Shown here in pieces: positions 1-64,000 of a DNA stretch of 64,000 nucleotides. Both the position numbers and the translations under genes were made by a program. The notes beneath the pieces were generated by a model that ran no database searches, had not been told where the DNA came from, and saw only the letters and a program-made list of their open reading frames with translations. How positions within the stretch are numbered: position 1 is the first letter of the stretch; the number at the start of each line of letters is the position of its first letter. The stretch covers positions 62,001 through 126,000 of the forward strand of contig CASDPF010000008.1 of NCBI GenBank assembly GCA_949282215.1, written 5' to 3'. The stretch comes from an uncultured bacterium (GTDB lineage: Bacteria; Cyanobacteriota; Vampirovibrionia; Gastranaerophilales; Gastranaerophilaceae).

Positions 1-1
1 C

Positions 2-157
2 AGAATGCATATGTTCGAAGATAGAATTTTGGAAGATTTTTCAAATGTTGATATACTGCATAAGGCAGGTATAAACGAATTTATTTTTGATTTTTCAGCA
101 CTGAATGCAAAATATGTTCCGGTTTTGTTAAATAAATTTTTTACGTCAATAAACTAA
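2..157 (+). CDS. C-terminal end of an unidentified protein (truncated by window edge)
   Basis: An open frame enters from the left edge and stops at 155-157, giving about 51 residues that end FVFDFS-like: the tail reads GINEFIFDFSALNAKYV and then a short hydrophobic end. The codon usage is ordinary for the window. The 'GI-x-E-F-x-x-D' tail is reminiscent of the end of U32-family peptidases, but this is too little sequence to assign. It converges on the small regulator that ends at 164 with only six bases between them. Confidence 0.5.
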   Translation, partial: RMHMFEDRILEDFSNVDILHKAGINEFIFDFSALNAKYVPVLLNKFFTSIN

Positions 158-163
158 AAATAT

Positions 164-403
164 CTAAAACTTGAAATCAAAACCTTCTAATAACTCGCTT
201 GGGGTTATATTTAGAGCATTAGCAATTTTTACAAGCGTTGAAAATTTCAAATCCACAAGACCATTTTCAATTCTGCTTTGCGTTGCAGAAGTAAGCAAAA
301 GGCTTTTAAATGCAAATTCATTAAGAGACATTTTTTTTTGCATACGAAGCTTTTTGATGTGTTGCCCGAATAATTGTAACAATTTTTCATTCTGCTGTTG
401 CAT
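164..403 (-). CDS. Small XRE-family HTH regulator, cassette 1
   Basis: A 79-residue protein consisting almost entirely of a Cro/C1-type helix-turn-helix (about residues 14-72; hallmark stretches IKKLRMQKKMSLNEF and SRIENGLVDLKFSTLVKIANALNITPSELL). There is no effector domain. It is divergent from the prepilin at 467, and its start codon lies inside one arm of a 15-bp inverted repeat, so autorepression together with control of the prepilin is the simplest reading. A TATAAT on the minus strand (411-416) lies seven bases before the ATG and there is no Shine-Dalgarno sequence, which suggests a leaderless mRNA. Family assignment is firm; the target is inferred from context. Confidence 0.85.
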   Translation of the reverse strand: MQQQNEKLLQLFGQHIKKLRMQKKMSLNEFAFKSLLLTSATQSRIENGLVDLKFSTLVKIANALNITPSELLEGFDFKF

Positions 404-452
404 ACATGTAATTATAGTGGCATAATTCTTTTATCTATTACACGTATGTAAC
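397..452. promoter_or_regulatory. Operator-like inverted repeat and prepilin promoter, cassette 1
   Basis: GTTGCATACATGTAA (397-411) and TTACACGTATGTAAC (438-452) are reverse complements at 13 of 15 positions. Between and overlapping them lies a promoter for the prepilin: TTGCAT (398-403), a 17-bp spacer, and CATAAT (421-426). The left arm covers the regulator's start codon; the right arm ends just before the prepilin RBS (AGGAGG, 456-461). A dimeric repressor bound to both arms would silence both genes. Confidence 0.6.
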
Positions 453-466
453 ACTAGGAGGATAAT

Positions 467-1174
467 ATGAAAAAAGCATTTACATTAGCAGAGGTATTGA
501 TAACATTAGGTATAATTGGAATAGTTGCAGCGATGACAATGCCAACATTAATTGAAAAACATAGAAAACATGAATATGCTATAAGGGCTAAAGAGGCTTA
601 TTCTATTATGTCTCAGGCAATAAAGTTGTCAGAGGTAGAAAATGGTGATGTAAAGTACTGGGAGACAAATTTAAGTGGTTCTCATAGTTTTAAAAACACG
701 GATATGTTTTACAAAAAATATATATTACCATATTTAAAGGGCTACAAATATTGTGCTTCTGGCAAGTCAGAGGATACAAAAAAGAAATGTGGGCTTGCAC
801 CACTTACAGCATCGCATACTTATTTTTTGAATAATGGAGTTGCGATAGCTTTACAACCAATGATCGGTAGTTCTGATACGATTTTTAATTTAAGTATGGA
901 TGTAAATGGACCGTTGGGACCAAATAAATTGGGTAATGACCACTTTCAATTTTATCTATACAAAAAGTATGGAAAACTTGCCCAAATACGTGAAACTTCA
1001 GGTTTTACGGGAAATGAAATATTGCAAGGAAAAGAAGTCGTGATAGATGGTACATTACATTATGTTTCCTGTAAAAAATCTAAATCAGATGACGATGATT
1101 ACTATTATCGTCATGGTTGTACCGCTCTATTAATTATGGATGGTTGGGAATTAAAAGATGATTATCCGTGGTAA
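467..1174 (+). CDS. Type IV prepilin-like protein (minor pilin), cassette 1
   Basis: 235 residues. The leader is MKKA followed by FTLAEV, so the predicted prepilin-peptidase cut is between Ala4 and Phe5, with Glu at +5. A hydrophobic helix follows (about residues 5-26). The globular part ends with two motifs seen again in the other prepilins of this window: DVNGPLGPNKLGNDHF (an Asp/Asn-rich loop that could bind calcium) and LIMDGWELKDDYPW at the C terminus. Cysteines in the C-terminal half could form disulfides. An AGGAGG RBS sits 6 bases before the ATG. Probable export and assembly into a type IV pilus or pseudopilus; whether it is a minor pilin or a secretion pseudopilin cannot be told. The acidic run KSDDDDYYY near the C terminus is peculiar to this copy. 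Confidence 0.85.
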   Translation: MKKAFTLAEVLITLGIIGIVAAMTMPTLIEKHRKHEYAIRAKEAYSIMSQAIKLSEVENGDVKYWETNLSGSHSFKNTDMFYKKYILPYLKGYKYCASGKSEDTKKKCGLAPLTASHTYFLNNGVAIALQPMIGSSDTIFNLSMDVNGPLGPNKLGNDHFQFYLYKKYGKLAQIRETSGFTGNEILQGKEVVIDGTLHYVSCKKSKSDDDDYYYRHGCTALLIMDGWELKDDYPW

Positions 1175-1267
1175 AATATTATTTTTTTCTTAAGTTTCTT
1201 TAAAAATCCCTATGTCCATGCTAGAATTTAGGCATATAGTACCAACTTTGGAGAGGAAATTTTTATA

Positions 1268-3904
1268 ATGCTTGATTTTTTATTGAAAATACTAGGCGAT
1301 CCTAATGAAAAAAAAATAAAAAATATGATGGGGATTGTCGATCATATAAACGCTTTGGAACCTCAGTTCGCGGCAATGAGCGATGATGAGTTGCGTGCAA
1401 AGACGGATGAATTTAAAGAAATTCTTGCAAAACGACCGACATCAAACGATTTTAAGACCGATAGAAAGTTAGAAAAAGAAGCATTGGATAAGCTTTTGCC
1501 TGAAGCATTTGCTACAGTGAGAGAAGCAGGCAAAAGAGTTTTAAATATGCGACACTTTGATGTACAGTTAATTGGCGGATACTTCTTGCATAACGGTCAT
1601 ATTGCTGAAATGAGAACCGGTGAAGGTAAAACTCTTGTAGCGACTCTTCCTGCATACTTGAATGCCCTTACAGGTAAAGGTGTTCACGTAATCACAGTTA
1701 ACGACTATCTTGCTAAACGTGACAGTGAATGGATGGGTAAAATATACAAATTTCTTGGACTTTCAGTTGGTGTGATTCTTTCAGGCGGTCGAACAATGGA
1801 AGATTTTGCGGCGAAAAAAGCTGCTTATGATTGTGATATCACTTATGGCACAAACAATGAGTTCGGGTTTGATTATCTGCGTGATAATATGGCACAAAGT
1901 GCTGATGCTCTTGTTCAAAGACCTTATAATTATGCAATTATAGATGAAGTTGACAGTATCTTAATTGATGAAGCAAGAACTCCTTTAATCATTAGCGGTC
2001 GCCTTGATAAGTCTGCGGAATTATATAAATTAATGGCTCAAATAGCACCAAAAATGATTAAAGATAAAGATTATGAAGTTGATGAGAAAAATAAAAATGT
2101 TATTTTGACCGAAGATGGTATTGACCATGCTCAAGAGATATTGCAAATAAAAGATTTGTTTGATATTAATACTCAATACGCTCATCATTTGTTACAAGCC
2201 TTGAAAGCTAAGGAGTTATTCATCAGGGATACAGATTATGTTGTGAGAAACGGCGAAATTATGATTGTCGATGAGTTTACGGGAAGATTGATGGAAGGTC
2301 GCCGTTGGTCTGATGGTCTTCACCAAGCTATTGAAGCAAAAGAAGGAGTTCAAATTCAGGATGAAACTCAAACTCTTGCAAGTATTACGTTCCAAAATTT
2401 ATTCAGATTGTATCCGAAACTGTCTGGTATGACAGGTACTGCAATGACAGAAGAAGCTGAATTCGGGAAAATTTATAATTTGGAAGTAACAACAATTCCA
2501 ACCAATAAGCCTGATATTAGAAAGAATTATCCTGACGTAATCTATAAAACGGAAAAAGCTAAATTTAATGCTGTGGTAGAGGATATTATTGCCCAGCATA
2601 AAATTGGCAGACCTGTTTTGGTCGGTACAATCAGTATTGAAAAGTCTGAATATGTATCACATTTACTCAGCCAACGAGGGATTAAACATAATGTATTAAA
2701 TGCAAAACATCACGAAAAAGAAGCTTATATTATCGCTCAGGCAGGAAGAGTTGGGGCTGTTACAATCGCAACGAATATGGCAGGTCGTGGTACTGATATC
2801 CTTTTAGGCGGTAATGCTGAGTATATGGCAAAAGAGGAATTGGAAAGGCTTGGTATAACTCCTGAAAATACTCCTGATTACGAAGAAAAGAAAAATGAAG
2901 CAATGGCTGCTGCAAAAAAAGTTACTGAAGCTGAGCATGCAAAAGTTGTATCAGCAGGCGGTTTGCACGTAATCGGTACGGAAAGACATGAATCCCGCCG
3001 TATTGATAACCAGTTAAGAGGGCGTGCTGCTCGTCAGGGTGATCCCGGGTCTACCAGATTTTTCTTATCTTTGGAAGATAATTTGATGAGAATTTTTGGC
3101 GGTGACAAGATTACAAGTCTTATGAATGCTCTTAACGTTGAAGAAGATATTGCAATTGAACATCCGCTTATCACAAGACAAATTCAATCTGCTCAGAAAA
3201 AAGTTGAAACCTACCACTTTGATATAAGAAAAAGTGTGCTTGAGTATGATGATGTAATGAATATTCAGCGTGAAAAGTTCTATGCTCAGCGTCGTAAGGT
3301 TCTTTTTGGACGTAACTTAAGCGAAGATATCTATTATATGATTGAAAAAGAAATCGATAGAATGCTTAGAGCATATATTTCACCTGAGCAAAATCCTGAA
3401 GAATATATTTTTGAAGATTTACAAACTATGATAAGAGAATTGCATTCAATAATCCCTCAATTATCAGGTGTTTCAGTTTCAGATGTTCAAGGTTTAAGAT
3501 TTGATGTAATATTTGATAAGATTAAAACTCTTGCAATTCAAGCTTATAGAACTCATGAAGAAGAAGTTATAAATTTCTATAACGATGTTGTGGAAAAATA
3601 TGATTCCAATTTTGTGCCTCAAACTCCTTTTAGTGACGATAATGTAATAAGAAATCTTGAAAAAGACATATTGCTAAGAGTTGTAGATAATAAGTGGATT
3701 GATCATTTGCATAATATTGATATGCTTCGTGAAGGTATCGGTCTTAGAGCTTACGGTCAAAAAGATCCTTTGATTGAGTATAAAAGAGAAGCTTACGACT
3801 TGTTTAATAAAATGATGTTTGAAATCCAAGGTGATACCGTAAAACACCTGTTCAGAACAAAATTTGGTATTCAGGTTGTAGGCCCTGATGAGGGTTTGGT
3901 ATAA
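1268..3904 (+). CDS. secA: Preprotein translocase ATPase SecA
   Basis: 878 residues. This is the motor ATPase that pushes unfolded preproteins through SecYEG. Visible features: Walker A TGEGKT (about residue 115), Walker B region [16 protein letters not shown] (about 226-241), helicase motif [14 protein letters not shown], and [20 protein letters not shown]. The protein ends soon after the helical scaffold and wing (…[13 protein letters not shown]), so the cysteine-rich SEC-C tail present in many SecA proteins is missing. RBS GGAGAGGAAA precedes the ATG. It is transcribed away from cassette 1 and ends one base before the converging regulator at 3906. Confidence 0.97.
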
Positions 3905-3905
3905 T

Positions 3906-4220
3906 TTAATTTATTATAGCTTTAACAACTTTATAGACTTCGAGTATTTTATCCGGAGTCTTTTTTAACATAGAATTAATCTCTTGCAATAGAGTTTCAT
4001 TATCTTTTTGATGTCCGAAATCAAAAAGCTCTGCAGGGTCGATTTCAAGTGCATTGATAATTTTTTCTAAAGTCTCAGCCGTGCAGAAATTATTACCTGT
4101 TTCAATACAACTTAAAGTATTTTGTTCTATATCGACAAGTTCTGCTAATTTTTCTTGAGATAACCCCTTTTTCTTTCTAATTTCTTTAATTCTTCTTCCT
4201 ACACTCTTTTTTAGTTTCAT
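3906..4220 (-). CDS. XRE-family HTH regulator, cassette 2
   Basis: 104 residues: an N-terminal HTH (about 9-65; RRIKEIRKKKGLSQEKLAEL and CIETGNNFCTAETLEKIINAL) plus a C-terminal extension of about 35 residues (ETLLQEINSMLKKTPDKILEV) predicted helical, perhaps for dimerisation. It is longer than the other regulators here and, unlike most of them, has a Shine-Dalgarno sequence (AGAGG before the ATG). It is divergent from the prepilin at 4361, the layout of a local autoregulated repressor. Confidence 0.85.
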   Translation of the reverse strand: MKLKKSVGRRIKEIRKKKGLSQEKLAELVDIEQNTLSCIETGNNFCTAETLEKIINALEIDPAELFDFGHQKDNETLLQEINSMLKKTPDKILEVYKVVKAIIN

Positions 4221-4286
4221 AAATGACCTCTTTTTGATAATAAAGCTCTATCTTTAAAAATATAACTATGAATTAATGATGAAATA

Positions 4287-4315
4287 TTGAAAAATATCAT
4301 TTAAGATGATAGAAT
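4287..4315 (+). promoter_or_regulatory. Promoter with inverted repeat in its spacer, cassette 2
   Basis: TTGAAA (4287-4292), 17 bp, TAGAAT (4310-4315) form a good sigma-70-type promoter for the prepilin. A perfect 6-bp inverted repeat TATCAT-ttaag-ATGATA (4295-4311) lies almost exactly between the two hexamers, where a bound repressor would exclude RNA polymerase. The half-site context AAAAATATCAT (4290-4300) recurs as a direct copy at 4341-4351 just before the RBS. Confidence 0.6.
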
Positions 4316-4360
4316 ATAGTTAAGAACGATAATATTATGCAAAAATATCATGGAGGACGA

Positions 4361-5083
4361 ATGAAAAAGGGCTTTACATTAGCAGAAGTACTTATAACAT
4401 TAGGGATAATAGGGGTAGTTGCTGCAATGACATTGCCAGCTTTAATAAATCATTATAAAAAACGTGAAACAGTTGAAAAATTAAAAACTACTTATTCATT
4501 AATAAGTAATGCTATGGAAAGAGCAAAAGCTGATTATGGACTGGATTATAAAGATTGGCAGGGCAGTACATATAAAAAAGATGATTTTGAATTTTTGTAT
4601 TCTACTTACTTTAAACCATATTTATCTACATTTGATGCACGTAAAGGGAAAATATGTTTAAAATATAAGTGTAGAAAAGAATATACAGTATTAAATGGAG
4701 GTAGTTTTTATCAGCATGAATGGTCTGGTAGTTTCCGACTGAAAAATGGTGCTTTTATACATATTCATCCTTATCATTGTGGAATAGGTATATATTCTGA
4801 TGCTTTGTATATAGATGTGGATGGTCCTGAAAAAGGAGAGAATAAGTTAGGTATTGATGTATTTGATTATATGTTAACTATAGGCCGCGGGGATAAAACT
4901 ACTAATCTAAGAAATGGGATATTAACTACGCCTTGTGAGCAATTTACACGGGAAGAATTATTGGAAAAATGTTCAAAAACATCTAATTGGACTTATTGTA
5001 ATACATCTGGAGCATCGTCATGTTGTTCGACTTTAATTATGCATGATGGTTGGGAGATTAAGGACGATTATCCTTGGAAATAG
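4361..5083 (+). CDS. Type IV prepilin-like protein, cassette 2
   Basis: About 240 residues from the ATG at 4361, which is preceded by GGAGG (4352-4356); an upstream in-frame ATG at 4337 has no RBS and would lengthen the leader. The start reads MKKG then FTLAEVLITLGIIGVV, with cleavage predicted after Gly4. The C-terminal half has the loop DVDGPEKGENKLGIDVF and ends LIMHDGWEIKDDYPWK, so it is the closest relative here of the protein at 467. It has about eight cysteines after the helix, including CSKTSNWTYC and SSCC, suggesting several disulfides outside the cell. Confidence 0.85.
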   Translation: MKKGFTLAEVLITLGIIGVVAAMTLPALINHYKKRETVEKLKTTYSLISNAMERAKADYGLDYKDWQGSTYKKDDFEFLYSTYFKPYLSTFDARKGKICLKYKCRKEYTVLNGGSFYQHEWSGSFRLKNGAFIHIHPYHCGIGIYSDALYIDVDGPEKGENKLGIDVFDYMLTIGRGDKTTNLRNGILTTPCEQFTREELLEKCSKTSNWTYCNTSGASSCCSTLIMHDGWEIKDDYPWK

Positions 5084-5152
5084 ATTTTAACTTTTAAATT
5101 TCTATGTTTGCGGTATTATAATTCTATAGGAATTGAAGGAAAAGGAATTAAA

Positions 5153-6247
5153 ATGCTAAGAACAGGAATAGTCGGATTACCGAATGTAGGAAAATCAACT
5201 TTGTTTAACGCTCTTACAAGTGCGAAAAATGCACAGAGTGCGAATTATCCGTTTTGTACAATAGAACCGAATGTCGGGGTTGTTTCAGTCCCTGATGAAA
5301 GACTTGAAATTCTTGCCAAACTTTGCAATACAAAAGAAATCATCCCTACTGCTATAGAGTTTGTTGATATTGCAGGGTTAGTAAAAGGTGCAAGTAAAGG
5401 CGAAGGTTTAGGAAACCAATTTTTGCATAACATCAGAGAAGTTGATGCGATTATTCAGGTTGTTAGATGTTTTGATGACCCGAATACAATTCACGTTGCA
5501 GGCAGGGTAAATCCGCTTGATGATATTGAAATTATTAATACGGAACTTGCTCTTGCTGATATTGCTTCTGTTGAAAAAAGACAGGGCAGAATTGCAAAAC
5601 AAGCTAAAGGTGGAGAAAAAGATGCTGTGATAGAAGATAGAGTCTTGAAAAAACTTCTTGAACTTCTTTATCAAGGTACGTTTATTAATATAAAAGAACA
5701 TTTTGATGATGAAGAAATTCCGTTTGTAAAACAACTTAATCTTATGTCTACCAAGCCTGTAATATATGCTGCGAATGTTTCGGAAAGTGATTTGAAATCA
5801 GGTAATGCATATACAGAACAGGTTCAAAAATATGCTGATGAACATAGTGCTGAAATGGTTATAATTTCTGCAAAAATTGAAGAAGAATTATCTGAGTTAG
5901 GTGAAGAATCTTTGGAATACTTAAAAGAACTCGGTATTGACGATAGCGGAATTAATCGTATGATTAAGCATGTATATCATCTTTTGAATTTAAGAACCTT
6001 TATTACTGCTGGAGAAAAAGAAGTTCATGCTTGGACTATTCCAGCAGGTGCAAAGGCTCCTCAAGCTGCAGGGGTAATTCATACTGATTTTGAAAAAGGT
6101 TTTATCCGTGCTGAAATTACTCCTTATGAAGATTTTGTAAAATACGGCTCTTATGCAGCTTGTAAAGAAAAAGGAGTGACACGTCTTGAAGGTAAGGATT
6201 ATGTTGTACAAGACGGAGATTTAGTTCATTTTAGATTTGCGGTATAG
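5153..6247 (+). CDS. ychF: Ribosome-binding GTPase/ATPase YchF (Obg family)
   Basis: 364 residues from the ATG at 5153; the longer open frame from 5108 lacks an RBS, while AAGGAAAAGG lies before 5153. G1 is GLPNVGKST (about 8-16), G3 is DIAGLVKGASKGEGLGNQF, and the usual NKxD of GTPases is replaced by NVSE, as in YchF, which favours ATP. The C-terminal TGS-like domain ends with EGKDYVVQDGDLVHFRFAV. YchF binds ribosomes and affects translation and stress responses. It follows cassette 2 with a 70-base gap and is followed by a terminator. Confidence 0.95.
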   Translation: MLRTGIVGLPNVGKSTLFNALTSAKNAQSANYPFCTIEPNVGVVSVPDERLEILAKLCNTKEIIPTAIEFVDIAGLVKGASKGEGLGNQFLHNIREVDAIIQVVRCFDDPNTIHVAGRVNPLDDIEIINTELALADIASVEKRQGRIAKQAKGGEKDAVIEDRVLKKLLELLYQGTFINIKEHFDDEEIPFVKQLNLMSTKPVIYAANVSESDLKSGNAYTEQVQKYADEHSAEMVIISAKIEEELSELGEESLEYLKELGIDDSGINRMIKHVYHLLNLRTFITAGEKEVHAWTIPAGAKAPQAAGVIHTDFEKGFIRAEITPYEDFVKYGSYAACKEKGVTRLEGKDYVVQDGDLVHFRFAV

Positions 6248-6276
6248 AGATTATTTTGCAGATTTTATTCAATTAA

Positions 6277-6300
6277 AAAGGCGGTATTTATACCGCCTTT
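6277..6300. terminator. Bidirectional terminator between ychF and the SEC-C gene
   Basis: A 10-bp perfect stem AAAGGCGGTA / TACCGCCTTT with a four-base loop lies between two converging genes. The minus-strand transcript has TTTTTAATT after the stem, so termination should be best in that direction. Confidence 0.85.
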
Positions 6301-6325
6301 ATTGTATAATTAAATTTATTTGCTC

Positions 6326-7624
6326 TTATAAATTAGCACCGCAGCATTTTTTGAATTTTTTACCGCTTCCGCAAGGGCAAGGATCGTTACGTCCTACTTT
6401 TGATAAATCAATTCCTTGTGGAAGTTCAGGTTTATCCTCTTGTTCTTCGATAATGCCAAGAGTATTTGAAAATGCTTTTGATTTATATAGAACTGTTGTT
6501 GATGAATAAATTTTTTGTTCCAAATAGTGAGATTTGTATTTTTGAAGTAATTCATCAAGAGTGTAATCAGTTTTTAATATTCCGTTTACAAGCGGTAAGA
6601 AGTTTTCGTGTTTTTCTGCAACTTTTTTGATTAAATTTGCTGAAAATTTATCGTTGTATAAGAAGTATTGGATACATTTGTCATAATTTTCAATTTCTGA
6701 AGGTTTTTCAATTTCAAAAATTTTGTTGAATGTACCCCAGAATGGTACTGCATACATACCTAACTCTTCATCATACACGATACCTACATCGTAAGTCTCT
6801 TTATGTGAAGAAAAACCTCCGAGTGAATTTTCTAAAAAATTATCGTATGAGTTATTGAATTCTTCTACGTTGAAAAATTTATATTCTTCTGGAAGCTGAA
6901 TTTTGTCTGCGAAATCGACTTTTTCTCCACCTTCAGCAAAGTCGTTGAACAGTCCGATTAAATCATCCGCAAACTTATTCGTTGTAATAATTTCATCAGT
7001 CCCGAAGTAATCAAGGAATTTCTTATAAGTTTCTTTTATTTCTTTTTCGATTTCTTTTGCTTTTTTAGGGTTATCAATGTAGACAATTTCAGGGTTTTGA
7101 ATAATTTTTGCTATTGCAAATCTGTAGACATCATCTCTTCTTGTCGTAGATAATACGCCTGAAATCTCTAATAAGTAATGTTCTTTTTCGTATTCAAAAA
7201 TTCTTGCAACAACAAATTGTCCGGGACCCATTCCTCTGAAGGTTGTCATTTTTACAAGAGATGTTACTTCATAGGTTTTTTCATTTATGATGTTATACAA
7301 GATAAATCCGTTTTTAGCAATTTTGTGGATTTCAAATACTGAAGATAATGATTTTTTTAGAGCTTTAACAATTTTTTTAGTTGAAGCTGATAGTCCTTTT
7401 TGTCTTTCAAGATATAGGTCTAAAATGCTTTTTCTTTCTTCTCCAAGTCTTCTTTCAAAGATATAATTAAAACAAGCTGCTTGAAAACTTGTATTGTCGG
7501 ACGGTCTGCCTATAGTTTTTATGTATTCGTCAAAATCTAAATGTACAAACTCATCTGATTGTATAAATTCTGCAATTAGTTTTATAACGTCATTAATTTC
7601 TTTGATATTTTCTAATACAAGCAT
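6326..7624 (-). CDS. SEC-C motif protein of unknown function
   Basis: 432 residues. The last 25 residues are a SEC-C zinc-binding motif: [19 protein letters not shown], with the CxC(8)CC cysteine pattern. The rest has no domain I recognise and is rich in charged and aromatic residues, probably soluble. In SecA the SEC-C tail binds zinc and SecB; here SecA (1268-3904) lacks it and this stand-alone protein carries it, though free SEC-C proteins are also common in unrelated roles. A good RBS (GAGGGAGA) precedes the ATG. Confidence 0.75.
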
Positions 7625-7735
7625 ATTTTCTCCCTCTTTTTACGTAAAGATTACTTTAAAAAAAATAAAAACTCAATACCTTACAGGATTAATATATTGT
7701 TAGCGACTCTTTATTAACATTTTTTAATAAAAATA

Positions 7736-8362
7736 ATGAAGTTAAAGCAACTTTTAGACAATTCGTGTTTTAATATAAATATGATGAAGAAGATATTGTT
7801 AGTGTTAGGAATTTTAATGTGTACAATTTGCAGTGCAAATGCATACAGCCTGCCAAGATGGACGGGTTTTCCGTTAACGGTATATTTACCTGATAATCCT
7901 GAAGCTTTGATTGTAAAAAGTGCATTTGAAAATTGGAAAGGTAATTCCAAGGGAATTGCAAGGTTTATATATAGAAAATCCAATGTTGCAAGAACTACAT
8001 CAAATATTAATATAATTTTCTTTGATAAGCTCCCTAGCGGTAAAGCTTATGAATTGTCAGAAACTTTTGCTACTCGTGCAATGTATACTGTTGGCAAGAC
8101 TAATGCTTATTATTACCATGTAGATATTAAAATTTCATTGAAAGATAAAGAAGATAAAAACTATTCAAGGCAGGAATTGTTTGCAATATCTTTGCAGGCA
8201 ATTGGCAGAGCTTTGGGTATCCCTTGTCAGGGCGGAGATGTCGGAGTTATGGTTTGCGATGAAAAATATAATGTCGATAACGTAACTAAAGAAGACTATC
8301 AGGCCTTATTCAGGGTTTACAAAAGAGTAAATAAAGACGAAATGGAGAAATATAAAAACTAA
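7736..8362 (+). CDS. Secreted matrixin-like protein lacking its zinc ligands
   Basis: 208 residues, or about 192 if the ATG ATG at 7781-7786 is used, which places the signal peptide (MMKKILLVLGILMC…NAYS) at the very N terminus. The mature part resembles matrixin-type (M10-like) metallopeptidases: TVYLPDN, AFENWKG near the start and a C-terminal stretch LFAISLQAIGRALGIPC. That stretch matches HExGHxxGxxH with every metal ligand and the catalytic Glu changed (Q154, A155, R158, C164 from the first ATG), followed by VMVCDEK where the Met-turn would be. It is therefore probably an inactive binding protein. No clear RBS precedes either start. The family link is my reading of the fold pattern and is not certain. 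Confidence 0.6.
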   Translation: MKLKQLLDNSCFNINMMKKILLVLGILMCTICSANAYSLPRWTGFPLTVYLPDNPEALIVKSAFENWKGNSKGIARFIYRKSNVARTTSNINIIFFDKLPSGKAYELSETFATRAMYTVGKTNAYYYHVDIKISLKDKEDKNYSRQELFAISLQAIGRALGIPCQGGDVGVMVCDEKYNVDNVTKEDYQALFRVYKRVNKDEMEKYKN

Positions 8363-8462
8363 ATCTCCATTTTACGGTTGATTTTTTAATTTTTGTTTGA
8401 AATTTATACGTTAATCATGTATAATAAACTGGTTAATATAGTAGAATAAGAGGTTAGAGAAT

Positions 8463-9785
8463 ATGAAATTACATATGCAAATCCTAATAGCATTGGGTCT
8501 TGGTATCAAAAGAAATTGGCATATATTTTTCGGTATTATTGCAGGTATATTGCTTGGTATATTTCTTCATGCACATTCGTTTCCTCTTATTCAGACGATA
8601 TTGACATTTATAGGTCAAGTATTTATAAGATTAATTCAAATGGTGGTAATTCCGCTCGTTGTATCTGCGATTGTAATAGGTATTACAAGTGTCGGGGATA
8701 ATAAACAGCTTGGTAAATTCGGTTCAAAAATGATTTTGTACTATGGAATAATTACTATTGCGGCAGTTGTAATCGGTTCAATACTTGCGTTGGTATTTAA
8801 GCCTGGACTTGGTGCTGCACCTTATATTGCAGAAAATTCCGCTATTGAAGTTCAAAATTCAGTAGCAACGGCAATGGCTCAACAGCAGGGAAATATTTTG
8901 AACATATTCTTAGGATTTATTCCTAGTAATCCTTTGAATGCTCTAGCAAACGGAAATATGGTTGCAATAATTGTATTTGTTGTGATTTTTGCTATTGCAT
9001 TGGCTAAAGTCGGAGAAGTAAACAGACCGATTGTATCTTTCTTTGAATCTGTATTTGCAGCTACTATGAAAATTACTGATTGGATTATGTTCCTAGCCGC
9101 TCCCGGTGTATTTGCTCTTACAGCTTCTGCTGTATCAAGCTTTGGTATTGATATATTTATGAGTATTTCAAAATATTTGGGAGTTTTAGCTGTAGGATTT
9201 TTACTCCAATTATTTGTTGTATATCCGCTATTTTTAAGATTTTTCTCAAAAGTAAATATAGGAATTTTATATTCTGCAATAGCTGAAGCTATGATGGTGG
9301 CTTTTGGTACAGCCAGTTCTTCTGCTACTTTGCCTTTGACTATTGCTTGTTGTGAAAAACGCGGTATTTCTCATAAGATTTCAAGTTTTGTATTGCCTTT
9401 AGGTGCTACATTGAATATGGATGGGACAGCATTGTTACAGACTGTAGCTGTTATATTTTTAGCTCAGGCTTATGGAGTTGCTCTGACTCCGTTTTTGGTT
9501 ATTCAAATTGCTTTGTTGGCAATTATAGCTTCTTCTACTTGTGCTGGTATTCCGGGTGCAGGTTTGATTACTATTGCATTAATTCTTAACGGTATGGGAT
9601 TAAGTCCTGAACAGTTAGTTGCCGGTTTTGCATTCTTATTCACAATCGAAAGAGTTACCGATATGATGAGAACTCTTGTGAATGTTACATCAGATGCTGT
9701 TGTTGTGGCTGCGATTGCTGATAACGAGAATGAAATTAATTACGATTTGTTGAATAATCCAAAGGCTTATGAAGACATTGCATAA
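8463..9785 (+). CDS. Dicarboxylate/amino acid:cation symporter (DAACS family)
   Basis: 440 residues with about eight hydrophobic helices plus re-entrant hairpins. The serine-rich hairpin GTASSSATLPLTIACCE and the conserved helix 7 NMDGTALLQTV motif identify the glutamate/aspartate/C4-dicarboxylate transporters (GltP, GltT, DctA), which use Na+ or H+ gradients across the inner membrane. Substrate cannot be fixed from sequence alone. RBS AGAGGTTAGAGA. Its last 17 bases overlap queF. Confidence 0.9.
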   Translation: MKLHMQILIALGLGIKRNWHIFFGIIAGILLGIFLHAHSFPLIQTILTFIGQVFIRLIQMVVIPLVVSAIVIGITSVGDNKQLGKFGSKMILYYGIITIAAVVIGSILALVFKPGLGAAPYIAENSAIEVQNSVATAMAQQQGNILNIFLGFIPSNPLNALANGNMVAIIVFVVIFAIALAKVGEVNRPIVSFFESVFAATMKITDWIMFLAAPGVFALTASAVSSFGIDIFMSISKYLGVLAVGFLLQLFVVYPLFLRFFSKVNIGILYSAIAEAMMVAFGTASSSATLPLTIACCEKRGISHKISSFVLPLGATLNMDGTALLQTVAVIFLAQAYGVALTPFLVIQIALLAIIASSTCAGIPGAGLITIALILNGMGLSPEQLVAGFAFLFTIERVTDMMRTLVNVTSDAVVVAAIADNENEINYDLLNNPKAYEDIA

Positions 9786-10671
9786 TCAAACGGATGAGAT
9801 TGCTGGCAAATTTTTAGGCAAAAAAACTGACGGAAGTGAGTTTTATAATCCCGATTTACTCGTTGCTGTGCCTCGTTTTGAAAACAGAGAACGTTACGGA
9901 ATTAAAAACGACGCTCTTCCGTTTTACGGGTGCGATGTCTGGCATGCGTATGAGTTTTCTGTGATGACAGAAAATTGTCTGCCTGTGACTCGTGTTATTA
10001 AATTGCGTTATAATTGCAATAATGAGTTTTTGGTTGAGTCTAAATCTTTAAAGCTTTATTTGAATTCATTTAATATGTCAAAATTCGGAAAGTCAATTTC
10101 TGAATGTTTAGAGATTTGTAAGGATTTAATAGAAAAAGATTTAAGCGATAAACTTAAAACTAAGGTTGAAGTTGCTTTTTTGACAGGAAATCGTGTCGAA
10201 ATTTTCGGTGATTTCATTAATATTATGGAATTAGTAGATGAGGCTTCTTTAGAAATAGAAAACTTTAAAGAAGCACCTGAGCTGTTAGAAGTAGAAGAAA
10301 ATTCTGACATCAATGAGTATTATTTAACTTTTGATTCCCTGCGTTCAAATTGCAGAGTGACTCATCAGCCTGATTTTGGTGATGCTTTTATTTATTATAA
10401 ATCCCGCAGGCATATAAAAGAAAGCAGTCTTGTAAAATATTTAACATCTTTCCGTTCAGAGTATCATTTTCATGAAGAATGCTGTGAAATGATTTTTAAA
10501 CGTTTATCAGATTTGCTTGATACAGAAGATGAATTATTTGTCTGTGCTCTTTATACAAGAAGAGGCGGAATTGATATTTGTCCTGTAAGATGGAGCAAAA
10601 ATTGTTCTATCAACCCAGCTGATTTTTTGCTTGATTTGAATAAATTTGCAAGATGCGGGATAAAACAATGA
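9769..10671 (+). CDS. queF: NADPH-dependent preQ0 reductase QueF, two-domain type
   Basis: 300 residues, matching the long bimodular (E. coli-like) form. The N-terminal T-fold half carries the QueF motif ESKSLKLYLNSF; the C-terminal half has the catalytic pair Cys195 (SNCRVTHQPDF) and Asp202, then YHFHEECCE and LYTRRGGIDICPVRW. It reduces 7-cyano-7-deazaguanine to preQ1 in queuosine synthesis, which tgt (41397-42524) inserts into tRNA. The start overlaps the symporter and the stop overlaps yraN in an ATGA, indicating one transcript. Confidence 0.95.
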   Translation: MKTLHNQTDEIAGKFLGKKTDGSEFYNPDLLVAVPRFENRERYGIKNDALPFYGCDVWHAYEFSVMTENCLPVTRVIKLRYNCNNEFLVESKSLKLYLNSFNMSKFGKSISECLEICKDLIEKDLSDKLKTKVEVAFLTGNRVEIFGDFINIMELVDEASLEIENFKEAPELLEVEENSDINEYYLTFDSLRSNCRVTHQPDFGDAFIYYKSRRHIKESSLVKYLTSFRSEYHFHEECCEMIFKRLSDLLDTEDELFVCALYTRRGGIDICPVRWSKNCSINPADFLLDLNKFARCGIKQ

Positions 10672-11018
10672 AAAATAAAACGCTAGGGAATGCAGGTGAA
10701 GATTTAGCCTGCAGATATCTGCAAAAGAACGGTTATGAAATTCTTGAACGTAATATTCATTATTCAAGATTTTGCGAAATTGATATAATTGCAAAATTTA
10801 AATCCACAATAGTTTTTGTAGAGGTTAAAACCCGTTGCACTGATAATTATGGTGCTCCTTTTGAAGCAATTACAAAAAGTAAATATGAAAATATTTGCAA
10901 AGGTGTTCAGTATTATATTTCAGAAAATAAAGTCAAAGATTATAGAATTGATGTAATCGGTATTACGTTAAAGCCTGAGTTAAAGATTAATCACATAAAA
11001 AATGTATCGCTGAGCTAA
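10668..11018 (+). CDS. YraN/UPF0102 family endonuclease-like protein
   Basis: About 116 residues from the ATG that overlaps the queF stop (ATGA). The pattern GNAGEDLACRYLQKNGYEIL, then FCEIDIIA and VFVEVKTR, is the restriction-endonuclease-like core (E…D…ExK) of UPF0102. The family is thought to act on DNA during repair or competence, but a role has not been settled. The final codons form one arm of a terminator for the opposite-strand gene. Confidence 0.9.
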   Translation: MKNKTLGNAGEDLACRYLQKNGYEILERNIHYSRFCEIDIIAKFKSTIVFVEVKTRCTDNYGAPFEAITKSKYENICKGVQYYISENKVKDYRIDVIGITLKPELKINHIKNVSLS

Positions 11019-11034
11019 ATTTTGTCAGCGATAC
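11004..11034 (-). terminator. Minus-strand terminator overlapping the yraN stop
   Basis: A perfect 10-bp inverted repeat GTATCGCTGA / TCAGCGATAC encloses the yraN stop codon in its loop. Read on the minus strand it is followed by ATTTTTTATG, so it should terminate the gene at 11082-11459; on the plus strand there is no T tract. Confidence 0.7.
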
Positions 11035-11081
11035 AAGGTGAAAAGTAAATGCATAAATATAAATAATTGAGTTTGAGAATA

Positions 11082-11459
11082 TTATTTTTTATCAGCTTTT
11101 TTAGGAGCATTTTGTTCAGCATTATTTTGTGGTATTTGTTTCTCTAAGTCACGATGAAATCTTTTATGAGTTCTGTGTCCTCTGAATTCCGGTCTGTCGC
11201 CTCTGAATTCATCACGATGATGTCTGGCATAATGGGGATGGTGAGGCGGACAAGGTGCTTCCATTCTGTGACATGCTGGCGGTGGTGGCGGACAAGGACC
11301 TTTTACTGGAGGTTTTCCTATAAGTGATGCGTAAACCGCTAATGCTAACAAACATCCGATAAATGATGTCACACATGGTATCACAAATCTTAGAACGTCT
11401 TTTTCTTTTAAGCCGAAACATTTTCTTTCTTCGCTTAATTTAATTTCTTCATCTGCCAT
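11082..11459 (-). CDS. Single-pass membrane protein with Pro/His/Arg-rich tail
   Basis: 125 residues, no family recognised. A charged N terminus (about 1-25) is followed by one transmembrane helix (VIPCVTSFIGCLLALAVYA) and a low-complexity tail rich in Pro, His, Arg and Cys (GPCPPPPPACHR, PCPPHHPHYARHH), ending in a Lys/Asn-rich segment. Clustered His and Cys suggest metal binding or wall association; this is inference. Strong RBS AAGGAGATAT. Monocistronic, with its own terminator. Confidence 0.75.
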   Translation of the reverse strand: MADEEIKLSEERKCFGLKEKDVLRFVIPCVTSFIGCLLALAVYASLIGKPPVKGPCPPPPPACHRMEAPCPPHHPHYARHHRDEFRGDRPEFRGHRTHKRFHRDLEKQIPQNNAEQNAPKKADKK

Positions 11460-11523
11460 ATAAATATCTCCTTATCTTTATGCGTACATGAAGATAACGA
11501 AATTGATAAAGAAATTGTTCATT

Positions 11524-11733
11524 TTATAATTCGTATAATTTTTCAAAAGGGATATTAAGTGCCTTTAGGATTGCAATAAGGTTTGTAAATTTGATGTCAG
11601 ATAAACCGCTTTCTATTTTACTTATGTGCGGTATAGAAAGTCCGACTTTTTCGGCCAATTCAGCTTGACTCATATTAAGTCTGTTTCTTTCTGCTCTTAT
11701 ATTATTTCCGAGTTTTTGTAAAACTTTATTCAT
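11524..11733 (-). CDS. XRE-family HTH regulator paired with a 74-residue gene
   Basis: 69 residues from the ATG at 11733; the frame is open further upstream to 11763 without an RBS. HTH spans nearly all of it (NIRAERNRLNMSQAELAEKV, HISKIESGLSDIKF, LIAILKALNIPFEKLYEL). It resembles the cassette regulators but is divergent from a small helical protein rather than a prepilin. An extended -10 (TGCTATTCT) lies about ten bases before the ATG. Confidence 0.82.
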   Translation of the reverse strand: MNKVLQKLGNNIRAERNRLNMSQAELAEKVGLSIPHISKIESGLSDIKFTNLIAILKALNIPFEKLYEL

Positions 11734-11754
11734 TCTATAGATTAGAATAGCATA

Positions 11755-11783
11755 TTGACACATTATATAAAATAATGTATAGT
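11755..11783 (+). promoter_or_regulatory. Consensus promoter with palindrome between -35 and -10
   Basis: TTGACA (11755-11760), 17 bp, TATAGT (11778-11783) drive the gene at 11812. A perfect 7-bp inverted repeat ACATTAT-ataaa-ATAATGT (760-766 / 772-778 in the 11-kb numbering) fills the spacer. The geometry, including the 5-bp centre, matches the repeat in the cassette 2 promoter at 4287-4315. Confidence 0.65.
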
Positions 11784-11811
11784 ATAAATAAATTAATCTT
11801 GAGATTAAATT

Positions 11812-12036
11812 GTGTCTAAAAATGAATTAAAGAAGAAATATTTGGAAGTTTATACTGAAATTGCAGAGATATCGGGTTTATTAGATATAGTTATGGCTGT
11901 ATTGAGGGATAACGAAAATAAGGCTCACAAAACGGATATATTACCTGTTGCGAATATAATATTTGATAAATTTGAAAATCTTCGTCGTAATTCGGATTAT
12001 TTTTTATGGGAGATGCACAAACGAAAACTTATTTAA
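11812..12036 (+). CDS. Small helical protein, partner of the 11.5-kb regulator
   Basis: 74 residues with a GTG start. No family recognised; it is predicted all-helical, soluble and charged (LKKKYLEVYTEIAEISGLLDIV…). The consensus promoter and palindrome just upstream, and the head-to-head regulator, suggest tightly repressed expression. The RBS is weak. Its 3' end overlaps the end of recF by eight bases. Confidence 0.65.
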   Translation: MSKNELKKKYLEVYTEIAEISGLLDIVMAVLRDNENKAHKTDILPVANIIFDKFENLRRNSDYFLWEMHKRKLI

Positions 12037-13132
12037 CTGCACCGTTTTCTATTTTATATATTTTGACACCTTGCAGGAATTCATCTTCAAAAAGAATTGT
12101 ATCGACAGAGGTTATAATAGTCTGGGTTCTGTCATTTATTGATTTTAAAAGATAATTTTGTCTTATGTCGTCAAGTTCTGCCAGTACATCATCAAGTAAT
12201 AAAATTGGTTCATCACCTGTTTTTTCGGTAATAATATCAAGCTCAGAGAGTTTTAGTGCAAGCACGATTGTTCTTTGCTGGCCTTGGGAGGCAAATTTGG
12301 TGGCTTCGTTTTCGTTTATATAAAATATAATATCATCTCTATGAGGGCCTACACAGGACTGACAACGTCTTATTTCTTCGGTTTTTCTTTCGGCAAGTGC
12401 ATTTTTGAAGTTTGCTACGATATCATCAAGCTCTGTTTCATCAGTTAAAAACGAACAATCATAATTTATTTTTAATTCTTCGGTTTCGCTTATGATTTTG
12501 TGTTTTTCTTTTGCAATTTTTTCTATTTCTTTTAGAAATTTTTTCCGAAGGAAGATAATATTACTTCCTGTGATAACTAACTGTTCATTATAGACTTCCA
12601 GCAAGGTTTCATCGAAGGTTTTTCCTTTAGCTAAATCTTTTAAGAAATTATTTTTTTGAACTCTTATTTTATCATATTTTGATAGTCTGTCGTCATATGC
12701 AGGATAAATTTGAGAAATTGCTCTATCTAGCCAGTCCCTTCTATCTGAAGGGTTCCCCCTCAAAAGAAGCAAGTCTGTTGTAGAAAAAAGGACAGTTTTT
12801 AGTACGGATTTAAAATCTTTCGGGCGGGATTTTACTCTATTTATTCTCAATTCTCTTGTTTTGTCTTTTGTGTAAACATAGCCTAATTCAATTTCTGTAT
12901 CAGCTTTTATTATATTAGAATTAATTTCGGTTTTTTCTGCATCAAAGTTTATTAATTCAATATTATTTGAGGTTCTTGGACTTTTCAGTGCAGATAAAAA
13001 ATAGATGCTTTCAAGTATATTAGTTTTTCCTTGAGCATTTTTCCCGATAATTAGTATTTTATCGGAATTAAAATCAAGTTCTATATTTTTACAGTTCCTG
13101 TAATCTGTCAATTTTAAATCTAAAAGTCTCAT
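12029..13132 (-). CDS. recF: DNA replication and repair protein RecF
   Basis: 367 residues, normal for RecF. SMC/ABC-type ATPase: Walker A GKNAQGKTNILESIYFLS (about 31-48), signature motif in FASQGQQRTIVLALKLSE, Walker B LLLDDVLAELDD. RecF loads RecA at gaps with RecO and RecR. It is not next to dnaN or gyrB here, unlike many bacteria. No strong RBS is visible. Confidence 0.95.
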   Translation of the reverse strand: MRLLDLKLTDYRNCKNIELDFNSDKILIIGKNAQGKTNILESIYFLSALKSPRTSNNIELINFDAEKTEINSNIIKADTEIELGYVYTKDKTRELRINRVKSRPKDFKSVLKTVLFSTTDLLLLRGNPSDRRDWLDRAISQIYPAYDDRLSKYDKIRVQKNNFLKDLAKGKTFDETLLEVYNEQLVITGSNIIFLRKKFLKEIEKIAKEKHKIISETEELKINYDCSFLTDETELDDIVANFKNALAERKTEEIRRCQSCVGPHRDDIIFYINENEATKFASQGQQRTIVLALKLSELDIITEKTGDEPILLLDDVLAELDDIRQNYLLKSINDRTQTIITSVDTILFEDEFLQGVKIYKIENGAVK

Positions 13133-13175
13133 ATTGATTATTATACTTCAAACAAATGATTATTTTCTTACCCTC

Positions 13176-13205
13176 TTGCGAAATTTATTATATATAGGCT
13201 ATAAT
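13176..13205 (+). promoter_or_regulatory. Promoter of the pilT operon
   Basis: TTGCGA (13176-13181), 18 bp, TATAAT (13200-13205), 29 bases before the small gene at 13234 that precedes pilT. Confidence 0.55.
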
Positions 13206-13233
13206 CAAAATATATTAAAATGAGAGGTCAAAT

Positions 13234-13485
13234 ATGTTGCCGATAATTACAGAAGAGATTGCAGCAGCGGCATTTTCTGAGATTTTTAAGGATATGCCTG
13301 CGTGGCGTAAGCAGATGATTCATTATCTAAAAGAGGAAAATCCCGAGATAAATACAGCAATTATTGAGGCTGCAAATAATTCTGATTTAGATCCAAAAGC
13401 TGTAGCACTTGGAGCGTATATGACATATAAGCTTTTGGAGACCGCAATGGTAGAAAATGATAAATTGATGAATTTTTCGGAATAG
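13234..13485 (+). CDS. Small acidic protein upstream of pilT
   Basis: 83 residues, predicted helical and acidic (AAAAFSEIFKDMPAWRKQMIHYL, then LDPKAVALGAYMTYKLLE). No family recognised. It has an RBS (GAGAGGTC), its own promoter upstream and lies only 17 bases before pilT, so the two are probably co-transcribed. A link to twitching or pilus function is inferred from position only. Confidence 0.75.
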   Translation: MLPIITEEIAAAAFSEIFKDMPAWRKQMIHYLKEENPEINTAIIEAANNSDLDPKAVALGAYMTYKLLETAMVENDKLMNFSE

Positions 13486-13502
13486 AGAAAGAGAGAATAT
13501 AA

Positions 13503-14576
13503 ATGGTAGTTGAAATTTCAGAACTGTTAGAAAAACTTGTAACTCAAGGTGGCAGTGACTTGCACATATCAAGTAATTTGCCTCCTGCAATTCGTGTAGA
13601 CGGTAAATTGAAACGTTTGGATTATCCGCCTTTGTCGCCAGAAGATGTTGAAAATCTTCTTTTCCCGATGCTTTCAAATGAGCAAAGACGCCGTCTTGAA
13701 CAGGAATGGGAATTGGATTTTTCTTATGGTATTGAGGGTTTAAGCCGTTTCAGGGTTAACTTTTATAAAGATAAAGGGAATTATGCCGCAGCCTTCCGTA
13801 CAATCACCTCTCAGGTTCCGTCTTTTGAAAAGTTGGGTCTGCCTGATATTGTAAGAACAACGGCTGAAAAACCAAGGGGACTTATTCTGGTAACAGGGCC
13901 TACAGGTTCAGGTAAATCTACAACATTGGCAGCAATGATTGACTATATTAATACTACAAAGTCTGAACATATTTTGACAATTGAAGACCCTATAGAATTT
14001 GTGCATACCTCAAAATCAAGTATTATTCACCAACGTGAGTTGGGTATGGATACGAGATCTTTTGCAAATGCTCTTAAATCTGCACTTCGTGAAGACCCTG
14101 ATATTATTCTGGTAGGTGAGATGCGTGACCACGAAACGATTGCTCTTGCATTGACGGCTGCTGAAACAGGTCACTTGGTATTCGGAACTTTACACACCTC
14201 ATCAGCTTCACAAACTATTGACCGTATTATCGACGTATTCCCAGAAGGTCAGCAGCAACAAATTCGTGTACAGCTTGCGAACTCTCTTGTAGCTGTATTT
14301 TCACAAACTCTTTTACCTAAGGTTCAACCTGACGGCACTAAAAAAGGCCGTGTTATGGCTCAGGAAATTATGCTTGTAAATCCTGCAATTGCGAACCTTA
14401 TTCGTGAGTCGAAGGCCGCTCAAATTTATTCTACTATTCAAATGAATCAGGGTATGGGTATGCAGACTCTTGAAATGGCTCTTGCAAACCTGTATAAACA
14501 AAATGTTATTACTTTAGAAGATGCCTTATCAAAGACTTCAAGGCCTGATGAATTGAAACGTATGATTAATGTATAG
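13503..14576 (+). CDS. pilT: Type IV pilus retraction ATPase PilT
   Basis: 357 residues. Order: PAS-like N domain (ISELLEKLVTQGGSDLHIS), Walker A GPTGSGKST (about 132-140), Asp box, Walker B DIILVGEMRD, His box GHLVFGTLHTSSASQTIDR. This is the retraction motor of type IV pili, so the prepilin-like genes in the window have a pilus machine to act in. The usual C-terminal AIRNLIRE motif appears as AIANLIRESKAAQIYS. Followed by a strong terminator. Confidence 0.95.
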   Translation: MVVEISELLEKLVTQGGSDLHISSNLPPAIRVDGKLKRLDYPPLSPEDVENLLFPMLSNEQRRRLEQEWELDFSYGIEGLSRFRVNFYKDKGNYAAAFRTITSQVPSFEKLGLPDIVRTTAEKPRGLILVTGPTGSGKSTTLAAMIDYINTTKSEHILTIEDPIEFVHTSKSSIIHQRELGMDTRSFANALKSALREDPDIILVGEMRDHETIALALTAAETGHLVFGTLHTSSASQTIDRIIDVFPEGQQQQIRVQLANSLVAVFSQTLLPKVQPDGTKKGRVMAQEIMLVNPAIANLIRESKAAQIYSTIQMNQGMGMQTLEMALANLYKQNVITLEDALSKTSRPDELKRMINV

Positions 14577-14608
14577 AAAAAAGGGCTTTTTAAAAGCCCT
14601 TTTTTATT
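14577..14608 (+). terminator. Terminator after pilT
   Basis: AAGGGCTTTT / AAAAGCCCTT stem directly after the stop codon followed by a T run. Confidence 0.9.
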
Positions 14609-14730
14609 TGCTATTTTTTTTTAATTTTTCTGTCTAATAATTTTCATTGAATAATATTAAATTTTTATATCATTATGTTTGTGTTAATATTAAATTAAGA
14701 GTTACACTAAAATATGAGGAAGTATAAATT

Positions 14731-16230
14731 ATGACACAACAAACCGTTCACGAGTCTAATTCGGCTAAAGACCAAATAAGACAAACTCGTATACAAAAGT
14801 TAGCAGACCTTGCTGATAAAGGGGTTAATCCTTATCCGTATGTGTTTGATAAAAATGCTGATGCTGCTGATTTGCAAGACAAATATAAAGACCTGTCTGC
14901 AGGTGAAGAAACTGAAGATGTATATTCTGTTGCAGGTCGTGTTATGGCTATCAGAAATACAGGCATGTTTATTGATTTGATGGATGCTTCAGGAAAAATT
15001 CAAATTTTCTCTCATAAGGAAAACCTTTCTGAAGATAAAATGAAAATTTTGAAATTAGTTGATATCGGAGATATTGTAGGTTTTACAGGTTCTATCAGAA
15101 GAACTCCGAGAGGTGAGCTTTCAATTAAGTCTACGGATTTAAAATTGTTATCAAAATCCTTGTTACCGTTACCTGAAAAGTTTCACGGCTTAACTGATGT
15201 TGAAACACGCTATCGTCAACGCTATGTTGATATGATTGTAAATGAAGATGTTAGAAAGACTTTTAGGACAAGAAGTTTAATAATTCAAAAAATAAGAGAA
15301 TATTTAACTAAGCAAGGATTTTTAGAAGTTGAAACTCCTATGCTTCACCCGCAGGCAGGCGGAGCTAATGCCAGACCTTTCATCACTCACCATAATACTT
15401 TAGATATGGATATGTTCTTGAGAATTGCTCCTGAATTATACCTAAAAAGATTAATGGTTGGCGGGTTAAGTGAAAAGATTTTTGAAATTAACAGAAGCTT
15501 CAGAAATGAAGGTATTGATATCCGTCATAATCCTGAGTTCACTATGATGGAATTATATCAGGCTTATGTTGATTATAACGAAATGATGGTATTGACCGAA
15601 AATCTTGTATCTCATGTTGCTCAAGAAGTTCTCGGTACTATGAAAATTACCTATGGCGAAAACGAAATCGATTTAACTCCTCCTTGGGATAGAAAAACTA
15701 TGTTAGGGGCTATTAAGGAATATACCGATGTAGATTTTTCAAGCTGTTATACTCTTGAGGATGCAAAGTCTAAGGCTAAATCTTTAGGCATTGATCCTGA
15801 AGAATGTGATAATTGGGGACAGGTTATTGATTTAATTTTTGAGGAAAAAGTTGAACCGCATTTAATTCAACCTGTTCATATTATTGATTATCCGAGAGAT
15901 ATTTCACCTCTTGCGAAAGTTCACAGAGATAATGAAAGACTAACCGAAAGATTTGAGACTCGTGTGAACGGTTGGGAGATTGCTAACGCATTTTCGGAAT
16001 TAACAGACCCAATCGACCAAAGAATGCGTTTTGAGGCTCAAATGCAGGCAAAGGTTAACGGAGATGAGGAAGCAATGCCTATTGATGAAGATTATATCTG
16101 TGCTCTTGAACATGGTGCTCCTCCAATGGGCGGTTTGGGTGTCGGTATTGATAGATTAGTAATGTTATTAACTAATTCACCGTCAATTAGAGATGTAATC
16201 GCTTTCCCTACCTTGAAAAAAAGAAATTAA
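14731..16230 (+). CDS. lysS: Lysyl-tRNA synthetase, class II
   Basis: 499 residues. N-terminal OB-fold anticodon-binding domain (VAGRVMAIRNTGMFIDLMD, about 66-85), then the class II core: motif 1 region VETPMLHPQAGGANARPF, motif 2 FRNEGIDIRHNPEFTMMELY, motif 3 GGLGVGIDRLVMLLTNS near the end. It charges tRNA-Lys in the cytoplasm. It sits alone between two terminators. RBS GAGGAAG. Confidence 0.97.
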   Translation: MTQQTVHESNSAKDQIRQTRIQKLADLADKGVNPYPYVFDKNADAADLQDKYKDLSAGEETEDVYSVAGRVMAIRNTGMFIDLMDASGKIQIFSHKENLSEDKMKILKLVDIGDIVGFTGSIRRTPRGELSIKSTDLKLLSKSLLPLPEKFHGLTDVETRYRQRYVDMIVNEDVRKTFRTRSLIIQKIREYLTKQGFLEVETPMLHPQAGGANARPFITHHNTLDMDMFLRIAPELYLKRLMVGGLSEKIFEINRSFRNEGIDIRHNPEFTMMELYQAYVDYNEMMVLTENLVSHVAQEVLGTMKITYGENEIDLTPPWDRKTMLGAIKEYTDVDFSSCYTLEDAKSKAKSLGIDPEECDNWGQVIDLIFEEKVEPHLIQPVHIIDYPRDISPLAKVHRDNERLTERFETRVNGWEIANAFSELTDPIDQRMRFEAQMQAKVNGDEEAMPIDEDYICALEHGAPPMGGLGVGIDRLVMLLTNSPSIRDVIAFPTLKKRN

Positions 16231-16243
16231 TATTTGATAATCT

Positions 16244-16274
16244 AAAAATACCGGTTTTTAAAACCGGTATTTTT
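16244..16274. terminator. Bidirectional terminator between lysS and a prepilin
   Basis: AAAAATACCGGTTT / AAACCGGTATTTTT, a 14-bp perfect stem with a three-base loop and T runs on both strands, between converging genes. Confidence 0.9.
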
Positions 16275-16285
16275 TTAATATGTAA

Positions 16286-16945
16286 TTAATATGTAATTCT
16301 CCAGCCGTCTTGAATAATTTTTGCAGTGCATTGATAGCCTGTACTGTTGGTTTTACAGTTGTTTGTATTGTTCATACCTGCAGGAACCATACCTCTTTCG
16401 GTTACAACAAAACAAAATATATCTTTTCCTATAGTATTAGGGTTCTTTTCTGAATTCACATCAACAAAAAATACTGCAGCATCGTAATTTACATTTATTC
16501 CGAAATCAGACCGTATAGAGTTTGCAGGATAAATATCAATTAAAACACTTACACCATCCGTAAACGTGAAGGCATATTGATACCAGCTTGTGTTATGAGC
16601 ACTCCAATAAATGGTTTTGCTAAGGTATCGTGTAGGGTATCCCCAGCAACCTGGACTGTTTGGACATTCTCTCATCATTTTAAAATAAGGTTTATAATAG
16701 GAGTATACTTTATTAATTGATTCTGTGGAGTTATCAACCATACCCCAGTAAATAGGATTTTCATGTTCAGAAATTGCCATATTTGTTGCTTGCTGCAATG
16801 TTGAATATGTTTTTTGCAATGCTGCCATATTAGCTTTAGCATCGACGCCCTGTTTTATGTCAGGCAAAGTCAATGAAGCTACCACCCCGATTATACCAAG
16901 TGTGATTAAGACCTCTGCAAGCGTGAAAGCTTTTTTAATGAACAA
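16286..16945 (-). CDS. Type IV prepilin-like protein without a paired regulator
   Basis: About 219 residues. The start is taken as the TTG at 16945 because GGAGG (16952-16956) lies six bases before it; the next TTG upstream would swallow the RBS. It reads MFIKKA then FTLAEVLITLGIIG, cleavage after Ala. The loop is DVNSEKNPNTIGKDIF and the C terminus IIQDGWRITY, shorter than in the cassette 1 and 2 proteins. Unlike six of the other prepilins it has no HTH gene beside it; the divergent neighbour is bioF. Confidence 0.82.
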   Translation of the reverse strand: MFIKKAFTLAEVLITLGIIGVVASLTLPDIKQGVDAKANMAALQKTYSTLQQATNMAISEHENPIYWGMVDNSTESINKVYSYYKPYFKMMRECPNSPGCWGYPTRYLSKTIYWSAHNTSWYQYAFTFTDGVSVLIDIYPANSIRSDFGINVNYDAAVFFVDVNSEKNPNTIGKDIFCFVVTERGMVPAGMNNTNNCKTNSTGYQCTAKIIQDGWRITY

Positions 16946-17095
16946 TAAATCCTCCAATAATAATCTTTTTGTTTTTATTTATTATAACACATTTTCTATT
17001 ATTTGTGTATATATATTAAATTTATTCCCAATTTTATTTTAAAACATCATTTTAATAATGTAGACTTTAACATTTTTTTATCATACATTGATACT

Positions 17096-18235
17096 ATGTT
17101 TGAAAAGTATCAAGATCGATTGGATTGTTTAAAAAAAGCTTCACATTATAGGGATATAAGCAAATTTGAGTCAAAAGATGAAAAATATATTTATATAAAT
17201 GGAAGAAAGCTTTTGAATTTGTCTTCTAATAACTATTTAGCTTTAGCGGATAACAACGAAATAACTAAAAAATTCTTAGATGAAACGGGTTATAAGTATT
17301 CTTTCGGCAGTGCATCCGCAAGATTACTTACAGGAACTCTGCCTGTGTATTCTGAGTTGGAGGGTATGATTACCGAGTTATATAAAAGCGGCGGAACTTT
17401 GCTTTTTAACAGCGGTTACCATGCAAATGTAGGAATTAACAGTTCAATTGCATCAAAAGGTGATGTTATATTCTCTGATAAATTAAATCATGCAAGTATA
17501 ATAGATGGGATGCGTTTATCCGAGGGAAAATTTTTCAGATATCCTCATAATAATATGGAAGCTCTTGAAAAATTATTAATTCGTGAGCGAAAAAATTATA
17601 AAGACGCTGTTATTGTTTCAGAAAGTGTATTTTCAATGGATGGAGATATTGCGGATTTAAAAAAACTGGTCGAATTAAAAAATAAATATAATTGTATTTT
17701 AATACTGGATGAAGCTCATGCATTTGGAGTTTTTGGAAAAAATGGTCTTGGTGTGAGTGAAGATATGGATATTTTGAACGAAGTTGATCTTCTGGTCGGA
17801 ACTTTCGGAAAAGCAATTGGTTCAATGGGTGCTTTTGTTACAGGCAGAAAAGTTTTAATTGAATATTTAGTAAACAAAGCCAGATCATTTATTTTTTCTA
17901 CAGCATTACCTCCTATAAATATAGCATTTTCAAAATGGATTATAGAAAATGAATTACCTAAGACTTATGACAAACGTATGAAAATGCTTGAGCTAGGGAA
18001 AAAGATGGGTAGCGATAGTCAAATTATTCCTGTAATAGTCGGGCCTAATGATAAGACTGTTGAATTGTGTGAAATTTTATATCAAAACGGATATTTCACA
18101 CTTCCTATAAGACCGCCAACCGTTCCTGAAGGGACTTCTCGTTTAAGATTATCACTTACAACAGATATAAATGAAAAGGATATGGAAAAGTTATGCAGTA
18201 TAATTGGCTCAATAAATCAAACAATAAAAAATTAA
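17096..18235 (+). CDS. bioF: 8-amino-7-oxononanoate synthase (biotin synthesis)
   Basis: About 379 residues from ATG 17096 (MFEKYQDRLD); earlier in-frame codons lie in the promoter region. PLP-dependent alpha-oxoamine synthase: NLSSNNYLALAD, SARLLTGTLPVYSELE, FNSGYHANVG, DEAHAFGVFGKNGLG and the PLP lysine in GTFGKAIGSMGAF. It condenses pimeloyl-ACP with alanine. First gene of an overlapping bioF-bioG-bioC operon; bioA, bioD and bioB are not in the window. No biotin operator is recognised upstream. Confidence 0.93.
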   Translation: MFEKYQDRLDCLKKASHYRDISKFESKDEKYIYINGRKLLNLSSNNYLALADNNEITKKFLDETGYKYSFGSASARLLTGTLPVYSELEGMITELYKSGGTLLFNSGYHANVGINSSIASKGDVIFSDKLNHASIIDGMRLSEGKFFRYPHNNMEALEKLLIRERKNYKDAVIVSESVFSMDGDIADLKKLVELKNKYNCILILDEAHAFGVFGKNGLGVSEDMDILNEVDLLVGTFGKAIGSMGAFVTGRKVLIEYLVNKARSFIFSTALPPINIAFSKWIIENELPKTYDKRMKMLELGKKMGSDSQIIPVIVGPNDKTVELCEILYQNGYFTLPIRPPTVPEGTSRLRLSLTTDINEKDMEKLCSIIGSINQTIKN

Positions 18236-18861
18236 TAATATTTTTTTGCGGTTGGAGTTTTGATAATAAACCTTTTGAAAGACTTAATTGCAATGGTTTT
18301 GATGTATTGATGTTTTATGATTACAAAAGTCACGATATCCCTATTGAAATTCCACAATATGAGGAATATTATCTGATAACGTGGTCTATGGGGGTATATA
18401 TTGCTTATATTCTTCGTGATAAATTGCCAATTTTCAAAGAAAAAATTGCAATAAACGGAACTCCTTATCCTATTGATAATGAACGTGGAATTCCAGTGAG
18501 AACTTTTGATTTAACATTAAAATATGTTGATACTGGGCTTCAGGGAAAATTTCAGCGTAATTTATTTAAAGAAGAAGCTGATTACGAAAAATATCTTTTA
18601 TCTCCTGTGACCAGAAAAATCCCAGAGCAGTCAGCTGAATTATTGGAGTTAAAGAATTATATACAAAACTCAAAGATTTCGTATGAAAAATTCTATGACC
18701 GTGCTATAATCAGTGATGTTGATAAAATTGTTCCGACAAAAAATCAAGTTAATTGCTGGAATGATAATGCCGAAATAGTAATGATAGATAGCGGACATTT
18801 TCCGTTTTTCAATTTTGAAAGTTGGGAAGATATTTTAAAATGCAGGCAAACCCAAAACTAG
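18193..18861 (+). CDS. bioG: Pimeloyl-ACP methyl ester esterase BioG
   Basis: 222 residues, DUF452-type alpha/beta hydrolase: IIFFCGWSFDNKPF near the start, nucleophile motif TWSMGVYIA (Ser about 65), catalytic Asp likely in SDVDKIVPT and His in DSGHFPFFNF. It removes the methyl group from pimeloyl-ACP methyl ester, the step that ends the disguised fatty-acid route begun by BioC, and replaces BioH. The start lies 43 bases inside bioF and the end overlaps bioC by 22 bases. Confidence 0.9.
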   Translation: MQYNWLNKSNNKKLIIFFCGWSFDNKPFERLNCNGFDVLMFYDYKSHDIPIEIPQYEEYYLITWSMGVYIAYILRDKLPIFKEKIAINGTPYPIDNERGIPVRTFDLTLKYVDTGLQGKFQRNLFKEEADYEKYLLSPVTRKIPEQSAELLELKNYIQNSKISYEKFYDRAIISDVDKIVPTKNQVNCWNDNAEIVMIDSGHFPFFNFESWEDILKCRQTQN

Positions 18862-19574
18862 TTAAAAATCAGTTTAAAAAAAGTTTGGATAAGTACGAAG
18901 AAAATGCACTTGTCCAGTCTGTTATGGCTGAAAAATTAATCGAGTATCTTCCATCGGATAATTTTCAAAATATTCTGGAACTTGGATGCGGAACAGGACT
19001 TTTGACTAAAAAACTTGTTAACCGTATTTGTTATAAAAAGTATTATGCAAATGATATTGTCGAAAAGTCCAAAATTTATCTGGATAAAATTTTGAAAGAT
19101 TATACTTTTTTAGCAGGAAATGCACAAAGATTGCAGGTTAATTGCAGGTTTAATTTAATAATTTCAAATGCTATGTTTCAGTGGTTTTCTAATTTGGAAA
19201 AGGTTTTGGAATATTACAAAAATTTGTTGATTAAGAATGGAATTATTGCCTTTTCTACATTTTCGCCTGAAAATTATAAGGAAATTAAAGAATTAACAGG
19301 ATTAGCACTTGAATATAAAACAGTTGATGAAATAACCGAAATTCTCAAGAAAAATTATGAACTAAAAACTATTGAAAACTTTGACTATACAATGCATTTC
19401 AATAATCCTCTCGAAATTCTTGCACATATGAAACATACCGGTGTAAATGCTCTTACAGCAAAACATTTAGGCATAAAAGAAGTTAAAGCTTTTTGTGATG
19501 ATTACAAAAATACTTACCCAGACTTATCTTTGACGTATTCTCCAATTATTGTTATTGCACAATCTAAAGCGTAG
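18840..19574 (+). CDS. bioC: Malonyl-ACP O-methyltransferase BioC
   Basis: About 244 residues from ATG 18840 (MQANPKLVKNQFKKSLDKYEE). SAM-dependent methyltransferase: the glycine motif ILELGCGTGLLTKKL, acidic YANDIVEK, and the BioC-typical LIISNAMFQWFSNLEKVL and LAHMKHTGVNAL. It methylates malonyl-ACP to start pimelate synthesis. Translationally coupled to bioG. Confidence 0.92.
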   Translation: MQANPKLVKNQFKKSLDKYEENALVQSVMAEKLIEYLPSDNFQNILELGCGTGLLTKKLVNRICYKKYYANDIVEKSKIYLDKILKDYTFLAGNAQRLQVNCRFNLIISNAMFQWFSNLEKVLEYYKNLLIKNGIIAFSTFSPENYKEIKELTGLALEYKTVDEITEILKKNYELKTIENFDYTMHFNNPLEILAHMKHTGVNALTAKHLGIKEVKAFCDDYKNTYPDLSLTYSPIIVIAQSKA

Positions 19575-19977
19575 CTTTTTTTAGTTTTTCAAGTGCGTTT
19601 TTAGGGAATATTAGCAGGGAAACTGTTTTTTTCTTGACAAGTTTATCGTTGCCGATATTTTGGGCTATAAACCTTACTAATTCTTGACTTTTGTTTACAA
19701 GTTTTTTTAGGCTTTTGTAAAACGGTTTTTTATAAGATACAACATTTCCTAAAGTATCGACATCTAATTCCGTTTTACCAAACCTAAAGCTGGCACCTTT
19801 TCCAAGCGTTCTTAAGTCTTTAAAAGAACCCTCTGATGTTTCAAGTGTTGTAATAATAAATTCATCATTATTATTACGTGTCGGAATATTTGAAAATATA
19901 TATTTCAAATTATGCTTGTCCACTTTTTGTACAGCGTTTGAATTATGAATTAGACTTGTAATTTTTTTTATGTTCAT
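19564..19977 (-). CDS. Hypothetical protein, Lys/Asn-rich
   Basis: 137 residues, no family recognised. Mixed beta/alpha composition with a basic C-terminal third (FYKSLKKLVNKSQELV, KLVKKKTVSLLIF). No signal peptide or membrane segment. It converges on bioC with an 11-base overlap and follows the secreted protein at 19994-20593 by 16 bases, so those two are likely co-transcribed. The general look resembles the unassigned 153-residue protein at 52524, without convincing similarity. Confidence 0.65.
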   Translation of the reverse strand: MNIKKITSLIHNSNAVQKVDKHNLKYIFSNIPTRNNNDEFIITTLETSEGSFKDLRTLGKGASFRFGKTELDVDTLGNVVSYKKPFYKSLKKLVNKSQELVRFIAQNIGNDKLVKKKTVSLLIFPKNALEKLKKATL

Positions 19978-19993
19978 TTTACCCCTATGAATT

Positions 19994-20593
19994 CTACCAG
20001 TTTGTTCTTGTCAAAATCAGCTTAGCTGTAGCATCGAACATTTTGTCTTTGTACCAAACTCCTTTGAATTCCCCGTCGGGTTTGTATACATATTGTAAAT
20101 CTTTTGTTACAAAATAAATTGCACCGGCGAGCCTTCCGCTTGAGCGGTATTGCTTAGAAAAATAAGGGTAATGCGGATAGTTTTCAGATATTTCATCAAC
20201 ATATCTTAAAGTTCCTAGCCCATTATAATAAAATATTTGTTTAGGATTGTTTTTGTGTTTTATTGCATACATATAAAGCAAATTCTTGTGATAAAAAGTA
20301 CAAAATTCTGCATCTTTAGTTTCGGTAACGTTATTTTTCATAAGGACATAATTTAATTTAAAATTTTTATCTTTTAAGTATTCTTTATACTTTGTTCGAA
20401 ATTCTTTTCTGGTATAGTTAACTTCTTCATTTTCGCCAAAAAGAATTTTCTGATAATTACCTATTTCTTCATCACGTTGAATTTGATTCATATTGACCCA
20501 GTCAAATTCAACTCCGCCTGATAAAACATTACCTGCGGCAAAAGATATATTCCCGATTAAAATAATTCCCAAAAATAATAAAAACTTTTTCAT
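19994..20593 (-). CDS. Secreted hypothetical protein
   Basis: 199 residues with a clear signal peptide (MKKFLLFLGIILIGNISFAAG, cut near residue 20). The mature part is rich in Tyr and charged residues; the end (YVYKPDGEFKGVWYKDKMFD, about 170-189) looks like a short repeat-type beta motif describing 'VYKPDGEFKG'. No family recognised. RBS GGAG before the ATG. Probably exported to the periplasm. Confidence 0.75.
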   Translation of the reverse strand: MKKFLLFLGIILIGNISFAAGNVLSGGVEFDWVNMNQIQRDEEIGNYQKILFGENEEVNYTRKEFRTKYKEYLKDKNFKLNYVLMKNNVTETKDAEFCTFYHKNLLYMYAIKHKNNPKQIFYYNGLGTLRYVDEISENYPHYPYFSKQYRSSGRLAGAIYFVTKDLQYVYKPDGEFKGVWYKDKMFDATAKLILTRTNW

Positions 20594-21105
20594 AATACTC
20601 CTTTTTTATAAATTATATCATTAATCAGTTATAATGAAAAATTTATAAATCCTGAATACGCAATTTAAAAAAAATTAAAAAATTTTATTCAAAGGCGTAA
20701 AAATACCCCAACGAGGTAAAAGCATTGCAGCATAAGGGTTTTGGAAATCTTATATAAATTTAATATAATAATGATGGCTTGACACTGTATTCCGCTTATA
20801 GCAATAGTTTTCGTTAAAAACAGAAGAATTGTAACAAAAGTTTAACATTTCATCCAAGGATAGTAGAAATTTTCTTGACTAAGGATATTGATGTATTACG
20901 ATTAAAGAACATGGTTAAATTAAAGTCGGGTGTACTATGCCTAAAAGCAGAAAGACTCGAATAAATATAAAGATTTATCAGCCGTGTTGGGCAAAAGGGG
21001 TGCACCCTAAGGTCAACGATAATAGAGGCAGATAAAAGGTTAACAGCCTTAAGTTAGAAAAATATTTTTATGTAGTACGTACACCATTATTTATGAGGTG
21101 AATTG
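20594..21105 (+). other. Gene-poor leader region before rpoB
   Basis: About 510 bases without a confident gene. TTGACA occurs near 20777 and TTGACT near 20876 as possible -35 boxes. The part from about 20930 to 21060 is richer in G and C than its surroundings, contains the palindrome GGGTGCACCC, and could be a structured 5' leader. A 32-codon frame (20937-21035) with a weak RBS could be a leader peptide but is not convincing. No ribosomal protein gene (rplJ, rplL) precedes rpoB here. Confidence 0.4.
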
Positions 21106-24100
21106 ATGTCTAAGACAAAATATGCGAAAAGAGTAACACCAATGGGTATTCCTCATACTCGTTTGGATGATTTACCGGATCTTATTGAAGTGCAAAAAAA
21201 ATCTTTTGAGTGGTTCTTGAAAGAAGGTCTGAAAGAAGAATTGCTGTCTTTCTCTCCTATTAAGGATTACACAGGAAGATTAGAATTACACTTCTTACCA
21301 AACTATACTTTCGACAACGCAAAATATACCGTTGAAGAAGCAAGAATTCATGACGCAACTTATGCAAAACAATTGCGTGTAATGATTAGATTAGTAAACC
21401 GTGATAGCGGTGAAATTAAGGAACAGGAAGTATATATCGGTGACATTCCTACAATGACCGATAAAGGTACATTCATTGTAAACGGTGCAGAGCGTGTAAT
21501 CGTTTCTCAAATTGTTCGTTCTCCTGGCGTATATTTCAAACGTGAAGTATCTCCTGCAGGAAAACGTTTATACAATGCTACGATGATTCCTAACCGCGGT
21601 GCTTGGTTAAAAATCGAAACAGATTCAAACGATTTAATTTACGTTAAGATTGATAAAAACAGAAAAATCCTTGCTACAACATTATTGAAAGCAATGGGTA
21701 TAACAGTTTCAGAAATGGAATCTTTATTCACTCACTTTGAATTCTTAAAGAAAACATTGGATAAAGATACAGCTGAGACTACAGATGATGCATTAATTGA
21801 AGTATATAAAAAATTAAGACCGGGCGATCCGGCTTCTCCGCAAGGCGGAAGACAAATTTTGGAAGCACGTTTCTTTGATGAAAAGAAATATGATATCGGT
21901 CGTGTAGGTCGTTATAAATTAAATAAAAAATTGAACTTGAATATTCCTAAAAACCAAAGAACATTAACAGTTCAAGATATCGTGGCTTCAATTGAATATT
22001 TAATCAATTTAACATACGATGAAGGAACAGTTGATGATATCGACCACTTAGGAAACAGAAGAATCAGATCAGTTGGTGAATTATTACAAAACCAATTCAG
22101 AGTAGGTCTTTCAAGAATCGAAAGAATAGTAAAAGAAAGAATGACTCTTCAAGATTCTGAAACATTGACTCCATTGAACTTATTGAACACTAAACCTTTA
22201 GTTGCTTCATTAAAAGAATTCTTTGGATCTTCTCAGTTATCACAATTTATGGACCAGACAAACCCGCTTGCTGAATTAACTCACAAAAGACGTATTTCAG
22301 CTCTTGGCCCTGGCGGTTTGATGAGAGAACGTGCAGGATTTGCAGTTCGTGATATTCACCCTTCTCACTATGGACGTATTTGTCCTATTGAAACTCCGGA
22401 AGGTCCTAACGCCGGTTTGATTGGTTCATTAGCTACTCACGCAAAAGTAAATGATTACGGCTTTGTAGAAACTCCGTTCTTTGTAGTAAAAGATGGTGTT
22501 GTTACAGATGAAGTTCATTACTTAACAGCAGATGAAGATGAAAACTTCCGTGTAGCTCCTGCAGACGTTCAATTGAATGATGATAATACATTCAAAGATG
22601 AATATGTACCAATCCGTTATCGTTCAGAATTCACAATGGGCGAATCAAAGAAAGTTGACTACATCGGTGTATCTCCAATTCAGGTGATATCAGTAGCGAC
22701 TTCATTAATCCCATTTATTGAACACGATGACGCAAACCGTGCATTGATGGGTTCAAACATGCAACGTCAAGCAGTACCGCTTTTGATTACGCAAAGACCT
22801 GTAGTAGGTACAGGCTTGGAAGCAAGAGCTGCGAAAGACTCAGGTATGGTAGCAGTAGCAAGCGTAGACGGGACTGTAACAAGAGTTACCGGTGAAGAAA
22901 TTATAATTACTGACCAACAAGGAAAACCACACTTACATCAATTGATTAAATACTTGAGATCAAACCAAGATACTTGTATTAACCAACGTCCGATTGTCCA
23001 TGAAGGAGACAAGGTCAGCGTAGGGGATGTAATAGCAGATGGTGCATCTACAAATTGCGGAGAACTTTCATTAGGTAAAAACGTATTAGTTGCTTATATG
23101 CCTTGGGAAGGATATAACTTCGAAGATGCTATCTTGTTATCAGAAAGATGTGTACACGATGATATCTTTACATCAGTTCACATTGAAAAATTAGAAATAG
23201 ATGCTCGTCAAACAAAACTCGGACCAGAAGAAATTACTCGTGAAATTCCGAATGTTTCGGAAGATGCATTGAGACATTTGGATGAACGTGGTATTGTTCG
23301 TATTGGTGCCAGAGTTTATGCTGATGATATCTTGGTAGGTAAAGTTACACCTAAGGGTGAATCTGAACATCCGCCTGAAGAAAAACTTTTACGAGCAATC
23401 TTTGCAGAAAAAGCAAGAGACGTAAAAGATAACTCACTAAGAGTTCCTCACGGCGAAGGCGGTAGAGTACTTGACGTAAAAGTATTTGACAGAGAAAAAG
23501 GTGATGAGTTGCCTCCTGGAGCAAATACAGTAATCAGAGTTTATATAGCTCAAAAACGTAAGGTATCAGTAGGTGATAAGCTTTCAGGACGTCACGGTAA
23601 CAAAGGTATCGTATCAAGAATTCTTCCAAAAGAAGATATGCCGTTCTTACCGGATGGAACTCCTGTAGATATCGTATTGAATCCACTTGGTGTACCTTCA
23701 CGTATGAACGTAGGTCAGACTTATGAATTGTTGTTAGGTTTGGCAGCATACTTGACAGGTAATTACTATGAAGCACCTTCTTTTGATGAAAGATACGGTG
23801 ACAATAAATCAGAAATCGCAACTAAAGCTGAATTAATCAAAGGTATTAAAGAATCTGGTTGTGATTGGGTTACAGAAGACGGTAAGGTAAGATTGATTGA
23901 TGGTAGAACAGGTGAGCCGTTCGATGAACCTGTAGCAGTTGGTCTTTCTTATATCTTAAAACTTGTTCACCTTGTAGATGATAAAATCCACGCAAGATCA
24001 ACAGGTCCTTACTCATTAGTTACACAACAACCTTTAGGCGGTAAAGCTCAGTTCGGCGGACAAAGATTCGGTGAAATGGAAGTTTGGGCTTTGGAAGCTT

Positions 24101-24210
24101 ATGGTGCAGCTTATACATTACAGGAAATGTTAACAATCAAATCCGATGATGTAAACGGACGTAACAGAGCTTACGAAGCAATCGTTAAAGGTGATAATAT
24201 TCCAAGATAG
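21106..24210 (+). CDS. rpoB: RNA polymerase beta subunit, C terminus disrupted
   Basis: About 1034 residues from ATG 21106 (GAGGTG five bases before it). All main beta-subunit regions are present, e.g. the rifampicin region [40 protein letters not shown], and near the end [38 protein letters not shown] (given in two pieces of the same stretch). After [10 protein letters not shown] the frame hits TAG, whereas RpoB normally continues with PGxPESFxVLxxELxSLGL. The missing piece is followed at 24207-24356 by an out-of-frame tail typical of RpoB. See that entry. Confidence 0.93.
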
Positions 24211-24356
24211 CGAAGAAAGACGGTGCCGAAGTTGATTTGATGACAGATATGGATGATTTGAGAAAATCAGCTCCAAAAAGAACTTTGTCAGATATTGACT
24301 CAGAACTTTTAAATATCAACTTCTTTGAAACACCGACTACATTCGGAGACCTATAG
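24207..24356 (+). pseudogene. rpoB: Out-of-frame C-terminal tail of rpoB
   Basis: In the frame shifted relative to rpoB, the sequence encodes [18 protein letters not shown]…ELLNINFFETPTTFGDL and stops at 24354-24356. This is what is expected at the end of this lineage's RpoB. Between it and the upstream frame about 20 conserved codons (the PESFxVLxxELxSLGL motif) are absent, so there is a deletion, not only a one-base shift. Because that region anchors RpoC, an assembly or consensus error is more likely than a real mutation. Confidence 0.7.
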
Positions 24357-24363
24357 TAAGTGA

Positions 24364-24384
24364 AGCGGGGATTATTTCCCCGCT
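24364..24384 (+). promoter_or_regulatory. Hairpin in the rpoB-rpoC1 intergenic region
   Basis: AGCGGGGA-ttatt-TCCCCGCT, an 8-bp perfect GC-rich stem directly after the rpoB tail, without a T run. A second short hairpin CCGATA…TATCGG follows near 24466-24485. The 200-base spacer is unusually long for this operon and may be a processing or regulatory leader for rpoC1. Confidence 0.55.
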
Positions 24385-24557
24385 AAACAAAACAGGTGCG
24401 AGGGAAAATTCCAAGGTTTAATAAAAAAACTGACAGGGACTCCCGAGTGCGTTGACAAAATAAAGCCGATAAGACAAAATATCGGAAGCTATAATAAAAT
24501 TTACTAAAAAGCGGCATACGATATTCGTAAGCTGTGGTATAAAAGGAGAAGAATTAA

Positions 24558-26270
24558 ATGTCAACAAGTATTGATTATTTTGACTATATACGAATTAGTA
24601 TAGCGTCACCTGAAAGGATTTTAAAATGGTCCTACGGTGAAGTTACTAAGCCGGAAACTATTAACTACCGTACATTAAAACCTGAAAGAGACGGCTTGTT
24701 CTGTGAAAGAATTTTCGGGCCATCAAAAGACTGGGAATGTTATTGCGGTAAATATAAAAGAGTAAGACATAAAGGTATCATCTGCGAACGTTGCGGTGTT
24801 GAAGTTACCGATTCAAAAGTAAGACGTCAGAGAATGGGGCATATTAAATTGGCAGCCCCTGTATCTCATATCTGGTTCTTGAAAGGTATCCCTTCATACC
24901 TAGGGTTGCTGCTTGATATGACTTTGAAAGATTTGGAACAGGTAATCTACTTTAACAATTATGTTGTAGTTGATGCTGGAGACAGTGATTTCAAAAAATT
25001 ACAATTATTAGGCGAAGAAGAATATGAAGATTATATGGCAGAGCATGAGGACTCTACTTTAAAAGTAAGCATAGGTGCTGAAGCTATTAAAGAACTTCTT
25101 GGCGAACTTGATATTAAACAAATGGCAGAAGAAATGAGAGCTGAATTAGCTGGAAATGTTACTTCAGTTCAAAGAAAATCTAAATTAATCAAAAGATTAA
25201 GATTATTAGATTCATTGATTTCTTCAGAAACAGATCCTACTTGGATGATAATGGATGTATTGCCAGTAACTCCTCCGGATTTGAGACCAATGGTTCAATT
25301 AGACGGCGGACGTTTTGCAACATCTGATTTGAACGATTTATACAGACGTGTTATTAACAGAAACAACCGTTTACAAAGATTATTAGAAATGGGTGCTCCT
25401 GAAATTATCGTAAGAAACGAAAAACGTATGCTTCAGGAAGCGGTTGATGCTCTTATAGATAATGGAAGACGCGGAAGAACCGTTGTCGGCCCTAACAACA
25501 GAGCATTAAAATCATTATCAAATATCATCGAAGGTAAACAGGGTCGTTTCCGTCAGAACTTACTTGGTAAACGTGTTGACTACTCAGGTCGTTCAGTTAT
25601 CGTAGTAGGTCCGCAATTGAGCTTGAATCAGTGCGGTTTGCCAAAAGAAATGGCAATTGAATTGTTTAAACCATTCGTAGTAAATAAATTGATTGAAAGA
25701 GGATACGTTCAAAATATTAAATCTGCTAAAAAGAAAATTGAACGTTCTGAAGCAATTGTATGGGATATATTAGAAGAAGTAATCGACGGACACCCGGTAT
25801 TACTTAACCGTGCTCCAACCTTGCACAGATTAGGTATTCAGGCATTTGAACCAAAATTGGTAGAAGGTCGTGCTATTCAGCTTCACCCATTGGTATGTAC
25901 GGCATTCAACGCTGACTTTGATGGTGACCAGATGGCTGTTCACGTTCCTTTATCAATTGAAGCTCAAACAGAAGCCAGAATGTTGATGTTAGCAACAAAT
26001 AACATCCTTGCTCCTGCTACTGGTAAACCAATTATCACACCTTCTCAGGATATGGTATTGGGTATGTATTACCTGACTATCTTGAAAAATGAAGATTCAG
26101 AACCGAAAGGTTACTTCTATAGCTTCCAAGATGCAATTTCAGCTCTTGAAGTCGGTGTAATTGATTTACATGACAAGATTATCGTTAGAGATGAACACGG
26201 TAAGAGATTTGAAACTACCGTTGGTAGAATTATCTTTAATGAAACAGTTAGAAAAGCAATTGCAAGCTAA
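24558..26270 (+). CDS. rpoC1: RNA polymerase gamma subunit (N-terminal part of beta-prime)
   Basis: 570 residues. Zinc-binding site [20 protein letters not shown] (about 54-73), and the absolutely conserved catalytic [16 protein letters not shown] (about 449-464) that chelates Mg2+. It ends after [10 protein letters not shown], exactly where cyanobacterial RpoC1 ends, so the split of beta-prime is natural and not a frameshift. RBS AAGGAGAAG. Confidence 0.97.
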
Positions 26271-26283
26271 GTTTGTTGAAAAT

Positions 26284-26305
26284 GCGGTTTGCGATAGCAA
26301 GCCGC
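26284..26305 (+). promoter_or_regulatory. Hairpin between rpoC1 and rpoC2
   Basis: GCGGTTTGC-gata-GCAAGCCGC, a 9-bp stem with one G·U pair, 14 bases after the rpoC1 stop and with no T run. A likely mRNA-processing or stabilising element in the operon. Confidence 0.5.
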
Positions 26306-26360
26306 TTAATACAAAACTTTTGATAACAAAATTTACAAAATAAATTGAGGAAATAATAGA

Positions 26361-29300
26361 ATGGAAACAACTTATTCAAATTCAAAACATAAAACGCTTG
26401 ATTTCATTAACAAAAAAATGGATAAAGGTGCTTTAAAATCATTTTTATCTCAGATGTATTTGGAATTTGGCGGAGCTATTACAGCAGAAGTTGCTAACAG
26501 TTTGAAAAACCTCGGTTACAAATATGCAACTAAATCAGGTACAACGATTTCAATTGCAGATTTGCAGGTTCCGGCTGTAAAAAAAGAACTTCTGGAAGAA
26601 GCTGAAAAAGAGATTGAAAAATCTACGACAAGATATTTAAAAGGAGAAATTACCGAAGTAGAAAGATATACAAAGGTAATTGACACTTGGTCAGAAACTA
26701 CAGCGAAATTAACATCAAGCGTAGTAGATAACTTTGATAGATTGAATCCTGTGTATATGATGGCATTCTCCGGAGCGAGAGGTAACTTATCACAAGTATC
26801 ACAGTTAGTTGGTATGCGTGGTTTGATGGCTGACGCACAAGGTCAAATCATTGACTTGCCTATTAAATCAAACTTTAAAGAAGGCTTATCCGTTACAGAA
26901 TACATCATTTCATCATACGGGGCTCGTAAAGGTCTTGTAGATACAGCGTTAAAAACAGCTGACTCAGGATACTTAACAAGACGTTTGGTTGACGTAGCTC
27001 AGGATGTAATCATCAGAGCTGATGATTGTCATACGACTAAATCAATTAATATGAAGCCGATTATGGATGGTGATACAATCATTGTTCCGTTAATCGACAG
27101 ATTATTAGGTCGTACCGTTGCAGAAGATATTAAAGATGCTGAAGGTAATGTTCTGGTTAAGGCCGGAACGACTATGGATCGTAAAGATATCAGAAAGATT
27201 TCTAATTTGAATCTGACTGAATTAAAAGTTCGTTCAGGTTTGACTTGCGGTCTAGAATACGGTATTTGTCAAAAATGCTATGGTTGGGCAATGACAACTC
27301 AAAAAATGGTTGATATCGGTGAAGCAATCGGTATTATCGCAGCTCAATCAATCGGTGAACCTGGTACACAGCTTACAATGAGAACATTCCACACAGGCGG
27401 TGTATTCAAAGGTTCAGGTGCTATGAAATCTGTTGAAGCAGCTATCTCTGGTGAAGTCGTTTCTAACGTCAAAACAAGAGAATTAAGAACTCGTCACGGT
27501 GATGTTGTAAGAGTTGCTAACTATGAAGCTGATATTCAGATTAAAGGCGAAAAGAAAACTGAAAAATATCATATTCCTGCAGGTTCAACTGTATTCTTTG
27601 AAAACGGAATGAAGGTTGAAAAAGGCTTTAAACTTGCAACTTATGAACCTGTATCACAAGGTGACGGTTCTCGTTTAACAGAAAAAGCTACAAAAGATAT
27701 CACTTCAGACTTATCCGGTGAAGTTCTTTATGAAGATTTCGTAGCTGATGAAAAGAAAGACAGACAAGGAAATATTTCAAGAACTACAAATAAACAAGGT
27801 ATTATTTGGGTTCTTGGAGGTGATGTATATAACCTTCCTGGCGGCTCTAAAGTCCTTGTTAAAAATGAACAAAAAGTTAAAGCAGGTGAAAAATTAGCTG
27901 AAACTTTAACTATTTCTGAACATGGCGGAGAAGTTCGTTTTGGTGAAGATCTGGTTATTGAAGATGTTAAATTTGAAGGTAAAAATATCAAGAAAGTAGT
28001 ACAAGGTAAAGAAATTACAATTGTAATCGCTTCATTGATGCCTGATAATGCATCTTTTGAACAAACTAAAAAAGAACAAATTTGGACAGTAGATAAAACA
28101 GGTGAAAAGTATATTGTAAAAGCTCCTGTAGATACTCCTGTTGAAAACGGTATGATTATCGCAGAGTTAATCGATGATGAATGTGCAGTTACATCTTCAG
28201 GTGAAATCAGATATGTTGATGTAGAAGTTGATGAAAATCAAATTATTACAAAACCTGGAGCTGTTGTATTTATTCCTGAAGAAATTCACCAAATTTCTAA
28301 AGACAGTTCTTTGAAAATGGTAGAAAACGGTACTTACGTAACAGCAGGTACGGAAATTGTTAAAGATGTATATTGTCATATCGACGGTATCGTTGAATTC
28401 AAAGAATACAACGAAATTATCCATGAAATTACTGTAAGACCTGGCGAATTACACACTTTAGCTAATGTCGGCGAATTGAAAGTTGATGAAGGTGAAGTTG
28501 TTAAAAAAGGTACAGTAATTGCTGATGGTATCAAGGCAAAAGAAACTTCCATAGTAACAATTATGGATTCAAGTGCTGATGATATTGATATTGACGATTT
28601 GGATGAAGAATTAGATACAAGTCTTTCTTTAGATGAGGACAGTATTTCTAATCAGCCAATTCAAATTCTGGTAAGACCTGTTCAAGTTCTTAATGTTGAA
28701 CAAAAAGATGTTTCAATTAAATTCAATACTACAGATGATTTGATTGATATTGTACCTGTTACTCAACTTCAATATAAAGATGGTGCAAGAGTTAGAAACT
28801 TAGACGGTTCAACTATTACAAGAACAAGTTTAGTTCTTCAAATGCAAGGTTATCTATCACACTTAAAAGGTATGGTTGAACTTGATGAAAAGAATAATTT
28901 AAGAATTGTTGTTCTTGAAAACTTGATTATCCGTCGTGAACAAGAAGGTAATGCTAAGGCTGCTACCGCTTTGCAAACAGAACTTCTTGTAAAAGACGGT
29001 CAGACAATCGATCCAAAAACACCTATTGCAAAAACTCAAGTTTTAGCTGTTAACGATGGTGTTGCTTCTATCAAAAACGAATCTGAAGAAGCAAGAAGAC
29101 TATTATTAACTAGTGAAACATATGAAACAGTTATTAAAATTGCTTCAAAACCGGTTGTTAAGAAAGGTGATTTTGTAAGATTAGATGGCGTTCTTTCAGA
29201 AAGTGGCGATAAGTCAACCGTTTCAGGACAGGTTGTATCAGTAAATAAAGGCGAAGTTACAATCAGAGCCGGACGTCCATACTTAATTAGCCCTGGTACT

Positions 29301-30224
29301 ATGTTACAGGTAGAATCAGGAGCATTGGTTCTCCGCGGTGATATGATTGCAACATTGGTATTTGAAAGACAAAAAACAGGTGATATCGTTCAAGGTTTGC
29401 CGAGAGTTGAAGAACTTCTAGAAGGTCGTAAGCCAAAAGACTGTGCTATCTTAGCAGAAGAAGACGGTGTTGCTGAAATTATTACTGATGATGATCTTCC
29501 AAGACTATACTTAGTAAATGAAAACGGAAGAACTGAAATCAAATACGCAATAGATGCAAATATTATCGTTCAGGATAAGCAGAAAATTTCAAAAGGTCAG
29601 CCTTTAACAAGCGGTCCTTTGAATCCTCATGATGTAATCAGACTTTGCGGTCCTGAAGCTGCTCAACAATATCTTGTAGATGAAGTACAACGTGTATATC
29701 GTTCTCAAGGTGTTGAAATTGCAGATAAACACGTTGAGATTATCGTTCGTCAAATGACTAAGAAAGTTAAAGTTCTTGATGCTGGTGATACAACGTTGTT
29801 ACCTGGAGAACTTGTTGAAATTCAACACTTTGAAAATGAAAATAAAGCTGTTGAAGAAAAAGGCGGAAACCTTGCTACTTGTGAATATATGCTGTTAGGT
29901 ATCACAAAAGCATCTTTGAATACTGAAAGCTTTATTTCCGCAGCATCATTCCAAGAAACAACAAGAATTCTTACAGAAGCTGCAGTAGACGGTAAGAAAG
30001 ATATGCTTCGCGGCTTGAAAGAAAACGTTATCATCGGTAGATTGATTCCTGCAGGTACAGGTTTCCACCATCTATCAAATGCTAACGAAGAAAAAGAACG
30101 CGAAGAAAGAAAACGTGCTGTTGCTCAGCGTAATCAGGCTAGAAAACCTTCTGCCATTTTAGAAGAAATTGAAGGTATGTTCGGTGCTCCTGATTTGACT
30201 TTGGATGACGGCGAAAACGAATAA
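26361..30224 (+). CDS. rpoC2: RNA polymerase beta-prime subunit, C-terminal part
   Basis: 1287 residues. Begins with the clamp/bridge-side region ([19 protein letters not shown]); the trigger-loop N half lies in [20 protein letters not shown] (about 320-340), and conserved C-terminal pieces [20 protein letters not shown] (about 1009) and [20 protein letters not shown] (about 1197). Some 650 residues rich in beta-barrel-like repeats sit between them: a cyanobacterial-type SI3 insertion in the trigger loop. RBS GAGGAAATAA. Ends the operon before a strong terminator. Confidence 0.97.
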
Positions 30225-30240
30225 TAATTTATTTATTCAC

Positions 30241-30279
30241 AAAAAAAGAAACGCTCTAAAAAAGAGCGTTTCTTTTTTT
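30241..30279. terminator. Bidirectional terminator after rpoC2
   Basis: GAAACGCTCT / AGAGCGTTTC with a five-base loop, extended by A and T runs on both sides; serves rpoC2 and the converging prepilin gene. Confidence 0.9.
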
Positions 30280-30280
30280 C

Positions 30281-31036
30281 TTACCAGTATTTTATAATAT
30301 CATCTTTGCTCAATCTTAAATAATCCATATTCCTGTGTCTTAAAATCCACCAACCGCAAGAATAGCCGTTACGCCAGCCTTCAACTGTTTCTGAATTGTT
30401 AGGATTACATAAATTGGGGCGACTTTCAAGTGTGAGTGTTCCTGTCCCACCAGGATTTACCATTGTGTATTTTGAGTCTTTTGTTATTGAAAAAATATGT
30501 AAATCCTGACCAATAATATTTGGCTTTTTGCTCCCATTCAGGTCAACGATAAAAGATACTGCATATTCTACATTTACTAATATTGCTTCTCCTGATGCAA
30601 GTTGAAATGTTTGTCCAACTTTGCCGTTATCTGATTGTGCAGCAAAATTAAACCCTCTAAATCCGTCTAAATCTTTATATGAGACATCAGGAAAACATTT
30701 TCCTCTGCCAAATCCTACTTCGCAATCTTTCAATTTAAGGTATTTTTTTAATTTATTGACGGTGTCAGATCCTGTTTGAGGCCAATTATCATAGTATCCG
30801 TATTCATCTGCTGCACTTCGGTATGCGTTATTTAATATACTATATACTCGAAGATATGATGTAACAAGTACTTTTTCTTGATATTTTTTTATTACTGTTG
30901 GCAGCGTCATTGCGGCTATAATTCCGATAATTCCTAGTGTAATAAGAACTTCAGCCAGCGTGAAGCCAGAAGATTCTTTGTTTTTTAACTTTGAGTCCGC
31001 AATGGGAAATGGCTTTTTAAAAAGCCCAAAACTCAT
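30281..31036 (-). CDS. Prepilin-like protein downstream of a poly-G leader
   Basis: 251 residues from the ATG at 31036. The leader is unusually long: 26 residues (MSFGLFKKPF…KNKESSG) before FTLAEVLITLGIIG. The loop is DLNGSKKPNIIGQDLHIF and the end MDYLRLSKDDIIKYW. The ATG at 31036 has no Shine-Dalgarno sequence; the nearest good RBS serves an ATG at 31112 whose short frame crosses a G12 tract. Slippage to 11 or 14 G would fuse that frame to this gene. No HTH gene is adjacent. Confidence 0.75.
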   Translation of the reverse strand: MSFGLFKKPFPIADSKLKNKESSGFTLAEVLITLGIIGIIAAMTLPTVIKKYQEKVLVTSYLRVYSILNNAYRSAADEYGYYDNWPQTGSDTVNKLKKYLKLKDCEVGFGRGKCFPDVSYKDLDGFRGFNFAAQSDNGKVGQTFQLASGEAILVNVEYAVSFIVDLNGSKKPNIIGQDLHIFSITKDSKYTMVNPGGTGTLTLESRPNLCNPNNSETVEGWRNGYSCGWWILRHRNMDYLRLSKDDIIKYW

Positions 31037-31058
31037 TATATGATGTTTATAAAAATGC

Positions 31059-31112
31059 TTATATTTGCCCCCCCCCCCCTGTATGGAATTCAGTCATAGC
31101 TTGTGTTTTCAT
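31059..31112 (-). CDS. Leader ORF crossing a G12 tract (possible phase-variation switch)
   Basis: From the ATG at 31112 (RBS AAGGAGGATACA just before it) the frame reads MKTQAMTEFHT, four Gly codons, then QI and TAA at 31061-31059. With 12 G the leader stops 22 bases before the prepilin ATG. With 11 or 14 G it runs in frame into the prepilin. With 13 or 10 G it ends in TAATG overlapping the prepilin ATG, a classic reinitiation junction. Whether the leader is a real peptide or the true prepilin start is undecided. Confidence 0.55.
   Translation of the reverse strand: MKTQAMTEFHTGGGGQI
31068..31079. repeat. Poly-G/C tract, 12 bases
   Basis: Twelve C on the plus strand (G in the transcript of the prepilin) in otherwise AT-rich DNA. 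It lies 33 bases inside the leader frame. Confidence 0.95.
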
Positions 31113-31142
31113 TGTATCCTCCTTGTGTATCCTTACATTTTT

Positions 31143-31171
31143 ATATTAACATTTTTTTATAATTTATTCAA
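31143..31171 (-). promoter_or_regulatory. Promoter for the poly-G leader and prepilin
   Basis: On the minus strand TTGAAT (31171-31166), 17 bp, TAATAT (31148-31143). It places the transcript start upstream of the leader ATG, so the G tract is transcribed. Confidence 0.5.
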
Positions 31172-31259
31172 GTTTTAATCTTTTTTTCTAAACCTGATGT
31201 TTGATTTTGTAAAAGTTTTCGATATTTTTTGCCGATAATGTTTTTGAAAGGAAGGTAGT

Positions 31260-31424
31260 ATGGCTAGAATTATTGAGGGTGAAAGACGGATTATTAAAAT
31301 GTCTGTTGATGATGTATTAAATATTGTAAGAGAATATCAGCAGATAACGCACAATTCTTGTTGTTATGAACATACAAGAGAATTATTGGCAAGGGCAGAT
31401 TTTTTTGTGCCCGAAGATGTCTAG
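31260..31424 (+). CDS. Small protein, 54 residues
   Basis: MARIIEGERRIIKMSVDDVL… ending DFFVPEDV, with a good RBS (AAAGGAAGG) seven bases before the ATG. Predicted mostly helical, soluble, with an adjacent Cys pair (NSCCYEH). No family recognised. It lies 65 bases before the thioredoxin-like gene but that gene seems to have its own RBS and promoter. Confidence 0.6.
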   Translation: MARIIEGERRIIKMSVDDVLNIVREYQQITHNSCCYEHTRELLARADFFVPEDV

Positions 31425-31489
31425 TCGTGCAATAGCTAAACTCTCTTTTTCGTTTATGATATGATTGAAACGAAAAGGAGAGTTTTCTT

Positions 31490-31882
31490 ATGAAAAAAAA
31501 TCTTATTACTGTATTATTAGTTTTAATCGTCCCAATTGTTGCTTATGTTCTTTTAAATCATTCTAATAGCAGTATGGTGGGAGTTGCTGATGCAAAGGTC
31601 ACTAAACCGCAGGTTATAAAGTTTACATCTTCAATGTGCCTTGATTGTCAGGAAATGAATAAAATTATGAAGGAAGTCTATCCGCAATTTAAAGATAAAA
31701 TTGTTCTGACAGAAATTCCTGTGCAGGACGGAAAAGCTTTTACTCAAGAACAAATAAAAAAATATAATGTCACTTTAGTTCCGACCATTATAATGCTTGA
31801 TTCAAACGGTCAGCAGGTCAGAAGAATTGAGGGGGCAATTCCTAAAGATGAGTTTGTAAAATATTTAGAAGGCTTAAAATAA
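31490..31882 (+). CDS. Membrane-anchored thioredoxin-like protein
   Basis: 130 residues: an N-terminal membrane anchor (about 5-22), then a thioredoxin fold with the redox motif CLDC (Cys50, Cys53) in SSMCLDCQEM and the cis-Pro in TLVPTIIM. The active site faces outside the cytoplasm. One base separates it from the CcdA-like gene, which would supply electrons; together they could keep exported thiols, perhaps in the Cys-rich pilins, reduced or reshuffled. That target is inference. Confidence 0.85.
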   Translation: MKKNLITVLLVLIVPIVAYVLLNHSNSSMVGVADAKVTKPQVIKFTSSMCLDCQEMNKIMKEVYPQFKDKIVLTEIPVQDGKAFTQEQIKKYNVTLVPTIIMLDSNGQQVRRIEGAIPKDEFVKYLEGLK

Positions 31883-31883
31883 T

Positions 31884-32588
31884 ATGGAAAATTATATTGA
31901 TTTATTTACAGGTGATACAAGCATAATATTATTATTTGCATTATCATTTCTGGGAGGACTGATTGCATCAGTTTCTCCTTGTTCGTTGGCAATGCTACCT
32001 ATTATTATCGGTTATGTCGGAGGATATTCTGAGGAAAAACCTTTTAAAACTTTTTTACAGTTATTCTTTTTTATTGTCGGTACTGCAATAGTTTTCTCTA
32101 TCATAGGAATTATTTGTGCTGCAACCGGAAAAGTTTTTGTATCTATTGGCGGGTCTTATTTTAGCTTAATTATCGCGAGTATTGTGTTGATAATGGGGTT
32201 AAAACTTGTAGGGTTTTTGGATTTTGAAATCCCTGTCTTGCTAAAAGAAATGCCAAGATGTGAGGGAACAAGCGTATTTTTATATCCAATTCTGTTAGGG
32301 GGGGCTTTTGCCATTGCAGGAACTCCTTGTTCTACTCCTATTCTTGCAGCGATAATGGCTTTTGCTTCATTATCAGCAAGTTTGTATCAGGCAGTTATAA
32401 TGCTATTTTTATTTTCACTTGGACAGGGGTTAATTCTTGTTCTCGCAGGTGTTTTAACTTCTAAATTAAAGACTTGGAAGAATTTCTATAAACTTTCTGA
32501 TATCTTGTTAAAAATAAGTGGAGTTTTATTAATACTGACTTCATTATATATTTTTTATAAGATTTTTGCTCCTCTGCTTGTAAAATAG
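31884..32588 (+). CDS. CcdA/DsbD-type transmembrane thiol reductase
   Basis: 234 residues with six predicted helices. Paired cysteines are in VSPCSLAMLP (helix 1) and GTPCSTPILAAIMAF (helix 4), the signature of the CcdA/DsbD electron channel that passes reducing equivalents from cytoplasmic thioredoxin across the membrane. It has no extra periplasmic domains; the preceding gene provides the partner. Confidence 0.88.
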   Translation: MENYIDLFTGDTSIILLFALSFLGGLIASVSPCSLAMLPIIIGYVGGYSEEKPFKTFLQLFFFIVGTAIVFSIIGIICAATGKVFVSIGGSYFSLIIASIVLIMGLKLVGFLDFEIPVLLKEMPRCEGTSVFLYPILLGGAFAIAGTPCSTPILAAIMAFASLSASLYQAVIMLFLFSLGQGLILVLAGVLTSKLKTWKNFYKLSDILLKISGVLLILTSLYIFYKIFAPLLVK

Positions 32589-32643
32589 GCGTCTATGTTG
32601 TACAATATGTGCATATAAAGGACACTAAGGAGAAGGAAAGTAA

Positions 32644-33105
32644 ATGAAAACTTATGAAGGCCAGCTTGTAGCAGGAGACGAAAAATTTTGTATTATAATT
32701 TCACGTTTTAATGATTTTATCGGATCTAAATTATTATCAGGTGCAGTTGATGAGTTAAGACGTCATGGCGTAAATCCTGAAAATATTGATATCGTTAAAG
32801 TTCCTGGAGCATTCGAAATTCCTTTGCTGGCTTTGAAATGTGCTAAGACTAAAAAATATGACGCTATTATTACTCTTGGTGCTATTATAAAGGGTGCAAC
32901 AGCTCATTTTGATTATGTTAGTGCCGAGCTTTCAAAAGGTATTGCAAGCGTTAGCTTGCAAACTGAGGTTCCCGTTATTTTCGGAGTATTAACTACTGAG
33001 AATATTGAGCAAGCAATTGAAAGAGCCGGTACAAAAGCTGGAAATAAAGGCTCTGAAGCAGCAAAAGCAGCTATTGAAATGGCTAGTTTAATTAAGACTA
33101 TTTAG
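32644..33105 (+). CDS. ribH: Lumazine synthase (riboflavin pathway)
   Basis: 153 residues. Motifs: [49 protein letters not shown]. It joins the aminouracil ribityl intermediate and dihydroxybutanone phosphate, forming a 60- or 5-mer shell. The other rib genes are not nearby. RBS AAGGAGAAGG. Confidence 0.96.
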
Positions 33106-33133
33106 TGTTTATTTTTAATAAAAGGGGGTTTGT

Positions 33134-34027
33134 ATGAGCGATATTATCACAGAGTTCAGAAATGAGAATACCAAAGATATTGATATTCTGCCTACTATTG
33201 AAATGGTTAAAAAGATGAATGACGAGGATAAACTCGTTGCACTGGCTGTCGAAGATGCCAGTGAGGATATCGCTCAGGCAATAGATTTGATAGCAAAACA
33301 ATTTTTAAAGGGTGGAAGATTATTTTATTTTGGGGCTGGAACTTCCGGACGTCTTGGAATTTTGGATGCGTCAGAATGTCCGCCTACTTTTAGCGTTGAT
33401 CCTTCTATGGTGCAGGGTATTATCGCAGGCGGTGACAGTGCAATGAGAAAATCTGTAGAGGGTGCAGAAGATGACTTTGAATTGGGCAGAGAAGATGCTA
33501 AAGTCTTGACCGATAAGGATGTTGCGGTAGTTATTTCTGCAAGCGGAAATCCTAAGTATCTACTTGGGGTTTTAGATTATGCTGAAGAAATCGGTGCTAA
33601 AACAATTGGCGTTACTTGTAATTCTAAGGGTAGAGTTGCAGAAGAAGCCGGTCTTGTTATTTGTGCAGAAGTTGGGCCGGAAGTTATTGCAGGCTCAAGT
33701 CGTTTGAAAGCCGGTACTGCTCAAAAAATGATTTTGAATATGTTAACTACAGGTTCTATGATAAAAATCGGTAAGACTTATGAAAACTTCATGATTGATT
33801 TGCAGGCTGTAAATGAAAAATTAAAAGACCGAGCAATAAGAATTGTTGCCCAAATCGCAAAGGTTCAGCATAGTGAAGCATTAGCTACACTTTTAAAATG
33901 TAATTGGGAAATAAAAACTGCTATAATATCATTAACGATGGGTCTTGATATTGAAGATGCTCGAACTGAATTGAAAAAATATGGCGGAGTTTTGAGAAAA
34001 CTTATGAACTCAAGATTAGCGGTATAG
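33134..34027 (+). CDS. murQ: N-acetylmuramic acid 6-phosphate etherase
   Basis: 297 residues with one SIS domain: YFGAGTSGRLGILDASECPPTF is typical of MurQ, as is GNPKYLLG and EVIAGSSRLKAGTAQK. It splits MurNAc-6-P into GlcNAc-6-P and lactate during cell-wall recycling. RBS GGGGG before the ATG. Confidence 0.95.
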   Translation: MSDIITEFRNENTKDIDILPTIEMVKKMNDEDKLVALAVEDASEDIAQAIDLIAKQFLKGGRLFYFGAGTSGRLGILDASECPPTFSVDPSMVQGIIAGGDSAMRKSVEGAEDDFELGREDAKVLTDKDVAVVISASGNPKYLLGVLDYAEEIGAKTIGVTCNSKGRVAEEAGLVICAEVGPEVIAGSSRLKAGTAQKMILNMLTTGSMIKIGKTYENFMIDLQAVNEKLKDRAIRIVAQIAKVQHSEALATLLKCNWEIKTAIISLTMGLDIEDARTELKKYGGVLRKLMNSRLAV

Positions 34028-34039
34028 GAGAGATTTAAG

Positions 34040-35041
34040 ATGAAATTAACAGTAATTGGTGCAGGATGTTGGGGGCTTACTTTAGCGTGGCTTTTAACCG
34101 ATAATTTTGAAAAAGTAACTGTTTGGGGCAGAGAACAGGATTTATCAGAGGATTTAATTAAAAATAAACATTGTTCAAAGCCATTAGAAGTTCAACTCGC
34201 AGATAAAGTTGAGGTGACTTCAGACCTTGTATCAGCCATAGATGGTGCTGATATTATTTTAAATGTTGTAGCAACCTCGGGTACAAGAAATGTTTGTGAA
34301 AATTTGAAAAAAGCAGGAATTAAGTCTGAACAAATTCTTGTAAATGCTTCTAAAGGTATTGAATTACCATCTTTAATGAGAATGTCTGAGGTAATAAAGG
34401 ATGTATTGCCTGAACAAAAGCTTGCAATTTTATCAGGACCTACTTTGGCAAAAGAAGTTTTGGCAGGTAAACCTACCGCTGCCTGTGTTGCTTGTGAAGA
34501 TATTGAGATTGCAGAGTTTGTGCAGAAAGCTTGTAATGTCCCAAATCGTTTCCGTCTGTATACAAATAATGATGTGATTGGTGTAGAATTAGGTGGAAGT
34601 TTGAAAAATGTTATTGCGATTGCTTCTGGGTTTGCTCATGAAATGGGCTTGGGCGATAACTGTGCAGGTGCTCTTTTAACCAGAGGTATGGCTGAAATCG
34701 TCAGAGTTAGTATTACTCTTGGAGCTAATCCTTCTACACTTTATGGCTTATCAGGTATGGGGGATTTGATTGCAACTTGTTCAAGTCCTATGTCAAGAAA
34801 TTATACAGTAGGCTCTATGCTTGCTAAAGGTAAAAAAGTCGATGATATCTTAAAAGAACTTGGTTCGGTCGCAGAAGGTGTTAAGACATCTAAGGCTATA
34901 TGTGAGCTTGCTAAAAAATTAGATATCGAAGTACCTGTGTCCAGTGCGATATATGAGGCTGTTTACACGGATATTACTCCAAAAGAGTTGTTATGCAAAT
35001 TAATGAATAGAAAATTAAAAGAAGAAGAAAGATACGTATAA
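34040..35041 (+). CDS. gpsA: Glycerol-3-phosphate dehydrogenase (NAD(P)+)
   Basis: 333 residues. Rossmann motif VIGAGCWGLTLAWLL, conserved LSGPTLAKEV, catalytic-lysine region GVELGGSLKNVIAIASGF and LSGMGDLIATCSSPMSRN. It makes sn-glycerol 3-phosphate for phospholipids. Twelve bases after murQ and two before the RicT-like gene, so one operon. Confidence 0.96.
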   Translation: MKLTVIGAGCWGLTLAWLLTDNFEKVTVWGREQDLSEDLIKNKHCSKPLEVQLADKVEVTSDLVSAIDGADIILNVVATSGTRNVCENLKKAGIKSEQILVNASKGIELPSLMRMSEVIKDVLPEQKLAILSGPTLAKEVLAGKPTAACVACEDIEIAEFVQKACNVPNRFRLYTNNDVIGVELGGSLKNVIAIASGFAHEMGLGDNCAGALLTRGMAEIVRVSITLGANPSTLYGLSGMGDLIATCSSPMSRNYTVGSMLAKGKKVDDILKELGSVAEGVKTSKAICELAKKLDIEVPVSSAIYEAVYTDITPKELLCKLMNRKLKEEERYV

Positions 35042-35043
35042 TA

Positions 35044-35967
35044 ATGAAATATGCTGTTAAGTATTTAAAAAACACATTTTACCCGCTTAATGTTCCTGAT
35101 AATACAGAAATTGAAGAAGGACAATTGGTTATTGTCAGAACAGAGAAGGGCGAGGAGGCTTTAAAAGTTGAATTAGTAAATCATAAAATTTCTAGACTAT
35201 GGGAGCAATCAGCTAATAAGCCTGAACCGTTGCCTATGATTAGAGTTTGTTCACAAAGAGATTTGCAGACTCTCGATGATATTAAAAAGGAGGAAGTGGA
35301 ATCGTTTTTTAAATGTCAGGCTCTAGTGAGACAGCATAAGCTTAATATGAATCTTGTGCAGTGTCGAATAACTTTTGACAGACGTAAAATTACATTTTAC
35401 TACACAGCTCCTGAAAGGGTCGATTTTAGAGCATTACTGAAGGATTTAACACAAGTCTTTACCCGTGTGAGAATTGATTTAAGGCACATTGGAGTTCGGG
35501 ATGAGACCTCTATTTTAGATGGCGTCGGACTTTGTGGAAGACCTTTTTGCTGTTCTTCATTTTTAAGAAAATTTGCAACGATTAACGTAAAATTAGCAAA
35601 AGATCAGGGTATGCCTATTGCTCCCGGAAAAATTTCAGGTACTTGCGGCAGGCTTTTATGCTGTCTTACGTATGAGTATTCAAATTATATTGATGCAGCA
35701 AAAGGCATGCCTCCTGTCGGGTCATCTGTTATGACACCTGAAGGTCTAGGTAAGGTTTGTTTCTTACAATTCTTAAATGGTACTGTAGCAGTTAAAATGG
35801 AAGATGGTAAAACCAGAGAATTTGCCAAAGCTGATATTGAAATGGTTGATGCTGATGTTAATGTCGAAATTGATATTCCTGCTATCAATAATGCTTATGC
35901 AGACGATAATGATATTGATATAAGACAGTTAGAAGATGATAAAAATAGTTCGACGGGGAATGTATAA
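35044..35967 (+). CDS. RicT/YaaT-like PSP1 domain protein
   Basis: 307 residues. A PSP1 domain with the paired cysteine clusters GLCGRPFCCSSF and GTCGRLLCCLTYEY. In Bacillus, RicT (YaaT) acts with RicA and RicF, an Fe-S complex that affects RNase Y mRNA processing; the cysteines here agree with metal or cluster binding. C-terminal acidic tail DDNDIDIRQLEDDKN. Function in this lineage is not known to me. Confidence 0.9.
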   Translation: MKYAVKYLKNTFYPLNVPDNTEIEEGQLVIVRTEKGEEALKVELVNHKISRLWEQSANKPEPLPMIRVCSQRDLQTLDDIKKEEVESFFKCQALVRQHKLNMNLVQCRITFDRRKITFYYTAPERVDFRALLKDLTQVFTRVRIDLRHIGVRDETSILDGVGLCGRPFCCSSFLRKFATINVKLAKDQGMPIAPGKISGTCGRLLCCLTYEYSNYIDAAKGMPPVGSSVMTPEGLGKVCFLQFLNGTVAVKMEDGKTREFAKADIEMVDADVNVEIDIPAINNAYADDNDIDIRQLEDDKNSSTGNV

Positions 35968-35969
35968 TA

Positions 35970-36887
35970 ATGGGAAATATCTTTAAAACTCTGAGGACGT
36001 TTTTTAATATTCGTAATATTAATAAAAAACGTGTAAATTTGTTTATGGTATATCATAAACCGTCTACTTTGTACAAAAATAAAATCATTACTCCTATTCA
36101 TGCCGGTCGTGATGTTGCTTTTACAGGAAGTAAAGATGGTAATATTACAATAGATGATTATGAATGGCTTGAAAGTAACATGATTGGGGATAATATTAAG
36201 GATAATATTTCCCAGAAAAATAGATTTTTTAATGAAATTACTGTTACATATTGGATATGGAAAAATTGCAAATCTTCAATTGTCGGGTTAATGCATTATC
36301 GTAGAATTTTTGATTTTAGAGCTTTTGGAAATTCTAAAGATTATGCGGATGCAACATTGAAATATTGCATTGATGAAAAAACTGTAAAAAAGATATTGTC
36401 AGAATATGATTTGATACTGCCTGAAAAATTAAATTTCGGTGAGCAAACTCTTTATCAACAATATCAAAAACATCATTATATTTCTGATTTGGATTTAGCA
36501 TTAGATGTTATAAAAGAAAAGTATCCGCAAATGTCCAAATATGCAGATAGTATAAAGGAAGAACACCGCGGTTACTTTTTCAATATGTTAATATGTAAAA
36601 AAGATTTGTTTAATAAGTATGCTGAATTCTTATTTGATGTACTTTTTGAGGTTGAAAAACGACTGCCTGAAAGAAGTGAAAGACATATTTATCAGCAAAG
36701 AATAGAGACTTTTTTAGCTGAACGTATTTCTAATATTTATTTCAACTATATGATATCTGAAAAAGGAATAAAGGTAAAAGAGTTTCCTGTAGTACATCTT
36801 GAGCCTGAAAATCCTGTCAAAGGGTTTATATTTAAAAAGAAAGTGAAGCCTAGAGGTTTAACTATTTATTTAAAATTGCATTACTAG
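35970..36887 (+). CDS. DUF4422 glycosyltransferase-like protein
   Basis: 305 residues. The DUF4422 pattern is clear: VYHKPSTLY, TPIHAGRDVAF, NEITVTYWIWKN, IVGLMHYRRIFDF and LPEKLNFGEQTLYQQYQKHH. Such proteins occur in capsule and exopolysaccharide loci, probably as glycosyltransferases. Close to ricT (2 bases) but probably carried along rather than functionally linked. Confidence 0.85.
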   Translation: MGNIFKTLRTFFNIRNINKKRVNLFMVYHKPSTLYKNKIITPIHAGRDVAFTGSKDGNITIDDYEWLESNMIGDNIKDNISQKNRFFNEITVTYWIWKNCKSSIVGLMHYRRIFDFRAFGNSKDYADATLKYCIDEKTVKKILSEYDLILPEKLNFGEQTLYQQYQKHHYISDLDLALDVIKEKYPQMSKYADSIKEEHRGYFFNMLICKKDLFNKYAEFLFDVLFEVEKRLPERSERHIYQQRIETFLAERISNIYFNYMISEKGIKVKEFPVVHLEPENPVKGFIFKKKVKPRGLTIYLKLHY

Positions 36888-36892
36888 AAATT

Positions 36893-36922
36893 AAAAAGCC
36901 TCTTTTTAATAAGAGGCTTTTT
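36893..36922. terminator. Terminator between the DUF4422 gene and apt
   Basis: AAAAAGCCTCTT-tttaat-AAGAGGCTTTTT between converging genes, with T runs on both strands. Confidence 0.9.
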
Positions 36923-36927
36923 TAGGA

Positions 36928-37458
36928 TTAATATTTAAGCATTGAAACTATTTTTCCGTTTCCATCAAGCTTTTCTCTGCCTTTTAGGTCACATAATTCA
37001 ATTAAGAAGGCTATACCAACAAGATTTGCTCCTGTCTTTTTTACAAGTTTGCAAGCTGCTTCTGCAGTCCCGCCTGTTGCAAGTAAATCATCTACGATTA
37101 ATACATTAGCACCTTCAGGAAATGCATCTTTATGTACTTCAATTTTATCAGTACCATATTCAAGTTCGTATTCTTGTGAATATGTCTCTGCTGGAAGTTT
37201 ATTGGGTTTTCTGATAGGTACAAATCCTGCATTTAATTTATAAGCCATTGGCATGCCGAATATAAAACCTCTGCTTTCAATACCTGCGATATAATCTATT
37301 TTTACATCCTTGAATTGTTCGCATAAATAGTCAATCATAACTTTAAGAGTTTCTGAATCTTTTAATGCTGTTGTGATATCTCTAAAAATAATACCTTTTT
37401 TCGGAAAATCTGCAACATCTCTGATTTTACTGCGAACATCTAAAATAGTGTCAGTCAT
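36928..37458 (-). CDS. apt: Adenine phosphoribosyltransferase
   Basis: 176 residues. FPKKGIIFRDITTAL at the start, ESRGFIFG, and the PRPP-binding motif VLIVDDLLATGGTAEA. It salvages adenine to AMP. Its ATG shares one base with the stop codon of the upstream glycosyltransferase gene (TAATG). Confidence 0.95.
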   Translation of the reverse strand: MTDTILDVRSKIRDVADFPKKGIIFRDITTALKDSETLKVMIDYLCEQFKDVKIDYIAGIESRGFIFGMPMAYKLNAGFVPIRKPNKLPAETYSQEYELEYGTDKIEVHKDAFPEGANVLIVDDLLATGGTAEAACKLVKKTGANLVGIAFLIELCDLKGREKLDGNGKIVSMLKY

Positions 37459-38855
37459 TATTTTTCTCCTTTTTCTGCAAGTTTTTGTTTCAATTTATCT
37501 GTATATTTTTTTGTCTTTTCCAGTTCTTTTTTTATAAAAGCCTTAATGCTTGCTTCTTCTTCTTTTACTAAACCATGAGCTGTTTTCCCCCAATTCATAT
37601 CTTTTTTCATGAAAAGAATTTTAAACCCTATATAAAATACAAGAGGGAACCAGATAATAAAAAGGTATATGGAGGTTTCTAAGGCTTCAAAAGTTGCATC
37701 TAATCTTGGCATAAAGTCATAGCGTCTGAGGGAATATCTTGCTGCTGTAAAAAAGCCTGCACCTATTACTATACCTATAATTATTGATGAAAATAGCATA
37801 TGCGGGGAGGCATCTTTTGCAAATACTTTAAATATTCTTATTGTCAATTCCATTAAAAACCATAATGGCATAATGAACTGAGAAATATATGCAGTCATAT
37901 CAAGTTTTGCTCTAAGTGACATTTTTTTTGAAGTAAGAGCAGCTCCAGAATATTCAAGATAGCGTCTGATAGTACCTTCTAACCAGCGTCTTCTTTGACG
38001 GAAAAGCGGCCATAAGTAGGTTATCCCTTCTTCATATACCACAGCATCCATGCAATATCTAACGTCCCAACCTCTTATGTGAAGTCTTGTAGACATATCA
38101 AGATCATCCACTATTGTATAATTATTCCATCCGCCGATATCTTCAAGAGCTTCTCTTTTTATAAGTTCACCGTTCCCTCTGAGTTCAACTGCACCCTTAA
38201 CGGAATCTCTACCGGCTTGAAAATATGTATCCATTGTATATTCATTGTTTTGACACCTTGTCAAAAGGTTTTGATTTTTATTTCGTATAACTTTTCTTGC
38301 TTGAACTGCACCGACATCTTTAGGCTCAAGCTCAGGTACGAGTTTTGACAAAAAATCAGGTGCAACAGTAGCATCTGCATCAAATACAAGCACGGCATCT
38401 CCATTAGCTATTTTGAAGGCGTCGTTCAATACTGCTGATTTCCCTGGAAAAGCACCTTGCTCTCTTATTAAAGCCTTTACTTTTTCATGTTTTTGTTCTA
38501 AATCCTTTATAACCGATGCGGTATTATCAGTACTTCTGTCATCAATGACGATGACCTCAAAATTTTCATAATCCATTTGAAGAATATTTTCTATAGTATT
38601 TGAAATTACATCTTCCTCATTATGTGCAGGAACCATGACTGTTATAAAAGGTTTGTAATTCTTATTAATAACTTGAGGATATTTTCTTAGTTTACGTTTA
38701 ATTAAAAGATGTACAAGGTTAGTGAATACTGCATAAATTGTCATACAAAGACATAAAAATGCGAGTCCCCATACAGTATTAAAGTAGCTTTGGAATATGT
38801 ATAAAAACACCCCTAAACCGAAAATAATTGTAAATAAGATTATTCTCTCTTTCAT
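37458..38855 (-). CDS. Membrane glycosyltransferase family 2 (PgaC/cellulose-synthase-like)
   Basis: 465 residues: two N-terminal membrane helices (about 5-50), a GT2 catalytic domain (VTVMVPAHNEEDVI, VIDDRSTDNT, VFDADATVAPDF, GNGELIKREAL, Q/RRRRWLEGTIRR as RQRRRWLEG), then three or four C-terminal helices and a Lys-rich tail. The order matches processive synthases such as poly-GlcNAc synthase PgaC. Product unknown. Translationally coupled to apt. Confidence 0.88.
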   Translation of the reverse strand: MKERIILFTIIFGLGVFLYIFQSYFNTVWGLAFLCLCMTIYAVFTNLVHLLIKRKLRKYPQVINKNYKPFITVMVPAHNEEDVISNTIENILQMDYENFEVIVIDDRSTDNTASVIKDLEQKHEKVKALIREQGAFPGKSAVLNDAFKIANGDAVLVFDADATVAPDFLSKLVPELEPKDVGAVQARKVIRNKNQNLLTRCQNNEYTMDTYFQAGRDSVKGAVELRGNGELIKREALEDIGGWNNYTIVDDLDMSTRLHIRGWDVRYCMDAVVYEEGITYLWPLFRQRRRWLEGTIRRYLEYSGAALTSKKMSLRAKLDMTAYISQFIMPLWFLMELTIRIFKVFAKDASPHMLFSSIIIGIVIGAGFFTAARYSLRRYDFMPRLDATFEALETSIYLFIIWFPLVFYIGFKILFMKKDMNWGKTAHGLVKEEEASIKAFIKKELEKTKKYTDKLKQKLAEKGEK

Positions 38856-39010
38856 AAATGTTACCTGCTATATCTCCATGTCCAACTTATATTGTACCAA
38901 AAACCATTGAATTTATCATAAATTTATAACTTTTGTATAGTAAAAAGATTGTTAAATTACAACAAATAGAGGTTTTTGTAGCTGAAATATATTAATTTTC
39001 GTTAAAACAC

Positions 39011-39038
39011 TTGCGTAAATTCAAATATTCGTTATAAT
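39011..39038 (+). promoter_or_regulatory. Promoter of the HU gene
   Basis: TTGCGT (39011-39016), 16 bp, TATAAT (39033-39038), then RBS AAGAAGGAG before the ATG at 39070. Confidence 0.6.
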
Positions 39039-39069
39039 AAGGGAGTACATAAGAAGAAGGAGTTTAATC

Positions 39070-39348
39070 ATGAACAAAGAAGAATTAGTACAAGAAGTTG
39101 CAAAAAAAGCTAATGTTACTCAAAAAGAAGCATCTGAAGTAATCGGAGCTTGGATTGATACAGTTCAAAAAACAGTTGCTAAAGGTAAAAAAGTAACTTT
39201 AGTTGGCTTTGGTACTTTTGAAGCTAGAAAAAGAGCTGCTAGAACTGGTAGAAACCCTCAAACAGGTAAAGAAATTAAAATCCCAGCAAAAACAGTTCCT
39301 GCATTTTCAGCTGGTAAAAAATTCAAAACTGTTGTTAATGGTAAATAG
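39070..39348 (+). CDS. hup: DNA-binding protein HU
   Basis: 92 residues, normal length. NKEELVQEVAKKANVTQKEA, VTLVGFGTFEARKRAARTGR and NPQTGKEIKIPAKTVPAFSAGKKF are the canonical HU sequence with the arm that bends DNA. Monocistronic with its own terminator. Confidence 0.97.
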   Translation: MNKEELVQEVAKKANVTQKEASEVIGAWIDTVQKTVAKGKKVTLVGFGTFEARKRAARTGRNPQTGKEIKIPAKTVPAFSAGKKFKTVVNGK

Positions 39349-39375
39349 TTGAATTTTTTAGAGTTTAAAAATTTG

Positions 39376-39402
39376 AAAGGACGCACAAACCGTGCGTCCT
39401 TT
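39376..39402 (+). terminator. Terminator after HU
   Basis: AAAGGACGCAC-aaacc-GTGCGTCCTTT, an 11-bp perfect stem followed by ATTTATAT. Confidence 0.9.
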
Positions 39403-39433
39403 ATTTATATTAAAAAAATATCTTGAATAAATT

Positions 39434-39649
39434 TTATTCAAAGTCTGTTTTTTCAAATTTAATTCTATATCCCAAAATTTCTGCAAGAAATTTCATTTCA
39501 TCGTATTTCATAGAACTGTTTACGAGTTTTTGAGAAAGGCTGTGAACGGTATATTTTTTACCTGACCGCAATTCAGCTTCTTTTGCAAGTTCTGTCAGTG
39601 TCATTTTTTCTTTAACAAGTAAAATTTTTAAGTCTTCCCTAACACTCAT
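39434..39649 (-). CDS. Small HTH regulator ('LGYxIxF' type), cassette 3
   Basis: 71 residues: an HTH-like fold (KEKMTLTELAKEAELRSGKK, HSLSQKLVNSSMKYDEMKFL) ending AEILGYRIKFEK. It is a different subfamily from the Cro/C1-like regulators and resembles the protein at 49582-49809, whose cassette shares its operator sequence. A minus-strand TATAAT (39664-39659) lies nine bases before the ATG and there is no RBS. Confidence 0.75.
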   Translation of the reverse strand: MSVREDLKILLVKEKMTLTELAKEAELRSGKKYTVHSLSQKLVNSSMKYDEMKFLAEILGYRIKFEKTDFE

Positions 39650-39680
39650 AATAGTATAATTATATAATTTTCAATAAATC

Positions 39681-39709
39681 TTGACATCTTTTGATAAAGC
39701 TATTATAAT
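39681..39709 (+). promoter_or_regulatory. Perfect consensus promoter, cassette 3
   Basis: TTGACA (39681-39686), 17 bp, TATAAT (39704-39709): identical to the sigma-70 consensus in both hexamers and spacing. Such a strong promoter usually needs a repressor, and an inverted repeat starts inside its -10 box. Confidence 0.8.
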
Positions 39710-39734
39710 ATTCAATATATTTATTGAATATTAT
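39705..39734. promoter_or_regulatory. Operator-like inverted repeat, cassette 3
   Basis: ATAATATTCAAT (39705-39716), 6 bp, ATTGAATATTAT (39723-39734): a perfect 12-bp inverted repeat overlapping the -10 box and transcription start of the prepilin. The core AATATTCAA/TTGAATATT recurs in cassette 5 at 49857-49877. Confidence 0.7.
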
Positions 39735-39781
39735 CTAAAAACTGATAATAAATTAGCACAAAACTTAATGAGGATATTTAT

Positions 39782-40450
39782 ATGAGGAAAGGATTTACGC
39801 TGGCTGAAGTGTTGGTTACACTTGGAATAATTGGTATTGTTGCCGCAATGACATTGCCGGCTTTAGTCGCTAAGCATCAGCAGAATGTTTTATATTCACA
39901 ATTTAAAAAATCTTATGGAATATTTCAAACAGCTATAAATACTGTTAATTCCGAAAATGGAATAGCTTATGAATGTTATGCTGCACGTTATATTTCAAAT
40001 CAATGGGATGCTCGAACCAGTCAGTGTGAGGATTTTTGGACTAATCTATTATCAAAATATAAAATTTTAAAGGAATGCGGATATCATCAAAGTGGCTGTA
40101 AAGGAAGCGGTATATTACCTGCTTATAAGACAAAATCTCAAGTGTTAGCAAGTGGCGGTAAGACAAACGAAGCTTATCCTGCCTGTAATTTTCCTATGAG
40201 CGAATATACCGGATATTATTTGAGTGACGGGTCTTTATTATATGTGTATAATTACCCATCTTACACTGGAAACTCAATTACCTTTGCTTTAGATGTCAAT
40301 GGTAAAAAAGGTCCAAATAAATGGGGATATGATCTTTTTTATTTGACATTGTATAAAAAGAGTGCAAAATCCATGACTCTTGGTCTTACAGGAATTTGTG
40401 AACTTATTGAAAAAGACGGTTATACGGCTGAAGAAATGATGCTTAAATAA
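39782..40450 (+). CDS. Type IV prepilin-like protein, cassette 3
   Basis: 222 residues. MRKG then FTLAEVLVTLGIIGIV, cut after Gly4. Loop DVNGKKGPNKWGYDLF; six or more cysteines in the mature part. It lacks the DGW C-terminal motif and ends EKDGYTAEEMMLK. AGGATAT RBS before the ATG. Divergent regulator and perfect promoter lie upstream. Confidence 0.85.
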   Translation: MRKGFTLAEVLVTLGIIGIVAAMTLPALVAKHQQNVLYSQFKKSYGIFQTAINTVNSENGIAYECYAARYISNQWDARTSQCEDFWTNLLSKYKILKECGYHQSGCKGSGILPAYKTKSQVLASGGKTNEAYPACNFPMSEYTGYYLSDGSLLYVYNYPSYTGNSITFALDVNGKKGPNKWGYDLFYLTLYKKSAKSMTLGLTGICELIEKDGYTAEEMMLK

Positions 40451-40465
40451 TTATATAGACATATC

Positions 40466-40494
40466 TTGCTATTAAGTAAAGAATATAATATAAT
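40466..40494 (+). promoter_or_regulatory. Promoter for the second poly-G leader
   Basis: TTGCTA (40466-40471), 17 bp, TATAAT (40489-40494), 24 bases before the leader ATG. Confidence 0.5.
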
Positions 40495-40518
40495 AAGAGA
40501 AAACGAATGGAGGTAAAT

Positions 40519-40578
40519 ATGCAAAATGCTTACATAGAGCGAATTTCGGGGGGGGGGGCTACCGTTTACAAGGTTTAG
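40519..40578 (+). CDS. Leader ORF crossing a G11 tract
   Basis: RBS GGAGG precedes ATG 40519. The frame reads MQNAYIERIS, Gly codons, then ATVYKV and stops at 40576-40578. With 10 G it would end at 40609, with 12 G at 40616; no frame reaches the prepilin at 40683. All stops fall before a hairpin at 40625-40642, so the tract length sets how close the terminating ribosome comes to it. A translated attenuator is the simplest idea; no such leader is known to me. Confidence 0.5.
   Translation: MQNAYIERISGGGATVYKV
40548..40558. repeat. Poly-G tract, 11 bases
   Basis: Eleven G in AT-rich DNA, 29 bases inside a leader frame, as in the locus at 31068-31079. Confidence 0.95.
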
Positions 40579-40623
40579 CAAGCCTTTTCAACTTATTCCT
40601 CCGATTTAAAATATAAAATTTTA

Positions 40624-40650
40624 GCCGTGTCAATCGTCACGGTGATTTTT
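40624..40650 (+). terminator. Weak terminator-like hairpin before a prepilin
   Basis: CCGTG-tcaatcgt-CACGG (40625-40642), extended by one G·U pair, then TGATTTTTGTT. A short stem with a T run, 40 bases before the prepilin ATG; a candidate attenuator. Confidence 0.4.
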
Positions 40651-40682
40651 GTTGTGAAAAATATTACAAAACGGAGGAATAT

Positions 40683-41405
40683 ATGAAAAAAGAAAAAGCT
40701 TTTACGTTAGCGGAAGTGCTGGTTACACTTGGAATAATCGGGATTGTTGCAGCAATGACATTGCCGGCATTAGTTGCAAAGCATAGAAAAAAGGTTTTAC
40801 ATACACAATTTTTAAAAGCATATAGCGATATACAAAATGCAGCTAAACGTTTTCAGGCTGATGAGGGGATTAGTGTTTATGAACATAGCCAAAAAGAAGT
40901 TGATACTATATCAACTAGTACCATTAAAGTTTTAATGAAATATTTTATTGGAGCTAAGAAAGGTTCTATTACAATTACAAGTTCTACAGTTGAAACTGTT
41001 CTTGGATTTAAACCTAAAAATTTAAAAGGCAGTCCTGTGACAGGGATTCCTTGCGACCGTTCTATAGTGACAGAAGAGATTGGTGGAAGATTTTTTTCAA
41101 TGGATGATCCGGTTAGTTATTATGGTGATCCGCCTAATGGACCTAAAATATGTATAGATATTAATGGGCGAAAAGGCCCTAATATATATGGTTATGATTG
41201 GTTTGTATTTACTTTTACTAAAGATGGAGGGGTTAAACCGTTTATAGGCAATAGTCTGCAAAATCTTGGCCCAGATATGCCTAATCCTGAGTCTGCTTGT
41301 AGCTATACTTATTCTAATGCTACATATACCTGTGCATATTTTGCAGTAACTGATACGAGTCCTGAGGATCCTTCAAAAAGCTACTGGACTGATTTTTTAA
41401 AATAG
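40683..41405 (+). CDS. Prepilin-like protein downstream of the G11 leader
   Basis: 240 residues. MKKEKA then FTLAEVLVTLGIIG, cut after Ala. It is clearly the paralogue of the prepilin at 57089: both have KHRKKVLHTQF-like and KRF segments, SIVTEEIGGRFF, DINGRKGPNIYGYDWFVFTF and an end with ACSYTYSNATYTCAYF…YWTDFLK. The paralogue is under an HTH regulator while this one has a poly-G leader instead. RBS GGAGGAATAT. The last nine bases overlap the end of tgt. Confidence 0.85.
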   Translation: MKKEKAFTLAEVLVTLGIIGIVAAMTLPALVAKHRKKVLHTQFLKAYSDIQNAAKRFQADEGISVYEHSQKEVDTISTSTIKVLMKYFIGAKKGSITITSSTVETVLGFKPKNLKGSPVTGIPCDRSIVTEEIGGRFFSMDDPVSYYGDPPNGPKICIDINGRKGPNIYGYDWFVFTFTKDGGVKPFIGNSLQNLGPDMPNPESACSYTYSNATYTCAYFAVTDTSPEDPSKSYWTDFLK

Positions 41406-42524
41406 TTTGCTATAATGCTCGTTATAAAAATCACCAAATCTGTCGTCAAGAATTGCTTGGCGGCATTTTTGTGAGAAGTCTACTAAGAATTTTATATTAT
41501 GTATAGATAAAAGAGTCGACGCTGTAGCTTCCTGACAACGCCATAGGTGTCTTATATATGCTCTTGAATGATTTCGGCAAGCATAACAGTCACACCCTTC
41601 TACAAGCGGTTTGTCGTCGTCCCAGAACTGTTTATTTTTAATATTCTTTTTGCCTTCCCACGTAAAGAACGAACCATGACGTGCGTTTCTTGTAGGAAGT
41701 ACGCAATCAAACATATCTATACCGTATTTTATGCCATCAAGTAAATCTTCAGGAGTGCCTACTCCCATTAAGTATCTTGGTTTGTTTTCAGGTAGTAATG
41801 GAGCTGTAAGTTTTGTAAAATAATTTTTAATATCAGCAGGTTCTCCGACGCTTACTCCGCCTATTGCATATCCTACAGCATCATAAGTTGATATAACTCT
41901 TGCACTTTCTTTTCTCAAATCGTCAAAGAATGCTCCCTGAACTATTGGGAAAAGTGCTTGACGAGGATTTGTTTTAGATTTGAAACATCTTTCAAGCCAC
42001 CTGTGAGTTCTTTCCATTGCTGCTTTTGCCGTCTCATAATCGCAAGGATATGGAGCACATTCATCAAACGCCATAATTATATCTGCTCCGATGTCCTGCT
42101 GAATTTCCATAGAAACCTCTGGGGATATAAAATGTTTTTTACCGTCTTTTGGATCTCTGAATTCAACGCCATCTTCTGTAATTTTTCTAAGGTGTGCCAG
42201 TGAAAAGACCTGAAAACCTCCTGAGTCGGTTAGAACAGGCTTATGCCAATTCATCCAGCTGTGAATTCCTCCAAACTGTTTAATAAGTTTTGTACCTGCT
42301 CTCAGGTATAGATGATAAGAGTTTGAAAGCATTATTTGAGCCCCTGTATCCATAATTTGGTCAGAGGTAAGAGTTTTTACTGCAGAATTTGTTCCTACAG
42401 GCATAAATATAGGAGTCTTAATTACGCCATGCGGAGTTGTGAAAACTCCGGCTCTTGCCCCTGTCTGTTTGCAGGTGTGTATAAGTTTGTAATCAAAGTA
42501 TTCTCTTGCATTATCTCTAATCAT
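41397..42524 (-). CDS. tgt: tRNA-guanine transglycosylase
   Basis: 375 residues. Nucleophile and substrate motifs: TDSGGFQVFSLAHLRKI, ADIIMAFDECAPYP, GGVSVGEP, GVGTPEDLL and FDCVLPTRNARHG; zinc site CDCYACRNHSRAYIRHL near the C terminus. It exchanges guanine 34 for preQ1 in tRNAs for Tyr, His, Asn and Asp. Works downstream of QueF (9769-10671). Confidence 0.96.
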   Translation of the reverse strand: MIRDNAREYFDYKLIHTCKQTGARAGVFTTPHGVIKTPIFMPVGTNSAVKTLTSDQIMDTGAQIMLSNSYHLYLRAGTKLIKQFGGIHSWMNWHKPVLTDSGGFQVFSLAHLRKITEDGVEFRDPKDGKKHFISPEVSMEIQQDIGADIIMAFDECAPYPCDYETAKAAMERTHRWLERCFKSKTNPRQALFPIVQGAFFDDLRKESARVISTYDAVGYAIGGVSVGEPADIKNYFTKLTAPLLPENKPRYLMGVGTPEDLLDGIKYGIDMFDCVLPTRNARHGSFFTWEGKKNIKNKQFWDDDKPLVEGCDCYACRNHSRAYIRHLWRCQEATASTLLSIHNIKFLVDFSQKCRQAILDDRFGDFYNEHYSKLF

Positions 42525-42553
42525 ATTAAAAGCCGGTAAATCCTTTCATAAAA

Positions 42554-42577
42554 CGGCTCGATTTATTAATCGAGCCG
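42554..42577 (-). terminator. Terminator after ndk
   Basis: CGGCTCGATT-tatt-AATCGAGCCG, a 10-bp perfect stem; on the minus strand it is followed by TTTTATG. It lies between ndk and tgt, so it separates the two units. Confidence 0.8.
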
Positions 42578-42593
42578 AAAATTTACTTAAAAT

Positions 42594-43064
42594 TTAATCA
42601 TCTAATTGTTCAATAACTGTCTCAGCCATATTTTCATATTCGTCGCAGAGTTCTTCAGGTTTGAAGTAAATATTAATTTCTCTTTCTGCACTTTCTACTG
42701 AATCTGAGCCGTGTACAACGTTATATTCTTTTACTAATGCAAAATCAGCTCTAATTGTACCTACTTGAGCTTCTAGCGGTTTGGTAGACCCCATAAGCTG
42801 TCTTGCACCTAAGATTACGTCATAACCTTTCCATACCATCGCAACGATAGGACCGCTTTGGATGTATTCGATTAATCTTGGATAGAATGGTTTGCCTTTG
42901 TGCTCTCCGTAATGTTGTTCTGCTAACTCAGGAGTAACATCGAGCATTTTTAAGCCGATTAATTTAAACCCTTTGTTTTCAAAACGTCTGATAATTTCTC
43001 CGACTAAACCTCTTTTTACGCCATCAGGCTTTACGGCAATAAATGTTCTTTGTTCTACTTGCAT
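42594..43064 (-). CDS. ndk: Nucleoside diphosphate kinase
   Basis: 156 residues from ATG 43064, chosen because GGAGG ends seven bases before it; two earlier in-frame ATGs would include the [37 protein letters not shown] and the phosphohistidine motif [15 protein letters not shown]. Balances cellular NTP pools. Confidence 0.95.
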
Positions 43065-43120
43065 GTTGTTTTCCTCCATATACAGCAAGTGTAACATAAA
43101 TTAATGAAAAAAGCTATTGT

Positions 43121-44440
43121 TTATTTTGAAAATTCCGACTTTAACCTTTTCATATATCTGAAAAGCATTGCAAGCATAAGCATACAAAGTATTACAGCGG
43201 CAAAAAACAGTCCGTACCAAAAACCTTTTAACATCAATCCTTTTTGTAAAGCTAACCAATAACCAAACGGTATTGATATCAGCCAGTAGCCGACAAAGTT
43301 TGCAATAAGTACTATTTTAGTTTTCTTAATACCTTTATAAATTCCCGCAAGTGCTACTTGTAAGCCGTCAAATATTTGGAATATTGATACAATATATAAT
43401 ACCGGAACACAAATTTTTATAAGTGTTAAATCTTTTGTGAAAAGACTTACCAAAAAATGTGGGAAGGAACAAAATATAATCGCACTGGACATCATAAAAC
43501 CAACTGACATAAGCATTCCAATAACAGAATAATTTTTTAAATCATTAAAATGTTTTGCCCCGTTTGCAAATCCAACTTTTACAGCAATCCCGTTGGATAT
43601 AGCTAAAGGTACCATAAATGATACTGTCGTGAGTGTACAGATTAAGTTTTGTGCTGCAGCATATACTCCTGCTACTCTGCCCATAAAAATTGCAATACTG
43701 TTAAAAGCAATAAATTCTACAAGGATTGCTAATGATATTGGTAATCCTATTGTCATTAAGTTTTTGTAATAACGTTTGTCATGATAATTTCTAAACTTCA
43801 TTAATCCTAAGCAATAGAATAATAGAGCAAATCCCATAAAGTATCTTACAGTAAAGCTTGCGATAGCAAGTCCGACAGTTCCTAATGAAGGTATTGGACC
43901 AATTCCAAATACAAGTATGATATTTAAAAATATGTTTAAAAATACACAAAATACAGTTACAAGGTTTGGAAATACAACAATTTCAAATGCTTGTAAAAAT
44001 TCTTTTAATGAAGCATGTAAGTAAGCTCCGAAAGTTGAAAACGCTGTAATAAACATGTATTCTTTAATATCAGGTACAAGCCGTGCTTCAAAATGCATAT
44101 AATCAATTACAGGAACAAATGCTAAAACTAAAAACGTTGTAATTATTGCCAAAATCATTGAAAATCTGATAGTCGGGAAAAAGTATTTTTTTGCAGATTT
44201 TCTTTCTCCTCGAATATTTGACAAAATTGGAGAAACACTTGCAATTAATCCTATTCCAAAAGTCATAATGCAATTAGTAATTGCTGTCGCAATACTTATA
44301 GAAGCAAGAGTATCAGTAGAATGTCTTCCTGCGACCAATACATCCCCTGCTCCTATCAAAATAAAACCCAAATTCCCCATAATTATGGGCAGGGCAATGT
44401 TTAAGAGTTCTTTGGCATAATGTTTAACTGTTTTTTCCAT
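43121..44440 (-). CDS. MATE family efflux transporter
   Basis: About 439 residues from ATG 44440 (MEKTVKHYAKELL), with twelve hydrophobic helices in two similar halves. LNIALPIIMGNLGFILIGAGD opens helix 1, and GRHSTDTLASISIATAI is a MATE hallmark. It exports drugs or metabolites using Na+ or H+. It starts 26 bases after the end of the prepilin at 44467-45174 and may share its transcript. Confidence 0.9.
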   Translation of the reverse strand: MEKTVKHYAKELLNIALPIIMGNLGFILIGAGDVLVAGRHSTDTLASISIATAITNCIMTFGIGLIASVSPILSNIRGERKSAKKYFFPTIRFSMILAIITTFLVLAFVPVIDYMHFEARLVPDIKEYMFITAFSTFGAYLHASLKEFLQAFEIVVFPNLVTVFCVFLNIFLNIILVFGIGPIPSLGTVGLAIASFTVRYFMGFALLFYCLGLMKFRNYHDKRYYKNLMTIGLPISLAILVEFIAFNSIAIFMGRVAGVYAAAQNLICTLTTVSFMVPLAISNGIAVKVGFANGAKHFNDLKNYSVIGMLMSVGFMMSSAIIFCSFPHFLVSLFTKDLTLIKICVPVLYIVSIFQIFDGLQVALAGIYKGIKKTKIVLIANFVGYWLISIPFGYWLALQKGLMLKGFWYGLFFAAVILCMLMLAMLFRYMKRLKSEFSK

Positions 44441-44466
44441 TATGCCCCTATTATATCTCAAAAGTT

Positions 44467-45174
44467 TTATTTTGGCAGATTTTTAAAAAAGTCTTTTTCA
44501 GTGAATGCTTTATATGTGCATGATGCCCCGTTTAGTCCATCATTAGAATTGTATGAGCAATACCTGTTCATATCTGTGTAATATGTCCCATCTGTACCCA
44601 TTGGAAGAAGTTTTCCGCTTTTTTCTTCTATATTAAAGCTGAACAGGTCATGTCCGTATGCATTTGGTTTTTTGTACGGTCCGTTTATATCTACTGTCAG
44701 TATTATGCCAAATCCAGGTGTATTGCATTCTATAAGTAAAAGAATATTATTTGTAAGTATATATTTTCCCTCATCATATACCATATTTCCGCCTCTTTTT
44801 AGTGGTTGTGTTTTATTGTAGTTTTTGTAGTCTTTAAATGTAGAGTTTACTGCTCCGTCTTCCAAATCTGCTTCCATACATTTATTTTTTTCTGAACATT
44901 TTATTGTTGTTTTAAAGTATTTTATAAATTCTTTTCCGAATGTTTGTTGAGGGTAGTTCGTTTGGTTTGCTATTATGCCTGTATTTGCTTGCATAAGTCC
45001 AAGTGCTTGTTGGAGAATTGAATATGATGTATTTAATTGGGTCTCCAGTTCTTTGGCTTTTGCATTGTTAATTACGGTAGGAAGTGTCATTGCAGCAACT
45101 ACTCCTATTATTCCAAGTGTTATAAGTATTTCTGCAAGTGTAAATCCGTTTTTCGTCAGATTGTTCATTCTCAT
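44467..45174 (-). CDS. Type IV prepilin-like protein, cassette 4
   Basis: 235 residues. MRMNNLTKNG then FTLAEILITLGIIG, cut after Gly10. Ile replaces Val in the usual LAEV. Loop DINGPYKKPNAYGHDLFSF; the C terminus CTYKAFTEKDFFKNLPK differs from the DGW group. A divergent HTH gene starts at 45289. Confidence 0.85.
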   Translation of the reverse strand: MRMNNLTKNGFTLAEILITLGIIGVVAAMTLPTVINNAKAKELETQLNTSYSILQQALGLMQANTGIIANQTNYPQQTFGKEFIKYFKTTIKCSEKNKCMEADLEDGAVNSTFKDYKNYNKTQPLKRGGNMVYDEGKYILTNNILLLIECNTPGFGIILTVDINGPYKKPNAYGHDLFSFNIEEKSGKLLPMGTDGTYYTDMNRYCSYNSNDGLNGASCTYKAFTEKDFFKNLPK

Positions 45175-45244
45175 TTTTAACTATCCCATAGTTTATTTAT
45201 CCTGTAAACATGATTATAACTGTATTTTTTAGAAATTATGCTAT

Positions 45245-45279
45245 TGTATAGTTTATATTTTACAAAAATTTACTATACA
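45245..45279. promoter_or_regulatory. Operator-like inverted repeat, cassette 4
   Basis: TGTATAGT (45245-45252) and ACTATACA (45272-45279) are perfect reverse complements 19 bases apart, with TTTA/TTTA-like continuation inside. The right arm overlaps the regulator's probable -10 box (TATACA). Confidence 0.5.
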
Positions 45280-45288
45280 CTATTACTC

Positions 45289-45522
45289 ATGGGTAAAAAA
45301 ACATTCAGATTTGATATTATTTTAGCTAGAAAATTCGGAAAAAAAATAAAAGATTTACGCCTGAATTGTGAAATTTCTCAAGACGAATTGGCTTTTCGTG
45401 CTAATATTTCCCCAAGCTATATGAGTGCAATCGAAAGAGGGATAACAGATACAACTATATCTACTGCAAAACGACTTGCAAAAGCTTTGCAGGTAGAACT
45501 AAGCGAATTATTTAAGTATTAG
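45289..45522 (+). CDS. XRE-family HTH regulator, cassette 4
   Basis: 77 residues from ATG 45289 (MGKKTFRFD); the frame is open 17 codons further up but across the operator. HTH about 15-73: KKIKDLRLNCEISQDELAFR, SYMSAIERGITDTTISTAKR, ALQVELSELFKY. Divergent from the prepilin at 44467 and convergent with another HTH gene seven bases downstream. Confidence 0.83.
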   Translation: MGKKTFRFDIILARKFGKKIKDLRLNCEISQDELAFRANISPSYMSAIERGITDTTISTAKRLAKALQVELSELFKY

Positions 45523-45529
45523 ATACTTA

Positions 45530-45739
45530 TTAAAAATCTAAAAGCTCAGACAAAGACATCCCAAGACCGTCTGCAAGTTTCTTTAGTGTACCAAGACTAG
45601 GTGAACGTTCCATTCTTTCTAAACGCCCAATATATGTTCTGTCCAGATTGCAAACCAAAGCGAGCCCTTCTTGGGTTAAACCTCTTTGACTTCTTATTCT
45701 TTTTATTTTATGTGAAAATTGTCTTAATAAATCTGACAT
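45530..45739 (-). CDS. Second XRE-family HTH regulator beside cassette 4
   Basis: 69 residues from ATG 45739. HTH almost throughout: KIKRIRSQRGLTQEGLALV, TYIGRLERMERSPSLGTLKK, GLGMSLSELLDF. It has no prepilin partner of its own. The upstream DNA (45752-45785) is richer in G and C and repeats the half-site GTTCG on the minus strand (GTTCGTAAG and GTTCGCAT), a possible operator. No RBS; a TATATT lies six bases before the ATG. Confidence 0.8.
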   Translation of the reverse strand: MSDLLRQFSHKIKRIRSQRGLTQEGLALVCNLDRTYIGRLERMERSPSLGTLKKLADGLGMSLSELLDF

Positions 45740-45864
45740 ACACAAAATATATGCGAACCACTTACGAACGTCGACCGCCAGATGTCACAAAATCGACTAT
45801 TTTCTGTATTTATTATAATTTATAATATAATTTTAATTCAACTGGTCAAATGGCTATAAAATAA

Positions 45865-45893
45865 AACGAGCCTGAGTTTAACTCAAGCCCGTT
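45865..45893 (-). terminator. Terminator after accC
   Basis: Minus-strand stem AACGGGCTTGAGTT / AACTCAGGCTCGTT pairs fully only in that direction (two G·U pairs), then TTTTAT. Confidence 0.8.
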
Positions 45894-45909
45894 GTTACTA
45901 TTATTTGAA

Positions 45910-47262
45910 TTATTTTTTATCGGTTCTTTTATAAAAGTCTTCAATAAATCCGGTATTAAAGTTTCCGCTGATAAAGACAGGATCTTCTATAATAGACTGA
46001 TGAAACGGAATAGTTGTTTCAATTCCGGTAATAACATATTCTTTTAATGCCCTGTACATTCTTCTTCTTGCTTCGTTACGGGTTCTTCCCCAACAAATAA
46101 GTTTTCCAATCATTGAATCGTAATATGGCGGAATTGAGTAATCCTGATATACATGCGAATCGACTCTTACTCCAAAACCTCCTGGTGTTACATATCCTGT
46201 AATTTGTCCCGGATTTGGCATGAAATCTTTTTCAGGATTTTCGGCATTAATACGACATTCAATAGCATGTCCTCTTAATACTATTTCATCTTGAGTAAAA
46301 TCAAGTTTTTCGCCTGCTGCAACCATAATTTGTTCTCTTACCAAGTCTACATTAGAAATCATTTCGGTTACACAATGCTCAACCTGAATACGAGTATTCA
46401 TTTCCATAAAATACCATTTTCCGTCATGGTCAAGTAAAAATTCACAAGTTCCGGCACCTTCATAATTAATAGCTTTAGCGGCCCTTACTGCTGCAGCACC
46501 CATTTCTTTACGAGTAGCTTCATCTATAGCTGGAGATGGTGCTTCTTCTAGTAATTTTTGGTGACGTCTTTGTATTGAGCAATCTCTTTCTCCTAAGTGA
46601 ACGACATTGCCGTATTGATCCCCGAGAATTTGTACTTCAATGTGACGAGGATTTTCCAAATATTTTTCCGCATACACATCAGGGTTTCCAAAGAAATTTT
46701 GAGCTTCTGATTGACAAAGACTCATATTTGTTTCTACTTCTTCATCACATCTTACTATTCTCATGCCTTTCCCGCCGCCGCCTGCTGTTGCTTTAAGAAT
46801 TATTGGATATCCGGCTTTTTTAGCAAAATCTTTTACTTCCTGAGGTGTTTTTAATATTCCAGTTCCAGGGGTTACAGGAACATTATTTTCAATCATTGTT
46901 TTTCTTGCAGTAGCTTTATCTCCCATTTTTCTCATTGCTTCTGCAGTTGGACCAATAAATTTTATGCCATGTTTTTCGCAAATTTCAGCAAAATCGGCTC
47001 TTTCTGACATAAATCCATATCCCGGATGTATTGCATCTGCTCCTGATACAAGTGCTGCTGAAATAATTGCAGGTATACTTAAGTAACTTTTAGCACTTTG
47101 AGCAGGTCCTATACAATAAGCTTCAGTTGCTAATCTTACGTGCAAAGAGTTAGCATCGGCTTGAGAATAAATTGCTACTGTAGGGATACCAATTTCTCTG
47201 CAAGCTCTGATAATTCTAACCGCAATTTCTCCGCGGTTTGCAATTAATACTTTTTTAAACAT
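45910..47262 (-). CDS. accC: Biotin carboxylase subunit of acetyl-CoA carboxylase
   Basis: 450 residues, standard. [20 protein letters not shown]-grasp glycine loop [34 protein letters not shown] and the catalytic [14 protein letters not shown]. It carboxylates the biotin on AccB, first step in fatty acid synthesis. Downstream of accB with a hairpin in between. Confidence 0.97.
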
Positions 47263-47279
47263 ATCCTTTTCCCTAAAAT

Positions 47280-47307
47280 AATAAGGGTGTTAAAAAACAC
47301 CCTTATT
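47280..47307 (-). terminator. Hairpin between accB and accC
   Basis: AATAAGGGTGTT-aaaa-AACACCCTTATT, a 12-bp perfect stem inside the operon, with T-rich flank. It could attenuate accC relative to accB, which is needed in excess, or be a processed end. Confidence 0.65.
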
Positions 47308-47317
47308 TAATTTTAAA

Positions 47318-47758
47318 CTATTCTATATACATTAAAACTTGTCCGAATTCTACAGGTTGACCATCTTTTACACAAATCTCAACAATTTTGCCTGAAAATT
47401 CAGATTCAATTTCGTTCATTAATTTCATAGCTTCCACTATACATACAACGTCACCTTGAGAAATTGTCTGACCAACTTCAACAAAAGGTTTAGCTTCAGG
47501 TGATGGTGCACTATAGAAAGTACCTACCATTGGTGAAGTTAAAGGTTTTCCTTTTTTAGCAGGTTCAGCAGATGATGCTGCAGAAGCTTGAATTGGTTGA
47601 GCTGCAGGAGCTGCAACCGGTGCCACTGCTGCAGGTGCTACAACAACTTCTTTTCTCAAAGTTATTGCTTGTTCGCCATCTTCAAGCGAAATTTCTGTTA
47701 GAGAATTTTCAGCTAAAACCTTAGCTAATTTTTCTACATATTCAATATCAAATTTCAT
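47318..47758 (-). CDS. accB: Biotin carboxyl carrier protein
   Basis: 146 residues. N-terminal helical piece, Ala/Pro-rich linker (VAPAAVAPVAAPAAQP), then the biotinyl domain with the biotin lysine in CIVEAMKLMNEIES. It carries the carboxyl group between AccC and the transferase. A customer of the bioFGC pathway in this window. Confidence 0.96.
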   Translation of the reverse strand: MKFDIEYVEKLAKVLAENSLTEISLEDGEQAITLRKEVVVAPAAVAPVAAPAAQPIQASAASSAEPAKKGKPLTSPMVGTFYSAPSPEAKPFVEVGQTISQGDVVCIVEAMKLMNEIESEFSGKIVEICVKDGQPVEFGQVLMYIE

Positions 47759-47786
47759 ATTTTGCCTTTCTTATGTACTGTATTTA

Positions 47787-48344
47787 TTAGCAACGATCCA
47801 AGTATTCATTAGATCTTGTGTCGACTCTGATTATATCTCCGTTTTGAACAAAGAACGGTACGTTTACAACTGCACCTGTTTCCAATTTAGCAGGTTTTGT
47901 ACCGCCTTGAGCAGTGTTTCCCTTTTCTGCCGGAGGTGTATCGATAACTTCAAGCTCAACGTGAGCCGGAATATCTATTCCGATAATTCTGCTATCATGC
48001 ATAAGTACTTGAACTACCATATTTTCTTTTAAATATTTAATGCCGTCTCCGATATGATCTTCTGGAATTTGTAATTGTTCATAAGTTTCATTATCCATCA
48101 TTACATATTCACTGCCTTCTTTATAAAGATATTGCATTTCTCGTCTGTCAAGCATAGCTTTTGCTACTTTTTCACCGGCACGGAATGTTTTTTCAACTAC
48201 TTGGCCTGTTTCCACGTTTTTAAGTTTTGATCTTACAAATGCTGCACCTTTTCCCGGTTTAACGTGTAAGAATTCAACAACTGACCACAAACCGTTGTCT
48301 AATTGAAGAGTCAAGCCTGTTTTTAAATCATTTACTGAAATCAT
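47787..48344 (-). CDS. efp: Elongation factor P
   Basis: 185 residues, three beta-barrel domains. The loop [15 protein letters not shown] places a lysine at the tip (about 34), the site modified in many bacteria. It relieves ribosomes stalled at polyproline. Upstream of accB by 28 bases; efp-accB-accC is a common bacterial order. Confidence 0.96.
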
Positions 48345-48513
48345 ATTTTTCCCCTTATAAAATAATAATCATAACTTTTGTAAGTTGATATTACCATAAA
48401 CAATTAAAACTTCAAATATTTGTTACAATTTAGCTTATTATTATTAACAAAGTAGCAAAAAAAATATTTAAGAGTTATCATGTCAATGTAAGAGTATAAG
48501 GAGTGTGTGTATT

Positions 48514-48990
48514 ATGAATATTTCGCCGGTTTCTAATCGTTGTCCTAAGCCTTGTCTTAATTTTACAGGAAATGATCAAAAATATTACGAAAACCCTATT
48601 AACCGTAAAACAGAAAAAGGTTTAACAGTATTGCAATCTGTGGGAACAAGTGCTTTAATAGGCGGTACAGCTTTTGGGATTGCATCTTTTTTGATACCTA
48701 AAACAGTAAAAATACGTATGGGAAAAGCTGCTATTATTGGTGGTGTTCTTGGGGCAGTGAGTTTACTTTTGACTTTACCTGCGAATTTGTATAATACAAA
48801 GGTTAGAGCTTTTACAAGAGAAAAAGAAATGGATGTGTTTAGCAGAGATAGAGAATTAAAATCCAACATTCTTTCAGAAGTAGATAAAGAAGTTCAAGAT
48901 GAAGATGTTTCTCTTGATAAAAAGATTGACCATTATACCTCTGTTCAAATGGCTAATAACGGAAACGGATTAATGGTTAAAGGGGCATAA
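48514..48990 (+). CDS. Two-helix membrane protein, tandem family copy A
   Basis: About 158 residues from ATG 48514 (RBS AAGGAG); earlier in-frame ATG at 48505 lies in the RBS spacer. N terminus MNISPVSN…LNFTG, then two hydrophobic hairpins (SALIGGTAFGIASFLI and AAIIGGVLGAVSLLLTLPA) and a soluble tail containing KEMDVFSRDRELKSNIL. The tail and layout match copy B directly downstream. No family recognised. Confidence 0.7.
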   Translation: MNISPVSNRCPKPCLNFTGNDQKYYENPINRKTEKGLTVLQSVGTSALIGGTAFGIASFLIPKTVKIRMGKAAIIGGVLGAVSLLLTLPANLYNTKVRAFTREKEMDVFSRDRELKSNILSEVDKEVQDEDVSLDKKIDHYTSVQMANNGNGLMVKGA

Positions 48991-48996
48991 CGGCTG

Positions 48997-49575
48997 ATGC
49001 GTATTTCTGCTGTTAATAGCAATTTTACTTATACTGCTTCAAATAAATCAGCTAAAAAGTCCTCTGATAAAAATCCGATTTCTAAAACCGGAGAGAAAAC
49101 AAATCTTGCTGTTGCAACATTTGTCGGTGGTTTGGGACTTGGTGCAAGATTATTGTTTGAGCTATTTGATGATGGCTTTGTTTTTGAGGATTTAGGAAAG
49201 GCTGCAGCCAAATATGTTGATAAAAATCATAAAGGTTTGAGCGGTGCTAAAAAAGAATTATTTATAATAGGGACTGCATTGAGTTTTATAGGTGCGGCTA
49301 TTGGCGGAGTCGCTCTGCTTTATACTTTATACAAAGCTCCTAAAATAAATTATGAGGGCAATATTAATGCCTTTAAAAAAAGTAAGGATATGGATGTTTA
49401 TATAAAAGGTAATAATGTTGAAAAAGAGATACTTACCCAAATGAATGAAAAAGCTGAATCTGCGACAGATGAAGAAAAACAAAACTTAAAAGAGCAGTAT
49501 ATGAAAATGCAGATGGCAAAAAATCAGCTTCCTGACTTTATTAAAAACGATAAAAAACTTAAACTGCCTCAATAA
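48997..49575 (+). CDS. Two-helix membrane protein, tandem family copy B
   Basis: 192 residues starting six bases after copy A. N terminus MRISAVNSNFTYT, two hydrophobic segments (NLAVATFVGGLGLGARLLF and ELFIIGTALSFIGAAIGGVA), then NAFKKSKDMDVYIKGNNVEKEIL, matching copy A's KEMDVFSRDRELKSNIL, and a charged coiled-coil-like end. A probable duplication with divergence; same transcript. Confidence 0.7.
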   Translation: MRISAVNSNFTYTASNKSAKKSSDKNPISKTGEKTNLAVATFVGGLGLGARLLFELFDDGFVFEDLGKAAAKYVDKNHKGLSGAKKELFIIGTALSFIGAAIGGVALLYTLYKAPKINYEGNINAFKKSKDMDVYIKGNNVEKEILTQMNEKAESATDEEKQNLKEQYMKMQMAKNQLPDFIKNDKKLKLPQ

Positions 49576-49581
49576 TTATCT

Positions 49582-49809
49582 TTATTTTTGGTTTTGATGA
49601 ATAGTTATTGTATATCCGAGCAAAGAACATATTTCTTGGAATTCGCTGAGTTTGAGTGCGTTTCTTCTTATTTTACAAGAAAAAGTACTTTGAGGGATAT
49701 CTTGTCCTGTTTTATTTTTTAAGTCTTGTAATAGTGTTTTTTGTGTAATATGCCCTTTCGCCATTACAAGACGCATTATTTCATCATTGTTCCAACTCGT
49801 TATGTCCAT
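49582..49809 (-). CDS. Small HTH regulator ('LGYxIxI' type), cassette 5
   Basis: 75 residues from ATG 49809 (MDITSWNNDEIMRLVMAKG). Helices and the end SEFQEICSLLGYTITIHQ match the cassette 3 regulator (KFLAEILGYRIKFE). Its own promoter is TTTAAT (49845-49840), 17 bp, TATAAT (49822-49817), seven bases before the ATG and without RBS, so the mRNA is probably leaderless. Confidence 0.75.
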   Translation of the reverse strand: MDITSWNNDEIMRLVMAKGHITQKTLLQDLKNKTGQDIPQSTFSCKIRRNALKLSEFQEICSLLGYTITIHQNQK

Positions 49810-49827
49810 AATTAAAATTATATGGTA

Positions 49828-49856
49828 TTGACATAACATATTAAATTATGTATTCT
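49828..49856 (+). promoter_or_regulatory. Prepilin promoter, cassette 5
   Basis: TTGACA (49828-49833), 17 bp, TATTCT (49851-49856). It overlaps the oppositely oriented promoter of the regulator. Confidence 0.7.
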
Positions 49857-49896
49857 AATATTGAATTATTCAATATTTTATTTAATTATTCAATAT
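49857..49896. promoter_or_regulatory. Operator-like repeats, cassette 5
   Basis: AATATTGAA-tta-TTCAATATT (49857-49877), a 9-bp perfect inverted repeat right after the -10 box, and the half-site unit ATTATTCAATAT repeated directly at 49865-49876 and 49885-49896, 20 bp (two helical turns) apart. The core is the same as in cassette 3. Confidence 0.7.
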
Positions 49897-49919
49897 AACT
49901 TTAAAAATAGGAGGCTGAA

Positions 49920-50621
49920 ATGGGGAGTAAAAAAGGTTTTACTTTGGCAGAAGTTCTAATAACTCTGGGAATAATAGGTGTTGTGGCTGCGATTACGTTG
50001 CCAATGATTATTGCAAAATATAAGGATAAGGTTCTGGTTAGTCAAGCAAAGCGTTCATATTCAATTATTTCTAATGCAATGTTGAAGGCAAAGGCTGATT
50101 ACAACTTTAATTCGTATGGGGATTTTTTCAACAAAAATAATTATTCAACAGCAGAAATCATCGAAATTTTAGCAAAAGAGTTAAAGCCCGTAAAAATATG
50201 CCCAAAAGGCGGTAAATGCTGGACTTGGAAAACGATGGCAAGTAAAAAACTCTATGTTAATGGTAAAACTACATATTATAATTTGGCAGGATATCCAAGT
50301 ATGATCCTAGCTGATGGCAGTGCTATTTATATAGGGGTATATGAGCATAATGGTGATTGCTACAGTTCATATAACGGCTATAAAACCGATGGAAAAGGAA
50401 ATCCTATTTTGGATGAAAACGGCGAAAAAATTTATTATACATCTTATGATTATCGTTGCGGATCAATAAAGGTTGATGTTAACGGAGAAAAGGGTCCAAA
50501 TCAATTTGGGGCTGATACTTGGGATATTTCAGTAAAAAAAGATACAATTACTCTTGAATTTTATTCTGTATTATATGATGATACTTTAACTTATGAATAT
50601 TATCCTGAGGGAATTGAGTAG
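49920..50621 (+). CDS. Type IV prepilin-like protein, cassette 5
   Basis: 233 residues. MGSKKG then FTLAEVLITLGIIGVV, cut after Gly6; AGGAGG RBS. Loop DVNGEKGPNQFGADTW; the preceding segment YKTDGKGNPILDENGEKIYY is rich in Asp/Gly and looks like an additional calcium-type or beta-hairpin loop not present in the others. Ends with a Tyr-rich segment and no DGW motif. Confidence 0.85.
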   Translation: MGSKKGFTLAEVLITLGIIGVVAAITLPMIIAKYKDKVLVSQAKRSYSIISNAMLKAKADYNFNSYGDFFNKNNYSTAEIIEILAKELKPVKICPKGGKCWTWKTMASKKLYVNGKTTYYNLAGYPSMILADGSAIYIGVYEHNGDCYSSYNGYKTDGKGNPILDENGEKIYYTSYDYRCGSIKVDVNGEKGPNQFGADTWDISVKKDTITLEFYSVLYDDTLTYEYYPEGIE

Positions 50622-50648
50622 TTATTTTTATGTTAAAATACTTTTGTA

Positions 50649-51650
50649 ATGACTCAAGGACAAATTTATAAAATTCATTCGGATTTTTATTACGTCGTAT
50701 CGGATGGCGGGACTTTTGAGTGCAAAATCAGAGAAGTTTTAAAAAAACAAAAAGAAAAGATTTTGGTCGGGGATTTTGTTGAATTTGATAATGGGCATAT
50801 AGTTAAAATTCTTCCCCGTAAAAATTTTATAAAACGTCCGAGTGTTGCAAATGTTGATCAAATTATTATTGTATCAGCATTAAAAGAGCCTGATTTGGAC
50901 TTGCATCAACTTAATCGTTATATTGCTTTGGCAAAGTATTTTAATATCCCTGCAATTTTGTGTTTTAATAAGGAAGATTTGAAGTGGGATAGACATTTAA
51001 AAGATAAAATTAAGAAAATTTATGAGCCATTAGGATACAGAATAGCATATACTTCAGCTACTGAGCATAAGGGTATCAAGGCTTTTGAAAAAATTCTTGA
51101 AGGTAAAACGAGTGTTCTTTGCGGCAATTCAGGGGTGGGAAAGTCAAGTTTAGTGAATGCCGTAAATCCTGAGTTAAATTTAAAAACTAAAAAGATAAGT
51201 GAAAAAACTCAGCGAGGTACTCATACAACAAGACATTCAGAGATTATTCCGATTAATGAAAATTCAAGAATTGTTGATACTCCGGGATTTAGTAATGTAA
51301 GATTTGATTTTATTTTGCCTGCTGATGTGGATTTGTTGTTTGATGATATTGTTTGTTATCGGGATGGATGCAAATATTCTGACTGTTTGCATATAAATGA
51401 AGATGGTTGTAATGTTCTTGAAAATATAGATAAAATTGATGAATCAAGATATGAGAGTTATTTGGCTTTCATTGATGAGGCAAAAGAATACAAGGAAAAG
51501 GTTAAGTATGAAGGCAGAAAACAAGAGTATTCAAAAAAAGTTATAAATAATAAAACTATTGCTAAAATTAGTGACAGGAAAAGACAAAGTTCAAGAAATA
51601 CGATTAAACAAAATATATATAAGGAAATTGAAAATGAAGACAATGAATGA
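50649..51650 (+). CDS. rsgA: Ribosome small-subunit biogenesis GTPase RsgA
   Basis: 333 residues. OB fold first, then a circularly permuted GTPase domain: NKEDL, GNSGVGKSSLVNAV, THTTRHSEI, DTPGFSN, then the zinc site CYRDGCKYSDCLHINEDGC. It tests 30S maturation. Its end overlaps ispA by 17 bases. Confidence 0.95.
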   Translation: MTQGQIYKIHSDFYYVVSDGGTFECKIREVLKKQKEKILVGDFVEFDNGHIVKILPRKNFIKRPSVANVDQIIIVSALKEPDLDLHQLNRYIALAKYFNIPAILCFNKEDLKWDRHLKDKIKKIYEPLGYRIAYTSATEHKGIKAFEKILEGKTSVLCGNSGVGKSSLVNAVNPELNLKTKKISEKTQRGTHTTRHSEIIPINENSRIVDTPGFSNVRFDFILPADVDLLFDDIVCYRDGCKYSDCLHINEDGCNVLENIDKIDESRYESYLAFIDEAKEYKEKVKYEGRKQEYSKKVINNKTIAKISDRKRQSSRNTIKQNIYKEIENEDNE

Positions 51651-52509
51651 GTACATAGAAGCTGTTAATAAAAAATTAGATGAGTATATGGAAATTAATT
51701 ATCCGGAAGATATTTTCAAAGCTATGCGTTATACGGTTATGCTTCCCGGGAAAAGGTTAAGACCTGTTATGTGTATGGAAAGCTGTCGTATTTTTGGCGG
51801 TAATATGGCAGATGCTTTGCCTGCAGCTTGTGCAATTGAAATGTTGCATTCTCAAACTCTCATTCATGATGATTTACCTTGCATGGATAATGATGATTTC
51901 AGAAGAGGACAGCCGACAAATCATAAGGTTTTTGGGGAAGCTAATGCTGTTTTGGCGGGCGATGCTCTATTGAGTTTTGCTCCGCAAATTATTGTTAAAC
52001 ATTCAAATTCTTTGGGGGCTGAAAAAATTCTTAAAGTTTTAAGTGAATATTTTCAAGCTGCAGGTGCTTATGGTGTAATTGCAGGTCAGGTTGTTGATAT
52101 TGAATCTGAAAAAGGTAATGTTCAAGGCGATAAGGCAAAGACTCTTGAATATATTCATATTCATAAAACTGCTGATTTGTTTAACTTAGCACTCAGATCT
52201 GGTGCTATTATTGCCGGGGCTTCTGATAGGGAATTATCAATTATTTCAGATTTCGGGCGTAAGCTGGGATTTGCGTTCCAAATTGCTGATGATATTTTAG
52301 ATGAGACTTCAACTTTTGAGGAAATGGGGAAAACTCTCGGTAAAGATAAAGCTGCAGGTAAATTGACTTATACAAGTTTATATGGTTTAGAAAAAGCAAA
52401 ACAAGACTTGAATAATTTAATTGATGATTGTTTAGAGCTTTTAAAACAAAATAATCTCCAGTCTGAAATATTTGAACAAATTTTAAATAAAATCAGAAAA
52501 GTCGGTTAA
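51634..52509 (+). CDS. ispA: Polyprenyl (farnesyl) diphosphate synthase
   Basis: About 291 residues from ATG 51634 (RBS AAGGAAATT). First Asp-rich motif DDLPCMDNDD, second in IADDILD, plus GKRLRPVMC. The short chain-length pattern before the first motif and overall size fit IspA-type C15 synthase for isoprenoid precursors. Overlaps rsgA. Confidence 0.92.
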   Translation: MKTMNEYIEAVNKKLDEYMEINYPEDIFKAMRYTVMLPGKRLRPVMCMESCRIFGGNMADALPAACAIEMLHSQTLIHDDLPCMDNDDFRRGQPTNHKVFGEANAVLAGDALLSFAPQIIVKHSNSLGAEKILKVLSEYFQAAGAYGVIAGQVVDIESEKGNVQGDKAKTLEYIHIHKTADLFNLALRSGAIIAGASDRELSIISDFGRKLGFAFQIADDILDETSTFEEMGKTLGKDKAAGKLTYTSLYGLEKAKQDLNNLIDDCLELLKQNNLQSEIFEQILNKIRKVG

Positions 52510-52523
52510 TATACTTATCTCAA

Positions 52524-52985
52524 TTATTTTAATAAGTCAGGATTGACAGTAATGATAGGATTTTCATTAGATATAAGCACCTGAGTTTTTCTTATTAATT
52601 TTTTAACCATAGGTGCATTATTTTTTGTTTTCACAACTTCAGATTTTTGAAAGATATAAGGTAACTTGTTTTCTCCAAAAATGCAGGAAAGGATGTTATG
52701 CCCCCTTTTATTTGCTATTGTATACCCTATAAAGTCTTTTCCTTTTCTATAAATAACAGAAGATATCCTATGATTAAAAGTGATAGGATTAACATTTGCA
52801 CGTTCTATAGATTTTATGTCGTTACCGTTGTTAATGTAAAATTTGTCCAAAATCGGTACTGATTTTGAGTTTGGTTTTGAACAGTACAATCTGTATGCTG
52901 TTGCATTTTTAATATCTAATTTTATAAGATTGTATAAGTTATTGTTTTTTGAGCTATAAAATGTTTTTACAATTTCAAATTTCAT
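52524..52985 (-). CDS. Hypothetical protein, 153 residues
   Basis: No family recognised. Beta-rich, basic, with Asn/Lys-rich stretches (SSKNNNLYNLIKLDIKNA) and the end SNENPIITVNPDLLK. No signal peptide or membrane helix. Convergent with ispA; RBS AAGGAGCAT lies before the ATG. Confidence 0.65.
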   Translation of the reverse strand: MKFEIVKTFYSSKNNNLYNLIKLDIKNATAYRLYCSKPNSKSVPILDKFYINNGNDIKSIERANVNPITFNHRISSVIYRKGKDFIGYTIANKRGHNILSCIFGENKLPYIFQKSEVVKTKNNAPMVKKLIRKTQVLISNENPIITVNPDLLK

Positions 52986-53182
52986 GATATGCTCCTTAAT
53001 ATTTTCTTACCTTCTTTCATAATAAGTGTAAATATAAATGTTTGCTAAAATATCGGAATAAGATATAAAAACTTTACTTTTTGTAATATGATTTGCGGTA
53101 AATTTTGCTTATGGTAAAATAGAAAAGGACTTCTCTTTAAATTGGAAGATTTTTGTTGTAGTAAGCATTATGAGAGTAAAAA

Positions 53183-53641
53183 ATGATTGAAAAAATAGTA
53201 AATAACGGATATGAAGTTTTAGCGGCAGGTTTGTTTTCTGCGTTTACGGCTCAAGTAATTAAGTTTGTGATTTTTACAATCAGGTCACGTAAAATTAATT
53301 TCAAGATATTTACAACAACAGGAGGGATGCCTAGTTCTCACTCTGCAGGTGTTATGGGCTTATCGACTTCAGTTGGTATAATATCGGGGTTTGATTCAAT
53401 CTCATTTGCAATAGCTTTGGGATATGCATTAGTTACGATGTATGATGCAGCTGGGGTTCGACGTGCTGCCGGAAAAACTGCAGCTTGTCTTAATAAAATG
53501 ATGGATGATTTTTATAAACATGACGTGCAGGCTATTGGCGGGAAGTTAAAAGAATTGCTTGGACATACTCCATTGGAAGTTATCATGGGTGCTATTTACG
53601 GTATAGTATTCGCTTATATATATCATTTTTATGTGCTATAA
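53183..53641 (+). CDS. Divergent PAP2 family membrane protein
   Basis: 152 residues. Matches the DUF212/divergent PAP2 group: ATGGMPSSHSAGV-like TTTGGMPSSHSAGVMGL, YDAAGVRRAAGKTA and LKELLGHTPLEVIMGA, with four or so membrane helices. A phosphatase role for lipid phosphates is suggested by the family. RBS GAGAG. Confidence 0.9.
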   Translation: MIEKIVNNGYEVLAAGLFSAFTAQVIKFVIFTIRSRKINFKIFTTTGGMPSSHSAGVMGLSTSVGIISGFDSISFAIALGYALVTMYDAAGVRRAAGKTAACLNKMMDDFYKHDVQAIGGKLKELLGHTPLEVIMGAIYGIVFAYIYHFYVL

Positions 53642-53803
53642 AAATTGTATGTAGATTAACTTGATAAAAAGCTTTTACAGTGCTCCGTAAATAGGAATAT
53701 ATAGATAGTATGTTCGCAGAAATATTTTAGCGGTTTAATTTTATAATTATACCCTATTGCCTTTTGATATTATTTGTGTAATAATAAAATTGCGATAAGG
53801 GCT

Positions 53804-53821
53804 TATAGAGTTAACTCTATA
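53804..53821 (+). promoter_or_regulatory. Perfect 18-bp palindrome in the leader of the SNF2 gene
   Basis: TATAGAGTTAACTCTATA lies 44 bases before the ATG at 53866 and is bracketed by complementary AAGGG (53797-53801) and CCCTT, so it can form a hairpin in the transcript or bind a dimeric regulator. No other gene lies in 53642-53865. Confidence 0.5.
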
Positions 53822-53865
53822 TCCGAAAGTTGTACCCTTAGGGAAAGAAAGAGATACTCCAATCA

Positions 53866-56800
53866 ATGGGTGTTGAGGAATTCAATTACAAATATATAAA
53901 AGAAAAGGCAAGTGCCGGTAGCTGGCGTAGAGGTTACGAATACCATCTTAAAGATATGGTGTTCGATACTTATCCTGAGAAAAATTTTTATATGGGTAAA
54001 GTAAAAGGGAATTTTCAGGATCATTATAATACAGATTTAATATTTAAGAAGAATAAAGTTGAAGCTCGTTGCAATTGCCCTTTGAAAGAGGAATGGTGTA
54101 AACATGCTGTGGCTGTCGGTTTAAAAGCTATAGATGAGCATGCTTATGAGGATTGGCTTGAAACGAAGTTTGGGATGGAATTTGATTTCCCTGATGAAAA
54201 TACTGATTTGACCGAAGTTCCTACTGGTAATTATATTTTCCATTTCAACCCAAAAAGAAAAGCTAATTTCTTTTCTATTCTTGTTATGTCAAGAGAAACT
54301 GGCAAGGTCGTAAGACAAATCGAAAATATTTTAAGAGCATTAATTGAAGCTCAGAAACAGGATCCTAATTTTGAATTAAATAATTCTCAAAAAGTCGAAG
54401 TCGCGATATTCCAACAGTTATTGACGATTTCAAGACAAGATAAAAAAGCCGGATGGTATGATATTCCGATTACCAAATTCGGGCCGATGTTTACATTATT
54501 GGCTCATGCAGATGAAGTTTTGGATGAAAAAACTAAACAAAGATTAAAATTTACGGATGAAGAATGGAAGTTGGTTCTGAATGTTAATCTATCACAGGCA
54601 GGTACAATCCTTTTATCTTTGGAATGGAAACGTCCTGATAAAGATGATGTATATCCGTTAGAAGAGGTCAGATATTTTTCAAGGCATTTGAAATGGGGCA
54701 GATATAAAAATATTATTTTTCCGACAAATATTGCAATGCAGTCAGTTCCTCAATCTATATTGAAATCTTCATTTACGGATTTAAAAGATTCAGATGGCGG
54801 AAAGTTTATATACGAAGAATTACCAAAACTTCGAGAGATAATGGAAGTTAATATTGATGAAAATATTTCGAAACTAATGTTGGAAGAACGTCCGCCATTG
54901 AATATTGTAACGATGGGTATTGATTACGACCAGTCTTTGAAAGCGGAATTGGAATTTGAATATGACGGAGTTGTTGTTCCATATTCCAAAACCAGTGAAA
55001 AATCACCGTATATCACTGTTAAAAAGCCAGGTGAGGATTTTATTTATTGGGTAAAAAGAAATTATAAGCATGAGCAGGATTCTTATAATATGCTTCTGGC
55101 ATGCAGATTTGTGCCTATGCAGACGAATAATTTGGCATTAGAAAAAGAGAATGCCATTGATTTTTATAACTATTATATAAAACAGGCAGGAGAAGGATGG
55201 AAGTTTGTAGAAAAAGATGATATGAATTTCTTCAAACTCATGGATGAGCCGTTTAAAATGTGTGCTAAAATAGATTTTTCCGAAGAATCTCACGATAGTT
55301 TTGAAATTCAATTATATGGAAGAGTCGGGGAAGAGATTATCAATTTCGATGATGTATATGATACTATTCAAAGCGGTGAAAAATATAGCAGAATAAGAAG
55401 TTTAGGCTTTGTAGAATTCCCTGCCCAAAATATCTATGCAATGATGAGAGCATTCAACTCATTTGATGTATATAGAAACGATGAAAATAAATTTACCGTA
55501 AAAACTTATCGTGCAGGTTTAATTAATGAGTTAAAGAATTTGGACGTAGAGCTTGTATTAAGTGAAAGATTTGAGAAATTCTGGGAACAGATGTCTACAT
55601 TCTCAACTCATGATGGTTTGGAGTTACCGGAAAATGCGACAGCAGAGTTCCGTGAGTATCAGTTAAAAGGGTACGGCTGGTTATGGTTTATGTATAAGTA
55701 CGGCTTGAATGGAATTCTTGCTGATGATATGGGGCTTGGTAAAACTTTGCAGGCATTGACTGTTCTGCAAAAAGCAAAAGAACAGGACGGACCTGCTCCG
55801 ACGCTTGTAATTTGTCCGACAACCGTTGTGTTTAACTGGGAATCTGAAATCCAAAAATTTGCTCCTGAACTCAGCTGCCTAAAATTATCGGGAGCTGACA
55901 GAAAATCATTATTTAAAGAAATTCCTAATTATGATGTTGTGATTACAAGTTATGCTTTAATTAGGCGAGATATTAAACATTTTAAAGATATTAATTTCAG
56001 ATATGTAATTCTTGATGAATCTCAAAATATTAAAAATGCAATGTCGCAAACTGCTCAGGCTGTAAAACAATTGCAAGCTACTCATAAACTTGCTCTTTCA
56101 GGTACTCCTATTGAAAATAAATTGGAAGAACTATGGTCGGTATTTGATTTTCTAATGCCCGGATTTTTGCTGAGTGCTGCTGAATTTAATGCCCGTTATG
56201 TAAATCCGATTATGGAACGTGGTGATAAGATTGTTGAAAAACGTTTAAAACTTCAGATTTATCCGTTTATCTTGCGTCGTATGAAACGTGATGTGGCAAA
56301 AGACTTGCCGGATAAAGTCGAAAACATTGCATATTGTGAGTTGACAGATGAGCAAAAAGACTTCTACTTACAAGTTCTCGATAGTACAAAAGAAGAATTG
56401 TTTAAGAGTATTGAACAAAACGGACTTGAAAAGAGCAGGTTATCAATATTCTCGGCTTTGCTCAGATTACGTCAAATTTGTTGTCACCCAAGGCTTTATG
56501 ATAAGGAAAATGTTAAACATATTATGTCTTCAGGCAAGTTTGAAAAACTTAAAGCAATGCTTGAAGAAATTATATCAGAAGGTCATAGAGTGCTTCTGTT
56601 CAGCCAGTTTGTCAATATGTTGGATATCGTAAAAGGTTGGTTAGAACGTGAAGGTATTGAGTATGAATATCTGACAGGTAAGACGAAAGACCGTCAGGCT
56701 GCTGTAGAACACTTTAATAACAGTAATATTCCTATTTTCTTAATCAGTTTGAAAGCCGGTGGTACCGGATTGAACTTGACCGGTGCTGATTATGTAATAC

Positions 56801-57039
56801 ATTACGACCCTTGGTGGAATCCTGCTGTTGAAGATCAGGCTACAGACCGTGCTTATCGTATCGGGCAGACTAAAAAAGTATTTGTATATAGACTTATTAC
56901 TAAAAATACGGTAGAGGAAAAAATTCAAAAACTCAAGACGGTTAAAAGAAACCTTGTTGACAGCGTAATTTCTGTTGACAGAAACATTGTGAAATCGCTT
57001 ACAATGGATGATATCAAAGAAATCTTCTCTGTTGATTAG
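53866..57039 (+). CDS. SNF2/HepA-type DEAD-box helicase with SWIM zinc finger
   Basis: 1057 residues. A SWIM zinc finger (CNCPLKEEWCKHAVAVGL, about 66-83), a long middle region of unclear fold (about 100-580), then the SNF2 ATPase: Walker A ADDMGLGKT, DESQ box in VILDESQNIKNA, SGTPIENKLEELWSV, and the C-terminal helicase half with GGTGLNLTGADYVI and ATDRAYRIGQ. It probably remodels nucleic acid-protein complexes, e.g. recycling RNA polymerase. The DEAH box reads DESQ, as in other bacterial SNF2 proteins. Confidence 0.93.
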   Translation: MGVEEFNYKYIKEKASAGSWRRGYEYHLKDMVFDTYPEKNFYMGKVKGNFQDHYNTDLIFKKNKVEARCNCPLKEEWCKHAVAVGLKAIDEHAYEDWLETKFGMEFDFPDENTDLTEVPTGNYIFHFNPKRKANFFSILVMSRETGKVVRQIENILRALIEAQKQDPNFELNNSQKVEVAIFQQLLTISRQDKKAGWYDIPITKFGPMFTLLAHADEVLDEKTKQRLKFTDEEWKLVLNVNLSQAGTILLSLEWKRPDKDDVYPLEEVRYFSRHLKWGRYKNIIFPTNIAMQSVPQSILKSSFTDLKDSDGGKFIYEELPKLREIMEVNIDENISKLMLEERPPLNIVTMGIDYDQSLKAELEFEYDGVVVPYSKTSEKSPYITVKKPGEDFIYWVKRNYKHEQDSYNMLLACRFVPMQTNNLALEKENAIDFYNYYIKQAGEGWKFVEKDDMNFFKLMDEPFKMCAKIDFSEESHDSFEIQLYGRVGEEIINFDDVYDTIQSGEKYSRIRSLGFVEFPAQNIYAMMRAFNSFDVYRNDENKFTVKTYRAGLINELKNLDVELVLSERFEKFWEQMSTFSTHDGLELPENATAEFREYQLKGYGWLWFMYKYGLNGILADDMGLGKTLQALTVLQKAKEQDGPAPTLVICPTTVVFNWESEIQKFAPELSCLKLSGADRKSLFKEIPNYDVVITSYALIRRDIKHFKDINFRYVILDESQNIKNAMSQTAQAVKQLQATHKLALSGTPIENKLEELWSVFDFLMPGFLLSAAEFNARYVNPIMERGDKIVEKRLKLQIYPFILRRMKRDVAKDLPDKVENIAYCELTDEQKDFYLQVLDSTKEELFKSIEQNGLEKSRLSIFSALLRLRQICCHPRLYDKENVKHIMSSGKFEKLKAMLEEIISEGHRVLLFSQFVNMLDIVKGWLEREGIEYEYLTGKTKDRQAAVEHFNNSNIPIFLISLKAGGTGLNLTGADYVIHYDPWWNPAVEDQATDRAYRIGQTKKVFVYRLITKNTVEEKIQKLKTVKRNLVDSVISVDRNIVKSLTMDDIKEIFSVD

Positions 57040-57088
57040 TTTTTCTCAAATAGATTTTAAGTTTTGATGATTTTGTCATTTAAGTCAT

Positions 57089-57826
57089 TTACTTAAGAAA
57101 ATCTGTCCAATATTTTAGTTTGGGATTTTCTGGACTTGTATCTGTTAATGCAAAGTACGCACAAGTATATGTTACTTTATTATAGCTGTAGCTACAAGCT
57201 GTTTCAGGATTTTCCATTGCGGATGTTACGTTTAAAAAATCATTTCCTATATAAGGTTTTACTCCGCCTTCTTTTGTAAATACAAAAACAAACCAATCAT
57301 ATCCGTATGTATTTGGACCTTTTCTGCCATTAATATCTACGCATATTTTCGGGCCATATTGTGGAGGATTGTCATATACGCTTATTGCATCATCAATAGC
57401 GTAAAATCTCCCTCCAACTTCCTCTGTTATTATTGATTGATCGCAAGGTTGTAGTTTTTGTTTTTTCCCTGCAAGGTTTTTGGGAGTAAATCCAATTGCA
57501 TTTTCAAATGATATATTACCTTCAGTTGCTTCATCATGATCTGTTGTAATTCTTTGTCCATATTTTGAACCTATAAAATTTGCCATAAAGAGTTTTAAAG
57601 TATCAGTAGAGCTATTTCCGTTTAAACTATATTCATAAGCTGTTATTTCATTTTCTTGCTCAAATCTTTTGGCTGCGTTGTTTAGATCGCTATATGTTTT
57701 TAAAAATTGTGTATGCAGTACTTTTAATCTGTGTTTTGCTACCATATTCGGTATTGTCATTGCTGCTACAATTCCAATAATACCAAGTGTTATCAACACT
57801 TCAGCTAATGTAAATCCTTTTTTCAT
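57089..57826 (-). CDS. Type IV prepilin-like protein, cassette 6
   Basis: 245 residues from ATG 57826 (AGAGGAGGAACT before it; the longer frame to 57856 contains the RBS). MKKG then FTLAEVLITLGIIG. Loop DINGRKGPNTYGYDWFVFVF, end YTCAYFALTDTSPENP…YWTDFLK. Closest relative: the poly-G controlled prepilin at 40683. The divergent HTH gene starts at 57944. Confidence 0.87.
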   Translation of the reverse strand: MKKGFTLAEVLITLGIIGIVAAMTIPNMVAKHRLKVLHTQFLKTYSDLNNAAKRFEQENEITAYEYSLNGNSSTDTLKLFMANFIGSKYGQRITTDHDEATEGNISFENAIGFTPKNLAGKKQKLQPCDQSIITEEVGGRFYAIDDAISVYDNPPQYGPKICVDINGRKGPNTYGYDWFVFVFTKEGGVKPYIGNDFLNVTSAMENPETACSYSYNKVTYTCAYFALTDTSPENPKLKYWTDFLK

Positions 57827-57845
57827 AGTTCCTCCTCTTAAATCC

Positions 57846-57874
57846 AGTATAATCAATTTTATAATCTATGTCAA
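57846..57874 (-). promoter_or_regulatory. Prepilin promoter, cassette 6
   Basis: On the minus strand TTGACA (57874-57869), 17 bp, TATACT (57851-57846): near-perfect consensus. Confidence 0.75.
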
Positions 57875-57933
57875 TATATAATACTACATTTAGTAATACT
57901 ATATATTGTTTTAAGAGTATCAAAATACTCTTA
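57875..57933. promoter_or_regulatory. Two operator-like inverted repeats, cassette 6
   Basis: TATATAATACTAC-attta-GTAATACTATATA (57875-57905; 11 of 13 paired) abuts the -35 box of the prepilin. TAAGAGTAT-caaa-ATACTCTTA (57912-57933; 9 of 9 paired) lies just before the regulator. Having one site near each gene suggests separate control of the two directions. Confidence 0.6.
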
Positions 57934-57943
57934 TCATAAAAAT

Positions 57944-58165
57944 ATGAACGACGAAGAACTTTTTGATAGAATTGCACTGAATGTAAAAGTTGAGCGAACC
58001 AAAAAGCGTTTAACGCAGGCTGCTCTTGCTGAATTAATTGATGTGCATGAAAAATATATCGGCAAAATTGAAAACGGCAAACAAAATGTTACTATAAAGA
58101 CTTTGAATAAGTTAGCTAATGCATTGAATATTGATATTTGTAAGCTGTTAGAAGAACAGAATTAA
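57944..58165 (+). CDS. XRE-family HTH regulator, cassette 6
   Basis: 73 residues, all HTH: LNVKVERTKKRLTQAALAEL, KYIGKIENGKQNVTIKTLNK, ALNIDICKLLEEQN. No RBS; a TATCAT box ends six bases before the ATG. The end overlaps by four bases the converging gene at 58162. Confidence 0.85.
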   Translation: MNDEELFDRIALNVKVERTKKRLTQAALAELIDVHEKYIGKIENGKQNVTIKTLNKLANALNIDICKLLEEQN

Positions 58166-58674
58166 TTATTTTTATTTTTCAATTTCTGGTCAATAAATGT
58201 TTTTTGTAAATTTGCCTGCAAATTACCTTTTACAATATGGTATGCAGCAATCCCTGCTGCTGTAATCCCTGCTGTGATTTTGGTTTTGCTGCTTATAGCT
58301 TTGAATGGATGTTTAAATACTTCAATTAAAGAATTTCCTTTTTTCATACCCCTAGGCAGAGCACCAAAGAACCAACCTGCACCCATAATTAATCCGCCGG
58401 TGAGTGTTCCGTAAATTGCACCTTTTGCAGTGCCTTTTGTGATTTCTTCAGTTGCTATGAAAAATTTTAGTGCGGATGCAAGTCTTTGTTTAAGTGTTTT
58501 TTTAGTTTCAGGTTCTTTTTTTTCTGGAGATTTTATAAATTTATCTTGATTATTCTGTTCTTGAACGGTATTTTTTTGTTCAGGAGTTGCAGATGTTGAG
58601 TTTCCTGTGCTTTTATTGATTTCTTGAATATTATCAGCTTTAAAAGTTATTTGAGGATTAAGACTTACAGACAT
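58162..58674 (-). CDS. Two-helix membrane protein of the 48.5-kb type
   Basis: 170 residues. Opens MSVSLNPQITFKADN, like MNISPVSN…FTG and MRISAVNSNFTYT of the tandem pair at 48.5-49.6 kb. A charged disordered region (NSTSATPEQKNTVQEQNNQ) leads to GTAKGAIYGTLTGGLIMGAG and ITAGITAAGIAAYHIVKG. No family recognised. RBS AGGAGTG. Confidence 0.65.
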   Translation of the reverse strand: MSVSLNPQITFKADNIQEINKSTGNSTSATPEQKNTVQEQNNQDKFIKSPEKKEPETKKTLKQRLASALKFFIATEEITKGTAKGAIYGTLTGGLIMGAGWFFGALPRGMKKGNSLIEVFKHPFKAISSKTKITAGITAAGIAAYHIVKGNLQANLQKTFIDQKLKNKNN

Positions 58675-58771
58675 AATTCACTCCTGAATTTTAAATATAA
58701 TTATGAATATTAAAACTTGAAAATGTATTAATTTGTTACATTTTTAAAATATTTTTACAAAAATTATAAAA

Positions 58772-61348
58772 CTAATTGAATAAATTAAGTTGTGGCACAG
58801 TAAGCTCTGTATCTGAGGATTTTTTGCGGGTAGATAAGTTGTTTGAGAAATCTCTCTGCATTTTATTCATAAGCTCTTGGGATCTTTTTATTACGACATT
58901 AGGCAGTCCTGCCATTTTTGCAACTTGAATCCCGTAACTTTTGCTTGCTCCGCCTTGAACAATTTTTCTTAAAAATTCAATTTCCCCATTTTCTTCAGCA
59001 ATTGTAATTCTGTAATTTTTAATTTGCGGGTATGTATTTGTCATTACGTTTAATTCATGGTAGTGGGTTGCAAATATCGTGCGGGCTTTAATTTTAGTCG
59101 CAATATATTCAGCAACAGACCAGGCTATTGCAACTCCATCGTATGTGCTTGTCCCTCTGCCTATTTCATCCAAAAGAATAAAACTTCTATCTGTAGCTGA
59201 ATTTAATATGTAAGATGTTTCAATCATTTCTACCATAAATGTAGATTGACCAAGAGTTAAATCATCGGATGCACCTACTCTTGTGAAAATTTTGTCAATA
59301 ACACCGAGTTTTACGTAATCAGCAGGAACCCAAGAGCCAATTTGGGCAAGTAAAGCTATTAGAGCATTTTGTCGCATATAAGTCGATTTACCTGCCATAT
59401 TCGGTCCTGTTAAAATCATAAACTGAGTTGAGTCTGTTGTATTGCATTTTAATTCTAAGTTATTTGCAACATATTCTCCAAGCGGTAGAATTTTTTCCAA
59501 AACAGGGTGTCTGCCGTTTTTTACAATAAAATCATCGGATTCATCAATTTCAGGTTTACAATAGTTGTTTTCTACAGCAACTTCCGCAAGGGATGATAAT
59601 ACGTCGGTATCTGCAACACATTCAGCAATTTCTCTTATTTTAGTTACAAATTCTTTTGAATATTCTCTGAAATCACAGTATAATTTATATTCTAATTCGG
59701 TAGATTTAAATTTTGCAGACAGAACATCATCTTCGTGTTTTTTCAATTCTTCTGTAATAAATCTTTCACCGTTTGTCAGAGTCTGTTTTCTGATATATTC
59801 TGCAGGTACCATGTTTAAATTTGAATTTGTGATTTCTATAAAATATCCGAATACTTTGTTATAGCTTACTCTTAAATTTTTAATACCTGTTTTTTCTCTT
59901 TCAGTTTCTTCAAATTCTTTAAGCCAGTTTTCCCCGCCTGTCAAAAGATCTCTAAAGTAATCTAATTCTCCGTTAACGCCTTGTTTTATAATTCCACCTT
60001 CTTTTATTACAATTGGAGGATTTTCAAGTAGAGTTCTTTCAATTAAAGACGTAAAATCGTTTATTTCTTCTATATATTCATTAATTTTGCTTAGTGGATT
60101 ATTTTCAAGTTGGTTTGCACAAGCTAATAATTCAGGCAGTATAGAAAGTGATTCTTTAAGACTGATAAAATCTCTCGGACTTGCTGAGCTGTTGCTTATT
60201 CTTGTTGAAAGCCTTTGGATATCATACATTTTCTCTAGTAATTCTATAATGGACTTTCTTAAATCTGTTTTTTCTACAAATTCAGTAATTGCATTTTGTC
60301 TTTTTAGGATTGATTTCACATCTTTTAAAGGCTGGCAAATACAGTTTCTTAAAAGTCTTGCCCCCATATTGGTTTTAGTTTTATCAACAGCCCAAAGCAG
60401 AGAGCCATATTTATTTTTTTCTCTTAAAGTTTCTACGAGTTCTAAATTTTTTCTAGTGCTTCCATCCATAATCATGTATTCAGAAAGCTCATAAGGTTCA
60501 ATCCTTTCAAATTTAGGAATATTATTTTTTAAAGTTTCCCAAACATATGCAAGGAGTGCTCCTGCTGCTCTAAATCCGAGTTTATACTTGGAAAATCCAA
60601 AACTCTCGAGACTTTTTGTTTCAAATACTGCTTTTAGGTTATTACTTGCAAATTCGGCAGAAAAAACATTTGCAGGTATCTTTGAGCAGTTATAAATTTT
60701 TTGAATGTTTTCAGGTAAATCAATTTTTTCTTCAGGGACAATTTGAAACGGCATTACTTTTTGTGCGACAGATGGTGCAATAATTTCTGATGGAGAAATT
60801 CTTGTGAGTTCAGCCAAGATTAAATTTAACGGAGCTTGGGTTGTTTTGAATTCTCCTGTTGAAATATCAGCGTATGCAAAACCGTACAGGTCGTTTTTTT
60901 CATCTTTAAACATTGCACAAATGTAGTTGTTTGTGTTTTGTTTTAAAAAGTCGCTCTCAGTAAGTGTTCCTGCCGTGATTACACGAGTGACTCCTCTTTT
61001 TACAAGTCCTTTTGCAAATTTAGGGTCTTCAAGCTGGTCGCAGATTGCGACTTTAATATTTTTACTTACAAGTTTTTCTAAATAGCCAGTAATAGCTTTA
61101 GCGGGAATTCCTGCAAGTGGAATTCTGCCATATTCTGCCCCAGCTTCTCGTCCTGTGAGGGTAAGCTCAAGTTCTTTTGAGAGCAAAACAGCATCTTCAA
61201 AAAATGTTTCATAAAAATCCCCCAAGCGATACAGTAATACTGCGTCAGGATTTAGTCTTTTATTTTCAAGATACTGCTGCATAACAGGTGTAAGTTTTGC
61301 TATGTCAACATCTTTAGTATTAATGTTATTGATTTCAGGTTTTGTCAT
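58772..61348 (-). CDS. mutS: DNA mismatch repair protein MutS
   Basis: 858 residues, normal. Mismatch-wedge motif GDFYETF (about 47-53), ATPase Walker A GPNMAGKSTYMRQ, Walker B LLDEIGRGTSTYDG, and FATHYHELN. The intact gene argues against general hypermutation as the cause of the poly-G tracts. The start lies about 20 bases after a TATAAT. Confidence 0.97.
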   Translation of the reverse strand: MTKPEINNINTKDVDIAKLTPVMQQYLENKRLNPDAVLLYRLGDFYETFFEDAVLLSKELELTLTGREAGAEYGRIPLAGIPAKAITGYLEKLVSKNIKVAICDQLEDPKFAKGLVKRGVTRVITAGTLTESDFLKQNTNNYICAMFKDEKNDLYGFAYADISTGEFKTTQAPLNLILAELTRISPSEIIAPSVAQKVMPFQIVPEEKIDLPENIQKIYNCSKIPANVFSAEFASNNLKAVFETKSLESFGFSKYKLGFRAAGALLAYVWETLKNNIPKFERIEPYELSEYMIMDGSTRKNLELVETLREKNKYGSLLWAVDKTKTNMGARLLRNCICQPLKDVKSILKRQNAITEFVEKTDLRKSIIELLEKMYDIQRLSTRISNSSASPRDFISLKESLSILPELLACANQLENNPLSKINEYIEEINDFTSLIERTLLENPPIVIKEGGIIKQGVNGELDYFRDLLTGGENWLKEFEETEREKTGIKNLRVSYNKVFGYFIEITNSNLNMVPAEYIRKQTLTNGERFITEELKKHEDDVLSAKFKSTELEYKLYCDFREYSKEFVTKIREIAECVADTDVLSSLAEVAVENNYCKPEIDESDDFIVKNGRHPVLEKILPLGEYVANNLELKCNTTDSTQFMILTGPNMAGKSTYMRQNALIALLAQIGSWVPADYVKLGVIDKIFTRVGASDDLTLGQSTFMVEMIETSYILNSATDRSFILLDEIGRGTSTYDGVAIAWSVAEYIATKIKARTIFATHYHELNVMTNTYPQIKNYRITIAEENGEIEFLRKIVQGGASKSYGIQVAKMAGLPNVVIKRSQELMNKMQRDFSNNLSTRKKSSDTELTVPQLNLFN

Positions 61349-61387
61349 AATTATAATTAGATTATAGCATGAAAAGAGGATGTCAAT

Positions 61388-61987
61388 ATGGGATGTTTAA
61401 GAAATTTAATAAGAGCAATAATAATCGCATTAGCGATAGTCGGTTTTTTGTCATTAGGCGGAAAAGAGTGGGTTATGAAATACACTTCTCAATGGTTTAA
61501 TCCGTCTCAAGAAACTATTTTAGAACGTGCTAAAAAGGTCGGAGATTTTTCCGGTATAAATGAAGAATTTGAGCTTGAAAAAGCTGCAGGCATGTTTGGT
61601 TATAACGCGGTTGTTGCTGAACATAAGGCTTCAGGTCAGAAATTAATTGTAGTTGATTCTAATAAAAAACCTTTGCTGACTAAAGAAGATTTGCAATCTG
61701 AAAATATAGAAGAAAAATTAAAAGATGTAATTTCAAAAGTAAAATATCAAGCTATTTCTATAGATGAGTTGCAGGTAACAAAACGCGGCAATATGAATTC
61801 ATACGGTAAAACCTGTCCTTTTGTCAGATTTAATGCGAAAGTAAGCAAGTTGCCAATAGGAGATATCTCTGGTATAATTTCAGTGGCGGAGACAAAAGAT
61901 GGTGAAAGCAGACTTTTGTTATCGGCTAACGAACGTTCTAAATATTCTCAATTAATATCAGAAGAATTTTTTAAAAACGTAAAATAA
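61388..61987 (+). CDS. Membrane-anchored hypothetical protein
   Basis: 199 residues: one N-terminal helix (RNLIRAIIIALAIVGFLSLGG) and an extracytoplasmic or cytoplasmic domain with no recognised family, containing LEKAAGMFGYNAVVAEHKASGQKLIVV and later GDISGIISVAETKDGESRLLLS. RBS AGAGGA. Divergent from mutS. Confidence 0.75.
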   Translation: MGCLRNLIRAIIIALAIVGFLSLGGKEWVMKYTSQWFNPSQETILERAKKVGDFSGINEEFELEKAAGMFGYNAVVAEHKASGQKLIVVDSNKKPLLTKEDLQSENIEEKLKDVISKVKYQAISIDELQVTKRGNMNSYGKTCPFVRFNAKVSKLPIGDISGIISVAETKDGESRLLLSANERSKYSQLISEEFFKNVK

Positions 61988-62052
61988 GTGTATGAAAATT
62001 TTTCTTGTGAATTGAGGGTTTATTAAAAAAGTCGAAGTGGTACTGTGCCGAG

Positions 62053-62076
62053 AAAAACGATTGAGTATCGTTTTTT
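62053..62076 (+). terminator. Terminator-like hairpin in repeat 1
   Basis: AAAAACGAT-tgagt-ATCGTTTTT followed by T. An identical copy 126 bp later at 62179-62202. Confidence 0.65.
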
Positions 62077-62084
62077 GAGAGGGT

Positions 62085-62204
62085 ATGAGTAACGAATACA
62101 TCCGCCGCGTAGACAAAGTAAAAAAATTGAAACTTGAAAAGAAAATATACGAAAAAGTCGAAGTGGCACTGTGCCGAAAAAAACGATTGAGTATCGTTTT
62201 TTGA
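62085..62204 (+). CDS. 39-codon ORF inside the repeat (doubtful)
   Basis: MSNEYIRRVDKVKKLKLE…EVALCRKKRLSIVF with GAGAGGG before the ATG. It is basic and helical. The second copy, from 62211, runs on into the tRNA and reads VEVAELVDAHDSG, a known type of false protein from tRNA-Leu. Coding is unproven; the units keep the reading frame only because they are 126 bp long. Confidence 0.25.
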   Translation: MSNEYIRRVDKVKKLKLEKKIYEKVEVALCRKKRLSIVF

Positions 62205-62282
62205 GAGGGTATGAGTAACGAATACATCCGCCGCGTAGACAAAGTAAAAAAATTGAAATTTGAAAAGAAAATATACGAAAAA

Positions 62283-62364
62283 GTCGAAGTGGCGGAATTG
62301 GTAGACGCGCATGATTCAGGTTCATGTGGTTAACGCCTTGAGGGTTCGAGTCCCTTCTTCGACA
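62283..62364 (+). tRNA. tRNA-Leu (anticodon CAG)
   Basis: The acceptor stem GTCGAAG pairs with CTTCGAC, the D arm has GGTAGACGC, the anticodon stem CATGA/TCATG holds the loop TTCAGGT (anticodon CAG), and the T arm AGGGTTCGAGTCCCT is standard, with A as discriminator. CCA is not encoded. It reads CUG. Confidence 0.95.
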
Positions 62365-62557
62365 TTTTGTTTTATTTGAAACATTATAGTATGGCAAAGA
62401 ATGGACGAGAACCACCAAGCGGAGTTTGGTCATGTTTCGAGCGGAAGTGAGCTGTGGCTGGAGTGCTTTTGTTTGGAGTGATGAAATCACGCACAAACAA
62501 AACACGGAATTGCCGTTAAACGCGAGCGACCAAGACAAGTCCCTTCTTCAACATTTT
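62348..62557. repeat. Duplicated tRNA-Leu 3' end flanking a GC-rich insert
   Basis: The 21 bases at the tRNA 3' end (62348-62368; GTCCCTTCTTCGACATTTT) recur at 62537-62557 with two changes, 189 bp away. The DNA between is clearly richer in G and C than the window and carries the hairpin TTTTGTTTG…CAAACAAAA (62467-62502) with an inner GTGAT/ATCAC stem. This looks like two attachment-site halves around a short remnant. No integrase is present. Confidence 0.7.
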
Positions 62558-62646
62558 TTTAAATTTTTTACGTTTGTAATAATTTATAGCAAAAAAATTT
62601 ATTTTAGTATTTAATTACATGTGTACTTTAATAAAAGGAATATGCG

Positions 62647-63042
62647 ATGTTTTATGCACAAAAAATTGGAAAAATAGATAATTCAAAAGTTGTATATTAT
62701 ATGGATAATTATGATGCCAGTTGTGGTAGATATGTTATTATTGATAAAGACAAACAAGATGAATTTATTGCACAAAATCGTGTTATGCATCGCAAAAGCT
62801 CTATTTTACGAAAGTCATTTGGTGTATTGTCAATTCTTGCAGGAGTATTAACTTATTATAAATCAAAATTCGGTCATATAGGGAAAACGTTGGCTGCTAC
62901 CGCAGTGGTAAGTGCAGGGCTTATATGCGACTATAAAATATTTGAGGCTTACAGTTCTTCAAAATCAAAACAATTAGATAAAAAATATGGTGTAAATGAT
63001 ATTAATGATGCTGTTAGCTTGCATTTGACTGATATTGAATAA
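62647..63042 (+). CDS. Hypothetical membrane protein, 131 residues
   Basis: No family recognised. Soluble N part, then two hydrophobic stretches (KSFGVLSILAGVLTYY and LAATAVVSAGLICDYKIF) and a charged end ITDIE-like VNDINDAVSLHLTDIE. Same general build as the 48.5-kb pair without clear sequence identity. RBS AAAGGAATA. Confidence 0.65.
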   Translation: MFYAQKIGKIDNSKVVYYMDNYDASCGRYVIIDKDKQDEFIAQNRVMHRKSSILRKSFGVLSILAGVLTYYKSKFGHIGKTLAATAVVSAGLICDYKIFEAYSSSKSKQLDKKYGVNDINDAVSLHLTDIE

Positions 63043-63080
63043 CCTAGGAAAAGTTATATTCGTGGAAAATTATGTATGAT

Positions 63081-63109
63081 AAAAAAGAGAGCAGAAAGCT
63101 CTCTTTTTT
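63081..63109 (+). terminator. Terminator after the 62.6-kb gene
   Basis: AAAAAAGAGAGC-agaaa-GCTCTCTTTTTT, a 12-bp perfect stem with T run. Beyond it 63110-63338 has no gene; see rejected items. Confidence 0.9.
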
Positions 63110-63338
63110 GTTGAAAAAATTTTATCAGTTTAGTTTATTTTTGATTATTTATTTATCCAAAGAGCTTTTATTTATCAAATCCTGAATAGAAGCGTCTAAT
63201 TTAGCTTGATTCTTAGATTTAGTATTGGTAGCATGGAATACAATATTTTCGTGTGAAAAATAGTAAAAGAATTATTTTGCTATTATTTTTATATTGTTAA
63301 CTTTAATTAAGCTTTTTGAAATTCTTTTTACAGTATAT

Positions 63339-64000
63339 TTATCTTACGTTATTTTGTTTGGTTTTATTGTATCTGTATTTTGTAAACAGGTTAGATGTTC
63401 CTGCGATAAAAAATCCCATTACCCCTATTCCAAATAATAGCGGAATTCCTGCTATAAGACATTTTTGTTTTAGTAGTTTTTTGTAGATTTCATTTACGTT
63501 TCCGACTTTGTTTTCTGCAATTTTTTTGAGGTCTTTTAATGCCGGCACTTCAAGATTTTTGTTAATTAGGTCTCGACATTTATTGTTTTTATAAAGAAGT
63601 TTTCTAAATCCTTTTTCTAAAAGTTCATTTCCGCAAATTATATAAAATCCTACTAGTGGAAACCTGAATAGTGTTTCTAAAAAGTTTTGTTTACCTCTGT
63701 CTTTTGATGCTCCAAAATATCCGACTCCGCCAACCAGTACGCAGGATGTTAACTGCCCCTTGCTTAGTGCGAACTTGCCATTATTATCAGCAAAATCAAT
63801 GCTAAAATATTTGTTTAAGAAGTCTGTTTTTTTCTTGTTGTTTTTAAACAGTTTTGTGCCTGGGGCTAAAATCAGTTCAGAGATGTTTTGAAGGGTTTTG
63901 GACTTTTTACCCTTACTGATTAATAATCCTCCAAGGCCAAGACATCCAATGTAAATTCCTGCTGCTGTCAAAATATTTTTCTTGGCACTTTTTTCGACTT
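63339..64000 (-). CDS. Hypothetical membrane protein, cut by the window edge
   Basis: At least 219 codons, open to the right edge; no ATG is seen, and the frame reaches 64000, so the N terminus is outside. Hydrophobic segments IYIGCLGLGGLLISK, GQLTSCVLVGGVGYFG, FPLVGFYIICGNELL and IPLLFGIGVMGFFIAGTSNLF make about four membrane helices, with basic loops. No family recognised. Confidence 0.65.
   Translation of the reverse strand, partial: VEKSAKKNILTAAGIYIGCLGLGGLLISKGKKSKTLQNISELILAPGTKLFKNNKKKTDFLNKYFSIDFADNNGKFALSKGQLTSCVLVGGVGYFGASKDRGKQNFLETLFRFPLVGFYIICGNELLEKGFRKLLYKNNKCRDLINKNLEVPALKDLKKIAENKVGNVNEIYKKLLKQKCLIAGIPLLFGIGVMGFFIAGTSNLFTKYRYNKTKQNNVR

Follow-up and report, generated by a model that had tools for sequence, protein, structure and literature searches.

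The contingency genes of Campylobacter and Neisseria carry a poly-G or poly-C run near the gene start, and the length of that run modulo 3 determines whether a full-length or a truncated product, for the most part a surface product, is made. For the Pil1 and Pil3 pili of Streptococcus gallolyticus, experiments have established a phase-variable leader-peptide attenuator, in which a GCAGA repeat lies in the leader ORF, the reading frame sets whether the stop falls far from or at a hairpin before the pilus gene, and the majority is off (PMC3894217). In the RepG-tlpB system of Helicobacter pylori, a small RNA recognises an untranslated G-repeat in the mRNA leader, and the resulting control is graded (PMC8295292). 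Here we describe a leader that crosses a run of 12 G ahead of a prepilin gene, and we put at roughly two in three the probability that it is a two-state, mostly-off contingency switch and one of about 80 G-tract loci of two designs. As in Campylobacter and Neisseria, a G-run lies near the start of a translated gene and its length modulo 3 decides the product; unlike there, the tract sits in a short leader before about 20 prepilins, the host belongs to the Gastranaerophilales, and the tracts are assembled nearly always off. RepG-tlpB is similar in that a G-repeat of variable length in the mRNA leader governs the gene behind it, but its control is graded and exerted by a small RNA, not by reading frame. 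In the literature that we searched, no paper ties Gastranaerophilales or Melainabacteria to phase variation.

The host genome measures 2.19 Mb in 45 contigs, is 98% complete and has a GC content of 33.5%; the window is the whole stretch of 64,000 nucleotides that was analysed, and other loci were read from the sequence stretches around their tracts. The features of the locus, together with those of a second G-run locus in the window, are collected in Table 1. At lower window coordinates, RpoC appears as two ORFs of 570 and 1287 aa (24558-30224, plus strand), an arrangement that resembles the split rpoC1/rpoC2 of cyanobacteria. At about 61971-62538 the window also holds overlapping ORFs with a repeated segment of about 40 residues, an apparent tandem duplication. 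From rpoC to the thioredoxin gene, most of the 12 congeners and 17 named relatives (Candidatus Gastranaerophilales/Scatousia MAGs) that were compared have no prepilin or long G-run, some of these loci being truncated by the end of a contig. Near that interval, a prepilin is present in L116, with a G10 leader, and in L118, with a G7 leader.

Table 1. Window positions of the parts of the two G-run leader loci
Feature	Position	Strand	Basis
Leader Shine-Dalgarno GGAGG	31118..31122	-	sequence
Leader codons 1-11 (MKTQAMTEFHT), start ATG 31112	31080..31112	-	sequence
G12 tract (C12 on +), assembled 1 G above the in-frame length of 11	31068..31079	-	
TAA, end of leader at 9, 12 or 15 G	31059..31061	-	frame script
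TAATG, where the 10/13-G frame stops in overlap with internal ATG 31036 (in frame, lacking a Shine-Dalgarno)	31034..31038	-	
Prepilin coding region in the frame that the leader enters at 8, 11 or 14 G; carries N_methyl signal GFTLAEVLITLGIIG	30281..31067	-	
Promoter-like TATAAT; -35-like TTGCTA at 40466	40489..40494	+	consensus match only
Attenuator-locus leader Shine-Dalgarno GGAGG	40509..40513	+	sequence
Start of leader (MQNAYIERIS) with its G11 tract (40548-40558)	40519..40558	+	sequence
CCTCC element, complementary to prepilin Shine-Dalgarno	40598..40602	+	
Conserved hairpin followed by GATTTTTG, terminator-like	40624..40643	+	pattern
Prepilin Shine-Dalgarno GGAGG	40673..40677	+	
Prepilin under attenuator-type leader	40683..41405	+	

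The earlier note on this DNA had described the strong ribosome-binding site (RBS), the leader start at 31112 and the G12 tract, and had assigned an outcome to 12 G, to 11 or 14 G, and to 13 or 10 G; all of these parts are present, and scripted frame arithmetic reproduces each outcome. With 9, 12 or 15 G the leader is short (17 aa at G12) and ends 22 nt 5' of ATG 31036; with 8, 11 or 14 G it is fused in frame to the prepilin (276 aa at G11); and with 7, 10 or 13 G its frame ends in the TAATG that overlaps ATG 31036. A change of one base in the tract thus toggles between full-length and truncated products, as expected of a contingency locus, and the tract in the translated leader decides whether the prepilin is read, its assembled length being out of frame, as had been claimed. 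ATG 31036 itself starts a 251-aa ORF with a prepilin signal (Pfam N_methyl, E=4e-6), whose product has a predicted prepilin cleavage before F at about 30964; no Shine-Dalgarno sequence was found upstream of this ATG, which again agrees with the first description. Both prepilins of the window, 31036 and 40683, score above the cut-off for PF07963 N_methyl and are type IV-like in this respect. No terminator-like site was found at 30900-31300, and with the hairpin absent the comparison with Pil1 and Pil3 does not apply to the 31112 locus.

What the earlier note overlooked is recurrence, as the layout is found at about 80 loci of the genome, one more of them within the window (40509-40558). In the host genome, runs of 9 or more G number 89, where composition predicts about 0.4, and these are long homopolymers in translated regions, in leaders with RBS and ATG. 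Where the flanks were read, the plan is near-universal: a strong RBS, an ATG, about 10 codons, a run of 9 to 13 G, and then a prepilin (MKKKNAFTLAEVLITLGIIG and similar). Since about 171 sites of the host genome match the prepilin-signal pattern and about 80 loci have a G-run, roughly half of its prepilin sites lie behind a G-run. The loci fall into a fusion design (17-20, including the locus at 31112), in which one tract register joins leader and prepilin and the other two stop early, and an attenuator design (59). Viral contigs gave no copy. Many contigs of G000, G003 and G041 end no more than a few hundred bases from a G-run leader, probably owing to repeats or tract variation.

In both designs the assembled tracts are mostly off. 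Across seven genomes, only 8 of 82 fusion loci are in frame, against one third expected at random (nominal p=6e-7), and the attenuator loci of two species are in frame at 4 of 91 (0/53 in the host genome and 4/38 in G010, all four with G12), all compared genomes being draft assemblies or MAGs in which homopolymers are error-prone. The direction of the offset is strongly skewed within genomes: the host fusion tracts are one G too long in 17 of 21 cases, one too short in three and in frame in one, and those of G022 are all G10, one G too short (12/12). The assembled length at 31112 had been called the likely weakest state; the off-frame part of that statement stands, but the locus is not special, as nearly all such loci are assembled off. 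Moreover, of about 23 ortholog pairs of G000 and G010 that could be compared, a single one differs in register, with G11 (off) versus G12 (on), and the register is kept despite a run-length-changing substitution in L016/L151 and L028/L157. Free slippage would randomise the register, and something must therefore keep it in place, be it selection, a preferred tract length or a mechanism at the RNA level. Slippage combined with selection or length bias toward off is the simplest account. The host has a mutS gene in the window (58772-61348, minus strand) with all five Pfam MutS domains, so that any G-run instability would not simply be due to loss of MutS, and mismatch repair is probably not absent.

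The skew in register leaves room for slippage at the RNA level. Under such a program, the DNA length would be fixed and RNA polymerase or the ribosome would slip on the G-run in some fraction of passages, so that each cell would make a little of every prepilin from a gene that is off by one. The within-genome skew and the registers conserved between species despite substitutions are what such a program would produce, but the sign of the offset varies by genome and by design and some loci are in frame, which does not fit one fixed direction of slippage. Several near-identical paralogs in G041, moreover, differ by one G in the DNA tract itself, and the homopolymers on which RNA polymerase has been described to slip are usually runs of A or T (PMC3711429). 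On balance we consider programmed slippage unlikely.

The fusion loci also bear on how many states the switch at 31112 would have. Three functional states had been proposed, in which, at 10 or 13 G, the TAATG would let a terminating ribosome restart at 31036 and give an intermediate level of product. Stop-start translational coupling is well known in general, and the overlap at 31036 is real, but a start codon between tract and prepilin signal is missing in 13 of the 17 strict fusion loci, and none of the 17 has one with a Shine-Dalgarno sequence, 31036 included. The TAATG is nearly private to 31036: the only similar overlap among the fusion loci is a TAGTG at L028, and its ortholog L157 is without it. 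The proposal of a third state finds no support in this comparison, and we regard it as highly unlikely. The best reading of ATG 31036 is a plain methionine codon of the joined frame, which leaves a two-state switch. The prepilin frame is open from the tract onward at the fusion loci, and neither the conserved hairpin nor the CCTCC element of the attenuator loci occurs in any of the 17. This is the classical intragenic poly-G kind of design. It extends beyond pilins to a Stealth-type capsule phosphotransferase gene behind a G11 leader (L068:2724, plus strand) and its ortholog L135, whose tract is 1 G too long in both species; a capsule-type gene with the same switch fits surface variation.

In the two-state, mostly-off switch that we favour for 31112, a ribosome would start at the strong leader site and then cross the G-tract. 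At 8, 11 or 14 G it would continue into the prepilin and, at 11 G, make the 276-aa precursor, in which about 48 leader residues precede the peptidase site; at other lengths it would stop no more than about 35 nt past the tract, and the prepilin, having no RBS, would not be made. Slipped-strand mispairing in replication may occasionally shift the tract by one G, so that few cells would express the prepilin. DNA slippage at the level of the population, expression and pilus function are here what we infer, and the layout, frames, stops, conserved elements, register bias and family spread are read from the sequences themselves.

The attenuator loci have a more elaborate plan, in which the prepilin carries its own RBS and, between leader and gene, a CCTCC is found in 53 of 59 loci and a hairpin (CCGTG-8-CACGG) in 52 of 59. 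The hairpin pattern has 64 copies in the genome, and among the copies listed almost all adjoin attenuator leaders. Over 97 loci in two species, the G10 and G11 frames stop at most 25 nt past the tract in 78 and 95, respectively, and the G12 frame runs more than 45 nt past it in 88. In 80 of 91 loci the CCTCC is passed by the third frame alone, both off frames ending before it; this long frame ends at or in the hairpin in 66 of 86 and beyond it in 20. The two off-frame stop positions alternate between TAA, TAG and TGA, and stops are kept at the first in 85 cases against a column-shuffle mean of 81.7 (p=0.002) and at the second in 77 against 67.8 (reached in 0 of 5000 shuffles), p-values that are optimistic, as the paralogs are related rather than independent. 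Past the tract, column variation in the long leader frame showed no evident constraint on amino acids; the constraint seen on these leaders lies in stop codons and RNA elements.

Folding predicts an RBS accessibility of 0.05 with the CCTCC free, 0.61 with it occluded and 0.49 with it shuffled, and single-sequence folding places the CCTCC-RBS pair in 65 of 92 loci. RNAalifold on 97 leaders gave a weak consensus without that pair, and the base flanking CCTCC/GGAGG, G-C in 66 of 89, was uninformative on covariation; the hiding of the RBS by CCTCC is accordingly a folding prediction and not a covariation result. The hairpin appears terminator-like by pattern: it is followed by a mean of 5.7 T in the next 10 nt and has a weak stem (about -7.6 kcal/mol), and the window copy was the one terminator-like site scored, against 0.1 expected from shuffles. 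At these loci, the tract would set whether the leader ribosome covers the RBS-hiding CCTCC and moves onward to the terminator-like hairpin. One leader frame in three translates over the CCTCC, which, as predicted from sequence and folding, would uncover the prepilin RBS and perhaps prevent termination.

The nearest described mechanism to the attenuator design is that of Pil1 and Pil3, as here too the frame of a leader repeat sets where the stop falls relative to a hairpin before a pilus gene, and most copies are off. Unlike Pil1 and Pil3, the attenuator loci use a G homopolymer instead of GCAGA pentamers, number about 59 copies in one genome against two loci, add a CCTCC predicted to hide the RBS, and precede type IV-like prepilins rather than sortase pili.

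The G-run common to some 80 loci, with the Helicobacter pylori precedent (PMC8295292), would also suit a trans-acting small RNA with a C/U-rich loop that binds the runs and tunes all loci by tract length. No such RNA was found, Rfam gave no match above gathering score in the region, and the maintained stop codons and open in-frame fusions would be left unexplained, so that we give this model very little credence. Equally hard to credit is the view that sequencing errors or dead genes account for the tracts being out of frame, for although all genomes are draft or MAG and homopolymers are error-prone, the tracts recur at orthologous sites in a separately assembled genome, the fusion prepilin ORFs are open in one frame and the off-frame stops are maintained.

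Within the family, 106 of 383 genomes, from 17 of 41 genera, have the RBS-ATG-leader-G-run layout, with quite unlike leader sequences among its carriers; elsewhere in the class, about 1 of 79 genomes from other families has it. As for the attenuator cassette pattern, only the host species and G010 have it in abundance; G220 and G048 have one or two copies, and because of this limited abundance it looks like a recent expansion. The leaders of orthologous G000 and G010 attenuator prepilins often differ more than the prepilins do, as if cassettes had been exchanged between loci.

Taken at its widest, the analysis points to about 80 genes, nearly all prepilins, under individual G-run switches held in an off register, about 59 of them with an amplified cassette that would combine translational control at the RBS with transcriptional control at the hairpin. 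That these genes make up a system of stochastic pilin choice in relatives of the cyanobacteria that do not photosynthesise is a reading for which we see the odds as evenly balanced. Both designs yield precise predictions that are testable with existing metagenome reads, and the attenuator cassette offers an example of a phase-variable leader copied before many genes. Gastranaerophilales are common, mostly uncultured gut bacteria with a poorly known surface biology; if the reading is true, the G-run contingency set of this genome would, with about 80 genes that can each be switched separately, be a very large one, and the switches would help to explain why the genome keeps about 170 prepilin-like genes.
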